DNA of 64,000 nucleotides from Lysobacteraceae bacterium (GTDB lineage: Bacteria > Pseudomonadota > Gammaproteobacteria > Xanthomonadales > Xanthomonadaceae), in contig JAEUPQ010000014.1 of assembly GCA_016789405.1 (NCBI GenBank), positions 186,001 to 250,000 of the forward strand. The letters are read 5' to 3'. The notes below the pieces were generated by a model. The model had not been told where the DNA came from. It ran no database searches and was given only the letters and a program-made list of their open reading frames with translations. Below, one piece after another: positions 1 through 64,000 of this stretch (position 1 is its first letter; each line of letters begins with the position of its first letter). The translations under genes were made by a program, and so were the position numbers.

Positions 1-1
1 C

Positions 2-2794
2 TGCTACATGTGCGCATGCCGCTGCGGGATCCGGGTCTGGATCAAGGACGGGCAGATCCGCTACATCCAGGGCAATCCCGATCATCCCGTGAACAAGGGC
101 GTGCTCTGCGCCAAGGGTTCGGCCGGGATCATGCAGCACTACTCGCCGGCGCGGCTGCGCAAGCCGCTGCTGCGCACCGGTGAACGCGGCAGCGGCGAAT
201 TCCGCGAAATCGAGTGGGACGAGGCGCTGGCGCTGGCGACGTCCTGGCTGAAGCCGATCCGCGAACGCAATCCCGACGAACTGGCCTTCTTCACCGGCCG
301 CGACCAGTCGCAGGCGCTCACCGGCTGGTGGGCGCAGCAGTTCGGCACGGTGAACTACGCCGCGCACGGCGGCTTCTGTTCGGTGAACATGGCGGCCGGT
401 GGGCTCTACAGCATCGGCGGCAGTTTCTGGGAGTTCGGCGAACCGGACTGGGAGCACACGCGCTACCTCATGATGTGGGGTGTCGCCGAAGACCACGACT
501 CCAATCCGATCAAGCTCGGCCTCGGCAAGCTGAAGGCGCGCGGCGCGAAGATCGTCGCGGTGAACCCGGTCCGCACCGGCTATGGCGCGATCGCGGACGA
601 ATGGATCGGCATCCGTCCCGGCACCGATGGCCTGTTCGCCTTCGCGCTCATCCACGAGCTGCTGGACAGCGATCGCATCGATTTCGACTATCTCGTGCGC
701 TACACCAACGCGCACTGGCTGGTGATCCGCGATCCGGGCGCGGCCGACGACGGCATGTTCGCTCGTGATGCCGAGGGCAGGCCGCTGTGCTGGAACCGCG
801 CCACCGGCGCGCTCGACCTGGCCAACGCGGTCGGCATCGAACCCGCCATCGTCGGCGAGCAGGTGTTGCCCGACGGCCGCACCGCCGTGCCCTCGTTCCA
901 GCTGCTCGCCGAACGCTATCTCGATCCGCAGTATTCGCCCGATGCCGTCAGCGAACGCTGCGGCATTCCCGCGAACACCATCCGTCGCATCGCGCGCGAA
1001 CTCGCGCAGGCGGCGTTCGACAGCAAGTTCGAACTGCCGGTGCCCTGGACCGACGCCTGGGGTCGCGAGCACGACACCATGGTCGGCCGACCGGTGTCGA
1101 TGCACGCGATGCGCGGCATCAGCGCGCACAGCAACGGCTTCCACACCTGTCGCGCGCTGCACGTGCTGCAGATGCTGCTCGGTGCGGTCGATGCGCCGGG
1201 CAGCTTCCGTTACCAGCCGCCGTTCCCCAAGCCCGTGCCGCCGGCGAACCGCCCGGGCAAGGCACGCAAGGACAACGGTGCGCTCGACGCCGCACCGCTG
1301 GGTTTCGTGCATGGTCCCGAGGATCTGGTGGTCGACGCCGACGGCCAGCCCAAGCGCATCGACCATGCGTATTCGTGGTCGTATCCGCTGTCCGCGCACG
1401 GCCTGCTGCACACCGTGATCCGCAACGCGCACGCCGGCGACCCCTACCGCATCGACACCCTGCTGATGTTCATGGCGAACATGAGCTGGAACTCGGCGAT
1501 GAACACGCGCGAGACGATGCACTGGCTCACCGACAAGGACGAGAGCGGTACGTACCGGATTCCGCGCATCATCTACAGCGATGCCTACGCAAGCGAAATG
1601 GTCGCGTATGCCGACCTGGTGCTGCCGGATACCACCTACCTCGAACGCCACGACGCGATCAGCCTGCTCGATCGTCCGATTTCCGACGCCGATGGCGCGT
1701 CCGATGCGATCCGCCACCCGGTGTTCGATCCGTCGACGCAGGTCGATCACGAGGGCCGGCCGCGCGACGTGCGCGGCTTCCAGTCGGTGCTGCTCGAACT
1801 CGGTGCGCGCCTCGGCCTGCCCGGCATGGTCGACGACGCAGGCACACCGCTGTACCGCGACTACGCCGACTACATGGTCCGCCACGAGCGTGCGCCAGGC
1901 GTGGGCCTGCTCGCCGGCTGGCGCGGCCGCAACGGCGACGAACACGGCAAGGGCGCGCCCAATCCCGAGCAGTTGCAGCGCTACATCGAACACGGCGGCT
2001 TCTGGCACGCGCCGATTCCCGAGTCCGCGCGCTACTACAAGATGGCGAACCGCGACTATCTGCAGTGGGCGCATCGCTTCGGCTTCATCGCCACCACCGA
2101 CCCGATCACCCTGCAGCTGTATTCGGAGACGATGCAGAAATTCCGCCTCGCCGCGCGCGGCCATGGCGTGCAGCTGCCGCCGCCGGAACATCGCGAACGT
2201 GTCGAGACGTACTTCGATCCGCTGCCGATGTGGTACGAGCCCTTCGAAGGCGCGCAGACCAGCCACGAGACGTTCCCGCTGTCGGCACTGACCCAGCGAC
2301 CGATGTTCATGTACCACGCCTGGGGTTCGCAGAACGCGTGGCTGCGGCAGATCACCGCGCGCAATTATCTCTATCTGCATCCGGACACCGGTGCGCGCTA
2401 CCGCATCGCCGACGAGGACTGGATCGAAGTGTCCTCGCATCACGGCACGATCACCGTGCAGGCGAAGTTCGCGGGCAACGTGCAGCCGGATACAGTGTGG
2501 ACCTGGAATGCCATCGGCAAGCGCCGCGGCGCATGGCGACTGTCGAAGGACGCGCCCGAAGGCGACAAGGGCTTCCTGCTCAACCATCTGATTTCCGACA
2601 TCACGCCACGCGGCGATTACGCCAACGCCGATCCGGTCACCGGCCAGGCGGCGTGGTTCGACCTGCGTGTCGCAATCCGAAAGGCCGACACCACCGGCAT
2701 GAGCGCGCCGCAGTTCACGCCGCTGTCGTTCGGTGACGCATCGAACCAACCGCTGCGCTATGGCGCAGAACTTCGCCACGGAGACCGGACGTGA
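2..2794 (+). CDS. Molybdopterin oxidoreductase catalytic subunit, SoeA-like (5' truncated)
   Basis: Catalytic subunit of a DMSO-reductase-superfamily molybdoenzyme, most like SoeA of the cytoplasmic sulfite:quinone oxidoreductase. The window cuts off the start: the frame is open from base 2 and the visible 930 residues open inside the N-terminal Fe4S4 motif (Cys1, Cys4, Cys8, then GVLCAKG at about 36). A GGFCSVNMAAG segment near residue 126 is a candidate molybdenum-ligand region, and the C-terminal 150 residues look like a molydopterin-dinucleotide-binding domain. No Tat signal can be judged because the true start is missing. Iron-sulfur and membrane subunits follow at 5010 and 5929, giving the ABC set of this family. 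Substrate is inferred: sulfite is the best guess, but polysulfide, thiosulfate or another oxo-transfer substrate is possible. Confidence 0.85.
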   Translation, partial: CYMCACRCGIRVWIKDGQIRYIQGNPDHPVNKGVLCAKGSAGIMQHYSPARLRKPLLRTGERGSGEFREIEWDEALALATSWLKPIRERNPDELAFFTGRDQSQALTGWWAQQFGTVNYAAHGGFCSVNMAAGGLYSIGGSFWEFGEPDWEHTRYLMMWGVAEDHDSNPIKLGLGKLKARGAKIVAVNPVRTGYGAIADEWIGIRPGTDGLFAFALIHELLDSDRIDFDYLVRYTNAHWLVIRDPGAADDGMFARDAEGRPLCWNRATGALDLANAVGIEPAIVGEQVLPDGRTAVPSFQLLAERYLDPQYSPDAVSERCGIPANTIRRIARELAQAAFDSKFELPVPWTDAWGREHDTMVGRPVSMHAMRGISAHSNGFHTCRALHVLQMLLGAVDAPGSFRYQPPFPKPVPPANRPGKARKDNGALDAAPLGFVHGPEDLVVDADGQPKRIDHAYSWSYPLSAHGLLHTVIRNAHAGDPYRIDTLLMFMANMSWNSAMNTRETMHWLTDKDESGTYRIPRIIYSDAYASEMVAYADLVLPDTTYLERHDAISLLDRPISDADGASDAIRHPVFDPSTQVDHEGRPRDVRGFQSVLLELGARLGLPGMVDDAGTPLYRDYADYMVRHERAPGVGLLAGWRGRNGDEHGKGAPNPEQLQRYIEHGGFWHAPIPESARYYKMANRDYLQWAHRFGFIATTDPITLQLYSETMQKFRLAARGHGVQLPPPEHRERVETYFDPLPMWYEPFEGAQTSHETFPLSALTQRPMFMYHAWGSQNAWLRQITARNYLYLHPDTGARYRIADEDWIEVSSHHGTITVQAKFAGNVQPDTVWTWNAIGKRRGAWRLSKDAPEGDKGFLLNHLISDITPRGDYANADPVTGQAAWFDLRVAIRKADTTGMSAPQFTPLSFGDASNQPLRYGAELRHGDRT

Positions 2795-3003
2795 GTGCCG
2801 GCATGGCGCCACTGAAGACCATGCTTGGCACGCTTGGCCGCGCCGCGATCGTCGTCGGCATGGGAACGGGCGTCGCCTGCCTGATCGCACCGCTGCTCGA
2901 TCCGAGCGGCCGCACGACGGATTCGCCGTTGCCCTTCGCCGCCATGGCATTCGCCCTGGCCGGTGTCGGTCTCGCGACCGTGCGATGGAGTGGACGTCGA
3001 TGA
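2791..3003 (+). CDS. Mini membrane protein, two TM segments
   Basis: A 70-residue protein starting at GTG inside the last codons of the molybdoenzyme gene (4-bp GTGA overlap). Two hydrophobic stretches (about residues 17-33 and 48-64) are separated by a short polar loop and the tail is basic (VRWSGRR), suggesting a two-pass inner-membrane protein. Its stop overlaps the next start, so it is translationally coupled on both sides. I do not recognise a family. Position within the operon suggests an accessory role in complex assembly or transport. Confidence 0.6.
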   Translation: MSAGMAPLKTMLGTLGRAAIVVGMGTGVACLIAPLLDPSGRTTDSPLPFAAMAFALAGVGLATVRWSGRR

Positions 3004-3233
3004 TGTCGACCGGGGGGATGTCGGCCGGCGTGCGGCGACTCGTGGGCTGGAGCTGCATCGCCGTCGGCAAGGTCGGCAGCCTCGCCCTGCTCTGGCTGCT
3101 GGTGGCTGGCGCGGAGCCAGGCGCGGCAGAAGCAGACTTGTCGCCGATCCTGGTGCTGTTCGGCATGAGTGCCGGCGCGGTGGTCGTCGGCATCCGCGTA
3201 TTGATGCAGGACAACGAGGAACGCAAGGCATGA
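3000..3233 (+). CDS. Mini membrane protein, two TM segments
   Basis: A 77-residue protein beginning MMSTGGMSAG; the ATGA at 3000-3003 overlaps the previous stop, and its own stop overlaps the permease start at 3230. Two hydrophobic helices (about 15-33 and 48-66) are followed by an acidic/basic tail (MQDNEERKA). It resembles the preceding mini protein in size and topology but not obviously in sequence. Family unknown. The chained overlaps argue that both small genes are real members of the operon. Confidence 0.6.
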   Translation: MMSTGGMSAGVRRLVGWSCIAVGKVGSLALLWLLVAGAEPGAAEADLSPILVLFGMSAGAVVVGIRVLMQDNEERKA

Positions 3234-4993
3234 CGCCCGACCTGTGGATCACCCTGATCGTGCTGGTCGGCGCGGTCGTGCTGTTCGTCAGCGAGAAGCT
3301 GCCGGTCGACGTGGTCGCGCTGTTGATCCTGGGCAGCCTGCTCGTCTTCGGCGTGGTGTCGCCAGGCGAAGCGCTCTCGGGCTTCAGCAGCCCGGCAACG
3401 ATCACCGTGGCCGCGATGTTCGTGCTCAGCGCCGGCCTGCAGCGCAGCGGCGCGCTGCGCGGTGTCGCCGAACTGCTGTCGCGGGTGCGCTGGCCGTGGC
3501 TGCTTGGCTTGTTGATGATGCTGCTGGCGTCGGTCGCCTCCGCTTTCATCAACAACACCGCGATCGTGGCCGTGTTCCTGCCGCTGGTGATTTCCGGGGT
3601 CGTCGCGCGCGGCCTGTCGCCATCGAAATTCCTCATCCCGCTGTCGTTCGCGGCGCAGTTCGGCGGCGTGTGCACGCTGATCGGCACGTCGACCAACCTG
3701 CTGGTCGATTCGCTCGCGCGCCAGGCCGGACAGACAGGCTTCACGCTCTTCGAATTCGCCTCCCTCGGCCTGTGGTTCGTCGCGGCAGGCACGCTGTACA
3801 TGATGGTGGCGCAGCGCTTCCTGCTGCCGGACCTGGGCATTCCCGACCGCGCCGCGGATGACCACAGCGGTCGCTACCTGGTCGAGCTTCTCGTCCCGGA
3901 GAAATCGCCGGCGATCGGTCGCGTCGGTTCCGTGGCGATCCCGGTCGAAGCCAGGGATGTCTTCCTGCTCGAGAATTTCCGCGACGGCGAAGCGCTCGCG
4001 CAGCCGCGCGCCGAGGCCATCGCCGCCGGCGATCGCCTGTTGATCCGCGGCGACTGGAACGAAATCCAGCGCGTGCGCCGCACGCTGCAGCTGCGCCACG
4101 ACCATGTGGCACGCGATCTCGACGGCGACCCCGCCGACACCCGACTCCATGCCGAAGTGATGATCGCGCCCGGCTCCGCGCTGGCCGGCAAGAGCCTGTC
4201 GCAGCTGCGTTTCGGACACGTCTACCGCGTGCGCGTGCATGGCGTGCAGCGCAGCGGTGCGCAACCGCGACAGCCCCTGGACCACATCCCGCTGGCCGTC
4301 GGCGACATCCTGCTGGTCGATGCCGCCGCCGCCGCGCTGGACGAACTGCGCAGCGATCCCGGCGTGGTGCTGATCGGCCAGCGCGAGCAGCCCCGCGTGG
4401 ATGCACGTCGCGCATGGGTGTCCCTGCTGGTGATGGCGGTCGCGATCGGCGCGGCGGTCGCCGGCTGGATGCCGATCGTCGCCTCCTCGCTGCTCGGTTG
4501 TGCCGCGCTGGTGGTGCTGCGCTGCCTGCGGCCGGAAGAAGCCTATGCCGCCGTCGACTGGCGCGTGATCGTGCTGCTGGCAGGCGTGCTGCCGCTGGGC
4601 ATCGCGTTGCAGAAATCCGGCGGTGCCGACTGGGTGGCGCAGCATGCGCTGGGCTGGCTCTCCGGCTACGGGCCGTTGGTCACGCTGGCGGCGATCTACC
4701 TGCTCACCGCACTGATGACCGAGGTGATGAGCAACAACGCCGCCGCCGTGCTGGTGGTGCCGATCGCGATCTCCACGGCCGAATCGATGGGTGTCGACGC
4801 CAAGCCTTTCCTGGTTGCCGTCGCCTTCGCCGCGTCGACCAGCTTCGCCACGCCGGTCGGCTACCAGACCAACACCATGGTCTACACCGCAGGCGGCTAC
4901 CGCTTCGCCGATTTCCCGAAGATCGGCATTCCGCTGAACCTGCTGTTCTGGGTGATGGCGGTGATGCTCATTCCGCGTTATTTCCCGTTCTGA
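3230..4993 (+). CDS. SLC13/DASS-type anion permease with two TrkA-C (RCK_C) domains
   Basis: A 587-residue permease of the divalent-anion/SLC13 type. About six N-terminal TM segments (residues 1-200) carry FINNTAIVAVFLPL and FGGVCTLIGTSTN. Two soluble TrkA-C-like domains follow (about 215-385), then a second membrane half containing TEVMSNNAAAVLVVP and FATPVGYQTN. The duplicated N-N-(T/A)-A and S/T-x-N hairpin motifs are typical of the ion/substrate sites. The architecture matches SAC1-like sulfate/anion carriers. The start is the ATG overlapping the previous stop. Lying inside a sulfite-oxidase-like operon, it may move sulfate, sulfite or another dicarboxylate-like anion; that coupling is inference. 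Confidence 0.85.
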   Translation: MTPDLWITLIVLVGAVVLFVSEKLPVDVVALLILGSLLVFGVVSPGEALSGFSSPATITVAAMFVLSAGLQRSGALRGVAELLSRVRWPWLLGLLMMLLASVASAFINNTAIVAVFLPLVISGVVARGLSPSKFLIPLSFAAQFGGVCTLIGTSTNLLVDSLARQAGQTGFTLFEFASLGLWFVAAGTLYMMVAQRFLLPDLGIPDRAADDHSGRYLVELLVPEKSPAIGRVGSVAIPVEARDVFLLENFRDGEALAQPRAEAIAAGDRLLIRGDWNEIQRVRRTLQLRHDHVARDLDGDPADTRLHAEVMIAPGSALAGKSLSQLRFGHVYRVRVHGVQRSGAQPRQPLDHIPLAVGDILLVDAAAAALDELRSDPGVVLIGQREQPRVDARRAWVSLLVMAVAIGAAVAGWMPIVASSLLGCAALVVLRCLRPEEAYAAVDWRVIVLLAGVLPLGIALQKSGGADWVAQHALGWLSGYGPLVTLAAIYLLTALMTEVMSNNAAAVLVVPIAISTAESMGVDAKPFLVAVAFAASTSFATPVGYQTNTMVYTAGGYRFADFPKIGIPLNLLFWVMAVMLIPRYFPF

Positions 4994-5009
4994 TGCCTCC
5001 CGTTCCCAC

Positions 5010-5789
5010 ATGACCGACCTGCCGCCACCATCGAAGAAGAAGCTGGGTCTGGTGATCGACCTCGACACCTGCGTCGGCTGCCATGCCTGTGCGGTGAGCT
5101 GCAAGCAGTGGAACGCCGGCGGCATCGCCGGGCCGCTCACCGACGAACAGCCCTACGGCAAGGACCCGTCGGGGGTGTGGTTCAACCGCGTGCACAGCTA
5201 CGAGATCGCCGCGACTTCGGCCTGTGCCTCGACGGGCAGCATCGCCGCCGAGGCCGCGCAGCCGGCGATGACCTTGCACTTCCCGCGTTCCTGCCTGCAT
5301 TGCGACACGCCTGCCTGTGTCACCGTCTGTCCCACCGGCGCCAGCTACAAGCGCGCCGAGGACGGCATCGTCCTGGTCGATGAAGACAAGTGCATCGGCT
5401 GCAAGCTGTGCTCATGGGCCTGCCCCTACGGCGCACGCGAGTACAGCGCGGTCGAAGGCGTGATGAAGAAGTGCACGCTCTGCGTCGATCGCATCTACAA
5501 CGAGCAGCTGCCCGAAGCCGATCGCCAGCCCGCCTGCGTGCAGGCCTGCCCGACGCGCGCCCGGCACTTCGGCGATCTCGGCGATCCGGAATCCGATGTG
5601 TCGAAACTGGTCGCGGAACGCAACGGCGTCGCCTTGATGCCAGAGCTGGGCTACAACCCGGTCAACCGCTACCTGCCGCCGCGTCCGCGTCGCGCAGGGA
5701 ACGAGGTGCCTGCCGTGCCCGAGGAAACGCTCGATGCGACGAAGCTGCCACCGCTGCTGCGCTGGCTGGACAAGGTGCTGTCGCGATGA
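5010..5789 (+). CDS. 4Fe-4S ferredoxin-type electron-transfer subunit, SoeB/DmsB-like
   Basis: A 259-residue iron-sulfur subunit that should pass electrons between the molybdenum subunit and the membrane anchor. Four cysteine clusters are visible: DTCVGCHACAVSC at residues 19-31, CLHCDTPACVTVC near 95, CIGCKLCSWAC near 130, and CTLC...PACVQAC near 155-185. This is the four-cluster pattern of DmsB/PsrB/SoeB. There is no signal peptide, fitting a cytoplasmic complex. The gene lies 16 bp after the permease and 139 bp before the membrane subunit. Confidence 0.9.
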   Translation: MTDLPPPSKKKLGLVIDLDTCVGCHACAVSCKQWNAGGIAGPLTDEQPYGKDPSGVWFNRVHSYEIAATSACASTGSIAAEAAQPAMTLHFPRSCLHCDTPACVTVCPTGASYKRAEDGIVLVDEDKCIGCKLCSWACPYGAREYSAVEGVMKKCTLCVDRIYNEQLPEADRQPACVQACPTRARHFGDLGDPESDVSKLVAERNGVALMPELGYNPVNRYLPPRPRRAGNEVPAVPEETLDATKLPPLLRWLDKVLSR

Positions 5790-5890
5790 GATTTGAAAGA
5801 CACGATGTTTCCGTGCGCCGCCAATGCCATCCATGGCGCGGCACCATTGGCTCCGGATCGTCCGGGGCAGGCGTCCTGCCTGCCCATCCA

Positions 5891-5929
5891 TGCGACACGC
5901 GCGACAGTGTCGCGCAGGCGTGTGTCGCA
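5891..5929. repeat. Nested inverted repeat at the start codon of the membrane-anchor gene
   Basis: Outer 8-bp arms TGCGACAC (5891-5898) and GTGTCGCA (5922-5929) enclose an inner near-palindrome GCGACAGTGTCGC (5901-5913). The right outer arm ends on the A of the ATG at 5929. In RNA this would fold the ribosome-binding region; in DNA it could be an operator. No function is proven. Confidence 0.45.
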
Positions 5930-6882
5930 TGAACCCCGCCTTCTCCGTCATCGTCTTCACCACCCTGTCCGGCACCGGTTTCGGGCTTTGGTTCTGGCTC
6001 GCGCTGCGCATCGCCCTGGGCGACAAGGCCGAATGGTTCGACGGGATCGGCTGGGCACTCGGCCTGATCGCCGGCGGCGTGCTGGTCGCGACCGGCGTGA
6101 TCGCCTCGCTCTGGCACCTGGGCAAGCCGATGCGCGTGTGGCGTGCGTTCTCGCAGTGGCGCAGCTCGTGGATGTCGCGCGAAGGCGTGTTCGCGATCGC
6201 CGCGATGCTTGTCGCCGGCATGACGGTGCTGGTGCAGTCCTCGTTGCTCGACCCGCCGAACGAATCGATCGTGATGCGCGTGCTGTGCGCGCTGCTCGCG
6301 CCGCTGTGCATCGCCGCGATCTACAGTACCGCGATGATCTACGGTTCGCTGAAGACCATCCCGGCATGGCGACACCGTTTAGTCGTGCCGGCCTACCTGC
6401 TGTTCGCGCTGCTCGGCGGCGGGATCCTGTTCGGGCCGTTCGCCGCGACCACGATGGACATGCCGCGTCTGGTTGGCGCCGGCGTGCTGCTCGGCGCGAT
6501 CGCACTGGCGCTGGTGAAGTCGCGCTACTGGCGTGATCTCAGCCATCCCGATGCCGGCGCGCTGCCGGTCGATCGTGGCGACGCCGTGGGCCTGCCCGGT
6601 CGCGATGTCTCGGTGTTCGAGCGCCCGCACACCGAAGCGAACTACCTCAATCGCGAGATGGGCTTCGTCGTCGCGCGCAAGCATGCGCGCAAGCTGCGCG
6701 TGATCGCGCTGGTGCTCTGCGTTCTGCTGCCTGCGTTGTGCGCGCTGCCGATGCTGCTGCTGCCGCATATCGAACCCGGTGCGCTGTTCTGGGCATCGGC
6801 GCTGTCGTTCCAGCTTGGCGCAATGGTCGAACGCTGGCTGTTCTTCGCCGAAGCGAAGCATGTGGTGACGCTGTACTACTGA
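5929..6882 (+). CDS. DmsC/SoeC-type membrane anchor subunit
   Basis: A 317-residue polytopic protein beginning MNPAFSVIVFTTLSGTGFG, the characteristic opening of DmsC-family anchors. About eight hydrophobic helices can be counted. It should bind quinone and anchor the molybdo/FeS pair on the cytoplasmic face. The open frame runs back to 5824, but homology begins at the ATG at 5929, so that start is chosen. It is the last gene of the operon; a double-hairpin repeat follows. Confidence 0.85.
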   Translation: MNPAFSVIVFTTLSGTGFGLWFWLALRIALGDKAEWFDGIGWALGLIAGGVLVATGVIASLWHLGKPMRVWRAFSQWRSSWMSREGVFAIAAMLVAGMTVLVQSSLLDPPNESIVMRVLCALLAPLCIAAIYSTAMIYGSLKTIPAWRHRLVVPAYLLFALLGGGILFGPFAATTMDMPRLVGAGVLLGAIALALVKSRYWRDLSHPDAGALPVDRGDAVGLPGRDVSVFERPHTEANYLNREMGFVVARKHARKLRVIALVLCVLLPALCALPMLLLPHIEPGALFWASALSFQLGAMVERWLFFAEAKHVVTLYY

Positions 6883-6894
6883 GGGGTTGCCCTT

Positions 6895-6962
6895 GTAGAG
6901 CGGAGCTTGCTCCGCTCGTAGATCCCGTCAGCGATGCATGAGCGGAGCAAGCTCCGCTCTAC
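6895..6962. repeat. REPIN-like double hairpin, family 1, copy 1
   Basis: Two 23-bp arms (6895-6917 and 6940-6962) are exact reverse complements of each other, and each arm is itself palindromic around GGAGCTTGCTCC. The intervening loop is 22 bp. The same 23-bp arms recur unchanged at 36959-37028. The element sits between convergent genes (anchor subunit and hemC) and probably acts as a bidirectional terminator or mRNA end-stabiliser. Confidence 0.8.
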
Positions 6963-6982
6963 AACAGCCGGTGGATGCGCGA

Positions 6983-7891
6983 TCAGCGCCCGGCGATGAA
7001 CTCGCCGGCGCCGAGGTCGAGCAACTGCCGTGCGACCTGCTTGCCGAGTGCATCGGGATCGTCGCCGATCGCTTCGCTGCGCACCGCGCGGCCATCCTCG
7101 ACCGAACTCACCTGGCCGATCAGGTGCAACGCGCCTTCGACGGCATGCGCGAACCCAGCCACCGGCACCTGGCAGCTGCCGTGCAGCGCGCGGTTCATCG
7201 CACGCTCCGCTTCGACGCAGCGCCGGGTGGGCGCATGGTTCAACGCGGCAAACAGCTCGCGCGTGGCCGCGTCGTCCTCGCGGCACTCCACGGTGATCGC
7301 GCCCTGCGCTGGCGCCGGCAGCCATTCGGGTGCGTCCAGTCGCGCGCGGATGCGGCGATCGAAACCCAGGCGCTGCAGGCCCGCGCAGGCCAGGAGGATG
7401 GCGTCGTACTCGCCGGCATCGAGCTTGGCCAAGCGCGTGTTGACGTTGCCGCGCAGGTCGACCAGCTGCAGGTCGGGACGCAGCGCGCGCAGCTGCGCCT
7501 GGCGGCGCAAGGAGGAACTGCCGACGCGCGCACCGAAGGGCAGCGACGCGACGTCGTCATGGTTGTTGCTGACGAAGGCATCGGCGTGGTCCGCGCGTTC
7601 CAGGATCGCCGGCAGCACGAACGGGCCTTCGAGTTCCATCGGCACGTCCTTGAGCGAATGCACCGCACAGTCGGCCTCGCCGCGCAGCATCGCCTCCTCC
7701 AGCTCCTTGAGGAACAGTCCCTTGCCGCCCACCGCCGCCAGCGAGCGGTCCAGCACCTGGTCGCCGCGCGTGGACAGCGGCACCAGCGTGATCTCGAGGT
7801 CGGGATCCAGGCCGCGCAACAGCGCGGCGACATGCTCGGTCTGCCAGAGCGCGAGCGGGCTCTTCCGGGTGGCGATGCGCAGGGTTTTCAT
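6983..7891 (-). CDS. hemC: Hydroxymethylbilane synthase (porphobilinogen deaminase)
   Basis: Polymerises four porphobilinogens into hydroxymethylbilane in tetrapyrrole synthesis. The 302-residue protein starts [20 protein letters not shown] and shows [21 protein letters not shown], and the [12 protein letters not shown] segment (about residue 240), whose Cys carries the dipyrromethane cofactor. An upstream in-frame ATG would add 30 unrelated residues, so the ATG at 7889-7891 is chosen. In pseudomonads hemC follows algR; here the same pair survives, but about 850 bp with two small genes separates them. Confidence 0.97.
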
Positions 7892-7941
7892 ACGGGGATT
7901 ATCGCATGCGGCCCCAATGCCCCGACCTGACCGGAGCCGGT

Positions 7942-7973
7942 GTAGGGTGGCGCAGAGCGCAGCGAAGCCCACC
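7942..7973. repeat. Left copy of 32-bp inverted repeat
   Basis: A 32-bp sequence beginning GTAGGGTGGCG and ending AGCCCACC. Its reverse complement recurs at 8714-8745 with about 26 of 32 positions identical. The pair brackets the small membrane gene and the NADAR gene between hemC and algR. It resembles common dispersed intergenic repeats of Proteobacteria. Confidence 0.65.
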
Positions 7974-8027
7974 ATCGCCATCGATCAAACGCGGCAGGCC
8001 TCGGGCGGAACCGATCGCCCGATCCCC

Positions 8028-8201
8028 TCACCCCACCCCGCTCGCCAAGTCGAACAGATTGCGCAGCCAGCGCAGGAAGGACTTCGGTTTCGACTCGCCG
8101 CGTCTGATCCGCGAAATGAAGATCCAGGTCACATACAGCGCCATGAACAGCAGCAACAGCAGAAATGCGAGGCCGAGCAGGATATTGATGAACAGGATCA
8201 T
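8028..8201 (-). CDS. Small single-pass membrane protein
   Basis: A 57-residue ORF. It starts MILFINILLGLAFLLLLLF, with one long hydrophobic helix (about 1-30), then a basic cytoplasmic tail (ISRIRRGESKPKSFLRWLRN). Most third codon positions are G or C, as in neighbouring real genes, and TGAGG lies just before the ATG. No family is recognised. It is about 30 bp downstream of the NADAR gene on the same strand. Confidence 0.6.
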   Translation of the reverse strand: MILFINILLGLAFLLLLLFMALYVTWIFISRIRRGESKPKSFLRWLRNLFDLASGVG

Positions 8202-8232
8202 GGCCTCAGCGTGGCGCCATTCCTGCGCGATC

Positions 8233-8676
8233 TCAAGCCTCCGCTGCCAATGTTTCCCGCACGCGCATCAGCAGCTGGCCCAGCATGTTGCGGCCGCGAC
8301 CATCGCCGCCGTCGCCCCAGTAGTCATCATTCTCGGTGTGCTCGACGAGTTTCGCATCGCCGGTCGACAGCAGCAGCGCGCGCAGCGAGTCGTGCTGGCG
8401 GAATTTCGCGAGCAGCGCGGCATGCATCACGGAGACCTTCACTGATTCCCAGTCTCGACGCAGTTTCATCCTGCGATCACGTCCCATTCGCGCTGCTTCC
8501 ATCGGTGATGAGGCGCGCCGGATGCGCTGGCGATACGCTGCGTCGTCGAACTTCCGTGCCTGGAAGTAGTGCTCCGTCGTCGGCCATGTCTCGCCGTCGA
8601 TGCGGATCGGGTATTCGGCGAAGTTGGAGAACTCGCCGTAGTCGCCGGCGACGCTGTAGAAGTGGATGGTGTTCAT
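8233..8676 (-). CDS. NADAR-domain protein, YbiA family
   Basis: A 147-residue protein of the NADAR/YbiA fold. Visible signatures are FSNFAEYPI near residue 15, WPTTEHYFQARKF near 32, and the C-terminal GRGRNMLGQLLMRVRE. Members hydrolyse N-glycosidic bonds in riboflavin intermediates (YbiA) or remove ADP-ribose from guanine in DarT-type toxin systems. No DarT or other ADP-ribosyltransferase is visible nearby, so a housekeeping role is more likely. A GTG lies directly before the chosen ATG. Confidence 0.85.
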   Translation of the reverse strand: MNTIHFYSVAGDYGEFSNFAEYPIRIDGETWPTTEHYFQARKFDDAAYRQRIRRASSPMEAARMGRDRRMKLRRDWESVKVSVMHAALLAKFRQHDSLRALLLSTGDAKLVEHTENDDYWGDGGDGRGRNMLGQLLMRVRETLAAEA

Positions 8677-8713
8677 CACGATGCGAGACGTGGTCTCGCC
8701 GGGCGGCGGATGT

Positions 8714-8745
8714 GGTGGGGTTCGCTTCGCTCACCGCCACCCTAC
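8714..8745. repeat. Right copy of 32-bp inverted repeat, containing the algR stop codon
   Basis: Imperfect reverse complement of 7942-7973, ending CACCCTAC. The algR stop codon (TAG, read on the minus strand, 8742-8744) is formed by the end of the repeat, so the repeat abuts the gene precisely. Confidence 0.6.
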
Positions 8746-9482
8746 AGATGCCGCACCAGCTCCCTCAGCTGCGGGACGCAGCGGCGGCTGACTTCCAGCG
8801 GCTTGTCGCCGTGGCGCAGCACGGCTTCGATGCGGCCGTCGCCGGAGCGGCGCAGTTCGATCAGTTCTTCGCGGGCGACGAGACAGTTGCGGTGGATGCG
8901 CACGAAGCTGTCGCCGAATTCGTGTTCGAGCGACTTGAGCGATTCCTCGATCAGGTCTTCGCCGCGCGCGTGGTGCACGACCACGTATTTCTCTTCTGCG
9001 TGCAGGTAGCGGATGTCCTCGATCGCGATCAGGCGCAGGCTGCCGCGCAGGCGCGCACACAGGTGGGTGCGGCGCTTGCCGTTGCCATTGCTTTCGCCGG
9101 TGTCCGGGCGCGGGGCGCGGCCGGCGATGAAGGTGCGCGCACGTTCCAGCGCGGCGGCGAGGCGCTCGCGGCGGACGGGTTTGACCAGGTAGTCGACGGC
9201 CGCGGCGTCGAAGGCCGACAGCGCATGTTCGTCGTAGGCGGTGCAGAAGATCACCGCAGGGCGCGGTTCCAGCATGGTCAGCCGGCGCGCCGCTTCCAGG
9301 CCGTCCAGGCCGGGCATGGCGATGTCCAGCAGGACGATGTCGGGGTGGTGTTCGTTGCAGCCGGCCAGGGCGCTGTCGCCGTCGCCGGCCTCCGCGACCA
9401 GTTCCAGACCGGGCTGCTCGGCGAGGAGCGCACGGAGGCGCTCGCGGGCCATGGGTTCGTCGTCGGCGATGAGGACTTTCAC
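8742..9482 (-). CDS. algR: LytTR response regulator AlgR
   Basis: A 246-residue response regulator. The receiver domain (about 1-120) has IADDEPMARERLRALL, the phosphoacceptor segment LLDIAMPG and DYLVKPV. The LytTR DNA-binding domain (about 140-246) includes YLHAEEKYVVVHH and FVRIHRNCLV. AlgR controls alginate or exopolysaccharide, pili and virulence in relatives. The GTG at 9480-9482 is used because homology begins MKVLIADDE; the frame upstream has no similarity. The sensor partner AlgZ, usually just upstream, is absent; an esterase lies there. Confidence 0.92.
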   Translation of the reverse strand: MKVLIADDEPMARERLRALLAEQPGLELVAEAGDGDSALAGCNEHHPDIVLLDIAMPGLDGLEAARRLTMLEPRPAVIFCTAYDEHALSAFDAAAVDYLVKPVRRERLAAALERARTFIAGRAPRPDTGESNGNGKRRTHLCARLRGSLRLIAIEDIRYLHAEEKYVVVHHARGEDLIEESLKSLEHEFGDSFVRIHRNCLVAREELIELRRSGDGRIEAVLRHGDKPLEVSRRCVPQLRELVRHL

Positions 9483-9552
9483 GTCATTGTGTGGCCTGGA
9501 ATCGCGATGGGTCGATCTTAGTCCTGTCGCCACGCATTGCAACAGGGATCGT

Positions 9553-10254
9553 TCAATCGGTCGCGCTCGTGAACAAGGTCTGCATCCAGTCGCCGAGATC
9601 GCGGATCTCTTCCATGCAGACCTGGTGCTGCATCGGGTATTGCCGCCATTCCGTGCGGAACCCGAGGCGCTGCATCAGTGCGTGACTCTGTTCACCTGCC
9701 ATGAACGGTACAACGGGATCGAAACGGCCATGCGCGATGAACAGCGGTTGGCGTTCGGCGCCGGGTTGCAGTGCGGCATCGGCCTTGTGCATGGCGGGCA
9801 TGTAGGTCGACAGCGCGACCAGTCCCGCCAGCGGCGTCGAGCGACGCAGTCCGGTGGCGAGGGTCACCGCGCCGCCCTGGGAAAAGCCGGCGAGGATCAC
9901 GCGTTCCGGCGGGATGCCGCGCTCGGCCTCGCGTGCGATCAAGGCCTCGACCTGGGCCACCGATTCGAGCACGCCGGCTTCATCGGCGCGATTGAACAGG
10001 TTGTCTGCACTGAGGTCGACGATGTCGTACCAGCCGCGCATGCGCATGCCGCCGTTGCAGGTGATCGGGCGAACCGGTGCGTGCGGGAACAGGAAGCGCA
10101 GCGCCGGCCAGCCGGGGCGGACGAGATCGGGGACGATCGGCACGAAATCGTTGCCGTCGGCGCCGAGGCCGTGCAGCCACAGGACGGTCCAGGAAGGGTT
10201 CGTGCCGGTGAGGCGCTCGACGCAGTCGAGCAGGGGGGCGGTGTCGGTGGTCAT
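9553..10254 (-). CDS. Carboxylesterase/phospholipase-family alpha/beta hydrolase
   Basis: A 233-residue soluble serine hydrolase of the phospholipase/carboxylesterase family. The oxyanion segment is LWLHGLGADGNDF, the nucleophile GFSQGG has Ser125, Asp179 lies in GRFDPVVP, and His210 in QHQVCMEE. A W-Y-D-I motif (RGWYDIVD) is also typical. The start is the ATG at 10252-10254; upstream in-frame sequence is non-homologous. It probably hydrolyses short-chain acyl esters; the natural substrate is not evident. Confidence 0.9.
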   Translation of the reverse strand: MTTDTAPLLDCVERLTGTNPSWTVLWLHGLGADGNDFVPIVPDLVRPGWPALRFLFPHAPVRPITCNGGMRMRGWYDIVDLSADNLFNRADEAGVLESVAQVEALIAREAERGIPPERVILAGFSQGGAVTLATGLRRSTPLAGLVALSTYMPAMHKADAALQPGAERQPLFIAHGRFDPVVPFMAGEQSHALMQRLGFRTEWRQYPMQHQVCMEEIRDLGDWMQTLFTSATD

Positions 10255-10387
10255 GCCGGTATTCTGGCCGGCGCGGGGCGGCGCGACCAGCGCGCGTTCG
10301 ATCCTCTGCATCGAATCCTGCGCGGGATCAAGCGACGGTCGATGCCACCGTGCATCATGCAATGGTCGCGTCCGAGGGAAGCCCGCC

Positions 10388-11605
10388 ATGCCCATCCGCA
10401 ATCGTCGAGTGGCTTTGCTGGCCTGCGCGATGGCGATGGCTCTGCCGTTGGCGGCGCAGACATCCAGGCCGATCCCCGCAGCCGGACCCGCCGCGTCGAA
10501 GCCCGCAGCCTCGAAGCCTGCCGCGCCGACCACGACCCCGGCGCTCAAGCCCGGCCAGTTCGTCTGGACGCCAGAGCTGGCGCCGCAGGGACCGGTGGTG
10601 ATCGTGGTCAGCCTGCCCGAGCAGCGCGCCCACGTGTACCGCAACGGCGTGCGCATCGGCGTGTCGACGGTGAGCACGGGCATGCGCGGGCACGAGACGC
10701 CGACCGGCGTGTTCACCATCCTCGAAAAACAGCGCGAGCACTATTCGAACCTCTACGACAACGCGCCGATGCCGTTCATGCAGCGCCTGACGTGGGACGG
10801 CATCGCCCTGCACGCGGGGCGGATCCCGGGGTATCCGGCCTCGCACGGCTGCGTGCGCCTGCCGCATGCCTTCTCCGAGAAGCTGTTCGCGACCACTTCG
10901 CGCGGGATGACCGTGGTGATCGCCGACGGCGCCTCGCACCCGCCGGAGGTGGCATCGCCGGGCCTGTTCGCGCCGGTGGATGCGGTCAGCGGCTCGCCGC
11001 GCCTGCCTGCGCCGATCGATGCCGACAGCGTGTGGGCACCCGAGCGCGCGCCCGAAGGGCCGCTGACTGTGCTGCTGAGCACCCGCGACCGTCGCCTGCT
11101 GGTCCTGCGCAATGGCGTCGAGATCGGCCGGGCGAGCGTGGAGGTGGGGCCGGAAGCGCCGCAGGGCACGCATGCCTACGTGCTGCTCGACGGCGTGGCC
11201 GAAGGTCCCAGCGCGGTCCTGCCGGACCGGCCGCGCCTGCGCTGGCTGGCCGTGGCGGTGCCGCGCGCCGCCGGGAATTCAGGAGCCACGCCTGGCGCGA
11301 GCATCGAGAACGGGCTGCATCGGCTGGCAGCCGAGGGCCAGCTGCGCGTCGATCCCGCCTTCGCGCGGCAGGTCTACGACGCCCTGCGCCCGGGCGCGAC
11401 CGTGGTGCTGACCGACGAGCCCCTGCGTCCCGCCGGTGCGGACGAGGGCCTGACCGTCCTGCGGGCCGACACACCGCCCGGGGACACCCCGCCTGCCGAC
11501 AGCGATTCGGCCCCGGAACCGCCCATCGTGCCGGCCCCGCCTCCGGTCGAACCGGCGACCGCTCGACCCACCGTTCCGCCCGACCCGGCTTCGCCAAAGC
11601 GGTGA
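10388..11605 (+). CDS. L,D-transpeptidase (YkuD) with a degenerate second copy
   Basis: A 405-residue exported protein. A signal peptide (about 1-23, ending AAQ) precedes a low-complexity P/A/S linker and a YkuD domain (about 59-180) with the catalytic SHGCVRLP motif (His153, Cys155). It should form or edit 3-3 peptidoglycan cross-links or attach proteins to the wall. From residue 214 a second repeat begins: WAPERAPEGPLTVLLS matches WTPELAPQGPVVIVVS of the first. The second half lacks any HxCxR motif, so it is a non-catalytic duplicate. The tail is proline-rich. The start is the first ATG before the signal peptide. Confidence 0.9.
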   Translation: MPIRNRRVALLACAMAMALPLAAQTSRPIPAAGPAASKPAASKPAAPTTTPALKPGQFVWTPELAPQGPVVIVVSLPEQRAHVYRNGVRIGVSTVSTGMRGHETPTGVFTILEKQREHYSNLYDNAPMPFMQRLTWDGIALHAGRIPGYPASHGCVRLPHAFSEKLFATTSRGMTVVIADGASHPPEVASPGLFAPVDAVSGSPRLPAPIDADSVWAPERAPEGPLTVLLSTRDRRLLVLRNGVEIGRASVEVGPEAPQGTHAYVLLDGVAEGPSAVLPDRPRLRWLAVAVPRAAGNSGATPGASIENGLHRLAAEGQLRVDPAFARQVYDALRPGATVVLTDEPLRPAGADEGLTVLRADTPPGDTPPADSDSAPEPPIVPAPPPVEPATARPTVPPDPASPKR

Positions 11606-11658
11606 AAAATGCCGACAGGTTCATGAAACGCGGCGACTTCCGCGGCTATCCTGCGCCG

Positions 11659-12411
11659 ATGTCGCCACGTACCGCCTTCTTCTCCGCCCTGCTGGCCGTG
11701 GGGCCGCTGGCATTTGCAGCCGCGCCCCGGGTGTCCGCCAACGATGCGGGCATGCCGGCACCGGCCGGTACGCAGGATCTGCTGTCGCGCCTGCATGACC
11801 AGGCGCCGGCACTTGACGCCAGGGTGCTCGGCCTCGCGCTGGATGCCGCCGGATGCGCCGCAGCCTCAGGCCAGGTCGCGCCGGCGCGACGGCTGGCGGT
11901 GATCGACTACTCGAAGCCCTCCACCGAACCGCGGTTGTGGGTCTTCGACCTGCGCGACGCCCGCCTGCTCCATGCCGAGCACGTCGCGCACGGCCGGCGC
12001 AGCGGCGAGAACTTCACGACCGCCTTCTCGAACGAAGACGGCAGCCACCAGACCAGCCTCGGCCTGTTCGCCACCGCAGAGACCTACGTCGGCGGGAATG
12101 GCTATTCGCTGCGCATGGATGGCCTGGAGCCGGGCATCAACGACCGCGCCCGCGACCGCGCCATCGTCATGCACGGCGCGCCGTACGTGGATCCGGCCAT
12201 GGCCCGCCGGCAAGGCCGGCTCGGACGCAGCCTCGGCTGCCCGGCCGTGCGCACCGCCGTGGCGCACGAGGTGATCGACACCCTCAAGGACGGCCAGCTG
12301 CTGTTCGCCTACTACCCCGACCAGCAGTGGCTGGCGAACTCCAGGTTCTTCCGCTGCCGTGCGGGCGTGGCCGCACGCACGGGCGCGTCGCGGCCGGCGG
12401 GCGGGCGCTGA
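11659..12411 (+). CDS. Exported L,D-transpeptidase catalytic-domain family protein (YkuD_2-like)
   Basis: A 250-residue protein with an N-terminal signal (MSPRTAFFSALLAVGPLAFA) and the YkuD_2-type core: LAVIDYSKPSTEPRLWVFD, GLFATAETYVG, ARDRAIVMHGA and the catalytic LGCPAVR motif with Cys194. It probably acts on murein. An in-frame ATG at 11623 would place 12 residues before the signal peptide, so 11659 is preferred. It lies 53 bp after another L,D-transpeptidase, giving a pair of unlike murein enzymes. Confidence 0.85.
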   Translation: MSPRTAFFSALLAVGPLAFAAAPRVSANDAGMPAPAGTQDLLSRLHDQAPALDARVLGLALDAAGCAAASGQVAPARRLAVIDYSKPSTEPRLWVFDLRDARLLHAEHVAHGRRSGENFTTAFSNEDGSHQTSLGLFATAETYVGGNGYSLRMDGLEPGINDRARDRAIVMHGAPYVDPAMARRQGRLGRSLGCPAVRTAVAHEVIDTLKDGQLLFAYYPDQQWLANSRFFRCRAGVAARTGASRPAGGR

Positions 12412-12419
12412 GGACGGCG

Positions 12420-12635
12420 ATGCTGGGCCTGCTCCAGTTCCTGGCCGTGCTCGTCGACGTGGTGCTGTACTGGCGCTTGTATCCGGGTTTCCTGGCGACG
12501 CTGGTGGTCTGCCAGGGCGTGCTCGCCTGGCTGTCCGATGGCCTCGCGCAGTGGTTGGCCTGCGCGCCGCTGGCCATCGTCAGCGTCGCCGCGAGCTTTT
12601 TCTGGCAGATCAGGGCCGCGAAGTCCGCCACCTGA
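12420..12635 (+). CDS. Small two-TM membrane protein
   Basis: A 71-residue hydrophobic protein with a start 8 bp after the transpeptidase stop. Two long hydrophobic segments (about 4-34 and 42-64) are joined by a short loop and end in a basic IRAAKSAT tail. Third-position GC is high. No family is recognised; it may be translationally linked to the transpeptidase. Confidence 0.5.
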   Translation: MLGLLQFLAVLVDVVLYWRLYPGFLATLVVCQGVLAWLSDGLAQWLACAPLAIVSVAASFFWQIRAAKSAT

Positions 12636-12695
12636 CGCATCGCGGGTCGCACTCCCCGCGCTAGGATGCGCGTCGCTCCCGCATCCGGATCCGCC

Positions 12696-14303
12696 ATGAA
12701 GCTCGACGGCATCGCCTTCCACCACCCCTTCGCCTTCTGGTTCGGCTGTCTGCTGGTCCTGGGCGGCGTCCTGGCGCACATGCCGATGTTCATGATGGGC
12801 GAGCACACCCACTGGCAGATGGTCGGCATGCCGATGACGACCGAGATGTGGCTGGGGATGCTGGCGATCCCGGTCGGCCTGGCGCTGTCGATGTACGGAC
12901 TGACGCCGCGCCTGGACGTGCTGCGCGCGAGCGGCCAGGCCGCCCGCGACCACCGCTGGTTCCACGTCGCCGACGGCGTGCCGCTCAATCGCGCGCACTG
13001 GGTGCTGGTGACGGTGCTGGCGATCGCGCTGGCGGTGGACGTGATGAAGCCGGCCACGCTGGGCTTCGTGATGCCGGGCATGAGCGCCGAATACGAGATC
13101 ACCAAGTCGCGCGCCAGCCTGCTGGCGTTGTTCGCGCTGACCGGCACCACCGTGGGATCGGTCGCCTGGGGCCGGATCGGCGACCTGTTCGGGCGCCGTG
13201 CCGCCATCCTGCTGTCGGCGCTGATGTTCATCGGTACCGCGATCTGCGGCGCGATGCCGTCGTTCGAGTGGAACCTGGCGATGTGTTTCCTGATGGGGGC
13301 TTCGGCCGGCGGCCTGCTGCCGATCGTGTTCACGCTGATGGCCGAGACCGTGCCGGCGACGCATCGCGGCTGGCTGCTGGTGGCGCTGGGTGGCGTGGGC
13401 ACCTCGGCGGGTTACCTGCTCGCGTCGGGCGCGGCGGCGGTGCTGGAGCCGATGTTCAGCTGGCGGGTGCTGTGGCTGCTGGGCCTGCCGACCGGGGCGA
13501 TCATCATCGTGCTCAATCGCTGGATCCCCGAATCGCCGCGGTTCCTGTCGAACATGGGCCTGGAAAACGAGGCGCGCGCGGTGCTGCGCCGGTTCGCCGG
13601 TGGTTCCGCGCAGGCGATCGAGGACGACCCCCAGGCCGACCACGGCCACGCCGCGATCGACGAAGCGCATCCGGTCAGCGGCTGGCGCGCGCTGATGCAC
13701 GGCCCCCACGCGCGGATCAGCGCCGGCCTGCTGGTCTGCGGCGTCGCCTGGGGTCTGGCCAACTTCGGTTTCCTGCTGTGGCTGCCGACGAACCTGGTCG
13801 AACTGGGCGTGGACCCGAAGGCCGCCAGCGCCCTGCTCGCGCGCTCGGCCGTGCTGGCGCTGCCGGGGATCGCGGTGACGGTGTGGCTGTACCACCGCTG
13901 GAGCAGCATCCGCGCGCTGGTGCTGTTCATCGGACTGACCACGCTGTCGCTGCTGGCGTTCTGCGCGATGGGTTGGCTGCAGATGCGTTCGCAGCCCCTC
14001 ACCGTGGCCGCCACCGCCGCGCTGCTGGTCAGCGTGAGCGGCGTGATCGCGATGCTGATCCCTTATGCCGCCGAGATCTACCCGGTCGCGCTGCGGGCGA
14101 CCGGCTCGGGCCTGATCGCCGCCAGTTCCAAGCTCGGCGGCATCCTTGGCGCGGGACTGGCCCTGGTCGGCTTCTTCGACCATTTCGCGATCTCGGCGCT
14201 GGCGATCGCCCTGCCGATGGCGGTCTCGGGCGTCATGCTCTGGCGCGCCGGCGTGGATACCCGCGGACGTTCGCTGGAAGAGATCCAGTCCGCATTGCGC
14301 TGA
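12696..14303 (+). CDS. MFS transporter with extra N-terminal membrane hairpin
   Basis: A 535-residue carrier. Residues about 110-535 form a normal 12-helix MFS core with GRIGDLFGRRAAIL (loop 2-3 signature), ETVPATHRGWLL and IPESPRFL, closest to the sugar/metabolite:H+ symporter branch. Before it lies an unusual segment: two more TM helices separated by a Met/His-rich loop (HMPMFMMGEHTHWQMVGMPM, residues about 28-47). The core C-terminus has YAAEIYPVALRATGSG. Substrate unknown. The start is the ATG at 12696; an ATG 30 bp upstream is less likely. Confidence 0.8.
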   Translation: MKLDGIAFHHPFAFWFGCLLVLGGVLAHMPMFMMGEHTHWQMVGMPMTTEMWLGMLAIPVGLALSMYGLTPRLDVLRASGQAARDHRWFHVADGVPLNRAHWVLVTVLAIALAVDVMKPATLGFVMPGMSAEYEITKSRASLLALFALTGTTVGSVAWGRIGDLFGRRAAILLSALMFIGTAICGAMPSFEWNLAMCFLMGASAGGLLPIVFTLMAETVPATHRGWLLVALGGVGTSAGYLLASGAAAVLEPMFSWRVLWLLGLPTGAIIIVLNRWIPESPRFLSNMGLENEARAVLRRFAGGSAQAIEDDPQADHGHAAIDEAHPVSGWRALMHGPHARISAGLLVCGVAWGLANFGFLLWLPTNLVELGVDPKAASALLARSAVLALPGIAVTVWLYHRWSSIRALVLFIGLTTLSLLAFCAMGWLQMRSQPLTVAATAALLVSVSGVIAMLIPYAAEIYPVALRATGSGLIAASSKLGGILGAGLALVGFFDHFAISALAIALPMAVSGVMLWRAGVDTRGRSLEEIQSALR

Positions 14304-14306
14304 TCC

Positions 14307-15557
14307 TCAGCCGCGCCACCACACCCCGGCCGCGAACGCGGCGATCATCGCCAGCACGCCCGGCAGCACGCGCAGGAAATAGCCGCGTCCGCCGCGCAGC
14401 CAGGCCATCAGCAGCTTGCTCGCGGAATTCGTCACCAGCGCGACGAACACGGCCCAGCCGGCATGCGTGGGGTCGACCTGCGCGCTCGCGACCCGCTGCG
14501 CCACCGAAGCGGCCGCGGCGTGGGCATCGGCCAGTCCCGCGACGCCGGCTGCCAGGATCACGCCGGTGTCGCCGAGCCAGCGATGCACGCCGGCCGACAG
14601 CAGCAGGATCGCGCTGACGATGGCGACGAAGGTGAGCGCATGGCGTGGTTCGAACGGGCGGCCGGGTGCGATCGCATCGCCGTCCACCGCGCCGGCGCCA
14701 CCGCGCAGGCGCAGGACGAGGGTCGAAGCCAGCGCCGCCGCGCCCGCGAAGGCCAGTGGCCAGGCAAGCGTCGACAGCAGCGGCGGCGACAGGGCACCGA
14801 CGACCACGCCGAGCATCAGGATCGTGGCGATGTTCGAGCACAGCGCGGCGGCAGCGCACTGCGCCACCCATTGCGGCGAGGCGCGCGCGCGGTCGCCCAT
14901 CGCGGCGATGGTGGCGGTGCTGGAGACGAAACCGCCGACGAAGCCGGCCAGGATCAGGCCGGTTCCCGGCCCGAGCATGCGCAGCGCGACGTAGCCGGCG
15001 CCGTTGATCGCCATCACCAGCACGACCAGCAGCCAGAGCTTGTGCGGATTGAGCGCGCCCCAGGGGTCGATCGCGCGGTCGGGCAGCAGTGGCAGCACCA
15101 CGGTGGCCGCTGCAGCCAGCAGCAGGGCGTCGTGCAGCTCCTGCTCGGTCAGCGTGTTGCGGATGAAGGCGTGCAGCCCGGACTTGCTCGCCAGCACCAT
15201 GGCGACCACCACGCCGAGCGCCGCGGCCAGCGGCAATGCGGTCATCGCCAGCACGCCGAGCAGGAAGGTCACCAGCATGGCGACTTCGGTGGTCAGCCCC
15301 GGGTCGGTGTCGCGGCTGTGGCGATAACTGGCCAGTGCAGCGAGCGCGACGAAGGCGCCGCCGATGGCCACGCCCGCGCCGCCGATGCGCTGCGCGATCG
15401 CGCCCGCGAGCGCCACCAGCAGGAAGGTCCGCACGCCGGCCGCGCCGCGCCCCGGGCCTTCGCCCTTGCTGCGTTCGCGTTCGATGCCGATCAGCAGGCC
15501 GATGCCGAACGCGACGCACAGACCGGGCAGTTCGGACGGAAATTCGGGCATCGACAT
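14307..15557 (-). CDS. MgtC/SapB-type membrane protein with DUF4010 domain
   Basis: A 416-residue polytopic protein. The N-terminal MgtC-like part (about 1-140) has [15 protein letters not shown] and [13 protein letters not shown]; the rest is a DUF4010-type membrane domain ([17 protein letters not shown] near residue 230). Around ten TM segments are expected. The family is membrane-bound; specific function is unknown, with Mg2+ homeostasis suggested only by the MgtC name. It is convergent with the MFS gene, the stops being 3 bp apart. Confidence 0.85.
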
Positions 15558-15628
15558 GTGCGGAGGGACGGCGCCGGGACGGTGGACCGTTCCAGCATAG
15601 GCCGTCCGGCAGGTCGGCGGGACCAGGA

Positions 15629-16471
15629 TCAGTGCGCGAACAGCACCGGGATGTGCGCGCTCTGCAGCAGCTCGCGCGTGGTGCCGCCCAGCACGGCTTC
15701 GCGCAGCCGCGAATGTCCGTAGCCGCCGGCGACCAGCATGTCGGCGCCGACTTCGCGTGCGAAATCCAGCAGCGAATAGGCCGCGGAGAAATTCATGCTC
15801 GGCCGGGACACGACCTCCACCTTCACGCCATGCCGGGCGAGGTGTGTCGCGATGCTGGCGCCGGGCTCGCCGCCATGGGCCGACTCGCCGATCTTCGGAT
15901 CGACCACCACCACGTCCACCGACGCTGCGCCCAGCAGGAACGGCATCGCATCGGACACCGCGCGCGTCGCCTGCGCCGTGGGCTTCCAGGCCACCACCAC
16001 GCGCCGCGGCGGCAGCTGCGCCTTGCTGTCGGCGGGCACCACCAGCACCGGCCGGCCCGAGTGGCGCAGCACGTCGTGGAAGTGGTCGTGGACCAGCATC
16101 GATTCGACGCCGTCGCGCGGCATCGCCGGCAATACCGTCAGGTCGGCATAGCGCGCGTGCATCGTCGCGGTGTTCTGCGGGAACACCGACACCGCTTCGG
16201 CCACGCGGACCTCCACCGGCGCCTCGGCGTTGGCGAAGCGCCTGCGCAGGGCTTCGGCGCGTTCGCCGGCGCGGGCGTGCGCCTCGGCATGCAGCTTGGC
16301 GTAGATGTCGTAGGCCATCGCGCCCCAGTCGCTGGGCATCGGCGCCGGCACGTCCACCGTCACCAGCACCGCGACATGGGCGCCCGACCAGACGGCCAGC
16401 GACACCGCGGCGTCGGCCACGTCACGTTCGCTCTGGGTGTTGATCCAGGGAACCAGGATGTCCTTGATCAT
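15629..16471 (-). CDS. Tandem universal stress protein (two UspA domains)
   Basis: A 280-residue protein with two UspA domains. The first (about 1-150) begins [16 protein letters not shown] and looks degenerate at the nucleotide loop; the second (about 150-280) ends with the ATP-binding motif [19 protein letters not shown]. The start is the ATG at 16469-16471. It is divergent from the ABC exporter at 16613, and an FNR-type box lies between them, so low-oxygen induction is plausible, as known for many tandem Usps. Confidence 0.9.
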
Positions 16472-16532
16472 CGCGGGCCTCGCATTCGGTTGTCTGGAGC
16501 CCGCATTCCAGCACTTCCCCCTTTGCCGGGCC

Positions 16533-16546
16533 TTGATCGAGGTCAA
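16533..16546. promoter_or_regulatory. FNR/ANR-type box between stress protein and ABC exporter
   Basis: TTGATCGAGGTCAA matches the FNR/ANR consensus TTGAT-N4-ATCAA in nine of ten specified positions. It lies 62 bp from the Usp start (minus) and 67 bp from the exporter start (plus), so it could serve both. Confidence 0.65.
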
Positions 16547-16612
16547 TCCTTCCGACCGGCGGCGGTCGTAGAGTCGTTCGCGTGCCGATCGGCGTTCCCG
16601 GGGAGCGATGCG

Positions 16613-17374
<762 letters not shown>

Positions 17375-17393
17375 GCCGGCGAGGACCGCACGG

Positions 17394-19772
17394 GTGAAGG
17401 CGCTCGACCGCAAGCTGCTGCGCGACCTGCGCCAGACCTGGAGCCAGGCGCTGACCATCGCGCTGGTGGTGGCCAGCGGCGTCGCCGGTTTCGTGACCAC
17501 GCTCAGCGCGATCGATTCGCTGGCGCAGGCGCGCGATCGCCACTATGCCGAGGCGCGCTTCGCCGACGTCTTCGCCACGGTGAAGCGTGCCCCGCTGTCG
17601 CTGGGCGAAACGCTGCGCGACGTGCCCGGCGTGGCCGACCTGCAGCTCACCGTGGAACAGACGGTGCGCATCGGCATCGACGGCGTGGACGATCCGATCC
17701 TGGGCCATCTCATCGGCGTCGATCCCCGGCATCCGCCGCGCATCAACCGCGTTGCACTGCGCGCCGGGCGCATGCCGCATGCCGGCGACGAGCGCGGCGG
17801 CAGCGACGGCGAAGCGATCGAGGCGCTGGTGTCGGCCGGCTTCGCCGACGCGCGCGGACTGCGACCGGGCGCGCGACTGCGCGCACTCGTCAACGGTCGC
17901 GAACGCACGCTGCGCATCGTCGGCATCGCGCTGTCGCCCGAATACGTGTTCGCCGGTTACGGCGGCATGCCCGACATGCGCGGCTTCGGCGTGTTCTGGC
18001 TCGACCACGACACGCTCGCTGCGGCCAGCGACATGGCGGGTGCGTTCAACCATGTCGCCGTGACGCTGGCGCCGGGCGCATCGCATGCCGAAGCGGTGGC
18101 CGGCATCGAGCGCGTCATCTCGCCCTGGGGCGGGCGCGAAGCCCACGACAGGCGCGAGCAGGCCTCGCACGCCATGCTCGACAACGAGATCCGCGAACAG
18201 CGCGTGCTCGGCACGGTGCTGCCGACGATCTTCCTCGCGGTCGCCGCGTTCCTGCTCAACGTGGTGATCTCGCGCACCATCGCGACCCAGCGCGAGCAGA
18301 TCGCCGCGCTCAAGGCACTGGGCTATCCCGATCGTCGCATCGCGGGCCACTACTTCACGCAGGTGGTCGCCATCGTGCTGGTCGGCCTGCTCCTGGGGCT
18401 GGGGCTGGGCAAATGGCTGGGCACGGCGATGGTCGGCCTGTACGCCGAGTTCTTCCAGTTCCCGCGCTTCGACCACCGCATGGCGCCCGGGCTGGTGCTG
18501 GCCAGCGCCGCGATCGCCTTCGCCACGGCCGCGCTGGGCACCGCGAACCCGTTGCTGGCGACGATGCGCCTGGCACCGGCCGAAGCGATGCGCCCGCCGG
18601 CGCCGGGCCGATATCGGCCCACGCTTGCCGAGCGCCTGGGCCTGCGGCGCATGCCGACCGTGCTGCGGATGATCCTGCGCAACCTCGAGCGCCGGCCGCT
18701 GCGCAGCGCGCTCGCAGTCGTCGGCGTCGCGGCCGCCGTGGCGATCGTCATCCTCGGCAACTTCTTCCGCGACGCGATCGAGACCGTCGTCGATTCGAAG
18801 TTCCGGGTCGAACTGCGCGCCGACGTGATCGTCTGGCTGGCCGAACCGGCCGAAGCCGCGGCCGTGCACGAACTGGCGCGCCTGCCGGGCGCGGTCTCGG
18901 TCGAAGCCGGCCGCGACGTGGCCGTGCGCATCGTCCATGGGCACCGCAGCGAGCGGATCACGCTGCAGGGGCTGCCCGCGCAGCCGGTGCTGCAGCGGAT
19001 CGTCGACGTGGACGATCGCGCGTGGCAGCCATCGCCGGATGGACTGGTGATGACCGACCGCCTCGCCGACAAGCTCGGCCTGCGGGTCGGCGATGCGGTG
19101 CGCGTGGAGGTGCTGGAGGGCCGCGCGCGCACCCTGCACCTGCCGCTGCGCGCCACGGTGCGCGACATGATGGGCCTGAACGCCTACATGGAGCGCCGCG
19201 CGCTCAACCGCGCGCTGGGCGAGGACGATGTCGCCGGCCGCTTCCCGGTCGCCGTGGCGCGTGGCCGCGAAGCCGGATTCCTCGCCGCCGCGATGCGCCT
19301 GCCGCGCATCGTCGGTGCGTTCAGCAAGGCGACGCTGTGGCGCAACATGCAGGACATCAGCGCGCGCAACATCCGGATCATGAGCACGATCCTGACCGCC
19401 TTCGCCACGGTGATCGCGATCGGCGTGGTCTACAACAACGCGCGCATCGCCCTGGCCGAGCGGACCTGGGAGCTGGCGAGCCTGCGCGTGCTGGGCTTCA
19501 GCCGCGCGGAAGTGTCGACGCTGCTGCTCGGCGAGATGGCCCTGGTGATCGCGCTGGCGCTGCCGCTGGGCATGGCATCGGGCTACGGCCTGGTGCACCT
19601 GATCGTGGAGATGCTGCGCAGCGACCAGTTCAATTTCCCGGTGACGCTGCGGCCGCGCACCTACGCCTGGGCCTGTCTTGCCGTCCTGGGTGCGGCGGTG
19701 GCCAGCGCGATGGTGGTGCGACGGCGGATCGATCGGCTGGACATGGTGGCCGCGCTGAAGACGCGAGAGTGA
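17394..19772 (+). CDS. FtsX-like ABC transporter permease (duplicated)
   Basis: A 792-residue permease built of two FtsX-type halves. An N-terminal TM helix (about 18-36) and a large periplasmic domain precede three TM helices (about 275-400). A second TM, a second periplasmic domain (about 475-650) and three C-terminal TM helices follow. This is the layout of mechanotransmission/lipoprotein-type ABC systems (MacB, LolCE relatives). A GTG at 17394 is chosen because it starts the recognisable [15 protein letters not shown] segment. With the ATPase and adaptor it forms a tripartite-like exporter; the cargo is unknown. Confidence 0.88.
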
Positions 19773-21029
19773 ATGACGGAATCACGGAGACGAAGCATGC
19801 GGATCACGCGACGTGGCTGGGGATGGGGCATCGGGCTGGGCGCGGTCGCGCTGGGGCTGCTGGCGTGGGCGTTCGCGCCGAGGCCGCTGCCGGTGGAGGT
19901 CGCGACGGCGACGATCGGCGCGTTCGAGGCCAGCATCGACGAGGAGGCGCGCACGCGCGTGCGTGATCGCTACGTCGTGTCCGCGCCGCTGGCGGGACGG
20001 CTGGCGCGGATCGCCCTGCGCGAAGGCGATGCGGTGAAGGCCGGCGATGTGGTGGCCACCCTCGCGCCGGCGCTGTCGCCGATGCTCGACACGCGCACCG
20101 AGGCCGAACTGCGCGCACGCGTGGAAACCGCCGACGCGATGGTGTCGCGCGCCCGCTCGCGCATCGACCGTGCCCGTGTCGGCGTGGACCAGGCGCGCAG
20201 CACGCTGCGCCGCGACGAGGCGCTCGCGCGCGACCGCTTCGTCTCCGCCAGCCAGCTCGACACCGACCGCCTGGCCCTGCGCGCGGCGGAACGCGAGCTC
20301 GAGAGCGCCCAGGAAGACCGGCATGTGGCCGACCACGAGGTGGAGCAGGCGCGCGCGGCGCTGTCGGCGGCGCGCAATCCCGACGGCGATGACGCCAGCG
20401 CCTTCGTGCTGCGCGCCCCGGTGTCGGGTCGGGTGCTGCGCGTGGCGCAGGCCAGCGAGGGCATGGTCGCGCTCGGCACGCCGCTGCTGGACATCGGCGA
20501 CCTCGCCGACATGGAGGTGGTGGCCGAATTGCTGACCACCGATGCGCTGAAGACCCCGCCCGGCACGCCGGTGCGGATCGAGCGCTGGGGCGGCGAGGGC
20601 CGCCTCGACGGGCGCGTGCGGCGGGTGGAGCCGGCCGCGTTCACCAAGGTGTCCGCGCTGGGCGTCGAGGAACAGCGCGTGCGCGTGCTCATCGACCTGC
20701 TCGATCCGCCGGCGCGACGCGGCGCGCTCGGCGACGGCTACCGGGTCGGCGTGCGCGCGATCGTGCAGGCGCGCGATGGCGTGCTGATCGTGCCTGCCGG
20801 CGCCGTGTTCCCTCATCCGGACGACACCGGCAATGCGCCGGATCGGATGGCGCTGTTCGTCGTGCGCGATGGCCGTGCACGCCAGGTGCTGGTGGAACTG
20901 GGGGGCCGCAACGGTCGCGAAGCCTGGATCGCGAAGGGACTGGCGCCGGGCGATCAGGTGATCGTCTATCCCGGCGAGGAGGTCGCTGACGGCCGGCGCG
21001 TGCGGGCCCGCTCGACCACCGACCGATGA
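19773..21029 (+). CDS. HlyD/RND-type periplasmic adaptor subunit
   Basis: A 418-residue membrane-anchored adaptor. One N-terminal TM helix (about 15-32) precedes a barrel-sandwich lipoyl half (YVVSAPLAGRLARIALREGD), an alpha-helical coiled-coil hairpin rich in Arg/Ala/Glu (about 105-205), the second lipoyl half (FVLRAPVSGRVLRV) and beta-barrel domains. It would link the FtsX-type permease to an outer-membrane factor; no TolC-like gene is in the window. The first ATG abuts the permease stop; a second in-frame ATG at 19797 has a better ribosome site (GGAG 7 nt upstream). Confidence 0.88.
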   Translation: MTESRRRSMRITRRGWGWGIGLGAVALGLLAWAFAPRPLPVEVATATIGAFEASIDEEARTRVRDRYVVSAPLAGRLARIALREGDAVKAGDVVATLAPALSPMLDTRTEAELRARVETADAMVSRARSRIDRARVGVDQARSTLRRDEALARDRFVSASQLDTDRLALRAAERELESAQEDRHVADHEVEQARAALSAARNPDGDDASAFVLRAPVSGRVLRVAQASEGMVALGTPLLDIGDLADMEVVAELLTTDALKTPPGTPVRIERWGGEGRLDGRVRRVEPAAFTKVSALGVEEQRVRVLIDLLDPPARRGALGDGYRVGVRAIVQARDGVLIVPAGAVFPHPDDTGNAPDRMALFVVRDGRARQVLVELGGRNGREAWIAKGLAPGDQVIVYPGEEVADGRRVRARSTTDR

Positions 21030-21052
21030 GCGGCACCCCTGGGGCGCGGGGT

Positions 21053-21066
21053 TTGACCACGATCAA
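21053..21066. promoter_or_regulatory. FNR/ANR-type box upstream of the SDR gene
   Basis: TTGACCACGATCAA fits TTGAT-N4-ATCAA in nine of ten positions. It lies 61 bp before the SDR start, a workable activator distance. It is the second such box within 4.5 kb. Confidence 0.6.
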
Positions 21067-21126
21067 TGCCGGGATGCGTGCGATGGCGTGCAATCCATGG
21101 CGACATCACGACGCCGGGAGACGGCC

Positions 21127-21900
21127 ATGCAACGGGTGAAAGACAAGGTGTGCATCGTCACCGGCGGCGCGCTCGGCATCGGCCGCGCCTGCGCGGAACG
21201 GCTGGGCGAGGAAGGCGGCCGCGTCGCGGTGTTCGACATGCTCGACGCCGAGGGCGAGGCGCTGGTGCACGCGCTGCAGGCGCGCGGCATCGATGCCGCC
21301 TACTGGCATGTCGACGTCGCGTCCGAAGCATCGGTCAAGGCCGCGACCGACGCGGTCGTCGCGCATTTCGGCGCACTGCACGTGCTGGTCAACAACGCGG
21401 GCATCTCCGGTTCTACCAAGCTGACCCACGAGATCACCGAGGCCGAATGGGATCGCGTGCAGGGCGTGAACGTGAAGGGCGTGTTCTTCTGCACCAAGCA
21501 CGCGATTCCGCACCTGCGCACGGCCGGTGGCGGCAGCATCATCAACCTGTCGTCGATCTACGGCCTGGTCGGTGCGCCGGACGTCCCCGCCTACCACGCC
21601 TCCAAAGGCGCGGTGCGACTGATGAGCAAGACCGACGCGATGATCTATGCGCGCGACAACATCCGCGTGAACTCGGTCCATCCGGGCTACATCTGGACGC
21701 CGATGGTCGAACACCACCTGCAGGCCAGCGGCGCCACCGATCTCGACGCTGCGCGTGCCGAAGTCGGTGCGCTGCACCCGCTGGGCCACATGGGCGAAGC
21801 CGACGACATCGCCTGGGGCGTCGTCTACCTCGCCTCCGAGGAGGCCAAGTTCGTCACCGGCTCGGAGCTGGTGATCGACGGGGGGTATACGGCGCGTTGA
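21127..21900 (+). CDS. Short-chain dehydrogenase/reductase (classical SDR)
   Basis: A 257-residue NAD(P)-dependent oxidoreductase. It has the cofactor motif TGGALGIG (about 12-19), NNAG, the catalytic NLSSIYG serine and Tyr156/Lys160 in YHASK, then VHPGYIWTPM. An acidic residue after the second strand (VFDMLDAEG) suggests NAD(H) preference. Many such proteins act on secondary alcohols or hydroxysteroids; the substrate is unknown. An in-frame ATG exists at 21088, but GGGAGA precedes the ATG at 21127. Confidence 0.9.
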   Translation: MQRVKDKVCIVTGGALGIGRACAERLGEEGGRVAVFDMLDAEGEALVHALQARGIDAAYWHVDVASEASVKAATDAVVAHFGALHVLVNNAGISGSTKLTHEITEAEWDRVQGVNVKGVFFCTKHAIPHLRTAGGGSIINLSSIYGLVGAPDVPAYHASKGAVRLMSKTDAMIYARDNIRVNSVHPGYIWTPMVEHHLQASGATDLDAARAEVGALHPLGHMGEADDIAWGVVYLASEEAKFVTGSELVIDGGYTAR

Positions 21901-21959
21901 TGCATGTGTCGCGGGTGTGTCAGGCATGATGACGACCTTCCCGCGAACCTGCATTTGCC

Positions 21960-22784
21960 ATATCGCTCAAAGGTACCGCCGACGAAACCCTCGCCCTGCT
22001 GGACGCGGGCCATTTCACTGCACCGGATGGCCGGCGCGTCGAACTGCAGGCCGAGCAGGCGCTGGCCGTGCGCGGCACGCGTCTGTACACGCCGGAAGCC
22101 GCCAACGCGCTGTTCGCGTTGCACGCTGCGGCGGACGGTGCCGCGCCCCGCATCGAGGTCACGGCGGAGACCACCCAGATCGCCGCGCGGCGGCTGGTGC
22201 TGGACGAAGGCGTCGATGACCTCGTGCTGCTGAATTTCGCGTCCGCGCGCAATCCTGGCGGCGGATTCGTCAACGGCGCGAAGGCGCAGGAAGAGGACCT
22301 GTGCCGCTGCTCCGGCCTCTATCCGACGCTGCTGACCCAGCGCGCCTACTACGACGCCAACCGTGCCTGCACGTCGGCGCTGTACACCGACCACCTGATC
22401 CATTCGCCGCGCGTGCCCTGGTTCCGCGCGCGCAGCCGCGATCGTCCCGACACCCTGTTCCTGGCCTCGGTCATCACCGCGCCCGCGCCCAACGCCGGCG
22501 TGGTGCGCGAGCGCGAGCCGCATGCGGTGGACGACATCGAGACCACCCTGCGCCGTCGTGCTGGTTGCGTGCTGTCGGTCGCTGCTGCGCACGGCCATCG
22601 CACGCTGCTGCTGGGTGCGTGGGGCTGCGGCGTGTTCCGCAACGACCCCGCGCAGGTCGCCGACGCCTTCGGTGCGTGGCTCGAATCGCCGCGATTCGCC
22701 GGTGCATTCGATCGCGTGGTGTTCGCGGTGTACGACACGTCGAAGACGCAGGCGACGTTGCGGGCGTTCGAGGCGAGGTTCTGA
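21960..22784 (+). CDS. Microbial PARG-like macrodomain protein (TIGR02452 type), start codon abnormal
   Basis: A protein of the TIGR02452/bacterial PARG family, which removes ADP-ribose chains. The hallmark GGGFVNGAKAQEE, matching GGG-X6-8-QEE, is intact, as are the distal GAWGCGVFRND and VVFAVYDT segments. Family-like sequence continues upstream of the first usable start (GTG at 22068): SLKGTADETLALLDAG, then a G-T-R-L-Y-T-P-E block. The conserved N-terminus begins exactly at an ATA codon (21960) where homologues have Met; a stop lies 30 bp further up and no ATG, GTG or TTG intervenes. Either ATA is used, a downstream CTG/GTG is used, or the gene is damaged. Confidence 0.75.
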   Translation: MSLKGTADETLALLDAGHFTAPDGRRVELQAEQALAVRGTRLYTPEAANALFALHAAADGAAPRIEVTAETTQIAARRLVLDEGVDDLVLLNFASARNPGGGFVNGAKAQEEDLCRCSGLYPTLLTQRAYYDANRACTSALYTDHLIHSPRVPWFRARSRDRPDTLFLASVITAPAPNAGVVREREPHAVDDIETTLRRRAGCVLSVAAAHGHRTLLLGAWGCGVFRNDPAQVADAFGAWLESPRFAGAFDRVVFAVYDTSKTQATLRAFEARF

Positions 22785-22800
22785 CAGCGGCCGGACGCCG

Positions 22801-23250
22801 TCAGCGATCGCAGGCCTTGATCGATCGCGCCGACGAAGCGATGTCGTCTCTGGCAGGTTCGAATCCCTGGTCCGCCGCGCGCAGCAGCCAGGCGTGGGCT
22901 TCCCGGCGGGTCGTGCAATCGGACGCGTCGCGCAGTTCGAACCAGAGGCTGTATTGCGCCGCAGCTTCGCCGAGCCCCGCGGCGGTCCTCAGCCAGCGAC
23001 CGGCACGCGCACCGTCTTCGATCGCCTTGTAATGCAGCGAGAGCCGATGCGCCGCCTCGCCGTCGCCTTGCCCGGCAAGCGCGATGAGTTCCGCCTCCTT
23101 GCCGGCATCCAGCAGGAAGACATCGGAGAGCGACACCGCACCCGGAAGTTCGACGACCGGGTCCTCCGGCGGTGGCGGCGCTGGACGGTGCTGCACGCAG
23201 GCCGCCAGGCAGATGGGCAGGACGATGGCGCATGCGACGCGTGGTTTCAC
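22801..23250 (-). CDS. Lipoprotein with Sel1-like repeats
   Basis: A 149-residue protein starting at GTG, with a lipobox PICLAAC (Cys18), a proline-rich linker, and two Sel1/TPR-like alpha repeats (GDGEAAHRLSLHYKAIEDG, then LGEAAAQYSLWFELRD). It is probably anchored in the envelope as a protein-interaction module. The start overlaps the stop of the upstream YciI gene (GTGA), so the two are coupled, but no functional link is known. Confidence 0.75.
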   Translation of the reverse strand: MKPRVACAIVLPICLAACVQHRPAPPPPEDPVVELPGAVSLSDVFLLDAGKEAELIALAGQGDGEAAHRLSLHYKAIEDGARAGRWLRTAAGLGEAAAQYSLWFELRDASDCTTRREAHAWLLRAADQGFEPARDDIASSARSIKACDR

Positions 23251-23633
23251 TCTCCCACCCGCGCCCCCACCCGCGCCCTCACCGCAGCGAAATCACGCAC
23301 CGGGCGCACCTCGATGCTGCCGAAGCGGATCCACGGGAACTCGTGGGCGATGCGCACCGCCTCGTCCAGGCTGTCGGCTTCGATCAGGTTGAAACCGGCC
23401 AGCAGTTCCTTCGTCTCGGCGAACGGACCATCGGTGACGCGCGCGGCGCCGTCGCGGACGCGCACCGTGCGCGCGGTGCGGGCGTCCTCCAGCTGCTGCG
23501 AGCCGAGCAGGCAGCCGTCGGCCTTGAGTTCGTCGGCGTGGGTGATGCAGCCGTGCATGAGCCGGTCGTATTCGGCCTGGGGCAGGGCGGCCATGAGTTC
23601 GGGGTCGGTGTAGACCAGCAGCAGGTACTGCAT
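23247..23633 (-). CDS. YciI/DGPF-domain protein
   Basis: A 128-residue DGPF/YCII-related protein. It has the diagnostic core VTDGPFAETKELLAGFNLIEA and a conserved MQYLLLVYTDPE start. These small proteins cluster with ECF42-type sigma factors; their biochemical role is unclear. The ATG at 23631-23633 is chosen over an upstream start that adds 12 non-conserved residues. It is divergent from a second DGPF gene at 23813. Confidence 0.88.
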   Translation of the reverse strand: MQYLLLVYTDPELMAALPQAEYDRLMHGCITHADELKADGCLLGSQQLEDARTARTVRVRDGAARVTDGPFAETKELLAGFNLIEADSLDEAVRIAHEFPWIRFGSIEVRPVRDFAAVRARVGARVGE

Positions 23634-23732
23634 CGGCGGCTCCGGGCGATCGGGGGAAGGGGCATCCATGATGCCGCAGGCCGGGCGACCCGGGCCCGTG
23701 CCGGACCGGCCGGAAATTTTTTTTCTCGGGTG

Positions 23733-23759
23733 TGTCGATCCGTCCCCTCCCCGTTCGTC
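23733..23759 (+). promoter_or_regulatory. Candidate ECF42 sigma promoter
   Basis: TGTCGA (23733-23738) and CGTC (23756-23759) are separated by 17 bp, matching the published ECF42 target pattern as I recall it (TGTCGA at -35, CG(A/T)C at -10). It lies 54 bp before the DGPF gene that opens the operon ending in the ECF42 gene, implying autoregulation. A run of eight T (23717-23724) lies just upstream. Confidence 0.6.
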
Positions 23760-23812
23760 ATGAAGGGTGTAGGGCCGGACAGAGGCCCATCCCGACCACC
23801 CAGGAGAACGAC

Positions 23813-24244
23813 ATGAAAGTCATGGTCATCGTGAAGGCCACCGCCCAGTCCGAAGCCGGCACCCTGCCATCCACCGAGCTGATGGAGGCCATGGGCCGCT
23901 ACAACGAGGAACTCGTCAACGCCGGCGTGATGCTGGCCGGCGAGGGCCTGAAGCCGTCGTCGCAGGGCGTGCGGGTGCACATCGACGGCGAGCGCCGGCA
24001 GGTGACCGACGGCCCCTTCGCCGAGACCAAGGAGCTGATCGCCGGCTTCTGGCTGTGGCAGGTGCGTTCGCTCGAGGAAGCCATCGAATGGGCGCGCCGC
24101 TGCCCCGATCCGCACCCCGGCAGCGGCGGCTCCAGCCTGGAGATCCGTCCGCTGTTCGAAGCCGATGATTTCGGCGAAGCCTTCACCCCCGAACTGCGCG
24201 AGCAGGAAGACCGGCTGCGCGAGCGCATCGCCGGCGAACACTGA
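23813..24244 (+). CDS. YciI/DGPF-domain protein
   Basis: A 143-residue second DGPF protein: MKVMVIVKATAQSE at the start, VTDGPFAETKELIAGFWLWQV in the middle and an acidic-basic C-terminal tail. AGGAG stands 6 bp before the ATG. First gene of a five-gene operon (DGPF, two VOC proteins, DUF1428, ECF42 sigma factor). Confidence 0.9.
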   Translation: MKVMVIVKATAQSEAGTLPSTELMEAMGRYNEELVNAGVMLAGEGLKPSSQGVRVHIDGERRQVTDGPFAETKELIAGFWLWQVRSLEEAIEWARRCPDPHPGSGGSSLEIRPLFEADDFGEAFTPELREQEDRLRERIAGEH

Positions 24245-24285
24245 TCCCCTTCCTCCTCCACCCCTTCATGCACAAGGAGCGTTCC

Positions 24286-24696
24286 ATGCGTTTCATCGCC
24301 TACCTGAACTTCAACGGCAACTGCCGCGCCGCATTCGACTTCTACCGCGACGTCTTCCGCGGCGAGATCGTCATGCGCATGACCTACGGCGACTCGCCGA
24401 TGTGCGACGAGATGCCGGCCGACAGCCACAACCTGATCATGCACAGCCAGCTCGAAGCGGCTGGCGCGGTGCTGATGGGCGCCGACGGCCCGCCGCCGCA
24501 CAGCGACGCGGGCGTGGGCACCTGCATCAACATCGACCTGACCAGCATCGAGGACGCCGAGCGGATCTTCGCCGCGCTGTCGGAGGGCGGCGAGGTGCAG
24601 ATGCCGCTGCAGGAAACCTTCTGGGCCCATCGCTGGGGATCGTTCACCGACCGCTTCGGCAAGCCGTGGATGGTCAACTGCCTCAAGGAGTGCTGA
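24286..24696 (+). CDS. VOC-family protein, PhnB-like
   Basis: A 136-residue vicinal-oxygen-chelate protein of the PhnB/UbiG-like type, starting MRFIAYLNFNGNCRAAFDFY and ending WGSFTDRFGKPWMVN. These fold as betaalphabeta-betabetabeta modules and may be metal-dependent, but PhnB-type members have no established reaction. AAGGAG lies at 24274-24279, inside a longer ORF beginning at 24268; this places the real start at 24286. Confidence 0.85.
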   Translation: MRFIAYLNFNGNCRAAFDFYRDVFRGEIVMRMTYGDSPMCDEMPADSHNLIMHSQLEAAGAVLMGADGPPPHSDAGVGTCINIDLTSIEDAERIFAALSEGGEVQMPLQETFWAHRWGSFTDRFGKPWMVNCLKEC

Positions 24697-24699
24697 GCC

Positions 24700-25134
24700 A
24701 TGGCACAGACGACGTTCTCCCGCCAGCTCTTCGTCAACCTGCCGGTTTCTGACCTGAACCGGACGGTCGATTTCTTCGCCGCGCTCGGTTTCGCCTTCAA
24801 CCCGCAGTTCACCGACGACAACGCCGCCTGCCTGGTGGTGTCCGGGCAGATCCAGGTGATGCTGCTGACGCGGCCGTTCTTCGCCGGTTTCACGAAGAAG
24901 CCGGTGGCCGACGCCCGCGCCGCGACCGAGGTGCTGCTCGCCCTGTCGTGCGAGACCCGCGACGAGGTCGATGCGCTGGTCGCGAAAGCCGTCGCCGCGG
25001 GCGCCACCACGCCGATCGACGCGAAGGACCATGGTTTCATGTACCAGCATGGCTTCGAGGATCTCGACGGCCATCAATGGGAGGTCTTCTGGATGGACGA
25101 AGCCGCCATGTCCGAAGCACCGCCCGCCCCCTGA
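24700..25134 (+). CDS. VOC-family (glyoxalase/bleomycin-resistance fold) protein
   Basis: A 144-residue VOC protein: LFVNLPVSDLNRTVDFFAAL near the N-terminus and FEDLDGHQWEVFWMD near the C-terminus with the usual terminal metal-ligand position (Glu in WEVFW). It lies 3 bp after the PhnB-like gene. Paired with a DGPF and DUF1428 gene it belongs to the standard ECF42 gene set; substrate unknown. Confidence 0.87.
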   Translation: MAQTTFSRQLFVNLPVSDLNRTVDFFAALGFAFNPQFTDDNAACLVVSGQIQVMLLTRPFFAGFTKKPVADARAATEVLLALSCETRDEVDALVAKAVAAGATTPIDAKDHGFMYQHGFEDLDGHQWEVFWMDEAAMSEAPPAP

Positions 25135-25174
25135 CGTTCATGCCACCCACCCCGATCCACACAGGAGCAGACCC

Positions 25175-25534
25175 ATGTCGTACGTCGATGGTTACGTGTT
25201 GCCCGTGCCGAAGGACAAGCTCGCGACGTATCGCAGCATCGCGCGCAAGGCCGGCAAGATCTGGATGGAATACGGCGCGCTCTCGTACTGCGAGTGCGTC
25301 GAGGACGATGTGAAGCCCGGCAAGCACACCTCGTTCCCGCAGTCGGTGAAACTCAAGCCGGGCGAAGTGGTGGTGTTCGCCTGGATCGTCTACAAGTCGC
25401 GCGCGCAGCGCGACAGGATCAACGCGAAGGTCATGGCCGATCCGCGCATGGCGAAAATCTGCCCTCCGGGCGAGATGCCGTTCGACGGCAAGCGCATGTT
25501 CTGGGGCGGCTTCAAGCCGATCGTGAAGTATTGA
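25175..25534 (+). CDS. DUF1428 family protein
   Basis: A 119-residue protein of the DUF1428 family: MSYVDGYVLPVPKDK, WMEYGALSYCECVEDDV, and the C-terminal MPFDGKRMFWGGFKPIV. It has a dimeric alpha-beta barrel-like fold in solved relatives, related to DGPF proteins; function unknown. AGGAG stands 8 bp before the ATG; the longer upstream frame is noise. Confidence 0.88.
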   Translation: MSYVDGYVLPVPKDKLATYRSIARKAGKIWMEYGALSYCECVEDDVKPGKHTSFPQSVKLKPGEVVVFAWIVYKSRAQRDRINAKVMADPRMAKICPPGEMPFDGKRMFWGGFKPIVKY

Positions 25535-25586
25535 GCCCATGCCCGCGGCTTGCATGCCGGCATCGGCGGTGGTGTCATCGCCGCCG

Positions 25587-26858
25587 ATGACCGACACCCG
25601 CATCCACAGGACCCTCGACGCGCTCTGGCGCATGGAATCGCCGAAGCTGGTGGCGCGCATCGCGCGCATGACCGGTGATGTCGGTGTCGCCGAGGAGCTG
25701 GCGCAGGACGTGCTGGTCGTCGCGCTGGAGCGCTGGCCGGCCGACGGCGTGCCCGACAACCCGGCCGCCTGGCTGATGACCGCGGCCAAGCGTCGCGCCA
25801 TCGACCACCTGCGCCAGCGCACGCTGCATGCCCGCCGCCAGGACGAATACGGCATCGAACTCGAGCTGCACGGAGACGCGATGGGCGACGAGGCGGACCG
25901 TTTCGCGGACGACGACATCGGCGACGACCTGCTGCGCCTGGTGTTCGTCGCCTGTCATCCGGTGCTGCCGCCGGAGTCGCGCGTCGCGCTCACGCTGCGC
26001 CTGCTCGGCGGCCTGAGCACCGCGGAGATCGCCCGCGCCTTCCTGCAGCCCGAACCGACCGTGGCGCAGCGCATCGTGCGCGCCAAGCGCATGCTGGCCG
26101 AACGCGATGTGGCGTTCGAGGTGCCGCGTCGCGCCGAGCTGGCCGAGCGCCTCGATGCCGTGCTGGAAGTGATCTACCTGATCTTCAACGAAGGCTATTC
26201 GGCCAGCGCGGGCGACGACTGGATGCGTCCGGCGCTGTGCGAGGAAGCCCTGCGCCTGGCGCGCGTGCTGGCCGGCCTGCTGCCCGCCGAGCCCGAGGCC
26301 TTCGGCCTGCTGGCCCTGATGGAACTGCAGGCGTCCCGCGCGCGTGCACGCGTCGGTGCCGACGGTGCGCCGGTGCTGTTGCTGCAGCAGGATCGCGCGC
26401 GCTGGGATCGCCTGCAGATCCAGCGTGGCCTGGTCGCGCTGCGTCGTGCGCAGGCGCTTGGCGGCGGGCGCGAACCCTACGCGCTGCAGGCCGCGATCGC
26501 CGCCTGCCACGCCACGGCGGCGCGCGCCGTGGACACCGACTGGTCGCGCATCGCCGCGCTGTATGCGGTGCTGGGCGCGGTGACGCCGTCGCCGGTGATC
26601 GAACTCAACCGCGCGGTCGCGGTCGGCATGGCGGAAGGCCCCGAGGCCGCGTTGCCGCTGGTGGATGCGCTGCTCGGCGACAGGTCGATGCGCGACTACG
26701 GCCTGCTGCATGCGGTGCGTGCCGACCTGCTCGAACGCCTCGGCCGCCTGCCCGAAGCCGGTGTCGAATACCGTCGTGCCGCCGAGCTGGCGGGCAATGC
26801 CCGCGACCGCGCGCTGATGCGCGGCAAGGCCCTGGCCTGCGGTGACGCCGGCGCCTGA
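25587..26858 (+). CDS. ECF42-type RNA polymerase sigma factor with C-terminal TPR-like extension
   Basis: A 423-residue sigma factor. Sigma-2 region (about 5-85: AEELAQDVLVVALERWP, AWLMTAAKRRAIDHLRQ) and sigma-4 region (about 125-185: TAEIARAFLQPEPTVAQRIVRAKR) are followed by a 230-residue helical extension typical of ECF42 (IFNEGYSAS, LNRAVAVGMAEGPEAAL, GRLPEAGVEYRRAAELA). ECF42 factors have no anti-sigma; the extension modulates activity. They are encoded beside DGPF genes, exactly as here. Start chosen at M of MTDTRIHRTLDAL; an ATG at 25539 is possible. Confidence 0.92.
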   Translation: MTDTRIHRTLDALWRMESPKLVARIARMTGDVGVAEELAQDVLVVALERWPADGVPDNPAAWLMTAAKRRAIDHLRQRTLHARRQDEYGIELELHGDAMGDEADRFADDDIGDDLLRLVFVACHPVLPPESRVALTLRLLGGLSTAEIARAFLQPEPTVAQRIVRAKRMLAERDVAFEVPRRAELAERLDAVLEVIYLIFNEGYSASAGDDWMRPALCEEALRLARVLAGLLPAEPEAFGLLALMELQASRARARVGADGAPVLLLQQDRARWDRLQIQRGLVALRRAQALGGGREPYALQAAIAACHATAARAVDTDWSRIAALYAVLGAVTPSPVIELNRAVAVGMAEGPEAALPLVDALLGDRSMRDYGLLHAVRADLLERLGRLPEAGVEYRRAAELAGNARDRALMRGKALACGDAGA

Positions 26859-27136
26859 AGCGCTGCGACGCTTCACGTTTCCATCGAAAGATGGGCCTGC
26901 GCGCGAAGTTCCCGGCGATTGCATGCACGCATGGCATGTATCGTTTCGTTCGCGCGCAAACGCGAACGATTCGCGCGAACCGCTCGAATTCGTCAGGATT
27001 TCGACAAGCGCGCGTTAACGCCGCGTCAAGTGCGTGAACGCGCGCACAGACGGCAATGAAAGGCGAACACTTCGCTCACGCGCAGCTAACAATCGCCTAA
27101 TCGGCGTTTAATCGACGCCGTCGAGCATCCCGGCCC
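26859..27136. promoter_or_regulatory. Promoter region of the biosynthetic operon, with inverted repeats
   Basis: A 278-bp gap of lower GC before the 27137 operon. It holds a hairpin with 9-bp stem TCGTTCGCG / CGCGAACGA (26946-26969) and a 6-bp inverted repeat CGGCGT-N7-ACGCCG at 27102-27120, ending 16 bp before the start codon. The latter is a candidate operator or leader hairpin. No clear -35/-10 pair is identified. Confidence 0.4.
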
Positions 27137-27874
27137 ATGACGCTCATGACGCCCACGATGCCCAGCACGCTGCCCGATGACCTCCTCCCGATGCCGACGC
27201 AGGGCGTCGCCGAACCGGCCTTCAGCGAATCGGCCTTCAGCGAATCGGCCTTCACCCAGGGTGCGCTGGTCGACGCCAGCGACAGCCGCCGCACGGAGAC
27301 CGAAGCCTTCATCGCCCAGGTCTACCGCGCCCGCTACGGCGCCACGCTCGCGAGCTTCCTTCCGCACCTGCTGGCGTTCCGCAACGATGCCGGCGCACTG
27401 CGCGCCGCAGTCGGGCTGCGCAGCGGCGACGAAGCACCGCTGTTCGTGGAGCAGTATCTCGACGTGCCGGCCGAAGACGCGATCGCCGCGCACCTTGGCC
27501 GGCCGGTATCGCGCGGCGCATTGGTGGAAGCCGGCAACTTCGGCGCGGTGCGTGCCGGCGATGCGCGCGCGCTGATCGTGCACATGACCCACTGGCTGCA
27601 CCTGGCGGGCTTCCGCTGGGTGCTGTTCGCCGCGACGCGCCAGCTGCGCAACACCTTCGATCGCCTGCACCTGGCCACGGTGGAACTTGCGCCGGCGCTG
27701 GCGTCGCGGCTGCAGGGCGACGCCAGCGACTGGGGCCGCTACTACGAAACGCAGCCGACGCTGATGTTCGGCGACATCGGTGCCGGTCATGCGTATCTGG
27801 TCCGCAGCGGCGCGCTGCCTTCCATGTCGCCGTGCCCCGCCTGGCTGCCGCGCGCGGCGAAGGCGGGCGCATGA
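27137..27874 (+). CDS. Thermostable-hemolysin family protein (GNAT/LuxI-like fold)
   Basis: A 245-residue protein of the T_hemolysin family. The core (about 55-200) has RTETEAFIAQVYRARYG, APLFVEQYLDVPAEDAI and VSRGALVEAGNFGAV. Its Q/E-Y-L and E-x-G-N-F wording recalls autoinducer-synthase/GNAT acyltransferases. I infer an acyltransferase-like enzyme rather than a true toxin. The N-terminus contains a 5-residue repeat (AFSES twice, from a 15-bp DNA repeat). It opens a four-gene chain of ATGA overlaps with an adenylate-forming enzyme, a TenA-like protein and an SDR. Confidence 0.75.
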   Translation: MTLMTPTMPSTLPDDLLPMPTQGVAEPAFSESAFSESAFTQGALVDASDSRRTETEAFIAQVYRARYGATLASFLPHLLAFRNDAGALRAAVGLRSGDEAPLFVEQYLDVPAEDAIAAHLGRPVSRGALVEAGNFGAVRAGDARALIVHMTHWLHLAGFRWVLFAATRQLRNTFDRLHLATVELAPALASRLQGDASDWGRYYETQPTLMFGDIGAGHAYLVRSGALPSMSPCPAWLPRAAKAGA

Positions 27875-29385
27875 ACGCCGCACCGACCTTCGACGCACTG
27901 ATCGACCGGATCGACGGCGATGCCATCCGCGTGCGCTGGACCGACGGTGCCTGGACCGGGCACGAATTCGCCGCACGCATCCGCGGTTTCGCCGACACGC
28001 TCGAAGGCGTGGGTGCGCAGCGCATCGCCAGTCGGCTCGACAACGGCCCGGAGTGGCTGGCGCTGGACCTTGCGATCCGCGCGCTCGGCCGCGTGCACGT
28101 GCCGTTGCCGACCTTCTTCACGCCCGAGCAGGTGGCGCACGCGCTCGCCAGCAGCGGCGCGGACACCCTGGTGGTGCCCGCCGCAGCGCCGGTGCCGGAT
28201 GCGTTCGCGGCGCTGCCCGCGCGCGCGCTGGGCGATGGCATGCGCGTGCTCCTGCTGCCGTCGCGGCCGGTGGCGCTGCCCGATGGCACGGTGGTCGTGA
28301 CCTTCACCTCCGGCACCACCGGCACGCCGAAAGGCGTCTGCCTGGATGCCGCCGCGCTGCTGGCCGTCGCAGCGTCGCTGGCCGAGGCCGCGCGTCCGCT
28401 CTCGCCGAAACGCCATCTCTGCCTGATGCCGCTGTCGACCCTGCTCGAGAACGTCGGCGGCCTGTACGCGGCGCTGCTGTCCGACGCAGAGATCGTGGTG
28501 CCGTCGCTGGGCGAGATCGGCTACAGCGGCGCGGCGGGACTCGACATCCCGACCCTGCTCGCCTGCCTGCATCGCCATCGTCCGGACAGCGCGATCCTGT
28601 TGCCGCAATTGCTGCTCGCGCTGGTCATGGCGGCCGAGCGCGGCCTGTCGCTGCCCGATTCGTTCAAGTTCCTCGCGGTGGGCGGCGGTCGCGTCGGCGA
28701 GACGCTGGTCGCACGCGCCGAGGCGGTCGGCCTGCCGGTGCATGAAGGCTACGGCCTCAGCGAATGCGCATCGGTGGTCTGCCTCAACCGACCCGGTGCG
28801 ATGCGCGCCGGCAGCGTCGGTCGCCCGCTGCCGCATGCCCGCGTCACCGAACGCAACGGCGAACTGCATGTCGAAGGCGTGCGCATGCTCGGCTATCTCG
28901 GCGACGACACGCCGGCCGAAGGTCCCATCGCCACCGGCGACCTCGGCCACATCGATGCCGACGGCTACGTGCACATCACCGGTCGGCGCAAGCACCTGTT
29001 CATCACCGCGTTTGGTCGCAACGTGTCGCCGGAATGGGTGGAAAGCGAGCTGTTGCAGCATCCGGCCTTCGCCCAGGCCGTGGTCCACGGCGAAGCGCGG
29101 CCGTTCAACATCGCCATCGCCTGGCCGCGCGATCCCGCCGCGGACGACGACGCACTGCGCGCCGCGCTCGACGACATCAACCGCGCGCTGCCCGACTACG
29201 CCCAGGTCCGCGACATCGTGCGGGCCGACGCACCCTTCACCTTCGCCGACGGCCTGCTGACCAGCAACGGCCGTCCGCGGCGCGACGCCATCCTCGCGCG
29301 CCATGCCGATGCCGTCGACGCCTGCTACGCGCGCCATGCGTCCGAACCCGCCTTCTTCGATCACCGCCAGGAATCCGCCGCATGA
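27871..29385 (+). CDS. AMP-binding (adenylate-forming) enzyme, acyl/aryl ligase-like
   Basis: A 504-residue ANL-superfamily protein. Core motifs are FTSGTTGTPKG (about 147), EGYGLSE near 290, and GDLGHIDADGYVHITGR leading into RRKHLFITAFGRNVSP. It should activate a carboxylic acid as an acyl adenylate and perhaps pass it to CoA, a carrier or an amine. The A10 region reads LTSNGRPRR: the usual catalytic Lys of G-K-x-x-R is Arg, so the second half-reaction may be altered. Start and stop both overlap neighbours by ATGA. Confidence 0.85.
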   Translation: MNAAPTFDALIDRIDGDAIRVRWTDGAWTGHEFAARIRGFADTLEGVGAQRIASRLDNGPEWLALDLAIRALGRVHVPLPTFFTPEQVAHALASSGADTLVVPAAAPVPDAFAALPARALGDGMRVLLLPSRPVALPDGTVVVTFTSGTTGTPKGVCLDAAALLAVAASLAEAARPLSPKRHLCLMPLSTLLENVGGLYAALLSDAEIVVPSLGEIGYSGAAGLDIPTLLACLHRHRPDSAILLPQLLLALVMAAERGLSLPDSFKFLAVGGGRVGETLVARAEAVGLPVHEGYGLSECASVVCLNRPGAMRAGSVGRPLPHARVTERNGELHVEGVRMLGYLGDDTPAEGPIATGDLGHIDADGYVHITGRRKHLFITAFGRNVSPEWVESELLQHPAFAQAVVHGEARPFNIAIAWPRDPAADDDALRAALDDINRALPDYAQVRDIVRADAPFTFADGLLTSNGRPRRDAILARHADAVDACYARHASEPAFFDHRQESAA

Positions 29386-30110
29386 CCACCGCCGCATCGA
29401 ATGCCGTGTCCAACGATCGCATGCCCTTCCACGACCGGCTGCTCGACGAGACCCGCTCCGAGCGTGCTTCGCTGCTGTCGATCCCGATCATCCAGGAAGC
29501 ACTCGCGGGCCACATCCGCCGCGAGGACTACATCGCCTTCCTCACCGAGGCATTCCACCACGTGCGCCATACCGTGCCGCTGCTGATGGCCTGCGGTGCG
29601 CGCCTGCCCGCGCGGCTCGAATGGCTGCGTACCGCGGTCGGCGAGTACATCGAAGAGGAAATGGGCCACCACGAATGGATCCTCGACGATCTCGCCGCTT
29701 GCGGCGCCGATCGCGATGCCAGCGAACGGTCCCAGCCGGCCGAGGCCACCGAACTGATGGTCGCCTATGCCTACGACACCATCGCGCGCGGCAACCCGGT
29801 CGGGTTCTTCGGCATGGTGCTGGTGCTGGAAGGCACCAGTGTCGCGCTTGCCACGCGTGCTGCGGAAACGATCGAAACCAGCCTCGGCCTGCCGCGCAAC
29901 GCCTTCACCTACCTGCGTTCCCACGGCGACCTCGACGTCGAGCACACCGGCTTCTACGAGCGGCTGATGAACCAGCTCGACGACGAGGACGATCGCCGTG
30001 CGGTCGTCCACGCGGCGAAGCGCTTCTACAAACTCTACGGCGATGTGTTCCGCACGCTGCGCGAGGGGCGCGAACTGGCGCCGCGCGACGCCGTGCAGGA
30101 GGCCGCATGA
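29382..30110 (+). CDS. TenA/heme-oxygenase-like (putative diiron) protein
   Basis: A 242-residue all-helical protein of the TenA/Haem_oxygenase_2 type. Candidate metal ligands lie in TEAFHHVRH (about residue 55), EEEMGHHEWILDD (about 90-100), LVLEGTS, and DLDVEHTGFYERL (about 184-195). This Glu/His spacing resembles heme-oxygenase-like diiron enzymes that oxidise or decarboxylate acyl and amino-acid substrates, rather than thiaminase (no catalytic Cys is apparent). Lying between a ligase and an SDR, it probably modifies the activated acyl product. Confidence 0.75.
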   Translation: MTTAASNAVSNDRMPFHDRLLDETRSERASLLSIPIIQEALAGHIRREDYIAFLTEAFHHVRHTVPLLMACGARLPARLEWLRTAVGEYIEEEMGHHEWILDDLAACGADRDASERSQPAEATELMVAYAYDTIARGNPVGFFGMVLVLEGTSVALATRAAETIETSLGLPRNAFTYLRSHGDLDVEHTGFYERLMNQLDDEDDRRAVVHAAKRFYKLYGDVFRTLREGRELAPRDAVQEAA

Positions 30111-30901
30111 TCGCGCTCAAGGACCGCACCGTATTGCTGACCGGTGCCAGCGGTGGAATCGGTTCCGCCCTGTGCGATGCGTTGGTGGGCGTCGGCGCGC
30201 GCGTGGTCGCCGTCGGTCGCAACGAGGCCCGTCTCCGTGCCCTCGCGTCCCGGCATGCACCGGGGCGTGTGGTGCCGCTGGTGGCGGACCTCGCGGCCGA
30301 TGGCGGCCCCGCGCGCGTCGTCGACCTCGTCTCCCGACTGCAGCCGACGCCGTCGGTGGTCGTGCTCGCGCACGCCCAGGGCGCGTTCGGCCTGTTCGAC
30401 GAGGCCTCGCCCGAGGCCCTGGAGGCCCTGGTGCGCACCAACCTGGTCGCGCCGATGACACTCATCCATGGCCTGCTGCCGCTGCTGCGCGCGCATCCGC
30501 AGGCCTCGGTGGTCGCGGTCGGTTCCACCTTCGGCAGCCTCGCGTTTCCCGGCTTCGCCGCCTACAGCGCCAGCAAGTTCGGCTTGCGCGGCCTGATGGA
30601 AGGCCTGGCACGCGAACACGCCGATACCTCCCTGCGCTTCCAGTACCTGTCGCCGCGCGCGACCCGCACCGCCTTCAACACGCCGCAGGTCGATGCGATG
30701 AACCGCGAGATGAAGGTGGCGCAGGACGAGCCGGCCGATGTCGCTGCGCAATTGGTGGCAGCGATCGTCAGCGGCCGGCGTCGCATGCAGATCGGCTGGC
30801 CGGAAAAACTCTTCGCCCGCATCAACGGCGTGCTGCCCGGCCTGGTCGACCGCAACCTCGCCGCGCAACTGCCCATCGTCCGTCGCCACGCACGACCCTG
30901 A
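30107..30901 (+). CDS. Short-chain dehydrogenase/reductase
   Basis: A 264-residue SDR with TGASGGIG (residues 12-19), VALGRNEAR-type NADP-binding turn (VGRNEARL), the catalytic VGSTFG serine and YSASKFGLRG. Its C-terminal RMQIGWPEKLFARINGVLPG, with a hydrophobic stretch, resembles membrane-associated acyl-chain reductases. It is the fourth member of the overlapping chain (ATGA at 30107). Confidence 0.88.
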   Translation: MIALKDRTVLLTGASGGIGSALCDALVGVGARVVAVGRNEARLRALASRHAPGRVVPLVADLAADGGPARVVDLVSRLQPTPSVVVLAHAQGAFGLFDEASPEALEALVRTNLVAPMTLIHGLLPLLRAHPQASVVAVGSTFGSLAFPGFAAYSASKFGLRGLMEGLAREHADTSLRFQYLSPRATRTAFNTPQVDAMNREMKVAQDEPADVAAQLVAAIVSGRRRMQIGWPEKLFARINGVLPGLVDRNLAAQLPIVRRHARP

Positions 30902-30955
30902 TCCCGACCGGCGCAGTCCGGCATCCCTCACCACCGACGCATGCAGGAGACTTCC

Positions 30956-31621
30956 ATGCACACCTTCCGCAACCGCCTCATCGCCACCGCGCTCGGCGCC
31001 GCCCTGCTCGCAGCCTCTGCGACCGTGCTCGCCGGCGATCTCGCGCCCCAGGTCGCCGCCGTGCGCGACCGCTGGGCCGAGGTCAACTACACCACCCCGA
31101 AGGCGCAGCGCGAAGCCGCGTTCGAAGCCCTCGCAAAGCAGGCCGCCGGCGTGAAGGCCGCGCAGCCGAAGGACGCTGCCGCGCTGATCTGGGAAGGCAT
31201 CGTGCTGTCCAGCCATGCCGGCGAGCGCGGCGGCATCGGCGCGCTGGGCCTGGCCAAGCAGGCGCGCGCCGATTTCGAACAGGCGCTCAAGCTCGACCCC
31301 GACGCGCTGGAAGGCTCGGCCTATACCAGTCTCGGCGTGCTGTATTACCAGGTGCCGGGCTGGCCGGTGGGTTTCGGCAACGACGACAAGGCCCGCGAAC
31401 TGCTGCTCAAGGGTCTGAAGGTCAATCCCAACGGCATCGACCCGAACTATTTCTACGGCGACTTCCTGCGCGACCAGGGCGACTGGAAGGGCGCGGCCGC
31501 CGCGCTGGAGAAAGCCCTCGCCGCGCCCGCGCGACCGGGCCGCGAAGTGGCCGACCAGGGCCGGCGCAAGGAAGCCGCTGCGCTGCTGGCGAAGGTCCGC
31601 GCGCACCTTGCCGCACGCTGA
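30956..31621 (+). CDS. Periplasmic TPR-like protein
   Basis: A 221-residue exported protein: signal peptide about 1-27 (ending VLAGD) then helical repeats (ARADFEQALKLDPDALEG, GDWKGAAAALEKAL). The form resembles the TatT-like periplasmic TPR partner of lipid/solute uptake systems. AGGAG precedes the ATG at 30956; an in-frame ATG at 30941 is less likely. It lies 54 bp after the SDR and 21 bp before the response regulator, so it connects the biosynthetic genes with the two-component system. Confidence 0.75.
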   Translation: MHTFRNRLIATALGAALLAASATVLAGDLAPQVAAVRDRWAEVNYTTPKAQREAAFEALAKQAAGVKAAQPKDAAALIWEGIVLSSHAGERGGIGALGLAKQARADFEQALKLDPDALEGSAYTSLGVLYYQVPGWPVGFGNDDKARELLLKGLKVNPNGIDPNYFYGDFLRDQGDWKGAAAALEKALAAPARPGREVADQGRRKEAAALLAKVRAHLAAR

Positions 31622-31642
31622 GCCGAAGCGGACACTGGCGCC

Positions 31643-32341
31643 ATGCGCATCCTGCTGGTCGAAGACGACGAGTCGCTGGGCGAAGGTCTCCGCACCGCGC
31701 TGCGGCGCGCGGCCTATGCCGTCGACTGGTTGCGCGATGGCGCCAGCGCGCTGGCGGCGATCCGCGACGGAGGCTTCGACCTGGTGGTGCTCGACCTCGG
31801 CCTGCCGCACGTCGATGGCATCGAGGTCATCCGCCAGGCGCGCCGCGCGGGTGCCGATGTCCCCATCCTGGTGCTGAGCGCGCGCGAGCGGTCCCGCGAC
31901 CGCACGCTCGGCCTCGATGCCGGTGCCGACGACTACCTGGGCAAACCCTTCGACGTCCAGGAGCTGCTCGCGCGGGTGCGCGCGCAGCTGCGGCGCAGCG
32001 TCGGTCGCGCCACGCCACTGCTGCGCTTCGGCGCACTCGAACTGGATCCGGTGCAGCTCGCGGTGACCTGGCGCGGTCGCTCCGTCGACCTGCCGCGCCG
32101 CGAGTTCGCGCTGCTGCGCCTGCTGATGGAGCAGCGCGGCCGGCCGATCACCCGCGAATCCGCGCAACAGCGGCTCTACGGCTGGGACGAGGACGTGGCC
32201 AGCAATGCGCTCGACGTCCATGTCCACGCGCTGCGACGCAAGCTCGATCCCGCATTGATCCGCACCCTGCGCGGCGTCGGTTACGCGCTCGACGAACAGG
32301 TCGCGCAGGCCAGTGCGGTGCAGGGTGGCGACGCCGCCTGA
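31643..32341 (+). CDS. OmpR/PhoB-family response regulator
   Basis: A 232-residue regulator. The receiver starts MRILLVEDDESLGEG (Asp9/10), with phosphoacceptor Asp51 in VVLDLGLP and Lys in GKPFD near 101. The winged-helix domain (about 128-225) has LPRREFALLRLLME and NALDVHVHALRRKL. It is closest to QseB/PmrA-type regulators. A kinase gene follows after 67 bp. Confidence 0.92.
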   Translation: MRILLVEDDESLGEGLRTALRRAAYAVDWLRDGASALAAIRDGGFDLVVLDLGLPHVDGIEVIRQARRAGADVPILVLSARERSRDRTLGLDAGADDYLGKPFDVQELLARVRAQLRRSVGRATPLLRFGALELDPVQLAVTWRGRSVDLPRREFALLRLLMEQRGRPITRESAQQRLYGWDEDVASNALDVHVHALRRKLDPALIRTLRGVGYALDEQVAQASAVQGGDAA

Positions 32342-32408
32342 TCCGGGCCCGGAGACCGGGTCGGGACGCGTGCTGGACGCACCGCCGCGGATGCGCTGAA
32401 CTGCCGTC

Positions 32409-33812
32409 ATGTCATCGATCCGTCGCGCCCTCCTGCTCTCGATCATCGGCACCACGACCCTGGTGCTGCTGATCGCCGCCGCCTTCAGCTACCGCAGCGG
32501 CCTGCGCGAGGCCGACGAACTGTTCGATGCCAAGCTCGCGCATTCCTCGCGCGTGCTCATGAGCCTGATGGACGCGCCGCTGGCCGAACTGCCCGAGCGC
32601 AGGCCCGGTGCCGCCACCGACGCCCCGCTGGTGGTGAAGGTCTGGCACGGCAACGCCGGTGGCGAAGACGACGATCCCGCCCAGTCCACCGGACACGTGT
32701 ACGAAACCAAGCTGGCGTTCCAGGTGCGCGATACCGGCGGCATCGTGCTGCTGCGCTCGGAAAGCGGCCCGGCGCGTCCGCTCGCACCGCTGGCGCCCGG
32801 ATTCGGCAACGTGGTGATCGATGGCGAGCACTGGCGCACCTTCACCCTGCAGTCGCCCGGTGGACGCTGGTACCAGTCCGGCGAACTGGCCGGTATCCGC
32901 GCCGAGATCGCCGAGGAAATCGCCTTCGGCACCATGCTGCCGCTGCTGCTCGCGCTGCCGCTGCTGGCGATCCTTGCGTGGCTCGCGGTCGACTGGGCCT
33001 GCGGCAGCCTGCGCCGGGTGTCGGACGCGGTGGACCAGCGCGTGCCGGAGCGGATGGCGCCGATCGCGCTGTCGCGCGTGCCTCGGGAAATCGCCGCGAT
33101 CATCGGCGCCGTGAATGGCCTGCTCGAACGGCTCCAGCAGGCCCTGTCCCGCGAGAAGCGCTTCACCGCCGATGCCGCGCACGAACTGCGCACGCCGATC
33201 GCCGCGCTCAAGCTGCACGCCTACAACCTCGCCCACGCTGCCGATGCCGACGAACGCGCGCAGTCGCAGCAGCGGCTGGATGCCGGCATCGCGCGCATGG
33301 AGCGCCTGGTCGCGCAGCTGCTGGCGCTGAGCCGGATCGAGAGCGATGCGCCGCCGGCGACCGCGCCGGCGGTGCCGGTCGACCTCGCCGATGTCGCACG
33401 GCGCTGCCGCGATGATGTCCTCGCCGCCACCGGCATCGACGATGCACGCATCCGCCTCGATCTGGCACCGGTGGCCGTGACCGGCGACGAACTGCTGGTC
33501 GACGCGGTGGTGCGCAATCTCGTCGACAACGCCGTGCGCTATGCCGCGCGCGGCGAGGTCTCGGTGCGCATCGGCCGCGAAGGCGACCGCGCGATGCTGG
33601 TGGTCGAGGATGCCGGTCCCGGCATTCCCGAGGACGCGCGCGCGCGGGTGTTCTCGCGCTTCCAACGCGAACTGGGCAGCGGCGTCGAAGGCAGCGGCCT
33701 CGGTCTGTCGATCGTCGCCGAGGCCCTGCAGCGCCTCGGCGGCACGATCGTGCTGGATGCCTCGCCCGCGCTCGGCGGGCTGCGCGCCACGGTGACCTTG
33801 CCGGTGGCTTAG
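32409..33812 (+). CDS. Sensor histidine kinase, QseC/PmrB-like
   Basis: A 467-residue membrane kinase with TM1 about 9-29, a periplasmic region of about 145 residues, and TM2 about 178-198. Then come a HAMP-like linker, H-box ADAAHELRTPIAALK with His258, N-box NLVDNAVRYA, G boxes VEDAGPGIPEDA and GSGLGLSIV. Partner of the preceding regulator. The periplasmic part is Asp/Glu rich around residue 80 (GGEDDDPA), which might sense cations. Confidence 0.9.
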   Translation: MSSIRRALLLSIIGTTTLVLLIAAAFSYRSGLREADELFDAKLAHSSRVLMSLMDAPLAELPERRPGAATDAPLVVKVWHGNAGGEDDDPAQSTGHVYETKLAFQVRDTGGIVLLRSESGPARPLAPLAPGFGNVVIDGEHWRTFTLQSPGGRWYQSGELAGIRAEIAEEIAFGTMLPLLLALPLLAILAWLAVDWACGSLRRVSDAVDQRVPERMAPIALSRVPREIAAIIGAVNGLLERLQQALSREKRFTADAAHELRTPIAALKLHAYNLAHAADADERAQSQQRLDAGIARMERLVAQLLALSRIESDAPPATAPAVPVDLADVARRCRDDVLAATGIDDARIRLDLAPVAVTGDELLVDAVVRNLVDNAVRYAARGEVSVRIGREGDRAMLVVEDAGPGIPEDARARVFSRFQRELGSGVEGSGLGLSIVAEALQRLGGTIVLDASPALGGLRATVTLPVA

Positions 33813-33822
33813 CTGCAAGCGC

Positions 33823-36165
33823 TCATTGCCAGTCGTAGCGCAGTTCCGCCACCCAGGTGCGCTGGGTGTAGGGATGGAAATTCCAGTAGGTGCGGTCGTT
33901 GAGGTTGTCCACGCCCAGCGCGAGGCCCCAGTGTTCGTCGGGACGCCAGCGCGCGCGCAGGTCCATGACGAAGAACGGGCTGGTGCCGGTGTAGGCGTCG
34001 CCGTTGGGGTCGCTGTTGTCCAGCGTGTTGAACTGCTGGCCGCTGTAGCGCGCGCCGGCGGTGAACTGCCACTGCGCGCTGGGCGTGTAGCTGGCCAGCA
34101 GGTTGGCGCGCCAGTGCGGCACGCGCGGCTGCCACTTGCCTTCGCTGGCGGGAAAGTTCGGGTTCTCGCGGATGATCGAGTCGGCGAAGGTCACGCTGCC
34201 GGTGAGGTCGAGTCCTTCGATGCCCAGGTCGCGCCACTCGCCGGCCAGTTCCACGCCGGTGGTGCGGATCGCGTCGACGTTCTGGATGTTGGTGATGGTC
34301 GGCGTCACCAGCACGTTGGTCTGCGAATACAGCGCGTCGCGGGTGCGCTCGTGGAACACGGTCGCGCGCAGCCTGCCCCGCATTCCACTGGATGATCCCA
34401 GTGCGTGGACCAGCGACAGTTCCGATGTCGTCGAGCGCTCGGCCTTCAGGTCCGGATCGTTGTTGACCACGCTGCCGGCGACCAGCGAACCCTGGTACAG
34501 CTCGCTCACCGTCGGGAAGCGCACCGCGCGTCCGACCGAGGCCTGCAGGGAGGTATCCGGCGTGAACGCGAAGGCCAGCGCGGCCTTCGGCGACAGCCCC
34601 GTTTCGCGGCGTTCGGCGAAGCGCGAGACCGTGGTGGCGTTGGCCAGCAGGCCGTCGTGCGCGCGCCAGCGGTCGAAGCGCAGGCCGAAGGTGCCGGTCC
34701 AGCGCTCCGACCAGCGCCAGGTGTCCTGCGCGAACGCGCCGGTCAGCGCGGCCTTGCCGCCGAAGGCCGAGAAGCGCGCGCCCGGCGCGCCGCGCAGCCA
34801 GTCGCTGGTGTCGTGCACGGCCGTGTCGAGCGTGAAACGGTCGTCCTGCACGCCGAACTCGACCACGTGCGCATCGTTCGGTCGCCACACGAGGTGCGCG
34901 TTCGCGCTGCGCCAGCCGGTGCCGTCGCTGTCGGCGATGCGCCCGGCGCCGCCGGTGTCGGCGACCGGTCGCGCCACCGTCGGCGAACGCACGCGATCGC
35001 GCACGTAGTCGTAGCGGCTCACCGCCAGGGTGAAGTCGAGCGTCCTGCCGCTGCTGCGCTTGAGCGCAAGGCCGTGCATGCGATGTTCCAGATCAGCCTT
35101 CTGCAGGCTGATCGCGGTTGCCGGCAATGCGTAGCGGCGTCCGTCGATCAGCACGTTGCCGCTGTAGACCGGGTTGCCGGCGGCGTCGCGCAGCCAGGTT
35201 TCGGAATCGCGGAAGACATCGTTGCGCCAGGTGCCGAAGGTGTAGCTCAGGCGCAGGTCGTCATTGAAGTCGTAGGCGAGCTTGAGCTTGGCGTGTTCCT
35301 GTTCGGTCTCGACGATGCTGCTCGCGCCGAGCAGATACCACGGCTGGTTGCGCGGATTGCGCGCAGACACCGCACCGGTGACCGGCGTGCCGCTGCCAGA
35401 CGTGCCGGTGGACTGCAGCAAGTTGGCGAACACCATCGGATGGCCTTCGCTGTCCAGGCGGTTCACCGCCAGCCAGGCCGAGAACGCGCCCCAGCGGTCG
35501 CCGATCGAGGCGCTGGCCTGGGTGCTGTCGTAGCTCTCGCGGCTGCGATACAGCTCGAAATCCTGATGGTGATGGCCCAGCTTCGCGTGCGCTTCGAAAG
35601 ATTGCGGCATGCGCGTGACGTAATCGACCACGGCGCCGACCGAATTGCCCGGATACGCTGCCGAGAACGGCCCGTACAGCACGTCGACACGGGCGATCTC
35701 CTCCGGTGCTACCAGGCCCCAGCGTGGCGTGAACGTCGCGCCGTTGCCGAGCAGGTTCGACAGCAGGATGCCGTCGGCATAGATCAGCGATCGCGCGCTG
35801 TTGCCGGTGCCCGAGGCACGGGTGGCCAGCACCGCGTGGTCGAAGTCGCCGACGTAGCGCTTGCGCACCAGCAGGCTCGGGAAATACTTCAGCACGTCCT
35901 CGGCGTCGATCGCATTGATCGTCGCCTCCGCCTCGTCGCCGGTGATGCCTTCCATGGTGGTCGGGATCTGCGTCGGCAGCGAGGTCGGCCGCACGCCGGT
36001 GACGGTGATCGTGCCGAGCGTGCGCGTCGTCTGCGCATCGTCCCCGCTGTCGTCGGGCGCGGCCTTGTCCGATACAGCCTCATCCGGTGCGGTCGGCGAA
36101 TCGGCGCGGGCCGCAACAGCCGGCGGGGCAAGGGCGAGCGCGAGGAAGAGCGGGGCGTGGCGCAT
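33823..36165 (-). CDS. TonB-dependent outer-membrane receptor (copper context)
   Basis: A 780-residue receptor: signal peptide (MRHAPLFLALALAPPAVAARA), TonB-box-like TLGTITVTG near residue 50, plug domain (about 65-190: DVLKYFPSLLVRKRY, VDVLYGPFSAAYPGNSVGAVVDY), then a barrel ending in aromatic WVAELRYDWQ. The start follows from the signal peptide. It is divergent from a periplasmic copper chaperone, suggesting copper or copper-chelate uptake; siderophore-type ligands remain possible. Confidence 0.9.
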   Translation of the reverse strand: MRHAPLFLALALAPPAVAARADSPTAPDEAVSDKAAPDDSGDDAQTTRTLGTITVTGVRPTSLPTQIPTTMEGITGDEAEATINAIDAEDVLKYFPSLLVRKRYVGDFDHAVLATRASGTGNSARSLIYADGILLSNLLGNGATFTPRWGLVAPEEIARVDVLYGPFSAAYPGNSVGAVVDYVTRMPQSFEAHAKLGHHHQDFELYRSRESYDSTQASASIGDRWGAFSAWLAVNRLDSEGHPMVFANLLQSTGTSGSGTPVTGAVSARNPRNQPWYLLGASSIVETEQEHAKLKLAYDFNDDLRLSYTFGTWRNDVFRDSETWLRDAAGNPVYSGNVLIDGRRYALPATAISLQKADLEHRMHGLALKRSSGRTLDFTLAVSRYDYVRDRVRSPTVARPVADTGGAGRIADSDGTGWRSANAHLVWRPNDAHVVEFGVQDDRFTLDTAVHDTSDWLRGAPGARFSAFGGKAALTGAFAQDTWRWSERWTGTFGLRFDRWRAHDGLLANATTVSRFAERRETGLSPKAALAFAFTPDTSLQASVGRAVRFPTVSELYQGSLVAGSVVNNDPDLKAERSTTSELSLVHALGSSSGMRGRLRATVFHERTRDALYSQTNVLVTPTITNIQNVDAIRTTGVELAGEWRDLGIEGLDLTGSVTFADSIIRENPNFPASEGKWQPRVPHWRANLLASYTPSAQWQFTAGARYSGQQFNTLDNSDPNGDAYTGTSPFFVMDLRARWRPDEHWGLALGVDNLNDRTYWNFHPYTQRTWVAELRYDWQ

Positions 36166-36329
36166 GGGTGCGAAGTGGATGCCGTGAACGGGGCCGGTAT
36201 TGTCGAGAGCGGCCCGCCGCATCGCCTGCGGCAAAACGCCGCATCGGCAAGTGGCACGCTGGCGGCTTACGCTTGGAATGCGGCGACATGCAGCTCGTCG
36301 CTGTCCCTGATCGAGAGACGAGAGAGACG

Positions 36330-36455
36330 ATGATGTCGTGGTGGTCCGTCGGTGTGAGTCTGTGGTTGCTGTCCTGGGGCATGGGCCTGTCCGCCCGCAT
36401 GCTGGCGGACGCCGTGCCGCGCGCTTGGTGCCTGCTCGATGGGGAGGCGTCGTGA
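36330..36455 (+). CDS. Tiny hydrophobic ORF upstream of the copper chaperone
   Basis: A 41-residue ORF, MMSWWSVGVSLWLLSWGMG..., with one hydrophobic helix and a short tail. GAGAGA precedes its ATG, third positions are G/C rich, and its TGA overlaps the GTG of the copper chaperone (GTGA at 36452-36455). It may be a real small protein or a translational leader for the chaperone. Confidence 0.4.
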   Translation: MMSWWSVGVSLWLLSWGMGLSARMLADAVPRAWCLLDGEAS

Positions 36456-36943
36456 TTCGCCTGCAGGGCCGCATGGCTGCCGCAGGCATCGCGCTTGCGA
36501 TCGTGCTGTTCTCCGCCTGCGTGCCGGCTGGTGCGCAGCGCGTCGGCGAGCTGCGCATCGAGGATCCCTGGGTGCGCGCAACGCCGCCGGGCGCGGGCGT
36601 CACCGGCGGCTTCATGACCGTGCGCAATACAGGCGCGAAGGACGATCGCCTGCTGTCTGTGAGCAGCGCGGCGGTCGCGCGCGTCGAGATCCACGAGATG
36701 CGCCACGAGGACGGCATGATGCGCATGCGCCGGATCGATGCCGGGTTGCCGGTGAAGGCGGGTGCGAAGATCGAACTGGCCCCGGGTGGTTACCACCTCA
36801 TGCTGTTCGGCCCGAAACAGCCCTTCGTGGAAGGCGACGTGGTCGTCGCCACCGCCCGGTTCGAGAAGGCCGGCAACGTGGAGATCGCCTTCCGCGTGCG
36901 CGGCCTCGGCGCGAAGCGCGACGCCGGGCATCACGGGCACTGA
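36452..36943 (+). CDS. Periplasmic copper chaperone PCuAC-like
   Basis: A 163-residue exported protein: signal peptide with core AAAGIALAIVLFSACVPAGA, then a PCuAC fold with RIEDPWVRATPPGAG, EIHEMRHEDGMMRMRRID (Met/His copper-binding cluster) and LAPGGYHLMLFGPK. PCuAC proteins deliver Cu(I) to cytochrome oxidase. GGGGAG is 6 bp before the GTG start. A double-hairpin repeat follows. Confidence 0.9.
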   Translation: MIRLQGRMAAAGIALAIVLFSACVPAGAQRVGELRIEDPWVRATPPGAGVTGGFMTVRNTGAKDDRLLSVSSAAVARVEIHEMRHEDGMMRMRRIDAGLPVKAGAKIELAPGGYHLMLFGPKQPFVEGDVVVATARFEKAGNVEIAFRVRGLGAKRDAGHHGH

Positions 36944-36958
36944 GCCAATCCCACGCCT

Positions 36959-37028
36959 GTAGAGCGGAGCTTGCTCCGCTCATTTTTCTCGCGCCCATGA
37001 AGATCGAGCGGAGCAAGCTCCGCTCTAC
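36959..37028. repeat. REPIN-like double hairpin, family 1, copy 2
   Basis: The 23-bp arms at 36959-36981 and 37006-37028 are identical to those at 6895-6962, but the 24-bp loop is unrelated. Again between convergent genes (copper chaperone and RegA-type regulator). Confidence 0.8.
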
Positions 37029-37052
37029 AAAGACATCGAATACCCGGCGGCC

Positions 37053-37607
37053 TCAGCCGCGCTCGCGCACCGGTCGCTTCGCGAGCCTGCGCTGCAGCGT
37101 GCGCCGGTCCACGCCCAGCACCCGCGCCGCTGCGGACACGTTGCCCTCGCACTCGGCAAGGACGCGCTGCACATGCTCCCAACTGAGCCGACGGAGCGTC
37201 GGCGGTGCCTCCGCGATCTCTGCTGGCGCCGCGTCTGGCGCATCGCCGAAGCTGCGCAGCAGGCTGTCCAGATCGAAGGGCTTGGGCAGGTAGTGCCAGG
37301 CGCCGCGCCGCATCGCGTCGACGGCGGTGGCGATGCTGGCGTAGCCGGTCGCGAGCACGATCCGCGCATTCGGACAGCGCTCGCGCAGCGCCTGGATCAG
37401 CGCCAGGCCGTTGTCCGCGCCGAGGCGCAGGTCAAGCAGGATGCGCTGCGGCCGTGTGCCGTCGGGCATCGCATCGACCAGGCGCAGCGCCGACGTTGCG
37501 TCGTGGGCGATGTCGCAGGTGATGCCCTCGCGCTGCAGCCGGCGCGCCAGCACCGTGCAGAACGCCGCGTCGTCGTCGATCAGCAGCATGCGCGCATCGC
37601 CGCTCAT
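37053..37607 (-). CDS. regA: RegA/PrrA-type response regulator (receiver plus Fis-type HTH)
   Basis: A 184-residue regulator. Receiver: LLIDDDAAFCTVLARRL, phosphoacceptor in ILLDLRLG (about residue 58), ATGYASIATAVDAMRRGAWHYLPKPFD. The C-terminal Fis-like HTH (about 140-180) reads LAECEGNVSAAARVLGVDRRTLQRRL, typical of RegA/ActR/PrrA/RoxR. Partner kinase lies immediately upstream with an ATGA overlap. These systems control respiratory, redox and energy genes. Confidence 0.9.
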   Translation of the reverse strand: MSGDARMLLIDDDAAFCTVLARRLQREGITCDIAHDATSALRLVDAMPDGTRPQRILLDLRLGADNGLALIQALRERCPNARIVLATGYASIATAVDAMRRGAWHYLPKPFDLDSLLRSFGDAPDAAPAEIAEAPPTLRRLSWEHVQRVLAECEGNVSAAARVLGVDRRTLQRRLAKRPVRERG

Positions 37608-38818
37608 GGCGAAATCCCCGCGTCGGTCGCCAGCGGCAGCGCGATTTCGGTGATGCAGCCGCCACCGTCCCGCGCGAACTGGCGCACGCTGCCGCCCGCG
37701 CGCTCGATGCTCGCATTGGTGATCATCAGGCCCACGCCGAGGTTGTGCGTGCCGCGCTCTGCACGCGCGAAGGCCGCCAGGGTGTCCGGCCCGTCACCGC
37801 GATCGCGCACCGCGATGCACAGCCGGTCTTCGACGATGCGCGACGCGATCTCGACCGTCGCGTCCGCGCCGCGACGCGCATTCGCATCGGCGGCATTGTT
37901 GAACAGGTGGATCAGCGCCTGCGGCAAGGTTGCATCCACGCGCACGGCATGGCCTGCGGCGCCGGCATCGAGCGAGACGGCCACGCTCGGCCGCAGCAGG
38001 CGCCAGCGGTCGACGCAATCGCGCAGCAGTGTGTCGGCATCGCGCGGCATCGGCTCGTCGGCATCGCCGCGACGCGCCAGGTCGGCCAGCGTGCGCACGT
38101 GGTCGCGGCAGTGCGCCAGCTGCGCGCGCATCAGCGCCAGGTCCTCGTCGTCCGGCGCATGTCCGTCCCGCCAGTCGTCCAGCAGCAGGCCCATCGTGGT
38201 CAGCGGCGTGTTCAGCTCGTGCGCCGTGCCGGCGGCCAGCGTGCCCAGCGCCAGCACCGATTCGTCGCGCAGCGCGCGCTCGCGCGCCTCGGCCAGCGCG
38301 CGCCGCTGGCGCTTCACCGTGGCCATGAACCGGCCCAGCACCACCGCCATGATCGTCACGGTGAGCAGGAAGTTGATCCACATGCCGACGATGTGCAGTT
38401 CGAAATCGCGGCCATGCACCGTCGGCAGCGGCAGGTGCCAGCGCATCAGTCCGGTGTAGAGCAGCGCCGACAGCGTCGCCAGCGTCAGTACCGGCAGCAG
38501 GTCCAGCCCCACCGCCGCGATCGCCACCGGCACCAGGTACAGCGACACGAAGGGATTCGCCGGCCCGCCCGCGAGATACAGCAGCGCCGTCAGCGCCGCC
38601 ATGTCGACCAGCAGCTGCGCCAGCAGCAGGCGTGCCCCGGCCTGCCCGCCGCGCCGCCACCACAGGTGCAGCGCGATATTGAAGACCAGCAGTGCCGCCG
38701 ACACCGACAACATCGGCACCAGCGGAATGCCCAGGCCCAGGCGCCAGGCCACGAACAGCATCGCCGCCAACTGTCCGGCGACGGCGAGATAGCGCAGCGG
38801 GATGAGCAGGGGGAGCAT
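37604..38818 (-). CDS. regB: RegB/PrrB-type redox sensor histidine kinase
   Basis: A 404-residue kinase with six TM helices in the first 170 residues. The quinone-binding heptapeptide of RegB (GGxxNPF) is present as GGPANPF (about residues 84-90). The H-box GTAHELNTPLTTMG has His200, and a Cys lies in AHCRDHV (about residue 236), where RegB has its redox-active Cys. N and G boxes follow. A TTG 9 bp upstream overlaps the stop of the ATP-grasp gene; the ATG at 38816-38818 is preferred. Confidence 0.9.
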   Translation of the reverse strand: MLPLLIPLRYLAVAGQLAAMLFVAWRLGLGIPLVPMLSVSAALLVFNIALHLWWRRGGQAGARLLLAQLLVDMAALTALLYLAGGPANPFVSLYLVPVAIAAVGLDLLPVLTLATLSALLYTGLMRWHLPLPTVHGRDFELHIVGMWINFLLTVTIMAVVLGRFMATVKRQRRALAEARERALRDESVLALGTLAAGTAHELNTPLTTMGLLLDDWRDGHAPDDEDLALMRAQLAHCRDHVRTLADLARRGDADEPMPRDADTLLRDCVDRWRLLRPSVAVSLDAGAAGHAVRVDATLPQALIHLFNNAADANARRGADATVEIASRIVEDRLCIAVRDRGDGPDTLAAFARAERGTHNLGVGLMITNASIERAGGSVRQFARDGGGCITEIALPLATDAGISP

Positions 38819-38823
38819 GCGCC

Positions 38824-39555
38824 TCAACCGTGCCCGGACGCTGCATGCAGCACATCGAGCACCGCATCCGGATCGCAGCCGTAGATGCCCGCGCCCCAGG
38901 CCGCGTTCTGCTCGACTGCCGCCCAGCCCCGGCCTTCGATCAGGCCGACATCCACCACCGTCGCGACGGGCAGGTCGACGCGGGCATCGTCCAGCAGCGT
39001 ATCGACGAACGCATGGACCTCGGCCAATTCTTCGGCCGTGCTGGAGAAACCGTTGTCCTTCTGCAGTTCGCCGTCGCGCGAATAGATCGAGCAGGCGATG
39101 CGCTTGCGATCACGGATGAAGCAGCGGAACTCGCAGCGCCAGCGGACGATGTCGGAGACCAGCACCGGCATGTTTTCGTCGTAGCACTCCGGCAACGCAT
39201 CGGGTGCATAGACCTGAGCGGGAAACGTCTTGTCGTTCGGTGGTTTGATGAAGGTCGGCGCGGACAGCCTGCGCGCTTCGGACAGCGACATCAGCCGGAT
39301 CTCGCGCTTGCGATAGGGCTCGGGCAGACGCACCAGCCAGTCGTCCGGCGGCGACGCCAGCGCGATGCCCAGTTGTTCCGCCAGCGTCGGCCCGAACAGG
39401 GCTTCGGCGTACAGCACGGGCTCGTGCGCTTGCTGCAGATGCTCCGGTATGTGCCATCGGCTCAGCCGCTCGATCGACCAGCCGCGCGCAGCGGCAGCCT
39501 TCCACAGCGCCTGCGTGTCGTCGGAATAGCGTGGGGTCAGGATCAATGTGGGCAT
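38824..39555 (-). CDS. Divergent ATP-grasp (DUF4343/R2K-like) protein 1
   Basis: A 243-residue soluble protein. N-terminal part MPTLILTPRYSDDTQALWKA is a Rossmann-like pre-ATP-grasp domain; FIKPPNDKTF, RWRCEFRCFIRDRK and VVDVGLIEGRGWAAVEQNAAWG (Glu-x-Asn metal/ATP residues) are ATP-grasp features. It aligns by eye with the protein at 40199-40972 (FLRPIDDSKYF, AEYRYWVVGGE, VIDVCDTPDGPRIVEINTIN). Such divergent ATP-grasp enzymes are predicted protein/peptide ligases. The stop lies 5 bp before the regB ATG. Confidence 0.75.
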   Translation of the reverse strand: MPTLILTPRYSDDTQALWKAAAARGWSIERLSRWHIPEHLQQAHEPVLYAEALFGPTLAEQLGIALASPPDDWLVRLPEPYRKREIRLMSLSEARRLSAPTFIKPPNDKTFPAQVYAPDALPECYDENMPVLVSDIVRWRCEFRCFIRDRKRIACSIYSRDGELQKDNGFSSTAEELAEVHAFVDTLLDDARVDLPVATVVDVGLIEGRGWAAVEQNAAWGAGIYGCDPDAVLDVLHAASGHG

Positions 39556-39668
39556 GGAAAGAGGTCGAGACGTGATGGAAAGATTGCCTGCCAGGCGATC
39601 GCAGTGACGCATGGACAAGCATGGATGGATTGACGCATGACCTGCCCGCTTTCGCGGACGAAGCCTGT

Positions 39669-40109
39669 TCAGCGGCGATCGGGCAACAGGGACAGGTACT
39701 TTTTGTCTTCGTCGGCGAAGCCGAATGTTCCGCCGATGTCCCATGCGCGCTGAAACGCGGCGCGCGCGTTCTCGATATCGCCCTGTTCGTACATGAGGAT
39801 TCCCTTCTGTACCCAAAAGACCGGAATTTCATTCGATCGAGGTGTGGTCGAGATCAGGTGATCGGCAAACGCGATGCCATCCTCGAAATCCTTCGCGGCG
39901 ATGAAAGTCTTCAGCAATGGCATCGCCGTGATGTACGCATAACTGCAATGAAGTTTTGGCTCGGGCAGGATATCCCATGCCTTTCTGGCCATCTTCAATG
40001 CGCCGAGGGCGTCACCCTGTTCTCTCATGCGATCCATTTCATCGAGCGCTTCGCCCCAGGCAAGCTCTGCACTGGGCGAAAGATCGTGGGTAGCGTGGGT
40101 GCTTCCCAT
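39669..40109 (-). CDS. TPR-like protein between ATP-grasp genes
   Basis: A 146-residue soluble helical protein with TPR-like pairs (GDALGALKMARKAWDILPEP, KDFEDGIAFADHLIS, GDIENARAAFQRAWDIGG). No signal peptide. Codon usage is less G/C-extreme than in most neighbours, suggesting recent arrival. It sits between two paralogous ATP-grasp genes downstream of rtcR and may supply substrate recognition. Confidence 0.65.
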   Translation of the reverse strand: MGSTHATHDLSPSAELAWGEALDEMDRMREQGDALGALKMARKAWDILPEPKLHCSYAYITAMPLLKTFIAAKDFEDGIAFADHLISTTPRSNEIPVFWVQKGILMYEQGDIENARAAFQRAWDIGGTFGFADEDKKYLSLLPDRR

Positions 40110-40198
40110 GTGGCTCTCTCTTCTTCACTGGTGTGGAAACGGCCATCGGATCGCGAAAGAATGGGTGAGGAGACATGATGGATGCGCGCTGCGCCCGT

Positions 40199-40972
40199 TC
40201 ATGCCTCCAGTTCCTCCAGCGCCGCCACCAGCCTCTGGACGTCACCCGCGTAGAAACCGGCCGAGTTGATCGTGTTGATTTCCACGATGCGGGGCCCATC
40301 CGGGGTATCGCACACGTCGATCACGAACGCGCTATGCGGCTGCCAGTCCGTAACGGCCTGCATGACGAAGGCATCCAGTCGATCGTCGACGTCGGAGCTG
40401 TACACGACACGCCGACCAAGCTTGTACAGCGATTTCGTGGCGATCTCCCCGCCGACGACCCAGTAACGGTATTCGGCATGGATGGTCTTGGGCAGGCACA
40501 GCTGGACCCGGGTCGTCGGGGACAGGCTGGTGCCGTAGTCCTCGTCCAGATCGCAGACCTGTTTCCGCCAGGCCTCGAACTCGTCCACGTCGAAGACGCG
40601 CCCGGCGAAATACTTCGAGTCGTCGATCGGGCGGAGAAAGGTCGGTCCTTCCAGTCGCACGTCCTGGAAGGCCAGCACACGTGAATCGGCATTGAGCATG
40701 CGATCGCCCCATGCCGCTTTCTGCGCGATGAAATCCTGATCGAAGAGGTCGTAGACGCCCGGCGTCCAGCCGAAAGCCTTCGCCGAATGGCGCATGGAAT
40801 AGGAGCCGAAGCACACGGCCTTGTCGGCGCGCAGTACGGGCACAGGTTCCAGTTCGCCCACGAACGGAATGACCTTGTGGACGCTGTAAGGCAGGTCGAA
40901 CCGTTCGAGGGCCGCCACCAGGCTGTCCCACTCGGTTTCCTTGAACAGGTTGGTTTGCAGGATCCAGTGCAT
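40199..40972 (-). CDS. Divergent ATP-grasp (DUF4343/R2K-like) protein 2
   Basis: A 257-residue protein starting MHWILQTNLFKETEWDSL. The ATP-grasp core shows GPTFLRPIDDSKYFAG, CLPKTIHAEYRYWVV and FVIDVCDTPDGPRIVEINTIN, with the E-I-N metal-binding triplet near residue 232. It lies 27 bp downstream of rtcR on the same strand, so it is probably co-transcribed with it. Function is not established; relatives are predicted to ligate amino acids or peptides onto proteins. Confidence 0.75.
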   Translation of the reverse strand: MHWILQTNLFKETEWDSLVAALERFDLPYSVHKVIPFVGELEPVPVLRADKAVCFGSYSMRHSAKAFGWTPGVYDLFDQDFIAQKAAWGDRMLNADSRVLAFQDVRLEGPTFLRPIDDSKYFAGRVFDVDEFEAWRKQVCDLDEDYGTSLSPTTRVQLCLPKTIHAEYRYWVVGGEIATKSLYKLGRRVVYSSDVDDRLDAFVMQAVTDWQPHSAFVIDVCDTPDGPRIVEINTINSAGFYAGDVQRLVAALEELEA

Positions 40973-40999
40973 GCGGGTTTTTCAGTGCGTGCGAGCGGG

Positions 41000-42592
<1,593 letters not shown>

Positions 42593-42614
42593 GATCCAAT
42601 CCGATAAACATGTA

Positions 42615-42638
42615 TCCCGAAGTATATGAAAATCGGGA
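42615..42638. promoter_or_regulatory. Candidate RtcR operator
   Basis: Inverted repeat TCCCGA-N12-TCGGGA in an otherwise AT-rich stretch, 77 bp upstream of the sigma-54 site and just before the rtcR start. Position and symmetry suit an enhancer site for RtcR; the actual RtcR recognition sequence here is unknown. Confidence 0.5.
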
Positions 42639-42715
42639 CGGCACCGATCGTCGCGGCGAGCAAGAAACGATCAATGTCCTTTTCAATCAATGAGATGAGT
42701 GCGACTGGAGAAAGT

Positions 42716-42731
42716 TGGCACGGGGATTGCC
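42716..42731 (+). promoter_or_regulatory. Sigma-54 promoter of the rsr-Y RNA-rtcBA operon
   Basis: TGGCACGGGGATTGCC matches the sigma-54 consensus TGGCAC-N5-TTGC with no mismatch, GG and GC being 10 bp apart. Transcription should start about 42742, leaving a leader of about 40 nt before rsr. Confidence 0.9.
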
Positions 42732-42783
42732 TTATGGAGCGCAAACGAAACGCAGATCGGGCATTCCCGAAAAGGACGACACC

Positions 42784-44334
42784 ATGGCCAACACTTCGCT
42801 CTTCACCTCCAGCCGCGGCATCCTGGTGCCGGCCGCCACCACCCGCAACGAAGCGGGCGGCCTGGCCTACGCCCGCAGCCCGAAGTCGGCGCTGGCGCTG
42901 TACGCGGCGACCGGCTGCCTCAATGGCACCTTCTATGCCGATGCCGGCGAGCAGCTGGACATGGCGCTGAAGCTCTGCGCGGAGGTCGAGCCGGACTTCG
43001 TGGCACGCACCGCGATCTACGCCCGCAAGGTCGGCCACATGAAGGACATGCCGGCGCTGCTGCTCGCCACCCTGTCGGTCCGCGACCGCGAGGCCTTCGC
43101 CGCCGCGTTCCCGCAGGTGGTCGACAACGGCCGCATGCTGCGCAACGTGGTGCAGATCCTGCGCAGCGGTCGCGTCGGCCGGAAGTCGTTGGGTTCGCTG
43201 CCCAAGCGCCTGATCCGCGACTGGCTGCAGAACGCGAACGTCGACCAGATCATCTCGGCCGCCATCGGCAACGACCCGTCGCTCGGCGACATCGTGAAGA
43301 TGGTGCACCCGAAGCCGGTCGATGCCGAGCGCCAGGCACTTTACGCATGGCTGATCGGCAAGCCGTTCGACATCGCGAAGCTGCCGGAGAAGGTGCGCGC
43401 CTACGAGGCGTTCAAGCGCGACCCGTCGCGCACGCTGCCGGACCTGCCGTTCCAGTACTACACGTCGCAGCCGCTGACGCAGTCGCACTGGAAGGCGCTG
43501 GCGACCCGTGCGTCCTGGCAGTCGCTGCGCCAGAACCTCAATCACTTCGCGCGCCACGGCGTCTTCACCGATGCCTACGTGCTGCGCAAGGTGGTGGCGA
43601 AACTGGCCGACGAAGCGTCGATCCGCAAGGCGCGCGTGATGCCGTACCAGCTGCTGACCACGTTCCAGGCGACCGCCGATCTGCCGCGCCAGATCGGCGA
43701 GGCCCTGCAGGACGCGATGGAAGTCGCGACCCGCCAGGTGCCGAAGCTCGAAGGCGACGTGGTGGTGGCGGTGGACGTGTCAGGCTCGATGAGCTCGGCG
43801 GTCACCGGCTATCGCAAGGGCGCGACCAGCGTGACGCGCTGCGTCGATGTCGCGGCGCTGATCGCGGCCTGCGTGCAGCGCACCAACCCGATGGCCCGCG
43901 TGATGCCGTTCGACACCGCCGTGCGCGACCTGCGCCTGAACCCGCGCGACAGCGTGATCACCCAGGCGCAGCAGCTGGCAAAGCTGTGCGGCGGTGGCAC
44001 CACGGTGAGCGCGCCGCTGGCGAAGCTCAACGCGGAAAACGCGAAGGTCGACCTGCTGGTGCTGATCTCGGACAACGAGAGCTGGCGCGACACGCGCGGC
44101 TCGGGCGCGACCGAGACCATGCGCCAGTGGGCGCAGATCAAGGCGCGCTGCCCGAACGCGAAGATGGTCTGCATCGACATCCAGCCGTACCACACCAGCC
44201 AGACGGTGGAGCGTGAGGACGTGCTGCATGTCGGCGGCTTCAGCGACGCGGTGTTCGACCTGCTCGCCAGCTTCGCCGCCGAGGGCATCGGCGCGCGTCG
44301 CTGGGTCGACCGGATCGCGAGCATTCCGTTGTAA
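42784..44334 (+). CDS. rsr: Rsr, Ro60/TROVE-domain RNA-binding protein
   Basis: A 516-residue Ro60 orthologue. Residues about 1-320 form the TROVE HEAT-repeat ring that binds Y RNA and misfolded RNA ends; residues about 325-516 form a von Willebrand A domain with an intact MIDAS: DVSGSMS (Asp331), GGGTTVSAPL and ISDNESW. AAGGA lies 9 bp before the ATG at 42784; an upstream in-frame ATG at 42715 overlaps the promoter and is rejected. Bacterial Rsr works with Y RNA and PNPase in RNA degradation and rRNA maturation. Confidence 0.95.
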   Translation: MANTSLFTSSRGILVPAATTRNEAGGLAYARSPKSALALYAATGCLNGTFYADAGEQLDMALKLCAEVEPDFVARTAIYARKVGHMKDMPALLLATLSVRDREAFAAAFPQVVDNGRMLRNVVQILRSGRVGRKSLGSLPKRLIRDWLQNANVDQIISAAIGNDPSLGDIVKMVHPKPVDAERQALYAWLIGKPFDIAKLPEKVRAYEAFKRDPSRTLPDLPFQYYTSQPLTQSHWKALATRASWQSLRQNLNHFARHGVFTDAYVLRKVVAKLADEASIRKARVMPYQLLTTFQATADLPRQIGEALQDAMEVATRQVPKLEGDVVVAVDVSGSMSSAVTGYRKGATSVTRCVDVAALIAACVQRTNPMARVMPFDTAVRDLRLNPRDSVITQAQQLAKLCGGGTTVSAPLAKLNAENAKVDLLVLISDNESWRDTRGSGATETMRQWAQIKARCPNAKMVCIDIQPYHTSQTVEREDVLHVGGFSDAVFDLLASFAAEGIGARRWVDRIASIPL

Positions 44335-44392
44335 AGAGGCAAAAAGAAGTCCCGGCCGGCGATGGGGCCTGCCGGGCGAAGAATTCAAGCGT

Positions 44393-44460
44393 TGACGGCG
44401 ATCGCGAATGCCATCGGGACTACACTCCAATGCGTCCCATACCCCTTGTCGCGATCGTCA
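44393..44460 (+). ncRNA. Y RNA 0: minimal form without tRNA-like module
   Basis: Outer helix CGATCGCGA (44399-44407) / TCGCGATCG (44449-44457), extended by TGA/TCA. Within it lie the bacterial Y-RNA motif halves CGAATG and CCTTGTC. The inner helix is GGGAC (44416-44420) / GTCCC (44434-44438), and the conserved TACA follows its 5' strand. The inner loop is only 13 nt, with no T or D arm. It lies 56 bp after the rsr stop codon. Confidence 0.75.
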
Positions 44461-44468
44461 TGCTCCCC

Positions 44469-44650
44469 ACCGTCGACGATGGAGAATGCAGGAAAAACTA
44501 CACCTTATGACGGTCCAGGTCGTGGGTTCGAGTCCCACCTGCCGCGCCAACATCATGGCTGCCGATCCACGATCGGCAGTCCTATGCGGCAGTAGCTCAG
44601 TCGGATAGAGCAGGCACGTTTTTCCGATCCTTGTCTCCGTTGTCGTCGGT
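44469..44650 (+). ncRNA. Y RNA 1 with permuted tRNA-like module and extra hairpin
   Basis: Outer helix of 17 pairs, 44469-44485 with 44634-44650 (one mismatch, two G-U). Inner helix GGAAAAAC (44491) / GTTTTTCC (44618), exact. Then TACA, a T arm GTGGG-TTCGAGT-CCCAC (44522-44538), acceptor 3' strand CTGCCGC (44539), a loop, acceptor 5' strand GCGGCAG (44586) and a D arm GCTC...GAGC. The acceptor pairs perfectly but in permuted order. The acceptor loop carries a further 9-bp hairpin CTGCCGATC / GATCGGCAG (44559-44579). Confidence 0.85.
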
Positions 44651-44701
44651 CTTTCATCCGTCATCCCGAGCGCAGCAAGGGGTGACGACAACCAGGTTTC
44701 A

Positions 44702-44842
44702 CCTCGTCGGTCGCGAATGCCGACGGAACTACACACTCTTAATGTCCGGGTCGCGGGTTCGAATCCCGCTCGTCGCAGGTGATCGCGACGGTAGCTCAGC
44801 GGTAGAGCAGGTGTTCCGTCATTCTTGTCGCGCTCGATGATG
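44702..44842 (+). ncRNA. Y RNA 2 with permuted tRNA-like module
   Basis: Outer helix 44702-44716 with 44828-44842 (13 of 15 pair). Inner helix GACGGAAC (44722) / GTTCCGTC (44813), exact. TACA; T arm GCGGG-TTCGAAT-CCCGC (44753-44769); acceptor TCGTCGC (44770) with GCGACGG (44785) across an 8-nt loop; D arm GCTCAGCGGTAGAGC. Motifs CGAATG and TCTTGTCG flank the module. The spacer after Y RNA 1 contains a GTCATCCC/GGGGTGAC hairpin. Confidence 0.87.
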
Positions 44843-44864
44843 CTTCGGTTCAATTGCTTCAACG

Positions 44865-45004
44865 TCGTCTCCATCGAATGCAGGTGGAACTACAGGGGTG
44901 CAGAGATCGCAGGTTCGAATCCTGCCCGTTGCCGGCCTGGGGCGGTAGCCGAGCGGTTCAAGGCGCTGCATGAAACGTTCCATCACCCTTTGTCGAAGAG
45001 ACGA
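44865..45004 (+). ncRNA. Y RNA 3 with Leu/Ser-like D arm
   Basis: Outer helix TCGTCTC (44865) / GAGACGA (44998) plus TCGA/TCGA. Inner helix GGTGGAAC (44883) / GTTCCATC (44977), one G-U. TACA; T arm GCAGG-TTCGAAT-CCTGC (44909-44925); acceptor CCGTTGCC with GGGGCGG (44939), one bulge and two G-U. The D arm TAGCCGAGCGGTTCAAGGC is of the long type seen in Leu/Ser tRNAs. CTTTGTCG marks the 3' Ro motif. Confidence 0.82.
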
Positions 45005-45026
45005 TTCCATTGCTTCACGTTCAACT

Positions 45027-45161
45027 ACGTCGGCCGCGAATGCCGATGGCGCTCCTTTTTGTCACGGGTTCGAATCCCGTCCGGTGTCCGTCAGTACGCC
45101 GGTAGCTCAGCCTGGTAGAGCAGAAGCAATGCGCGCCATCCCGTCTTGTCGCAGACGACGA
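45027..45161 (+). ncRNA. Y RNA 4 with permuted tRNA-like module
   Basis: Outer helix CGTCG (45028) / CGACG (45156) and GCGA/TCGC. Inner helix GATGGCGC (45045) / GCGCCATC (45133), exact although its sequence differs from the other copies: a compensatory change. T arm ACGGG-TTCGAAT-CCCGT (45064-45080); acceptor CCGGTGT (45081) / ACGCCGG (45096), one G-U, across an 8-nt loop; D arm GCTCAGCCTGGTAGAGC. TACA is replaced by TCCT. Confidence 0.85.
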
Positions 45162-45172
45162 TCAACGGTTCC

Positions 45173-45298
45173 AGCGGCGAATGCTGGCGGAAGTACACGG
45201 GTAAGCGCGGCTCGTCCGCGCGACCGGGTTCGAGCCCCGGGCACAAGGTCATCCGGCCCTGTGGCGTCACAACACCTTCCGTTCCACTTGTCGCCGTT
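45173..45298 (+). ncRNA. Y RNA 5, tRNA-like module lacking a D arm
   Basis: Outer helix AGCGGCGA (45173) / TCGCCGTT (45291). Inner helix GGCGGAAG (45186) / CTTCCGTT (45276), two G-U. TACA present; T arm CCGGG-TTCGAGC-CCCGG (45224-45240). The acceptor GCACAAGG / CCTGTGGC needs two bulges, and no GCTCAG-type D arm follows. CGAATG and CACTTGTCG motifs are intact, so Ro binding should be retained. Confidence 0.72.
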
Positions 45299-45342
45299 TC
45301 CTTTCAATGACGGTCCCAAATCGCTTTACGAAATGCTTGGCC

Positions 45343-45804
45343 ATGAAGACATCTCGCTGCGACAAAAGATTACGATGCCACGACTGGACTCAATCGGGAA
45401 TTGTCGCGCTGTGGCATTACGAAGAGCCGAATCGGAATTACCTCGGCTGGCATCTCAATGCCGATGGGCGCGGATGCACGTCGCTTTGCGAACTCATCGA
45501 TGCGATGGTCGCAGACGGTGCCGGCGCAACGCGCCGGATCACGATCACTGCACCGTCGCGAGCCATGCTGGCTGTTCCGAATTGCCGGCAAGGCAAGCCG
45601 ATTTCGCCGCAGACATTGCGTCTGTCTGTGCACAGGAGCAAGAACGAATGGCGCTTCTCGTCCGATGCGATCTCCGCAGAGATCAGGCTCGGCGAAACAT
45701 GGCTGCATCGTCTGCGCCAAGGGATCGTTTCCATTCATCAAGGCAATGGCGACTACTCGATCGGAGCCGGCAGCAAAGATCAACAATTGTGGTTCTGGTG
45801 GTAA
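45343..45804 (+). CDS. Hypothetical protein embedded in the Y RNA array
   Basis: A 153-residue soluble ORF (a longer start at 45307 adds 12 residues). It has a plausible amino-acid mix, a Cys/His-containing N-terminus (SRCDKRLRCHDW), an HYEEPNRNYLGWHLNADGRG segment and an aromatic end (QQLWFWW). Codons use far more A/T at third positions than neighbouring genes (CAA, AAA, ACA, GGA are common), suggesting acquisition from elsewhere. No signal peptide, TM segment or recognised family. Located between Y RNA 5 and Y RNA 6. Confidence 0.55.
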   Translation: MKTSRCDKRLRCHDWTQSGIVALWHYEEPNRNYLGWHLNADGRGCTSLCELIDAMVADGAGATRRITITAPSRAMLAVPNCRQGKPISPQTLRLSVHRSKNEWRFSSDAISAEIRLGETWLHRLRQGIVSIHQGNGDYSIGAGSKDQQLWFWW

Positions 45805-45828
45805 GGCTGCCGGAACCCCGAACTTTCA

Positions 45829-45943
45829 TGCGGCAAATGCCTGTGGAACTACATGGTTCCCCTCACGGGTTGGGTTCAAGTCCCACTGCACGAATGGCCG
45901 ATGCCCTTCGGCGTAGAGAATTCCACACTTTTTTGTCGCCGCA
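45829..45943 (+). ncRNA. Y RNA 6, next to rtcB, with reduced tRNA-like module
   Basis: Outer helix TGCGGC (45829) / GCCGCA (45938). Inner helix TGTGGAA (45842) / TTCCACA (45921), exact. The GGAACTACA signature is present. A T arm around TTCAAGT (TGGG/CCCA) is present, but acceptor and D arms are replaced by a GCCGA-TGCCC-TTCGGC-like hairpin followed by GTAGAG. The 5' motif reads AAATGCC and the 3' motif TTTTTTGTCG. It ends 29 bp before the rtcB start. Confidence 0.72.
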
Positions 45944-45972
45944 CCTTCAACAGTAATGCGAGAATTCGAGCT

Positions 45973-47199
45973 ATGAACACCGAACACTACAACGTCATCC
46001 AGGACCCGGGCGCGGTGCCGATCAAGCTGTGGACGCGCGGCGTCCCGCTCGAGGACGAGGCCCGCGACCAGCTGCGCAACATCGCGAAGCTGCCCTTCAT
46101 CCATCGCTGGATCGCGGTGATGCCCGACGTGCACCTGGGCAAGGGCGCGACCGTGGGTTCGGTGGTGCCGACCATCGGCGCGATCATCCCGGCGGCGGTC
46201 GGCGTGGATATCGGCTGCGGCATGATCGCGGCGCGCACCTCGCTGGTCGCGAGTGATCTGCCCGACAACCTCGCCGAACTGCGCAGTACGATCGAGTCCG
46301 CAGTGCCGCATGGTCGCAGCCCGCCGCGTGGCGGCCGCGACAAGGGTGCCTGGGAAAACGCGCCGCAGCTCTCGGTCGAGGGTTGGTCGCAGCTCGTGGC
46401 GGATTTCGAGAAGATCTGCGAGCGCCACCCGCGCCTGAAGAACACCAACAACCTCAAGCACCTCGGTACGCTCGGCACGGGCAACCACTTCATCGAGATC
46501 TGTCTGGATGAAGAGCAGCGCGTGTGGTTCATGCTGCACTCCGGTTCGCGCGGTGTCGGCAACGCCATCGGTACCTACTTCATCGAGCTGGCGAAGCAGG
46601 AAATGCGCCGCTGGATGATCAACCTGCCGGACCAGGACCTGGCTTACCTGCCGGAAGGCAGCGAGCACTACGCCGATTACGTGTTCGCGGTGGACTGGGC
46701 GCAGCGATACGCGCGCATGAATCGCGAGATCATGATGCGCCACGTGGTCGAAGCGGTGCGCAAGGTGATCCCGAAGCCGTTCGAGGCCCAGGCCGAGGCG
46801 GTGAACTGCCACCACAACTACGTGCAGATGGAGCACCACTTCGGCAAGAACGTGCACGTGACGCGCAAGGGCGCGGTGAGCGCGCGCAAGGGCGAGCTGG
46901 GGATCATCCCGGGCAGCATGGGCGCGAAGAGCTTCATCGTGCGCGGCCTCGGCAACGAGGACAGCTTCTGCAGCTGCAGCCACGGCGCCGGCCGCGTGAT
47001 GAGCCGCACTGCTGCGAAGAAACTGATCTCGCTCGATGACCACATCAAGGCCACCGCACACGTGGAATGCCGAAAGGACGCCGACGTGGTCGACGAATCG
47101 CCGGCGGCCTACAAGCCGATCGATGCGGTGATGGCGGCCCAGGAAGACCTCGTCGAGATCGTGCATACCCTGCGGCAGGTGGTGTGCGTCAAGGGGTGA
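45973..47199 (+). CDS. rtcB: RtcB, 3'-phosphate RNA ligase
   Basis: A 408-residue RNA ligase joining 2',3'-cyclic phosphate or 3'-phosphate ends to 5'-OH ends using GTP and Mn2+. Metal and catalytic segments are present: MPDVHLGKGATVG, VGVDIGCGM (Cys near 79), GTLGTGNHFIE, HSGSRGVG, and CSCSHGAGR, where His337 is the guanylylated histidine, the same number as in E. coli RtcB. The ATG at 45973 fits the family's MNTEHYNVI start. Confidence 0.97.
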   Translation: MNTEHYNVIQDPGAVPIKLWTRGVPLEDEARDQLRNIAKLPFIHRWIAVMPDVHLGKGATVGSVVPTIGAIIPAAVGVDIGCGMIAARTSLVASDLPDNLAELRSTIESAVPHGRSPPRGGRDKGAWENAPQLSVEGWSQLVADFEKICERHPRLKNTNNLKHLGTLGTGNHFIEICLDEEQRVWFMLHSGSRGVGNAIGTYFIELAKQEMRRWMINLPDQDLAYLPEGSEHYADYVFAVDWAQRYARMNREIMMRHVVEAVRKVIPKPFEAQAEAVNCHHNYVQMEHHFGKNVHVTRKGAVSARKGELGIIPGSMGAKSFIVRGLGNEDSFCSCSHGAGRVMSRTAAKKLISLDDHIKATAHVECRKDADVVDESPAAYKPIDAVMAAQEDLVEIVHTLRQVVCVKG

Positions 47200-47241
47200 G
47201 GAGCAGCGCTTGCGCGACATTGCCGCGCGCTGCGACGAACG

Positions 47242-47261
47242 CCCGCACATGGATGTGCGGG
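47242..47261. repeat. Perfect hairpin between rtcB and rtcA
   Basis: CCCGCACAT-GG-ATGTGCGGG, a 9-bp exact inverted repeat in the 160-bp gap between the two repair genes. It could be a processing or attenuation hairpin; no T run follows. Confidence 0.5.
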
Positions 47262-47359
47262 TCGGACGGTCCGAAGCCAGTCACGTCTCGCCATGGATGG
47301 CGTAGCGATGAATCGATGAAGCGACTGCAGATCCAGCGCTTCTCACGCAGAATGTACCA

Positions 47360-48382
47360 ATGACCGAGATGATCGAAATCGACGGCTCCGCCGGCGGCGG
47401 GCAGCTGCTCCGCACGGCCTTGAGCCTGAGCCTGTGCACCGGCACGGGCTTCACCATGACCCGCATCCGTGCCAAGCGTTCGAAGCCGGGCCTGATGCGC
47501 CAGCACCTGACCGCGGTGAATGCCGCGGCGAAGATCGGCAATGCCTTCGTCGAAGGCGCGGAGCTGGGCGCGACCACTTTGCGCTTCACGCCCGGCGTGG
47601 TCTCTGCGGGCGACTACCGCTTCGCGACCGGCAGCGCCGGCTCGGCGATGCTGGTGTTGCAGACCATCCTGCCGCCGCTCTCGCAATGCGATCGTCCGTC
47701 GACGCTGCGGCTCGAAGGCGGCACGCACAATCCCATGGCGCCGAGCGCGGACTTCCTGATCGACACCTTCCTGCCGGCGGCGGCGAAGATCGGCATCGAG
47801 GCGAGCCTGCGCATCGAGCGCCCGGGCTTCTTCCCGGCCGGCGGCGGCATCGCGCATGCGACCGTGCTGCCGGCGACGGGGCTGCGCCAGGTCGAACTCC
47901 TCGATCGCGGCTCGAAGTTGGGCATGTCGGCGACCGCCATGCTTTCCGCGCTTGCAACGAACATCGGCGAGCGCGAGCTGGATGTGCTGATGCGTCGCCT
48001 GCACCTGCCGCGAGACGCGATGCGCGTGCACGAGGTGCGCCCGCCGGTCGGCCCGGGCAACGTGCTGCTGCTGCGCGTCGAGCACGAATCACACGCCGAA
48101 GTGTTCACCGGCCACGGCGAGCGCGGCATCACCGCCGAGCGTGTCGCGGAACGGCTGAGCGAGGAGGCGGGTCACTACCTGCGCAGCAGCGCCTGCGTTG
48201 GCGAGCACCTGTCCGATCAGCTCCTGCTGCCGATGGCGTTGGCCGGGGGTGGTTCGTTCACCACGCACCTCGTCAGCGACCACCTGAGCAGCAACGCACG
48301 GCTGATCGAGAAGTTCCTGCCGGTCGAAATCGACTGGACCGAGGAAGCACCGCAGCGCTGGCGTGTACGGGTCGCCTCCTGA
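47360..48382 (+). CDS. rtcA: RtcA, RNA 3'-terminal phosphate cyclase
   Basis: A 340-residue cyclase that converts RNA 3'-phosphate into 2',3'-cyclic phosphate with ATP. Signatures: MIEIDGSAGGGQLLRTALSL, RAKRSKPGLMRQHLTAV, FFPAGGG and the catalytic-histidine region GGGSFTTHLVSDH with His303. The last gene of the rsr-rtcBA direction; the next gene is convergent. Confidence 0.96.
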   Translation: MTEMIEIDGSAGGGQLLRTALSLSLCTGTGFTMTRIRAKRSKPGLMRQHLTAVNAAAKIGNAFVEGAELGATTLRFTPGVVSAGDYRFATGSAGSAMLVLQTILPPLSQCDRPSTLRLEGGTHNPMAPSADFLIDTFLPAAAKIGIEASLRIERPGFFPAGGGIAHATVLPATGLRQVELLDRGSKLGMSATAMLSALATNIGERELDVLMRRLHLPRDAMRVHEVRPPVGPGNVLLLRVEHESHAEVFTGHGERGITAERVAERLSEEAGHYLRSSACVGEHLSDQLLLPMALAGGGSFTTHLVSDHLSSNARLIEKFLPVEIDWTEEAPQRWRVRVAS

Positions 48383-48409
48383 CGAGTCGACCGGAAGCGT
48401 CGTGGGCGT

Positions 48410-48754
48410 TCAGCGCGCGTCCACGGCGCGCGTCGCGCGGCACAGCGCCCACACCACCATCAGCAGGCCGGCGATGGTGATCAGATTGAGTGCGACATGC
48501 AGGGCCATGAACAGGTTGAGCATGCCGGCCACATCGCCCGTCGCGGCGCCCGATGCGAAGATCGAGTTCTGGTAGAAGGTCAGGCCCATCCGCGCCATGG
48601 TCGAGATCGCCATGATGATGACGCCAACCACCGCGTTCCTGCGTTCGCGTCCGGGCCGTGCCGAACCGAGCAGCATGATCAGGGCGATGCCCAGCCCGAT
48701 CAGATCGGGCATGTAGGCGGTGAGCGTGAAGAGGATCGTGCTGAAGGAGTCCAT
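48410..48754 (-). CDS. Small four-TM membrane protein
   Basis: A 114-residue hydrophobic protein (MDSFSTILFTLTAYMPDLIG...) with four evident helices and few charged residues (GSARPGRERR between helices 1 and 2). No family recognised. It lies 17 bp downstream of aroE on the same strand. Confidence 0.65.
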   Translation of the reverse strand: MDSFSTILFTLTAYMPDLIGLGIALIMLLGSARPGRERRNAVVGVIIMAISTMARMGLTFYQNSIFASGAATGDVAGMLNLFMALHVALNLITIAGLLMVVWALCRATRAVDAR

Positions 48755-48771
48755 GTGTCGTGTCCTTTGCG

Positions 48772-49611
48772 TCAGTCCGCCGTGACCAGCGCGGCGTGCC
48801 GGGCATGCAGTTCGCCGTACACCGTGTCCGTGTCGGGTCGGACGCCGTGCCACAGCGTGAAGCTTTCCGCCGCCTGTTCGACCAGCATGCCGAGGCCGTC
48901 GATGGCGTGGTGCGCGCCCGCGGCGCGGGCCCAGGCAAGGAACGGGATCGCCGCCTCGCCGTAGCTGAGGTCGACGCAGGCGGTGCGCGAGTCGACCAGT
49001 GACATGGGCAGGCTCGGCATTCCGCCACCGCGTGCCGCCGAAGTGGCATTGAGGATCAGTTCGAAATTGCCGAGGTTGCCGAGGTCCTCGAAGTAGCGTG
49101 GATGCACGCGACCCGGTTCGCCGAGCAGGTCGGCCAGCGCATCGGCTTTTTTCGCATCGCGGTTGACGATGGTGAGATCGCCGATGCCGGCATCGAGCAG
49201 CGATGGTGCGATGCCGCGCGCGGCGCCACCGGCACCGATCAGCAAGGTGCGACGTGCGCGCAGGTCCAGGCCATGCCGGCCGGTCAGGTCGCGGACCAGT
49301 CCGGCGCCATCGGTGTTGTCGCCGAACCAGTGGTCGCCGTGTCGCGCCAGGGTGTTCACTGCACCCGCACGGCGCGCGCGTTCGCTCAGTTCGCTGCACA
49401 GCGCCGCCGCCGCGTGCTTGTGCGGCAGGGTCACGTTGGCGCCTTGGCCGCCCTGCGCCGCGAAGTCCGCCACGGCTTGGGCGAACGCCTCGGGCGAGCA
49501 CTCGATGGCGCTGTATTCAAGCGCGATGCCCGTCTGCCTGCCGAATGCGGCATGGATGCGCGGCGACAGCGAGTGCGAAACGGGGTGTCCGAAGACGGCA
49601 TAACGGTTCAT
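48772..49611 (-). CDS. aroE: Shikimate dehydrogenase
   Basis: A 279-residue NADP-dependent enzyme reducing 3-dehydroshikimate. Shikimate-site motifs [14 protein letters not shown] and [11 protein letters not shown] (catalytic Lys), [11 protein letters not shown] with the catalytic Asp, the NADP loop GAGGAARGI, and [11 protein letters not shown] are present. Shikimate feeds chorismate, the substrate of XanB2 in the pigment cluster downstream. Confidence 0.95.
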
Positions 49612-49639
49612 GCGGGTTCCCGAGCGTGGACGGAGAAAT

Positions 49640-51240
<1,601 letters not shown>

Positions 51241-51253
51241 CTACAATCGCCCG

Positions 51254-52101
51254 ATGCGTCCCGCCCGCCCCCTGCCGCCAATGGCCCGCGCCTGCCTCCT
51301 GTTCCTCGGCGGACTGGCGCTGCTGTGCTGGCTCGGGCCGCTGTTCATCGGTTTCGATCCGCATCGCCCGGACTGGGAGGCGCTCTCGGTCGCACCCGGC
51401 ACGGCGGGGCACTGGTTCGGTACCGATGCCATCGGCCGCGACGTGCTGGCGCGCACGCTGGCCGGCGGCCGGCTGTCGATGACCATCGGCCTGCTCGCCA
51501 GCCTCGTGGCCCTGGGGCTCGGCCTGGGATTCGGCGCCAGCGCGGGCCTGGCCGGCGGCGGGGTCGAACGCGGCATGCTGCGCCTGCTCGACATGGCCAG
51601 CGCCCTGCCTTTCCTGTTGATCGTGATCCTGCTGCTGACCCTCTTCGAGCGCTCGCTGTGGCTGCTGCTCGTCGCGATCGGCGGCTATGTCTGGATCGAC
51701 CTCGCTCGCGTGATGCGCGCCGAGGCCGCGCGCCTGCGCGAGACGCCGTTCATGCTCGCCGCCACCGCGATGGGCGCGACATTCGGCCAGCGCCTGCGCT
51801 GGCACGCCCTGCCGAACCTGATGCCGCTGGCGATGGTCTACCTGGGCCTGATCCTGCCGCAGGCGATCCTGGTCGAAAGCTTCCTCGGCTTCCTCGGACT
51901 GAGCGTGGACGAACCCTCGGCAAGCTGGGGCACGCTGCTGTCCGAAGGCGTGCAGGAACTCGACGGCGCGCCGTGGACGCTGCTGTTCCCGGCAGGTTTT
52001 CTGGTTGCCACGCTCGCGGCGTTCCAATTCCTCGGCGACAGCCTGCGCGACTGGCTGGACGTGCGCGGTGAAGCGCGCGCCGATGTCGAGAGCGCGGCGT
52101 C

Positions 52102-52105
<4 letters not shown>
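51254..52105 (+). CDS. Oligopeptide-type ABC permease (OppC/DppC-like)
   Basis: A 283-residue inner-membrane permease. The N-terminal OppC-type linker (FDPHRPDWEALSVAPGTAGH, FGTDAIGRDVLARTLAGGR) precedes five to six TM helices. The EAA loop resembles EAARLRETPFMLAATAMGA. It should pair with an OppB-type subunit, which is not in this window. GTGA overlap with the fused ATPase gene downstream. Confidence 0.88.
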
Positions 52106-53688
<1,583 letters not shown>

Positions 53689-53694
53689 GCGGGC

Positions 53695-53819
53695 GCAGGG
53701 CGGGCTTTCAGCCCGCCATCTTCATATCACCGACGAAGATGGCAACGATCGAAGCGGTCCCAATCATGGAGCGCTGCAAGATGGTGAAGCCTCACCGGCG
53801 GGTTGAAAGCCCGCCCTGC
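53695..53819. repeat. REPIN-like double hairpin, family 2
   Basis: Outer 23-bp arms at 53695-53717 and 53797-53819 are reverse complements with one mismatch; each is palindromic around GGGCT-TTCAGCCC. Inside are a 9-bp hairpin GCCATCTTC / GAAGATGGC (53715-53743) and GGTGA/TCACC (53783-53796). Same design and same convergent-gene setting as the two family-1 copies, with different sequence. Confidence 0.75.
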
Positions 53820-53826
53820 GAGAGGC

Positions 53827-54072
53827 TCAAACAATCCCGCCACCCATCGACAACCGGATCGCCGCGATCACGAGGATCGCGAGGTTGAGCACCAGCCCGG
53901 CCTTGGCGCGGCGACCCTTCTCGCCGCGCAGCATGATGCCGATCGCGGCGAGGATCGCGCCGATGGCGGCGAAGGGGATGACCAGCCAGTTGAGCCAGCC
54001 GAGCAGTGGGATCAGCGCGATGAGCATGAATAGCGTCGCCAGCACGCCCCAGACCAGACTGATGAAGCCCAT
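53827..54072 (-). CDS. Small membrane protein with two to three TM helices
   Basis: An 81-residue protein (MGFISLVWGVLATLFMLIALIPL...) with hydrophobic helices at about 4-24, 26-48 and 58-75 and a basic loop LRGEKGRRAK between the last two. Such proteins are common near lipid-related genes but have no known role. It lies just downstream of xanB2 on the same strand. Confidence 0.7.
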   Translation of the reverse strand: MGFISLVWGVLATLFMLIALIPLLGWLNWLVIPFAAIGAILAAIGIMLRGEKGRRAKAGLVLNLAILVIAAIRLSMGGGIV

Positions 54073-54155
54073 CGCCGTCTCTCCGCCGGCGGCCCAGGTG
54101 CCGCCCGTCCCCTGAAGATGGTCGCGATCCCCTGCGATTTCAAGCGTGCCGGACG

Positions 54156-55172
54156 TCAGGCGTGGACGCCATCGATCTCCACGGCCAGCTCGCGGCGGCA
54201 GATCACGGCATGCAGCAGGATCCGCGGAACGGTGGTGCCGAAGCGTTCGTCCAGAGCCCGGGCCACCAGCGGCAGGTCGTGTGCGTCGCGCACGTAGACC
54301 TTGAGGCGTGTGCCGCTGCCGAAGCCGGCGGGCAACGTCGGCGCGTGGCGGCGCGCTTCCGCGAGCAACGCATCGAAGTTCGCGAAGGTTTCGCCGACCT
54401 GGGCCAGCAGTTCGCCGATGTGCTGCGAAGCGTGGCCGACGACGCTTGCGGTGCCCGACAGCAGCAAGGGCATGTGGCTGTCGGGTGGCGGCAGCATCGC
54501 GCGTGCGAAGCTGGGCGATTGCGGGCCGTACTGTCGGGGGTAGCGATAGGCGCTGACCTGTCGCGGATTTTCCACCGGCGTGCCGCGCTGCGCGGCCGAC
54601 AGCCAGTAGACCTGCAGCGTGCGCCGGCCGTCGCAGCGGCCGATGGCCGTGGCCGCGGGCAGTTCGAGGTTGTCGAAGCGCCCCAGGCCGTGCGCGCGGC
54701 CCACGCAGAACTGCCGGTAGCGCTCGGCGTCGCCGTCACCCTCGGTGATCGCATCGAGGTAGTTCCAGATCCGCAGCAGGTGCGGCGTGCTGCTGCCGGA
54801 AACGAACGCCACCATCGCCGAGTAGGCGCGCTCCGCAGCGTCGCAGATGTCGCTGTGGTCGGGGTGGTCGCCGGCGGGCTCGTCGACTTCGATCACGCCG
54901 AAGGTCAACTTGCCGTCGCTGGCCCAGCGGACCTGGCAGCCTTCCGGACCTTCGCGGCCGAATTCGACCGGACCGGCCGCGCGCCAATGCTCGAACGAAT
55001 GGCTGCCCCACGGATCCAGCGGCACGCGCAGGTAGCGCGGGTCGTCGCAATGCGGTGCATCGTTGCCGAAGCCGAACACCGCAAGCGTGTCCTCGCCGAG
55101 CAGGGCTTCGGGCGCGTCGGCGTGCAGGTAGTCCACCGACAACGCGGCGGCAGGGTACAGCGAGGGGCTCAT
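54156..55172 (-). CDS. xanB2: XanB2-like chorismatase (hydroxybenzoate-forming)
   Basis: A 338-residue chorismatase of the XanB2/Hyg5 type, cleaving chorismate to 3- and/or 4-hydroxybenzoate. Features: FGFGNDAPHCDDPRYLRVPL, LLRIWNYLDAITEGDGDAERY, FCVGRAHGLGRF, QVYWLSAA, RQVSAYRYPRQYGP and SFARAM. In Xanthomonas these products prime xanthomonadin and ubiquinone synthesis. Its ATG overlaps the stop of the halogenase-like gene upstream (TGATG). Confidence 0.93.
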   Translation of the reverse strand: MSPSLYPAAALSVDYLHADAPEALLGEDTLAVFGFGNDAPHCDDPRYLRVPLDPWGSHSFEHWRAAGPVEFGREGPEGCQVRWASDGKLTFGVIEVDEPAGDHPDHSDICDAAERAYSAMVAFVSGSSTPHLLRIWNYLDAITEGDGDAERYRQFCVGRAHGLGRFDNLELPAATAIGRCDGRRTLQVYWLSAAQRGTPVENPRQVSAYRYPRQYGPQSPSFARAMLPPPDSHMPLLLSGTASVVGHASQHIGELLAQVGETFANFDALLAEARRHAPTLPAGFGSGTRLKVYVRDAHDLPLVARALDERFGTTVPRILLHAVICRRELAVEIDGVHA

Positions 55173-56494
55173 CAGGACTCCGATTGCAGGGTATCGCCGC
55201 TGAAGCCTGCGCGGCGCGCGCTGCGGCGTTGCCACCATTCGCGCAGCGTGCGCGGCGCCATCGATGCGGCGGTGACCAGGTAGATCAGGCGGAATGCGCG
55301 CAGTCGGCGCACCACCGCAGGATTGTCGAACACGTCTCCGGCGAGCATCGAGATGACCGCCTGCTCGATCTGGAACATGTTGCGGGGGTTGGCGAACAGG
55401 TGGCGCATCACGGGCGTCGTGAAGCGGTAGATGAACCAGGAGAATTCCTTCAGGCCGCGGTTGAACTCGCGTGCCATGGCCTTCTGCAGCGCGGATTCCC
55501 GCGCCGGCTCGCGCAGCGCGCCGTCGATCACCGTCGCCGCGCGCTCGGCGCTGTGCATGCCGAGGTAGACGCCGGAGGAGAAGATCGGATCGATGAAGAC
55601 GTAGGCGTCGCCGACGGTGGTCCAGCCCGGGCCGCACATCCGCGTCGAGGTATAGGAGTAGTTGCCGGTGGCATGCACGGGCGCCACGCGCTCGGCGCCG
55701 TCCATGCGCGGCCACAGGGTCGGGATGCCCTGCAGCGTGCGCATCAGGAAGCCCTCGCCATCGCCCTTGCGTTGCTTGAGGTAGTCGGGCGAACACACCG
55801 CGCCGATGCTCATCACGTCGTCGCGCAGCGGGATCATCCACACCCAGCCATGCGCGAAGCGTTCGATGGTGATGTTGCCCGCGTCCTCGCCGGGGCGGCG
55901 CTCGACGCCGCGGAAGTGGCTGAACAGCGCGGCGGACTGGTGTTTCGGGTTCTTGCGCTTGAGCTTGAGCTTGTTGCCCAGGAAAGTGTCGCGGCCACTG
56001 GCGTCGACGAGGTAGCGCATCGAGATGCCGAACTCCACGCCATCCGCGCCGCGGGCACGTGCGCGCGTCGGGCGGCCGTCTGCACCGAACTCGATCGACG
56101 TCACCGCGACGCCGTCGCGGGCGTCGGCGCCGGCATCCCGGGCCGCGTCGAACAGCAGCTGGTCGAATTCGTCACGGCGTACCTGGAAAGCGTGCGTGCA
56201 GCCGTCGGTGAGTGCGCGGTCGAACCGGAAGACATGGGTCATGCCTTCGCCCGCCGCCGGACGCGGGAAATCCGCACCGATCTTGCGCACGCCGATGGCT
56301 TCGACCTTGTCGAGCACGCCCAGTCGTTCGAGGATCGGCAGGTTCATCGGCAGCAGGGATTCGCCGATGTGGAAGCGCGGATGGCGGTCCTTTTCGAGGA
56401 GCAGGACGCGCCAGCCCAGGCGAGCCAGGGAGATGGCTGCCGTGCTGCCGGCGGGACCGCCGCCGATGACGAGAATGTCGCAGACCGTATCCAT
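55172..56494 (-). CDS. Flavin-dependent halogenase-like oxidoreductase of the pigment cluster
   Basis: A 440-residue FAD protein: dinucleotide motif ILVIGGGPAGSTAA (about 8-20), GESLLPMNLP, the halogenase WxWxIP motif as GWVWMIPL, and GDAYVFIDPIFSSGVYLG. Xanthomonadins are brominated aryl polyenes, so halogenation of the aryl ring is a sensible role. AGGAG lies 6 bp before the ATG at 56492-56494. Upstream Met codons at 56551 and 56665 are in frame but lack such sites. Confidence 0.88.
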   Translation of the reverse strand: MDTVCDILVIGGGPAGSTAAISLARLGWRVLLLEKDRHPRFHIGESLLPMNLPILERLGVLDKVEAIGVRKIGADFPRPAAGEGMTHVFRFDRALTDGCTHAFQVRRDEFDQLLFDAARDAGADARDGVAVTSIEFGADGRPTRARARGADGVEFGISMRYLVDASGRDTFLGNKLKLKRKNPKHQSAALFSHFRGVERRPGEDAGNITIERFAHGWVWMIPLRDDVMSIGAVCSPDYLKQRKGDGEGFLMRTLQGIPTLWPRMDGAERVAPVHATGNYSYTSTRMCGPGWTTVGDAYVFIDPIFSSGVYLGMHSAERAATVIDGALREPARESALQKAMAREFNRGLKEFSWFIYRFTTPVMRHLFANPRNMFQIEQAVISMLAGDVFDNPAVVRRLRAFRLIYLVTAASMAPRTLREWWQRRSARRAGFSGDTLQSES

Positions 56495-56746
56495 GGACTC
56501 CTGGGGCGGGTAATCCATACCCTTTGCGTCCAAGTCGAATGGTGCCGTCATGCTCTTCTGGTTGCAGTCCGAGGCTGGCATCATACCGCGTGGCGCGTCG
56601 CCGCTGCCGGCCATGGGGATGGCCGCCACCGTCGACCGTTCGTCGTCCGCCTGCGCGGGCAACATGATGTGTCACCTACCGCCGGGGAGGTCTCCCCTTC
56701 GGCCGGAGTCCCATCCGTACCCGACCGTGAACCGGAAATCCGAAAC
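56495..56746. promoter_or_regulatory. Divergent promoter region of the xanthomonadin cluster
   Basis: A 252-bp gap between the halogenase-like gene (minus) and the acyl carrier gene (plus). It must hold the promoters for both arms. I see no clear -35/-10 element, operator or repeat; the halogenase frame stays open through much of it, so a longer protein is possible. Confidence 0.4.
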
Positions 56747-57016
56747 ATGTCCGAAATGACTGCCGCCGAGCGCGAGCTGGCGGAACTGCTGGTCCAGAGC
56801 CTGAACCTCGACGGCGTATCGCCTGAAGGGATCGATCCCGAAGCGCCCCTCTTCGGTGCCGGGCTTGGCCTCGATTCGATCGACGCGCTGGAGCTGTCGC
56901 TGGCGATCAGCAAGAAATACGGCTTCCAGCTGCGCTCCGACAACGACGACAACCGCCGCATCTTCGGCTCGCTGCGCGCCCTGTCGGCCCACATCGAACA
57001 GCACAAGACGGTGTGA
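56747..57016 (+). CDS. xanC: Acyl carrier protein of the xanthomonadin pathway
   Basis: An 89-residue ACP. The phosphopantetheine site is GLDSIDALEL (Ser44), preceded by EAPLFGAGLG, and the chain ends in a helix (FGSLRALSAHIEQH). The carrier XanC holds the growing aryl polyene. First gene of the rightward arm, with a GTGA overlap to the next gene. Confidence 0.9.
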   Translation: MSEMTAAERELAELLVQSLNLDGVSPEGIDPEAPLFGAGLGLDSIDALELSLAISKKYGFQLRSDNDDNRRIFGSLRALSAHIEQHKTV

Positions 57017-57723
57017 TCGCGGCGCTGCGGGTGTTGCTGCTGGTCGGGTACATCCCGCTGGCCCATCTGGCCGATGCCCGCGCGTCGGGCACGATCGCTG
57101 CGATGGCGCTGGGTGCCCTCGTGCTGACGGTGCTGATCGAGGGCCTGGCGCAACGACGCGCCGCGCATTGGTGTGCCCTCGTGGTCGCGTCGGCAGCCCT
57201 GTTCTGGCTGTCGCGCACGCCGTACGCATTGATGCCGTTGCTGCTGGTCCCGCCGCTGTTCACCGGTCTGATCGCCTGGTGGTTCGCGCGCAGCCTGCGT
57301 CGCGGCCGCGTGCCGCTGGTGCGCAAGGTGGTGGCGGCGCTGTACGGCATTCCGGCGGACGAGCTCTCGCCCCGTCATCGCACCTACACCCGTGGCCTGA
57401 CGGCCGCCTGGTCCTGCCTGCTGGTCCTGCTCACCCTGCTGAACATCGGCCTTGCCCTGGTCGCCGTGCCCAATGGCCTGCTGGCGCACGCGGGTATCGC
57501 CTCACCGGTCACGGTCACGGGCGAGCAGTGGTCGTTCATCGCCAATGTCGCGGTCTATGGCGTGCTCGGCGGTTTCGCGACCCTGGAGTATTTCGTGCGC
57601 AAGCTGGTGTTCCCGGTGAGGCCGTACGCCAACCTGATCGATTTCGCACGCAAGATGGCCGCGCTGGGCCCGGCGTTCTGGCGTGATTTCTTCCGTTCCG
57701 ACGACGTCGGCGCGGCGCGCTGA
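57013..57723 (+). CDS. Integral membrane protein of the pigment cluster
   Basis: A 236-residue hydrophobic protein with about six to seven helices (LLLVGYIPLAHLAD, LLVPPLFTGLIAWWFARSL, WSFIANVAVYGVLGGFATLEYF). Its place directly after the carrier gene is conserved in aryl-polyene clusters as I recall. GTG start overlapping the ACP stop. Role unknown; perhaps it organises the membrane-bound synthesis complex. Confidence 0.8.
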   Translation: MIAALRVLLLVGYIPLAHLADARASGTIAAMALGALVLTVLIEGLAQRRAAHWCALVVASAALFWLSRTPYALMPLLLVPPLFTGLIAWWFARSLRRGRVPLVRKVVAALYGIPADELSPRHRTYTRGLTAAWSCLLVLLTLLNIGLALVAVPNGLLAHAGIASPVTVTGEQWSFIANVAVYGVLGGFATLEYFVRKLVFPVRPYANLIDFARKMAALGPAFWRDFFRSDDVGAAR

Positions 57724-57761
57724 GGCCGCTCGCCCGAGTTCCCTGGAGAGCCCGTTCCACG

Positions 57762-58538
57762 ATGTCCACGGTCCATGCCCCGCTTCCGACCCACGACGAC
57801 CGCCGCGAATCGATCGCGGCGCGTGCGTTCTGGGCCGTGTGGAATGCGCTGCAACTGCTGTTCACCCTGACCTTCACCAGCGTCGGCATCGTCGTCGCGC
57901 TGCTGATCCTCGCCATTACGCGCAGCCCGCGCATTCCGCTGCGGATGGCGTCGCGGATGTGGTCGCCGACGCTGCTCGCGGGCGCCGGCGCGATGTATTC
58001 GGTCGAGGGCGCGGACGCCATCGACTGGTCGAAGCCGCGGATGATCGTCGCCAACCACCAGTCGATGATCGACATCTGCGCGCTGTTCCGTGCCGTGCCG
58101 GTGCCGCTGCGCTTCGTGATGAAGTCCGAGATGGGCCGGGTCCCGTTCCTCGGCAGCTACGCGCGGGCGATGGGCATGGTCTTCATCGAGCGCGACAGCC
58201 GTCGTGCCGGCTCGAAGATGCTGCGCGAGGTCGTCGACCTGCTGCGCGGCGGCGCGACCCTGTGCGTGTTCCCGGAAGGGACCCGCAGCCGCGACGGGCG
58301 CATGGCGCCGTTCAAGGGCGGCGCCTTCCAGGCGGCGATCGATGCCGGCGTGGACGTGCTGCCCGTGGCCATCGAGGGTGCGGGCGCCGTGCTGGCCCCC
58401 GAAGGCCTGTTCCGCGTGCGGCCGGGCCGGATCGTGGTTCGCATCGGCCAGCCGCTGCCGACGGCCGGCGTGGATCGCCAGGCGCTGGCACAACAGGCGC
58501 AAGCCGCCGTCCACTCGATGCTGGAGCGCAAGCCATGA
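57762..58538 (+). CDS. PlsC-type acyltransferase (LPLAT)
   Basis: A 258-residue 1-acylglycerol-phosphate-acyltransferase-like protein with one or two N-terminal TM helices. The H-x4-D catalytic motif is in VANHQSMID (about residue 95), followed by MKSEMGRVPFLG, FIERDSRR and VFPEGTRSRDG. In the pigment cluster it probably esterifies the polyene to a glycerol-type lipid. ATGA overlap with the next gene. Confidence 0.88.
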   Translation: MSTVHAPLPTHDDRRESIAARAFWAVWNALQLLFTLTFTSVGIVVALLILAITRSPRIPLRMASRMWSPTLLAGAGAMYSVEGADAIDWSKPRMIVANHQSMIDICALFRAVPVPLRFVMKSEMGRVPFLGSYARAMGMVFIERDSRRAGSKMLREVVDLLRGGATLCVFPEGTRSRDGRMAPFKGGAFQAAIDAGVDVLPVAIEGAGAVLAPEGLFRVRPGRIVVRIGQPLPTAGVDRQALAQQAQAAVHSMLERKP

Positions 58539-58840
58539 CATTCGTGATCGATGCCGACCATCCGGCGTTGCCGGGGCATTTCCCGGGGCATCCGGTGGTG
58601 CCCGGGGTCGTGGTGCTGGATCGCGTGCTCGCTGCCATCGAAGCCGTGCACGGGCCGCTGGGTCCGTTGCGCCTGCCGCAGGTGAAGTTCGTGCAGCCGC
58701 TGCTGCCGGGTGAAGAGGTGCGGATCGAGATCGATCCGGTCGCCGTGGACGGCGTGCCGCCGCGCTGGCGGTTCCGCGTGCTGCGTGGCGAGGTGCCGAT
58801 CGCCTCGGGCGACGTGCAGTCGGCGGGTGCGCCCGCATGA
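58535..58840 (+). CDS. Hotdog-fold dehydratase (FabZ/ApeI-like)
   Basis: A 101-residue single hotdog protein. HPALPGHFPGHPVVPGVVVLD is the FabA/FabZ-like active-site stretch with its catalytic His. It should dehydrate 3-hydroxyacyl-ACP intermediates in polyene elongation. ATGA overlaps at both ends. Confidence 0.88.
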   Translation: MTFVIDADHPALPGHFPGHPVVPGVVVLDRVLAAIEAVHGPLGPLRLPQVKFVQPLLPGEEVRIEIDPVAVDGVPPRWRFRVLRGEVPIASGDVQSAGAPA

Positions 58841-59748
58841 GTACCGAGTGGAAGCAGCGCCCCGAGGGCGGCGGCCTGTTCGCGATCAGGCTGATCCGCA
58901 ACATCAGCCGCTATGGCGGACGGCGCATCGGACGCCTGCTGCTGTATCCGATCACCCTGTATTTCCTGATCCGGCGCGGGCCGGAGCGCGTCGCGTCGCG
59001 GCAGTGGCTCGGTCGCGCGCTGGGTCGCCCTGCGACGCTGTGGGACGCGGCCAGGCACGTGCACACCTTCGCGTCGACGATCCTCGACCGCGTGTTCCTG
59101 CTCGGCGATGGCCGCATCGACGTGACCAAACGCTTCGACGTGACCGTGCGTGGCCTGGACGAGCTGCATGGCCACCTCGACCAGGGCCGCGGCATGCTGC
59201 TGTTCGGTTCGCACCTGGGCAGCTTCGAAGTGCTGCGCGTGCTCGCGCGCCAGCGGCCGGAGTACACGATCCGCGTGGTGCTCGACAAGGCGCACAACCC
59301 GGCCCTGACCCAGTTGCTCGACGCGCTGAACCCGGAGGTCGCGGCGACCGTGATCGACGGTGGCCAGGACGGCCCGGGCCTGATGCTGGCCATCCAGCAG
59401 GCCATTGCCGAGGGCGCGCTGGTCGCGCTGCTGATCGACCGCGCGCATCCGGGCGGACAGACCGAACTCGCGCCGTTCTTCGGCGAGGACGCGCAATTCC
59501 CCACCGCGCCCTGGTTGATCGCTGCGGCGCTGAAGGCGCCGGTCACCCTGGGCTTCGGCCTGTACAAGGGCGGCAACCGCTACGAGCTGGTCTTCGAGAA
59601 CTTCAGCGACGACATCGTGATTCCGCGCAGCGAACGCGCGACCGCGATCCCGGCGTTGATCCGCCGTTACGCCTCGCGGCTGGAAGCTGTGGCCCGCACT
59701 GCCCCGTACAACTGGTTCAACTTCTACGATTTCTGGAGCCGCGACTGA
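58837..59748 (+). CDS. LpxL/HtrB-like acyltransferase
   Basis: A 303-residue membrane-associated acyltransferase of the lipid A lauroyl/myristoyl type, with one N-terminal hydrophobic helix, the H-x4-E-like motif in GSHLGSFEVLR (about residue 127), and IDRAHPGGQTELAPFFG. Cluster context suggests it acylates the polyene lipid rather than lipid A. TGATG overlap with the next gene. Confidence 0.87.
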   Translation: MSTEWKQRPEGGGLFAIRLIRNISRYGGRRIGRLLLYPITLYFLIRRGPERVASRQWLGRALGRPATLWDAARHVHTFASTILDRVFLLGDGRIDVTKRFDVTVRGLDELHGHLDQGRGMLLFGSHLGSFEVLRVLARQRPEYTIRVVLDKAHNPALTQLLDALNPEVAATVIDGGQDGPGLMLAIQQAIAEGALVALLIDRAHPGGQTELAPFFGEDAQFPTAPWLIAAALKAPVTLGFGLYKGGNRYELVFENFSDDIVIPRSERATAIPALIRRYASRLEAVARTAPYNWFNFYDFWSRD

Positions 59749-60398
59749 TGCGCGCGATTCGAACCGTCCTGCTGGCCGCCGCGTTCGCGCCCAGCCTGGC
59801 CGCCACGGCGGCTCCCGCATCGGCGCAGACCGCCGATGCCGACTGGATCCTCAAGGCCTTGGCGCGCCCGGCACCGATGCGCACCGATTTCGTCGAGGTC
59901 CGCGTGTCGCCGCTGCTCAAGGACCCGCTGCGCCTGGTCGGCGAATATCGCCGGCCGGTGTCCGACACCCTCGTCCGCGAGGTGCGTGCGCCCTACGCCG
60001 AAACCACCACGCTGCGCGCCGGCGAAGCCACCATCGCCCGCGCCGGCAAGACGCCGCGCCGCTTCTCGCTGTCGCGCGCGCCGGAGCTGGCCAGCCTGCA
60101 GAGCAGCTTCGGCGCCCTGCTGGCCGGCGACCGCCCGCAGATCGAGCGGGTCTACACGCTCAAGGCACAGGGGCCGCGCGAGCGCTGGACGCTCACGCTG
60201 GCGCCGAAGGACAAGGCCCTCGCTGCCCGCGTGCGCGACATCACCCTGTACGGTCAGGGCGCGGAACTGCGCTGCATCGAGACGCGCCCGGTGAAGGGCG
60301 ACCTGCAGCGGACCCTGCTCGCCAGCGCCGCGCTCGCGGTGAAGCCCGCCACCGATGCCAGGGCCATGGAAGGGCTGTGCCGGTCGGGCGTGAAGTGA
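59748..60398 (+). CDS. LolA-like periplasmic lipid carrier
   Basis: A 216-residue exported protein: signal peptide about 1-26 (TAAPASAQT), then LolA-like strands (RTDFVEVRVSPLLKDPLRLVGEYRRP, LTLAPKDKALAARVRDITLYG). Pigment clusters encode LolA-like carriers presumed to ferry the hydrophobic polyene lipid across the periplasm. An exporter gene follows 28 bp later. Confidence 0.85.
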   Translation: MRAIRTVLLAAAFAPSLAATAAPASAQTADADWILKALARPAPMRTDFVEVRVSPLLKDPLRLVGEYRRPVSDTLVREVRAPYAETTTLRAGEATIARAGKTPRRFSLSRAPELASLQSSFGALLAGDRPQIERVYTLKAQGPRERWTLTLAPKDKALAARVRDITLYGQGAELRCIETRPVKGDLQRTLLASAALAVKPATDARAMEGLCRSGVK

Positions 60399-60426
60399 TC
60401 CCCGCCTGCCGCCCGGTCCGCACCGC

Positions 60427-62781
60427 ATGAGCACCTTCCGTCGTGTCGCCTTCGCCCTGGTCTGGCTGGTTGTGCTGGTGGGCGCCGGCATCGCCATCTC
60501 GCAACGCCTGCAGGTCAGCGGCGACCTGCGCAAGTTCATGCCGTCCGCCGAGACGCCGGCGCAGAAGCTGCTGATCGACGAGCTGGGCGAAGGCCCGGGC
60601 TCGCGCCTGCTGCTGATGGCGATCGGTGGCGACGATCCGGAAACCCTCGCGGCGCAGTCCCAGGCCGTCGCCGAAACGCTGGCCGCCGACGAACGTTTCG
60701 TGCTGGTCGCCAACGGCGCCGATGCCGGTCTCGATGCCATCCCCGAGCGCCTGCGCCCGTACCGCTACCTGCTGTCTTCCACGCTCGACACCCAGCCCTA
60801 CGACGCCGACTACCTGCGTGGCGAGCTCGACTCGCGCGTGCAGGACCTCGGTTCGCCGGCGGCGACGTTGATCGAACCGATCCTCCCTTCGGATCCCACC
60901 CTCGAAATCCTGCGCATCGCCGAAGCCCTTCAGCCGGCGACCGCGCCGCAGCGCCTGCACGGGGTCTGGTTCGACCGTGCGGGCAAGCGCGCCCTGCTCG
61001 CGATCGAGACCCGGGCCGCCGGCTTCGACCCCACCGGCCAGCAGCTGGCGGTGGCGGCGGTGCAACAGGCGTTCGACCGGTCGCGCGGCGACAGCACGGC
61101 GACGATGAGCCTGACCGGTCCCGGCGCGTTTTCGGTGGAGATCGGTGGCCGTACCCAGCGCGAAGCCAGCTGGATCGGCACCGTGGACACGGTCGGCCTG
61201 ATCCTGCTGCTGCTGATCGCCTACCGCAGCTGGCGCACGCCGCTGTTCGGCGTGCTGCCACTGGCCAGCGCCGGTCTGGCTGGCTTGGGCGCGGTGGCCC
61301 TGCTGTTCGAAGGCGTCCACGGCATCACCGTCGCGTTCGGCTTCACCCTGATCGGCGTGGTCCAGGACTACCCGATCCACCTGTTCAGCCACCAGCGCGC
61401 GGGTGTGTCGCCGTGGGCGAACGCGCGGGCGATCTGGCCGACCCTGGCCACCGGCGTGGCCTCGACCTGCATCGCCTACCTGACCTTCCTGTTCTCCGGC
61501 GTCGACGGCCTGCAGCAGCTCGCGGTATTCACCATCGCCGCGTTCGGCATGGCCGCGCTGACCACCCGCTTCCTGCTGCCGGCGCTGATCGATCCCGAGC
61601 CGCGCGACCCGGCCGCGTCCGCGCGCATGGCTGCGCTGTGGCGCCTCGCCGAGAAGGTGCCGCGCCCGCCGATGTGGCTGCTGGCGGTGCTCGCGGTCGC
61701 CGCGCTCGCGACCCTGCGTTTCGCGCCGGGTCCGTTCTGGCAGAACGACCTGTCCAAGCTCACGCCGGTGCAGCCCGAGGCGATGGCCGAGGACGCGCGC
61801 CTGCGCACCGAGCTGGGCGCGCCCGACGTGCGCTACCTGCTGGCCGTGCGCGGCAAGGATGCCGAGGACGTGCTGCGCCGGCTCGAAGCCCTGCACCCGC
61901 GTCTCGATGCGCTGGTCGCCGATGGCACGCTCGCCGGTTACGACAGCGCGGCGAAGGTGCTGCCCAGCGTCGACGTGCAGCGCGCGCGCCAGGCGAAGCT
62001 GCCCTCGGCGGACGCGCTGCGCGCCTCGCTTGATGCCGCCGTCGCCGCCACGCCGTTCCGCGCCGATGCGTTCGAGGATTTCCTCGCCGATGTCGAGACC
62101 GCGCGCACCGCGAAGCCGTTGGCACCCGCGGATCTGGCCGGTACGCCGCTGGCGACGCGGATCGGTGCGCTGCTGCTCGAACAGCCCGACCACGCCACGG
62201 CGCTGGTGTCGATGACCGGCCTGGCAGACCCGGCGAAGGTCTCCGCGAAGCTCGCGGCACCCGGCGTCGAACTGATGGACCTGAAGACCGCGTCCGAGTC
62301 GCTGGTCGTCGCCTACCGCGAGCGCGTGCTGTTCGCGCTGGGCATCGCCGCGCTGCTGCTCGCGGCCACGGTCTGGTTCGCCCTGCGCACGCCGCGCCGC
62401 GTGCTGCGCGTGCTGCTGCCGATGGCGCTGACCACGCTGCTGATCCTCGCGGTGCTGCGCGCGCTCGGCGTCGAGCTGACCCTGTTCCACCTGGTCGCGC
62501 TGATCCTCGCCGCCGGACTCGGCCTCGACTATGCGCTGTTCTTCGAGCATGCCGGCGACGACTACGCCGACCAGCTGCGCACCCTGCATGCGCTGATCGT
62601 CTGCAGCCTGATGACCTTCCTCGTGTTCTTCCTGCTGGGCCTGTCCAGCATCCCGGTGCTGCGCGCGATCGGCGTGACGGTCACCCTGGGTGTCGTCGGC
62701 AACTTCGTGCTGGCGATGTTGATCGCCCGTCACGCAGTGGGCACAACGGCATCCGCATCGAATGACGGAGCTGCTGCATGA
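60427..62781 (+). CDS. MMPL/RND-type lipid exporter of the pigment cluster
   Basis: A 784-residue RND-superfamily protein with two repeats, each of a large periplasmic domain and a five- to six-helix membrane block. Typical segments are LILLLLIAYRSWRTPLFGVLPL, GVVQDYPIHLFSHQR and the duplicate LGLDYALFFEH (Asp relay residues). It should extract or export the aryl-polyene lipid, in concert with the LolA-like protein. ATGA overlap with the next gene. Confidence 0.9.
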   Translation: MSTFRRVAFALVWLVVLVGAGIAISQRLQVSGDLRKFMPSAETPAQKLLIDELGEGPGSRLLLMAIGGDDPETLAAQSQAVAETLAADERFVLVANGADAGLDAIPERLRPYRYLLSSTLDTQPYDADYLRGELDSRVQDLGSPAATLIEPILPSDPTLEILRIAEALQPATAPQRLHGVWFDRAGKRALLAIETRAAGFDPTGQQLAVAAVQQAFDRSRGDSTATMSLTGPGAFSVEIGGRTQREASWIGTVDTVGLILLLLIAYRSWRTPLFGVLPLASAGLAGLGAVALLFEGVHGITVAFGFTLIGVVQDYPIHLFSHQRAGVSPWANARAIWPTLATGVASTCIAYLTFLFSGVDGLQQLAVFTIAAFGMAALTTRFLLPALIDPEPRDPAASARMAALWRLAEKVPRPPMWLLAVLAVAALATLRFAPGPFWQNDLSKLTPVQPEAMAEDARLRTELGAPDVRYLLAVRGKDAEDVLRRLEALHPRLDALVADGTLAGYDSAAKVLPSVDVQRARQAKLPSADALRASLDAAVAATPFRADAFEDFLADVETARTAKPLAPADLAGTPLATRIGALLLEQPDHATALVSMTGLADPAKVSAKLAAPGVELMDLKTASESLVVAYRERVLFALGIAALLLAATVWFALRTPRRVLRVLLPMALTTLLILAVLRALGVELTLFHLVALILAAGLGLDYALFFEHAGDDYADQLRTLHALIVCSLMTFLVFFLLGLSSIPVLRAIGVTVTLGVVGNFVLAMLIARHAVGTTASASNDGAAA

Positions 62782-63206
62782 TCGGCCGTGACCAGATCGA
62801 AGCGATGATCCCGCACAAGGGCGGCATGTGCCTGTGGGACACGGTGACCGGCTGGGACGATCGCAGCGTGCGCCTGCGCACCGCCACGCATCGCGACCCC
62901 GCCAATCCGCTGCGCAGCGACGATCGCCTGCGCGCGATCCACCTGTGCGAATTCGGTGCGCAGGCGATGGCCGTGCACGGTGGCCTGCGCGGTGCCGCAG
63001 CCGGCGGCGAACCCAAGGTCGGTTTCCTCGTTGCGCTGCGCGACGTGCAGCTGCATCTCGCGCGCATCGACGACCTGCCCGGCGATCTCGAATGCGAAGC
63101 CGAACTGCTCGCCGAAAGCCCTGCCAGCCAGCAGTACGTCTTCCGCGTGCTGCATGCCGGCGTGGTGCTGGCCGAGGGGCGGGCGGCGGTGATGCTGCAG
63201 CCGTGA
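62778..63206 (+). CDS. ApeP-like hotdog dehydratase
   Basis: A 142-residue hotdog protein: IEAMIPHKGGMCLWDTVTGWDD, AIHLCEFGAQAMAVHGGL and an RVLHAG...EGRAAVML end. PHKGxMCL is the signature of 3-hydroxyacyl-ACP dehydratases in aryl-polyene clusters. A second dehydratase beside the FabZ-like one. GTGA overlaps the next gene. Confidence 0.87.
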   Translation: MIGRDQIEAMIPHKGGMCLWDTVTGWDDRSVRLRTATHRDPANPLRSDDRLRAIHLCEFGAQAMAVHGGLRGAAAGGEPKVGFLVALRDVQLHLARIDDLPGDLECEAELLAESPASQQYVFRVLHAGVVLAEGRAAVMLQP

Positions 63207-63637
63207 GCCACGACTTCGGATTCGAGCGGGTGTACGTCGAACTGGAGATTTACGACGGACCTCGCGTCGGAATCGCGGATGTTCATGGCGTGCCTCATCG
63301 ATTCAGCTCGAAGTACGATGAGAACGACGCGGGCGGACTCGGCACGTTTTCCATTGTCCCCATCGATCCGTCAGTGCTGGAGCTGGAGCAGGCGCAGTGG
63401 AGTATCTATGTGGCATGGAACCGTCGCTGCGAAGCCGGTGCATCGGCTTCGGATCTTCATCCAGGGGAGGGTGGCGTGGACTCGCGATGGGATGAGCTCC
63501 AAGTACTCCTTGCCGAAAGCCGTGGTGCTTTTTCCGCCTGTGCACGTCAGGCCAAGGCCGAGAAGCAGTGGATCGAACGGGATGAGAGATATGCGGAGGA
63601 TGGACCTGATTACCGCATGCGCTGGACGCTGCTGTGA
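63203..63637 (+). CDS. Hypothetical soluble protein inside the pigment operon
   Basis: A 144-residue protein starting at GTG within the dehydratase stop. HDFGFERVYVELEIYDGPR, SIVPIDPSVLELEQAQWSIYVAWN and ERDERYAEDGPDYRMRW are visible; no signal or TM segment. Codons use A/T at third position more than the flanking genes. I do not recognise a pigment-related family; it may be a recent insertion. Confidence 0.65.
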   Translation: MSHDFGFERVYVELEIYDGPRVGIADVHGVPHRFSSKYDENDAGGLGTFSIVPIDPSVLELEQAQWSIYVAWNRRCEAGASASDLHPGEGGVDSRWDELQVLLAESRGAFSACARQAKAEKQWIERDERYAEDGPDYRMRWTLL

Positions 63638-63681
63638 GCCACCCATCACCATCCGCATCAACGTTGCTACGAGGACATGAC

Positions 63682-64000
63682 ATGTCGAATACCCCAACCC
63701 GCCGCGCCCTCGTCACCGGCGGCAGCGGCGACCTCGGCGGCGCGATCTGCCGCGCGCTGGCCGCGAACGGTGCGCACGTGATCGTGCATGCGAACGGCAA
63801 CCTCGCCCGTGCCGAAGCCGTGCGCGACGAGATCGTGGCGGCCGGCGGTTCCGCCGAGGCGGTGGCCTTCGACGTGGCCGATGGCGAGGCCACGCGTGCC
63901 GCGCTTGCGGTGCTGCTCGAAGCCGGGCCGATCCAGATCGTGGTCAACAACGCCGGTATCCACGACGACGCGCCGATGGCGGGCATGCGCGACGAACAAT
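63682..64000 (+). CDS. FabG-like 3-ketoacyl-ACP reductase (3' truncated by window)
   Basis: The first 106 residues of an SDR: MSNTPTRRALVTGGSGDLGG with the T-G-G-S-G-D-L-G cofactor loop, HANGNLARAEAV, FDVADGEAT and VNNAGIHDDAP. Such a reductase completes the elongation cycle with the two dehydratases and the carrier. GAGGA precedes the ATG. The gene runs off the right edge. Confidence 0.88.
   Translation, partial: MSNTPTRRALVTGGSGDLGGAICRALAANGAHVIVHANGNLARAEAVRDEIVAAGGSAEAVAFDVADGEATRAALAVLLEAGPIQIVVNNAGIHDDAPMAGMRDEQ

What the first reader, a model, noticed from the sequence alone, without database searches (positions are those of the whole stretch)
44393..45943. Tandem array of about seven Y RNAs between rsr and rtcB
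Seven elements share a 5' CGAATG-type and a 3' CNTTGTC-type Ro motif. Each has an outer helix and an 8-bp (5 or 7 bp in two copies) inner helix that is exact or G-U paired in every copy although its sequence changes (for example GACGGAAC/GTTCCGTC, GGAAAAAC/GTTTTTCC, GATGGCGC/GCGCCATC). That is covariation. TACA follows the inner helix in six of seven. Salmonella has two such RNAs at rsr-yrl-rtcBA; a set of seven under one sigma-54 promoter looks like a diversified Y RNA repertoire, perhaps giving Rsr several client or partner specificities.
Basis: partly seen in the sequence, partly recalled or inferred. Interest (0 to 1): 0.93.

Follow-up and report, generated by a model that had tools for sequence, protein, structure and literature searches.

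The report
Y RNAs built as rearranged tRNAs
Between two RNA-repair genes this bacterium carries seven small RNA elements with the Ro-protein binding motif; six contain at least part of a tRNA, and two of those are predicted to fold as whole tRNAs in rearranged order, with an anticodon arm whose loop is among the fastest-changing parts of the RNA, so they are likely tRNA look-alikes that the Ro protein would hold out as bait or docking sites during tRNA damage.

Summary
Confirmed and extended. Seven Ro-motif elements lie between rsr and rtcB (44402-45941), none elsewhere in the window; shuffles give 0.006. Rfam YrlA finds five (E <= 0.0011, one above its cut-off), a model built here six. In two (44480-44639, 44711-44833) the module includes an anticodon arm (4 of 5 stem pairs each), interrupted between tRNA positions 29 and 30 by the Ro-binding stem. 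Of 81 rsr loci, 58 have such an element. In 65 distinct arms, pairs 27-43 and 28-42 hold in 65 of 65 with changing letters, U33 in 54, a purine at 37 in 60, while position 34 splits 17/17/16/15. In 16 Comamonadaceae orthologues the two most variable of 117 columns are positions 34 and 36. Papers I could read mention only D, T and acceptor arms and a permuted fold for Salmonella YrlA; the primary Y RNA papers were not held, so novelty is provisional. Several Y RNAs per locus are common; seven ties for the most seen. Function is inferred: Rsr-bound tRNA look-alikes, likely bait or docking sites for enzymes acting on anticodon arms. No expression or binding data.

The parts
41000..42592 (-). rtcR, sigma-54 activator with the RtcR ligand-binding domain, divergent from the operon
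   Evidence: Pfam RtcR E 1.1e-77, Sigma54_activat E 1.3e-47; relatives in 65 of 80 rsr loci
42716..42730 (+). sigma-54 promoter motif TGGCAC-N5-TTGC, the only match in the window
   Evidence: same motif upstream of rsr in 8 of 9 relatives looked at (not in L065)
42784..44334 (+). rsr, Ro60-type ring protein (TROVE and vWA)
   Evidence: Pfam vWA_Ro60 E 1.1e-17, TROVE E 6.4e-7; PDB 2nvo Rsr E 1.4e-27
44402..44454 (+). Y element 1, minimal: Ro stem and 13-nt loop, no tRNA-like module
   Evidence: fold z -2.94; kept in L052 (50 of 53 identical), not found in L070; no Rfam or R1 match
44480..44639 (+). Y element 2: permuted tRNA with anticodon arm, 7-bp acceptor stem, G73, encoded CCA and 36-nt acceptor linker
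   Evidence: YrlA 66.6 bits, R1 E 1.2e-29, fold z -4.30, CCA
44503..44516 (+). element 2 anticodon hairpin: 30-31 CC, loop UUAUGAC, 39-43 GGUCC (partner 27-29 at 44613-44615; pair 29-41 is C-U, not paired)
   Evidence: loop varies at 4 of 7 sites against 5 of 153 elsewhere in three orthologues
44539..44592 (+). element 2 acceptor part: CUGCCGC, G73, CCA, linker, GCGGCAG
44711..44833 (+). Y element 3: permuted tRNA with anticodon arm
   Evidence: YrlA 58.7 bits, R1 E 1.6e-30 (in the training set)
44734..44747 (+). element 3 anticodon hairpin: 30-31 CA, loop CUCUUAA (triplet CUU), 39-43 UGUCC (partner 27-29 at 44810-44812; pair 29-41 is U-U, not paired)
44872..44998 (+). Y element 4: permuted tRNA, 5-bp anticodon stem CUGCA/UGCAG with the Ro stem in place of the loop
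   Evidence: YrlA 40.7 bits, R1 E 1.6e-17, stem letters printed; different module at this place in L052, missing in L070
45034..45154 (+). Y element 5: YrlA of the Rfam type (T, acceptor, D arms; no anticodon hairpin)
   Evidence: YrlA 72.2 bits, over cut-off; R1 E 2.6e-20
45175..45296 (+). Y element 6: divergent module with T arm and an extra hairpin before it, no clear D arm
   Evidence: hairpin in the fold; R1 E 1.7e-8; YrlA only 17.6 bits
45307..45804 (+). 165-aa ORF of unknown family between elements 6 and 7
   Evidence: no Pfam match; 5 relatives at E <= 0.001 in the protein search; none in 80 rsr loci
45831..45941 (+). Y element 7: module with T arm and an extra hairpin before it, last before rtcB
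   Evidence: YrlA 28.8 bits, R1 E 2.9e-10, fold
45973..47199 (+). rtcB RNA ligase
   Evidence: Pfam RtcB E 4e-131
47360..48382 (+). rtcA RNA cyclase
   Evidence: Pfam RTC E 6.4e-73

Best explanation
Six of the seven elements carry a T-arm-containing tRNA-like module, and in two of them that module is predicted to fold as a whole, circularly permuted tRNA whose anticodon stem is interrupted by the Ro-binding stem, so that the RNAs likely work as tRNA look-alikes held by the ring protein Rsr. Shown by sequence and covariation in homologues: the Ro stem, T arm, acceptor stem, D arm and, in the whole type, an anticodon stem with a 7-nt loop that mostly keeps U33 and a purine at 37 while the anticodon varies (4 of 5 stem pairs in each of the two window copies). 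Inferred: the array is transcribed with rsr and rtcBA when broken tRNAs activate RtcR; each RNA docks on Rsr through its stem; the tRNA face then engages proteins that recognise tRNAs, above all those that act on the anticodon arm (nucleases, PNPase, RtcB, modifying enzymes), as bait or docking platform. Because the triplets look like random ones (36 of 54 occur in the host set found, which covers 40 of 64 triplets) and most acceptor ends are closed by a short loop, decoding is unlikely.
For: Seven elements, chance 0.006. Six fit model R1. Anticodon arm: 77 class-B elements chosen without using its pairing give 65 distinct arms; 27-43 pairs in 65/65, 28-42 in 65/65, 30-40 in 57/65, 31-39 in 58/65 (slid by 1 to 3 nt: 14-41, 5-30, 14-26, 25-34); 291 of 325 cells against 169 +/- 8 after re-dealing, maximum 198 in 1000. 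On 54 aligned RNAs the named structure pairs in 98.3% of cells against 78.1% shuffled and at most 46.1% slid; both anticodon helices change on both sides. U33 54/65, purine 37 60/65, N34 17/17/16/15. Variable triplet: 34 and 36 are the top two of 117 columns in 16 orthologues; in element 2 the loop varies at 4 of 7 sites against 5 of 153 elsewhere, p 1.6e-4. Further set: 9 new elements, 41 of 45 pairs. Operon setting and regulator; in Salmonella RtcR binds 5' tRNA halves cut in the anticodon loop (PMC7790460, passages).
Against: No expression, Rsr binding or cleavage data. In Salmonella YrlA fragments were not detected when anticodon loops were cut (PMC7790460); the Rfam YrlA consensus has no anticodon hairpin, which may explain this. 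Only two of seven copies here have the arm, each with pair 29-41 unpaired, and over 65 arms pair 29-41 (46/65) is hardly better than when slid (25-42). Copies 6 and 7 fit loosely and copy 1 has no module. U33 fails in 11 of 65 and in 4 of 9 of the further set, and in the L052 and L070 orthologues of element 2. RNAalifold and RNAfold do not predict the short anticodon helices. A variable triplet may mean no constraint rather than diversifying selection.
Confidence: 0.5

Rival explanations
1. Adaptors only: as in the Deinococcus RYPER machine, every copy just tethers Rsr to PNPase or another nuclease, the tRNA fold being the docking surface; the anticodon arm is a stabilising leftover and copy number raises dosage.
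For: Known role of Y RNA as tether between Rsr and PNPase (reviewed in PMC8394870 and PMC8058203, passages); many copies lack the anticodon hairpin.
Against: The arm is kept with compensatory change in loci from Lysobacteraceae to Acidobacteria and Verrucomicrobia records, and the triplet changes faster than most of the RNA; a pure tether predicts neither.
Confidence: 0.3
2. Permuted tRNA genes: RNase P and tRNA 3'-end maturation cut the acceptor linker and RtcB joins the other ends, giving functional tRNAs.
For: Element 2 has a 7-bp acceptor stem, G73 and CCA followed by a linker; RtcB is in the operon; element 2 is most like tRNA-Arg.
Against: Only 8 of 77 have CCA, 28 of 77 are capped by GNRA tetraloops; triplets match the host set no better than chance (36/54 vs 40/64) and A34 is frequent, 13/54 vs 1/41 in host tRNAs; ARAGORN finds no tRNA in the window.
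Confidence: 0.05
3. Neutral turnover: duplicated Y RNAs accumulate and decay in a spacer also hit by repeats, and most copies have no function of their own.
For: Copies 1, 4, 6 and 7 are each lost, replaced or displaced in at least one of two relatives with 94 to 95% identical Rsr; copies 6 and 7 fit the model loosely; repeat-like inserts in L052 and L070.
Against: Ro motifs and both helices are intact in all seven; elements 2, 3 and 5 stay 87 to 96% identical in both relatives.
Confidence: 0.15

Closest known systems
YrlA bacterial Y RNA (Rfam RF02553; Salmonella YrlA, PDB 6CU1)
   Same: Ro stem with GAAUGC and UUGUC motifs, T arm, acceptor stem and D arm in permuted order, next to rsr; one copy over the family cut-off, five at E <= 0.0011
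   Different: Elements 2 and 3 have an anticodon hairpin that the Rfam model can only treat as a 13-nt insertion (alignments); element 4 has a 5-bp anticodon stem; element 1 has no module; several different modules stand in one array
rsr-yrlBA-rtcBA RNA repair operon of Salmonella
   Same: rtcR (divergent here), sigma-54 motif, rsr, Y RNAs, rtcB, rtcA
   Different: Seven Y elements where the Salmonella operon name gives two, and an extra ORF inside the array
Permuted tRNA genes of algae and archaea (recalled, no call)
   Same: 3' half precedes 5' half, some with CCA and linker
   Different: Ends form a Ro-binding stem inside the anticodon stem; most acceptors are closed by a short loop; no sign of decoding

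Membership tests
Bacterial Y RNA | Ro-binding stem with paired conserved motifs | tested here: met
   7 of 7 elements; covariation in 54 homologues
Bacterial Y RNA | Encoded next to an Rsr gene | tested here: met
   rsr 42784-44334
Bacterial Y RNA | Expressed and bound by Rsr | not testable with these tools
   no expression or binding data
YrlA (RF02553) | Score at or above the family cut-off of 69 bits | tested here: inconclusive
   1 of 7 above it; 4 more at E <= 0.0011; element 6 at 17.6 bits; element 1 none
YrlA (RF02553) | tRNA-like module with T, acceptor and D arms in permuted order | tested here: inconclusive
   met in elements 2 to 5 (model alignments); T arm but no clear D arm in 6 and 7; none in 1
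tRNA | Gene recognised by a tRNA finder in normal order | tested here: not met
   ARAGORN 0 in the window; the Rfam tRNA hit 44785-44933 joins halves of elements 3 and 4
tRNA | Anticodon suited to decoding, free CCA end | tested here: not met
   tested on the 77 homologous elements as a set: triplets at chance level, A34 common, CCA in 8 of 77; element 2 itself does encode CCA
RtcR-controlled RNA repair operon | rtcR, sigma-54 site, rtcB and rtcA | tested here: met
RtcR-controlled RNA repair operon | Induction by broken tRNAs | not testable with these tools
   shown for Salmonella (PMC7790460, passages), not here

The most novel reading that the evidence does not exclude
The arrays are diversifying repertoires of whole-tRNA decoys: each Y RNA holds out an intact anticodon arm on the Rsr ring, its triplet changing fast under conflict with anticodon nucleases of toxins and phages, so that the RNA repair operon makes bait for the very enzymes whose damage switches it on, with RtcB able to mend the bait. 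A Y RNA beside rsr on a viral contig that carries the same arm with a UUU triplet (L135) would then be part of the same contest.
Probability: 0.27. Interest if true: 0.92.

Novelty: new variant of a known kind. Interest (0 to 1): 0.78.

Why it matters
The role of bacterial Y RNAs in RNA repair operons is open: the paper that found the inducing signal says that it did not address Rsr and Y RNAs (PMC7790460, passages). An anticodon arm with a fixed frame and a free triplet gives that question a concrete handle: which protein reads the arm, and does the triplet set what it reads. It also links the induction signal, tRNAs cut in the anticodon loop, to a feature of the RNAs encoded in the same operon, and it supplies a model (R1) that, in this window, scores the two Y RNAs with the arm above those without.

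Tried and rejected
Copies derived from particular host tRNAs: only element 2 is somewhat close to tRNA-Arg (score 41; 5 of 42 host tRNAs score that high with another isotype, range 21 to 45), elements 3 and 5 (34, 33) are average, 4, 6 and 7 lower (30, 20, 23); rejected as a general claim. The host set is incomplete (assembly 94.45% complete). Different anticodons within a locus: all seven loci with two arms have two different triplets, but with the spread about half a coincidence is expected, so it proves nothing. Rfam tRNA hit at 44785-44933: chimera of two elements, rejected as a tRNA gene. YrlA hits elsewhere in the genome: all seven hits outside the array overlap tRNA genes listed; rejected as Y RNAs. 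R1 matches of 42 to 58 bits in the phylum search (60 of 398 genomes have a match at E <= 1e-8) were not used: some lie beside high-scoring matches and may be Y RNAs, others come in close-set groups as tRNA clusters would; apart from those inside loci L138 to L148 they were not inspected. Single-sequence folding was of little use. Elements opened in the D loop or with long variable arms were read by eye; tags 8 by a simple motif; not claimed further. Papers: Y RNA with permuted tRNA, 0 papers; anticodon nuclease with tRNA decoy, 0; the primary Y RNA papers (Chen 2014, Wang 2018, Sim and Wolin 2018) are not held, so prior description of the anticodon arm cannot be excluded.
Full report
What is there. 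The intergenic region between rsr (42784-44334) and rtcB (45973-47199) holds seven elements with paired Ro motifs, at 44402-44454, 44480-44639, 44711-44833, 44872-44998, 45034-45154, 45175-45296 and 45831-45941; the strict scanner finds none in the rest of the window, both strands. Shuffled sequence gives 0.006 on average (500 shuffles). The setting is an RNA repair operon: rtcR divergent, a sigma-54 motif at 42716-42730, rsr, the array, rtcB and rtcA, with no sigma-70-like promoter and no terminator-like site found in 42550-46100. A 165-aa ORF with five relatives found and no Pfam family lies between elements 6 and 7.

Y RNA identity. Rfam YrlA matches element 5 above its cut-off and elements 2, 3, 4 and 7 at E <= 0.0011; element 6 is weak and element 1 unmatched. 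The Rsr protein matches the solved structure 2nvo, Rsr, E 1.4e-27. A covariance model from 54 homologous elements finds six of the seven at E 1.6e-30 to 1.7e-8 and nothing else in the window below E 1.3; of the six only element 3 was in the training set.

The new point: the anticodon arm. Eighty loci with an Rsr relative (the best 80 of 198) and the window gave 239 elements with the strict and relaxed scanners together, 166 with a T arm and 97 with T and D arms. The strict scanner alone gives 174, and 2 on the wrong strand of the 80 loci (1.26 Mb); both scanners together give 8 on the wrong strand, so a few of the 239 are chance. Of the 97, 77 have the T loop 23 to 32 nt after the inner helix; this choice does not use anticodon pairing. 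When tRNA numbering is laid on them from the T loop backwards and from the D stem forwards, positions 27-28 pair with 42-43 and 30-31 with 39-40, and the Ro stem sits between 29 and 30. In 65 distinct arms the counts are 65, 65, 46, 57 and 58 of 65 for pairs 27-43, 28-42, 29-41, 30-40 and 31-39. Sliding the partners by 1 to 3 nt gives 14-41, 5-30, 25-42, 14-26 and 25-34, so pair 29-41 is hardly supported and the other four are; re-dealing strands among elements gives 169 +/- 8 paired cells instead of 291 of 325. Pair 27-43 occurs as GC 32, CG 24, AU 6 and GU 3. Counted on the alignment of 54 of the 77 (length 112 to 137 nt, one per distinct arm), the whole structure, taken from the window's element 3 and without pair 29-41, pairs in 98.3% of cells (shuffled 78.1%, slid at most 46.1%), and both anticodon helices have changes on both sides; 10 of the 54 rows are gapped at the upper one. 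The loop keeps U33 in 54 of 65 and a purine at 37 in 60 of 65, whereas position 34 is C 17, U 17, A 16, G 15. 58 of 81 loci have at least one element with at least four of the five pairs and U33. The window's elements 2 and 3 each have four of five, 29-41 being unpaired, with U33 and A37. Nine further class-B elements from genomes found with the model show 41 of 45 pairs, but U33 in only 5 of 9. On six viral contigs with an Rsr relative, three have Y-like elements, ten in all on the rsr strand, and one of the ten parses with the whole arm, triplet UUU.

The triplet is variable. In 16 orthologues of one element in Comamonadaceae loci, positions 34 and 36 are the two columns of highest entropy among 117, while 33 is invariant, 37 nearly so, and 31-39 changes in step. 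In the three orthologues of element 2 (window, L052, L070) the 7-nt loop varies at 4 sites and the other 153 positions at 5 (p 1.6e-4). The triplets of the 54 arms with U33 agree with the host's tRNA set no more than random triplets would (36 of 54 against 40 of 64) and include A34 in 13 of 54, against 1 of 41 host tRNAs (p 0.003). So the arm is kept and the triplet is free or driven; these data do not say which.

Other architecture. 28 of 77 acceptor stems are capped by GNRA tetraloops; 55 of 77 are closed by a loop of at most 8 nt, and 8 of 77, element 2 and two orthologues among them, encode CCA after position 73. Elements without the hairpin still pair 27-43 and 28-42 in 15 of 17 each (0 to 11 of 17 when slid). 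Element 4 shows a 5-bp anticodon stem that runs into the Ro stem (read). Within close relatives (Rsr 94 to 95% identical) elements 2, 3 and 5 are conserved (87 to 96%), element 1 is kept in L052 and not found in L070, element 4 is replaced in L052 and missing in L070, element 6 is kept in L070 and replaced in L052, and the ORF with element 7 is not at that place in either. A module of the type of element 7 stands last before rtcB in L052 and in L053, L058 and L061, as read.

How special is seven. Within 3.5 kb of rsr the counts are 0 in 7 loci, 1 in 8, 2 in 17, 3 in 21, 4 in 20, 5 in 4, 6 in 1 and 7 in 3, the window included (some contigs end early, the scanners miss divergent copies, and a few weak elements are probably chance). 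With Rfam YrlA at E <= 1e-5, 26 of 198 genomes of the family have a match and the window's genome ties with one other for the most, four. So the array is at the upper end of a common pattern.

Mechanism. What is shown is sequence, covariation and gene order. What is known from papers read in passages: RtcR is activated by 5' tRNA halves ending in cyclic phosphate after cleavage in the anticodon loop; the authors suggest that the YrlA tRNA-like domain may be a competitive inhibitor of the nuclease and report no YrlA fragments (PMC7790460); a review names D, T and acceptor arms as the mimicked parts and PNPase as effector (PMC8394870); the Salmonella structure superposes on tRNA with a circular permutation (PMC11472068). 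The most economical step from there is that Rsr holds these RNAs as tRNA look-alikes, and that the arm is read by a protein that acts on anticodon arms. Bait, docking and plain tether remain open; I rank bait or docking first because a kept frame with a changing triplet is what that predicts.

Limits. The primary Y RNA papers were not held, so the anticodon arm may already be described. The loci were chosen by similarity to this Rsr. Single-sequence folding does not show the short helices.

Noticed in passing
window 38824-39816 (-) and 40199-40972 (-): Two ATP-grasp genes of the R2K clade stand next to rtcR, with an ORF showing sub-threshold TPR matches (39669-40109) between; no relative at E <= 1e-10 in the held stretches of the 80 rsr loci.
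   Followed up: partly
window 45307-45804: A 165-aa ORF inside the array, no Pfam family, five relatives in the protein search, none in the 80 rsr loci.
   Followed up: partly
L054 2156-2227, L055 9609-9682, L065 9630-9694: Short Y elements at the head of other arrays carry a lone T arm in place of a full module.
   Followed up: no
L105 9838-9962, L111 4876-5002, L112 9842-9967, L130 10065-10190: Elements that read as tRNAs opened in the D loop, some with a long variable arm: other permutation points beside the one in the anticodon stem (by eye).
   Followed up: no
L137 5916-5982: A viral-contig Y-like element whose module reads as a bare anticodon-like hairpin UGA-CUUGUAA-UCA.
   Followed up: no
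L052 and L070, between elements 3 and 5: Long inverted repeat-like inserts (GTCATCCCGAGCGCAGCGAGG...) within the arrays; a shorter related stretch lies at about window 44660-44690.
   Followed up: no
window 44785-44933: An Rfam tRNA hit made of the 5' half in element 3 and the 3' half in element 4, a trap for annotation.
   Followed up: yes
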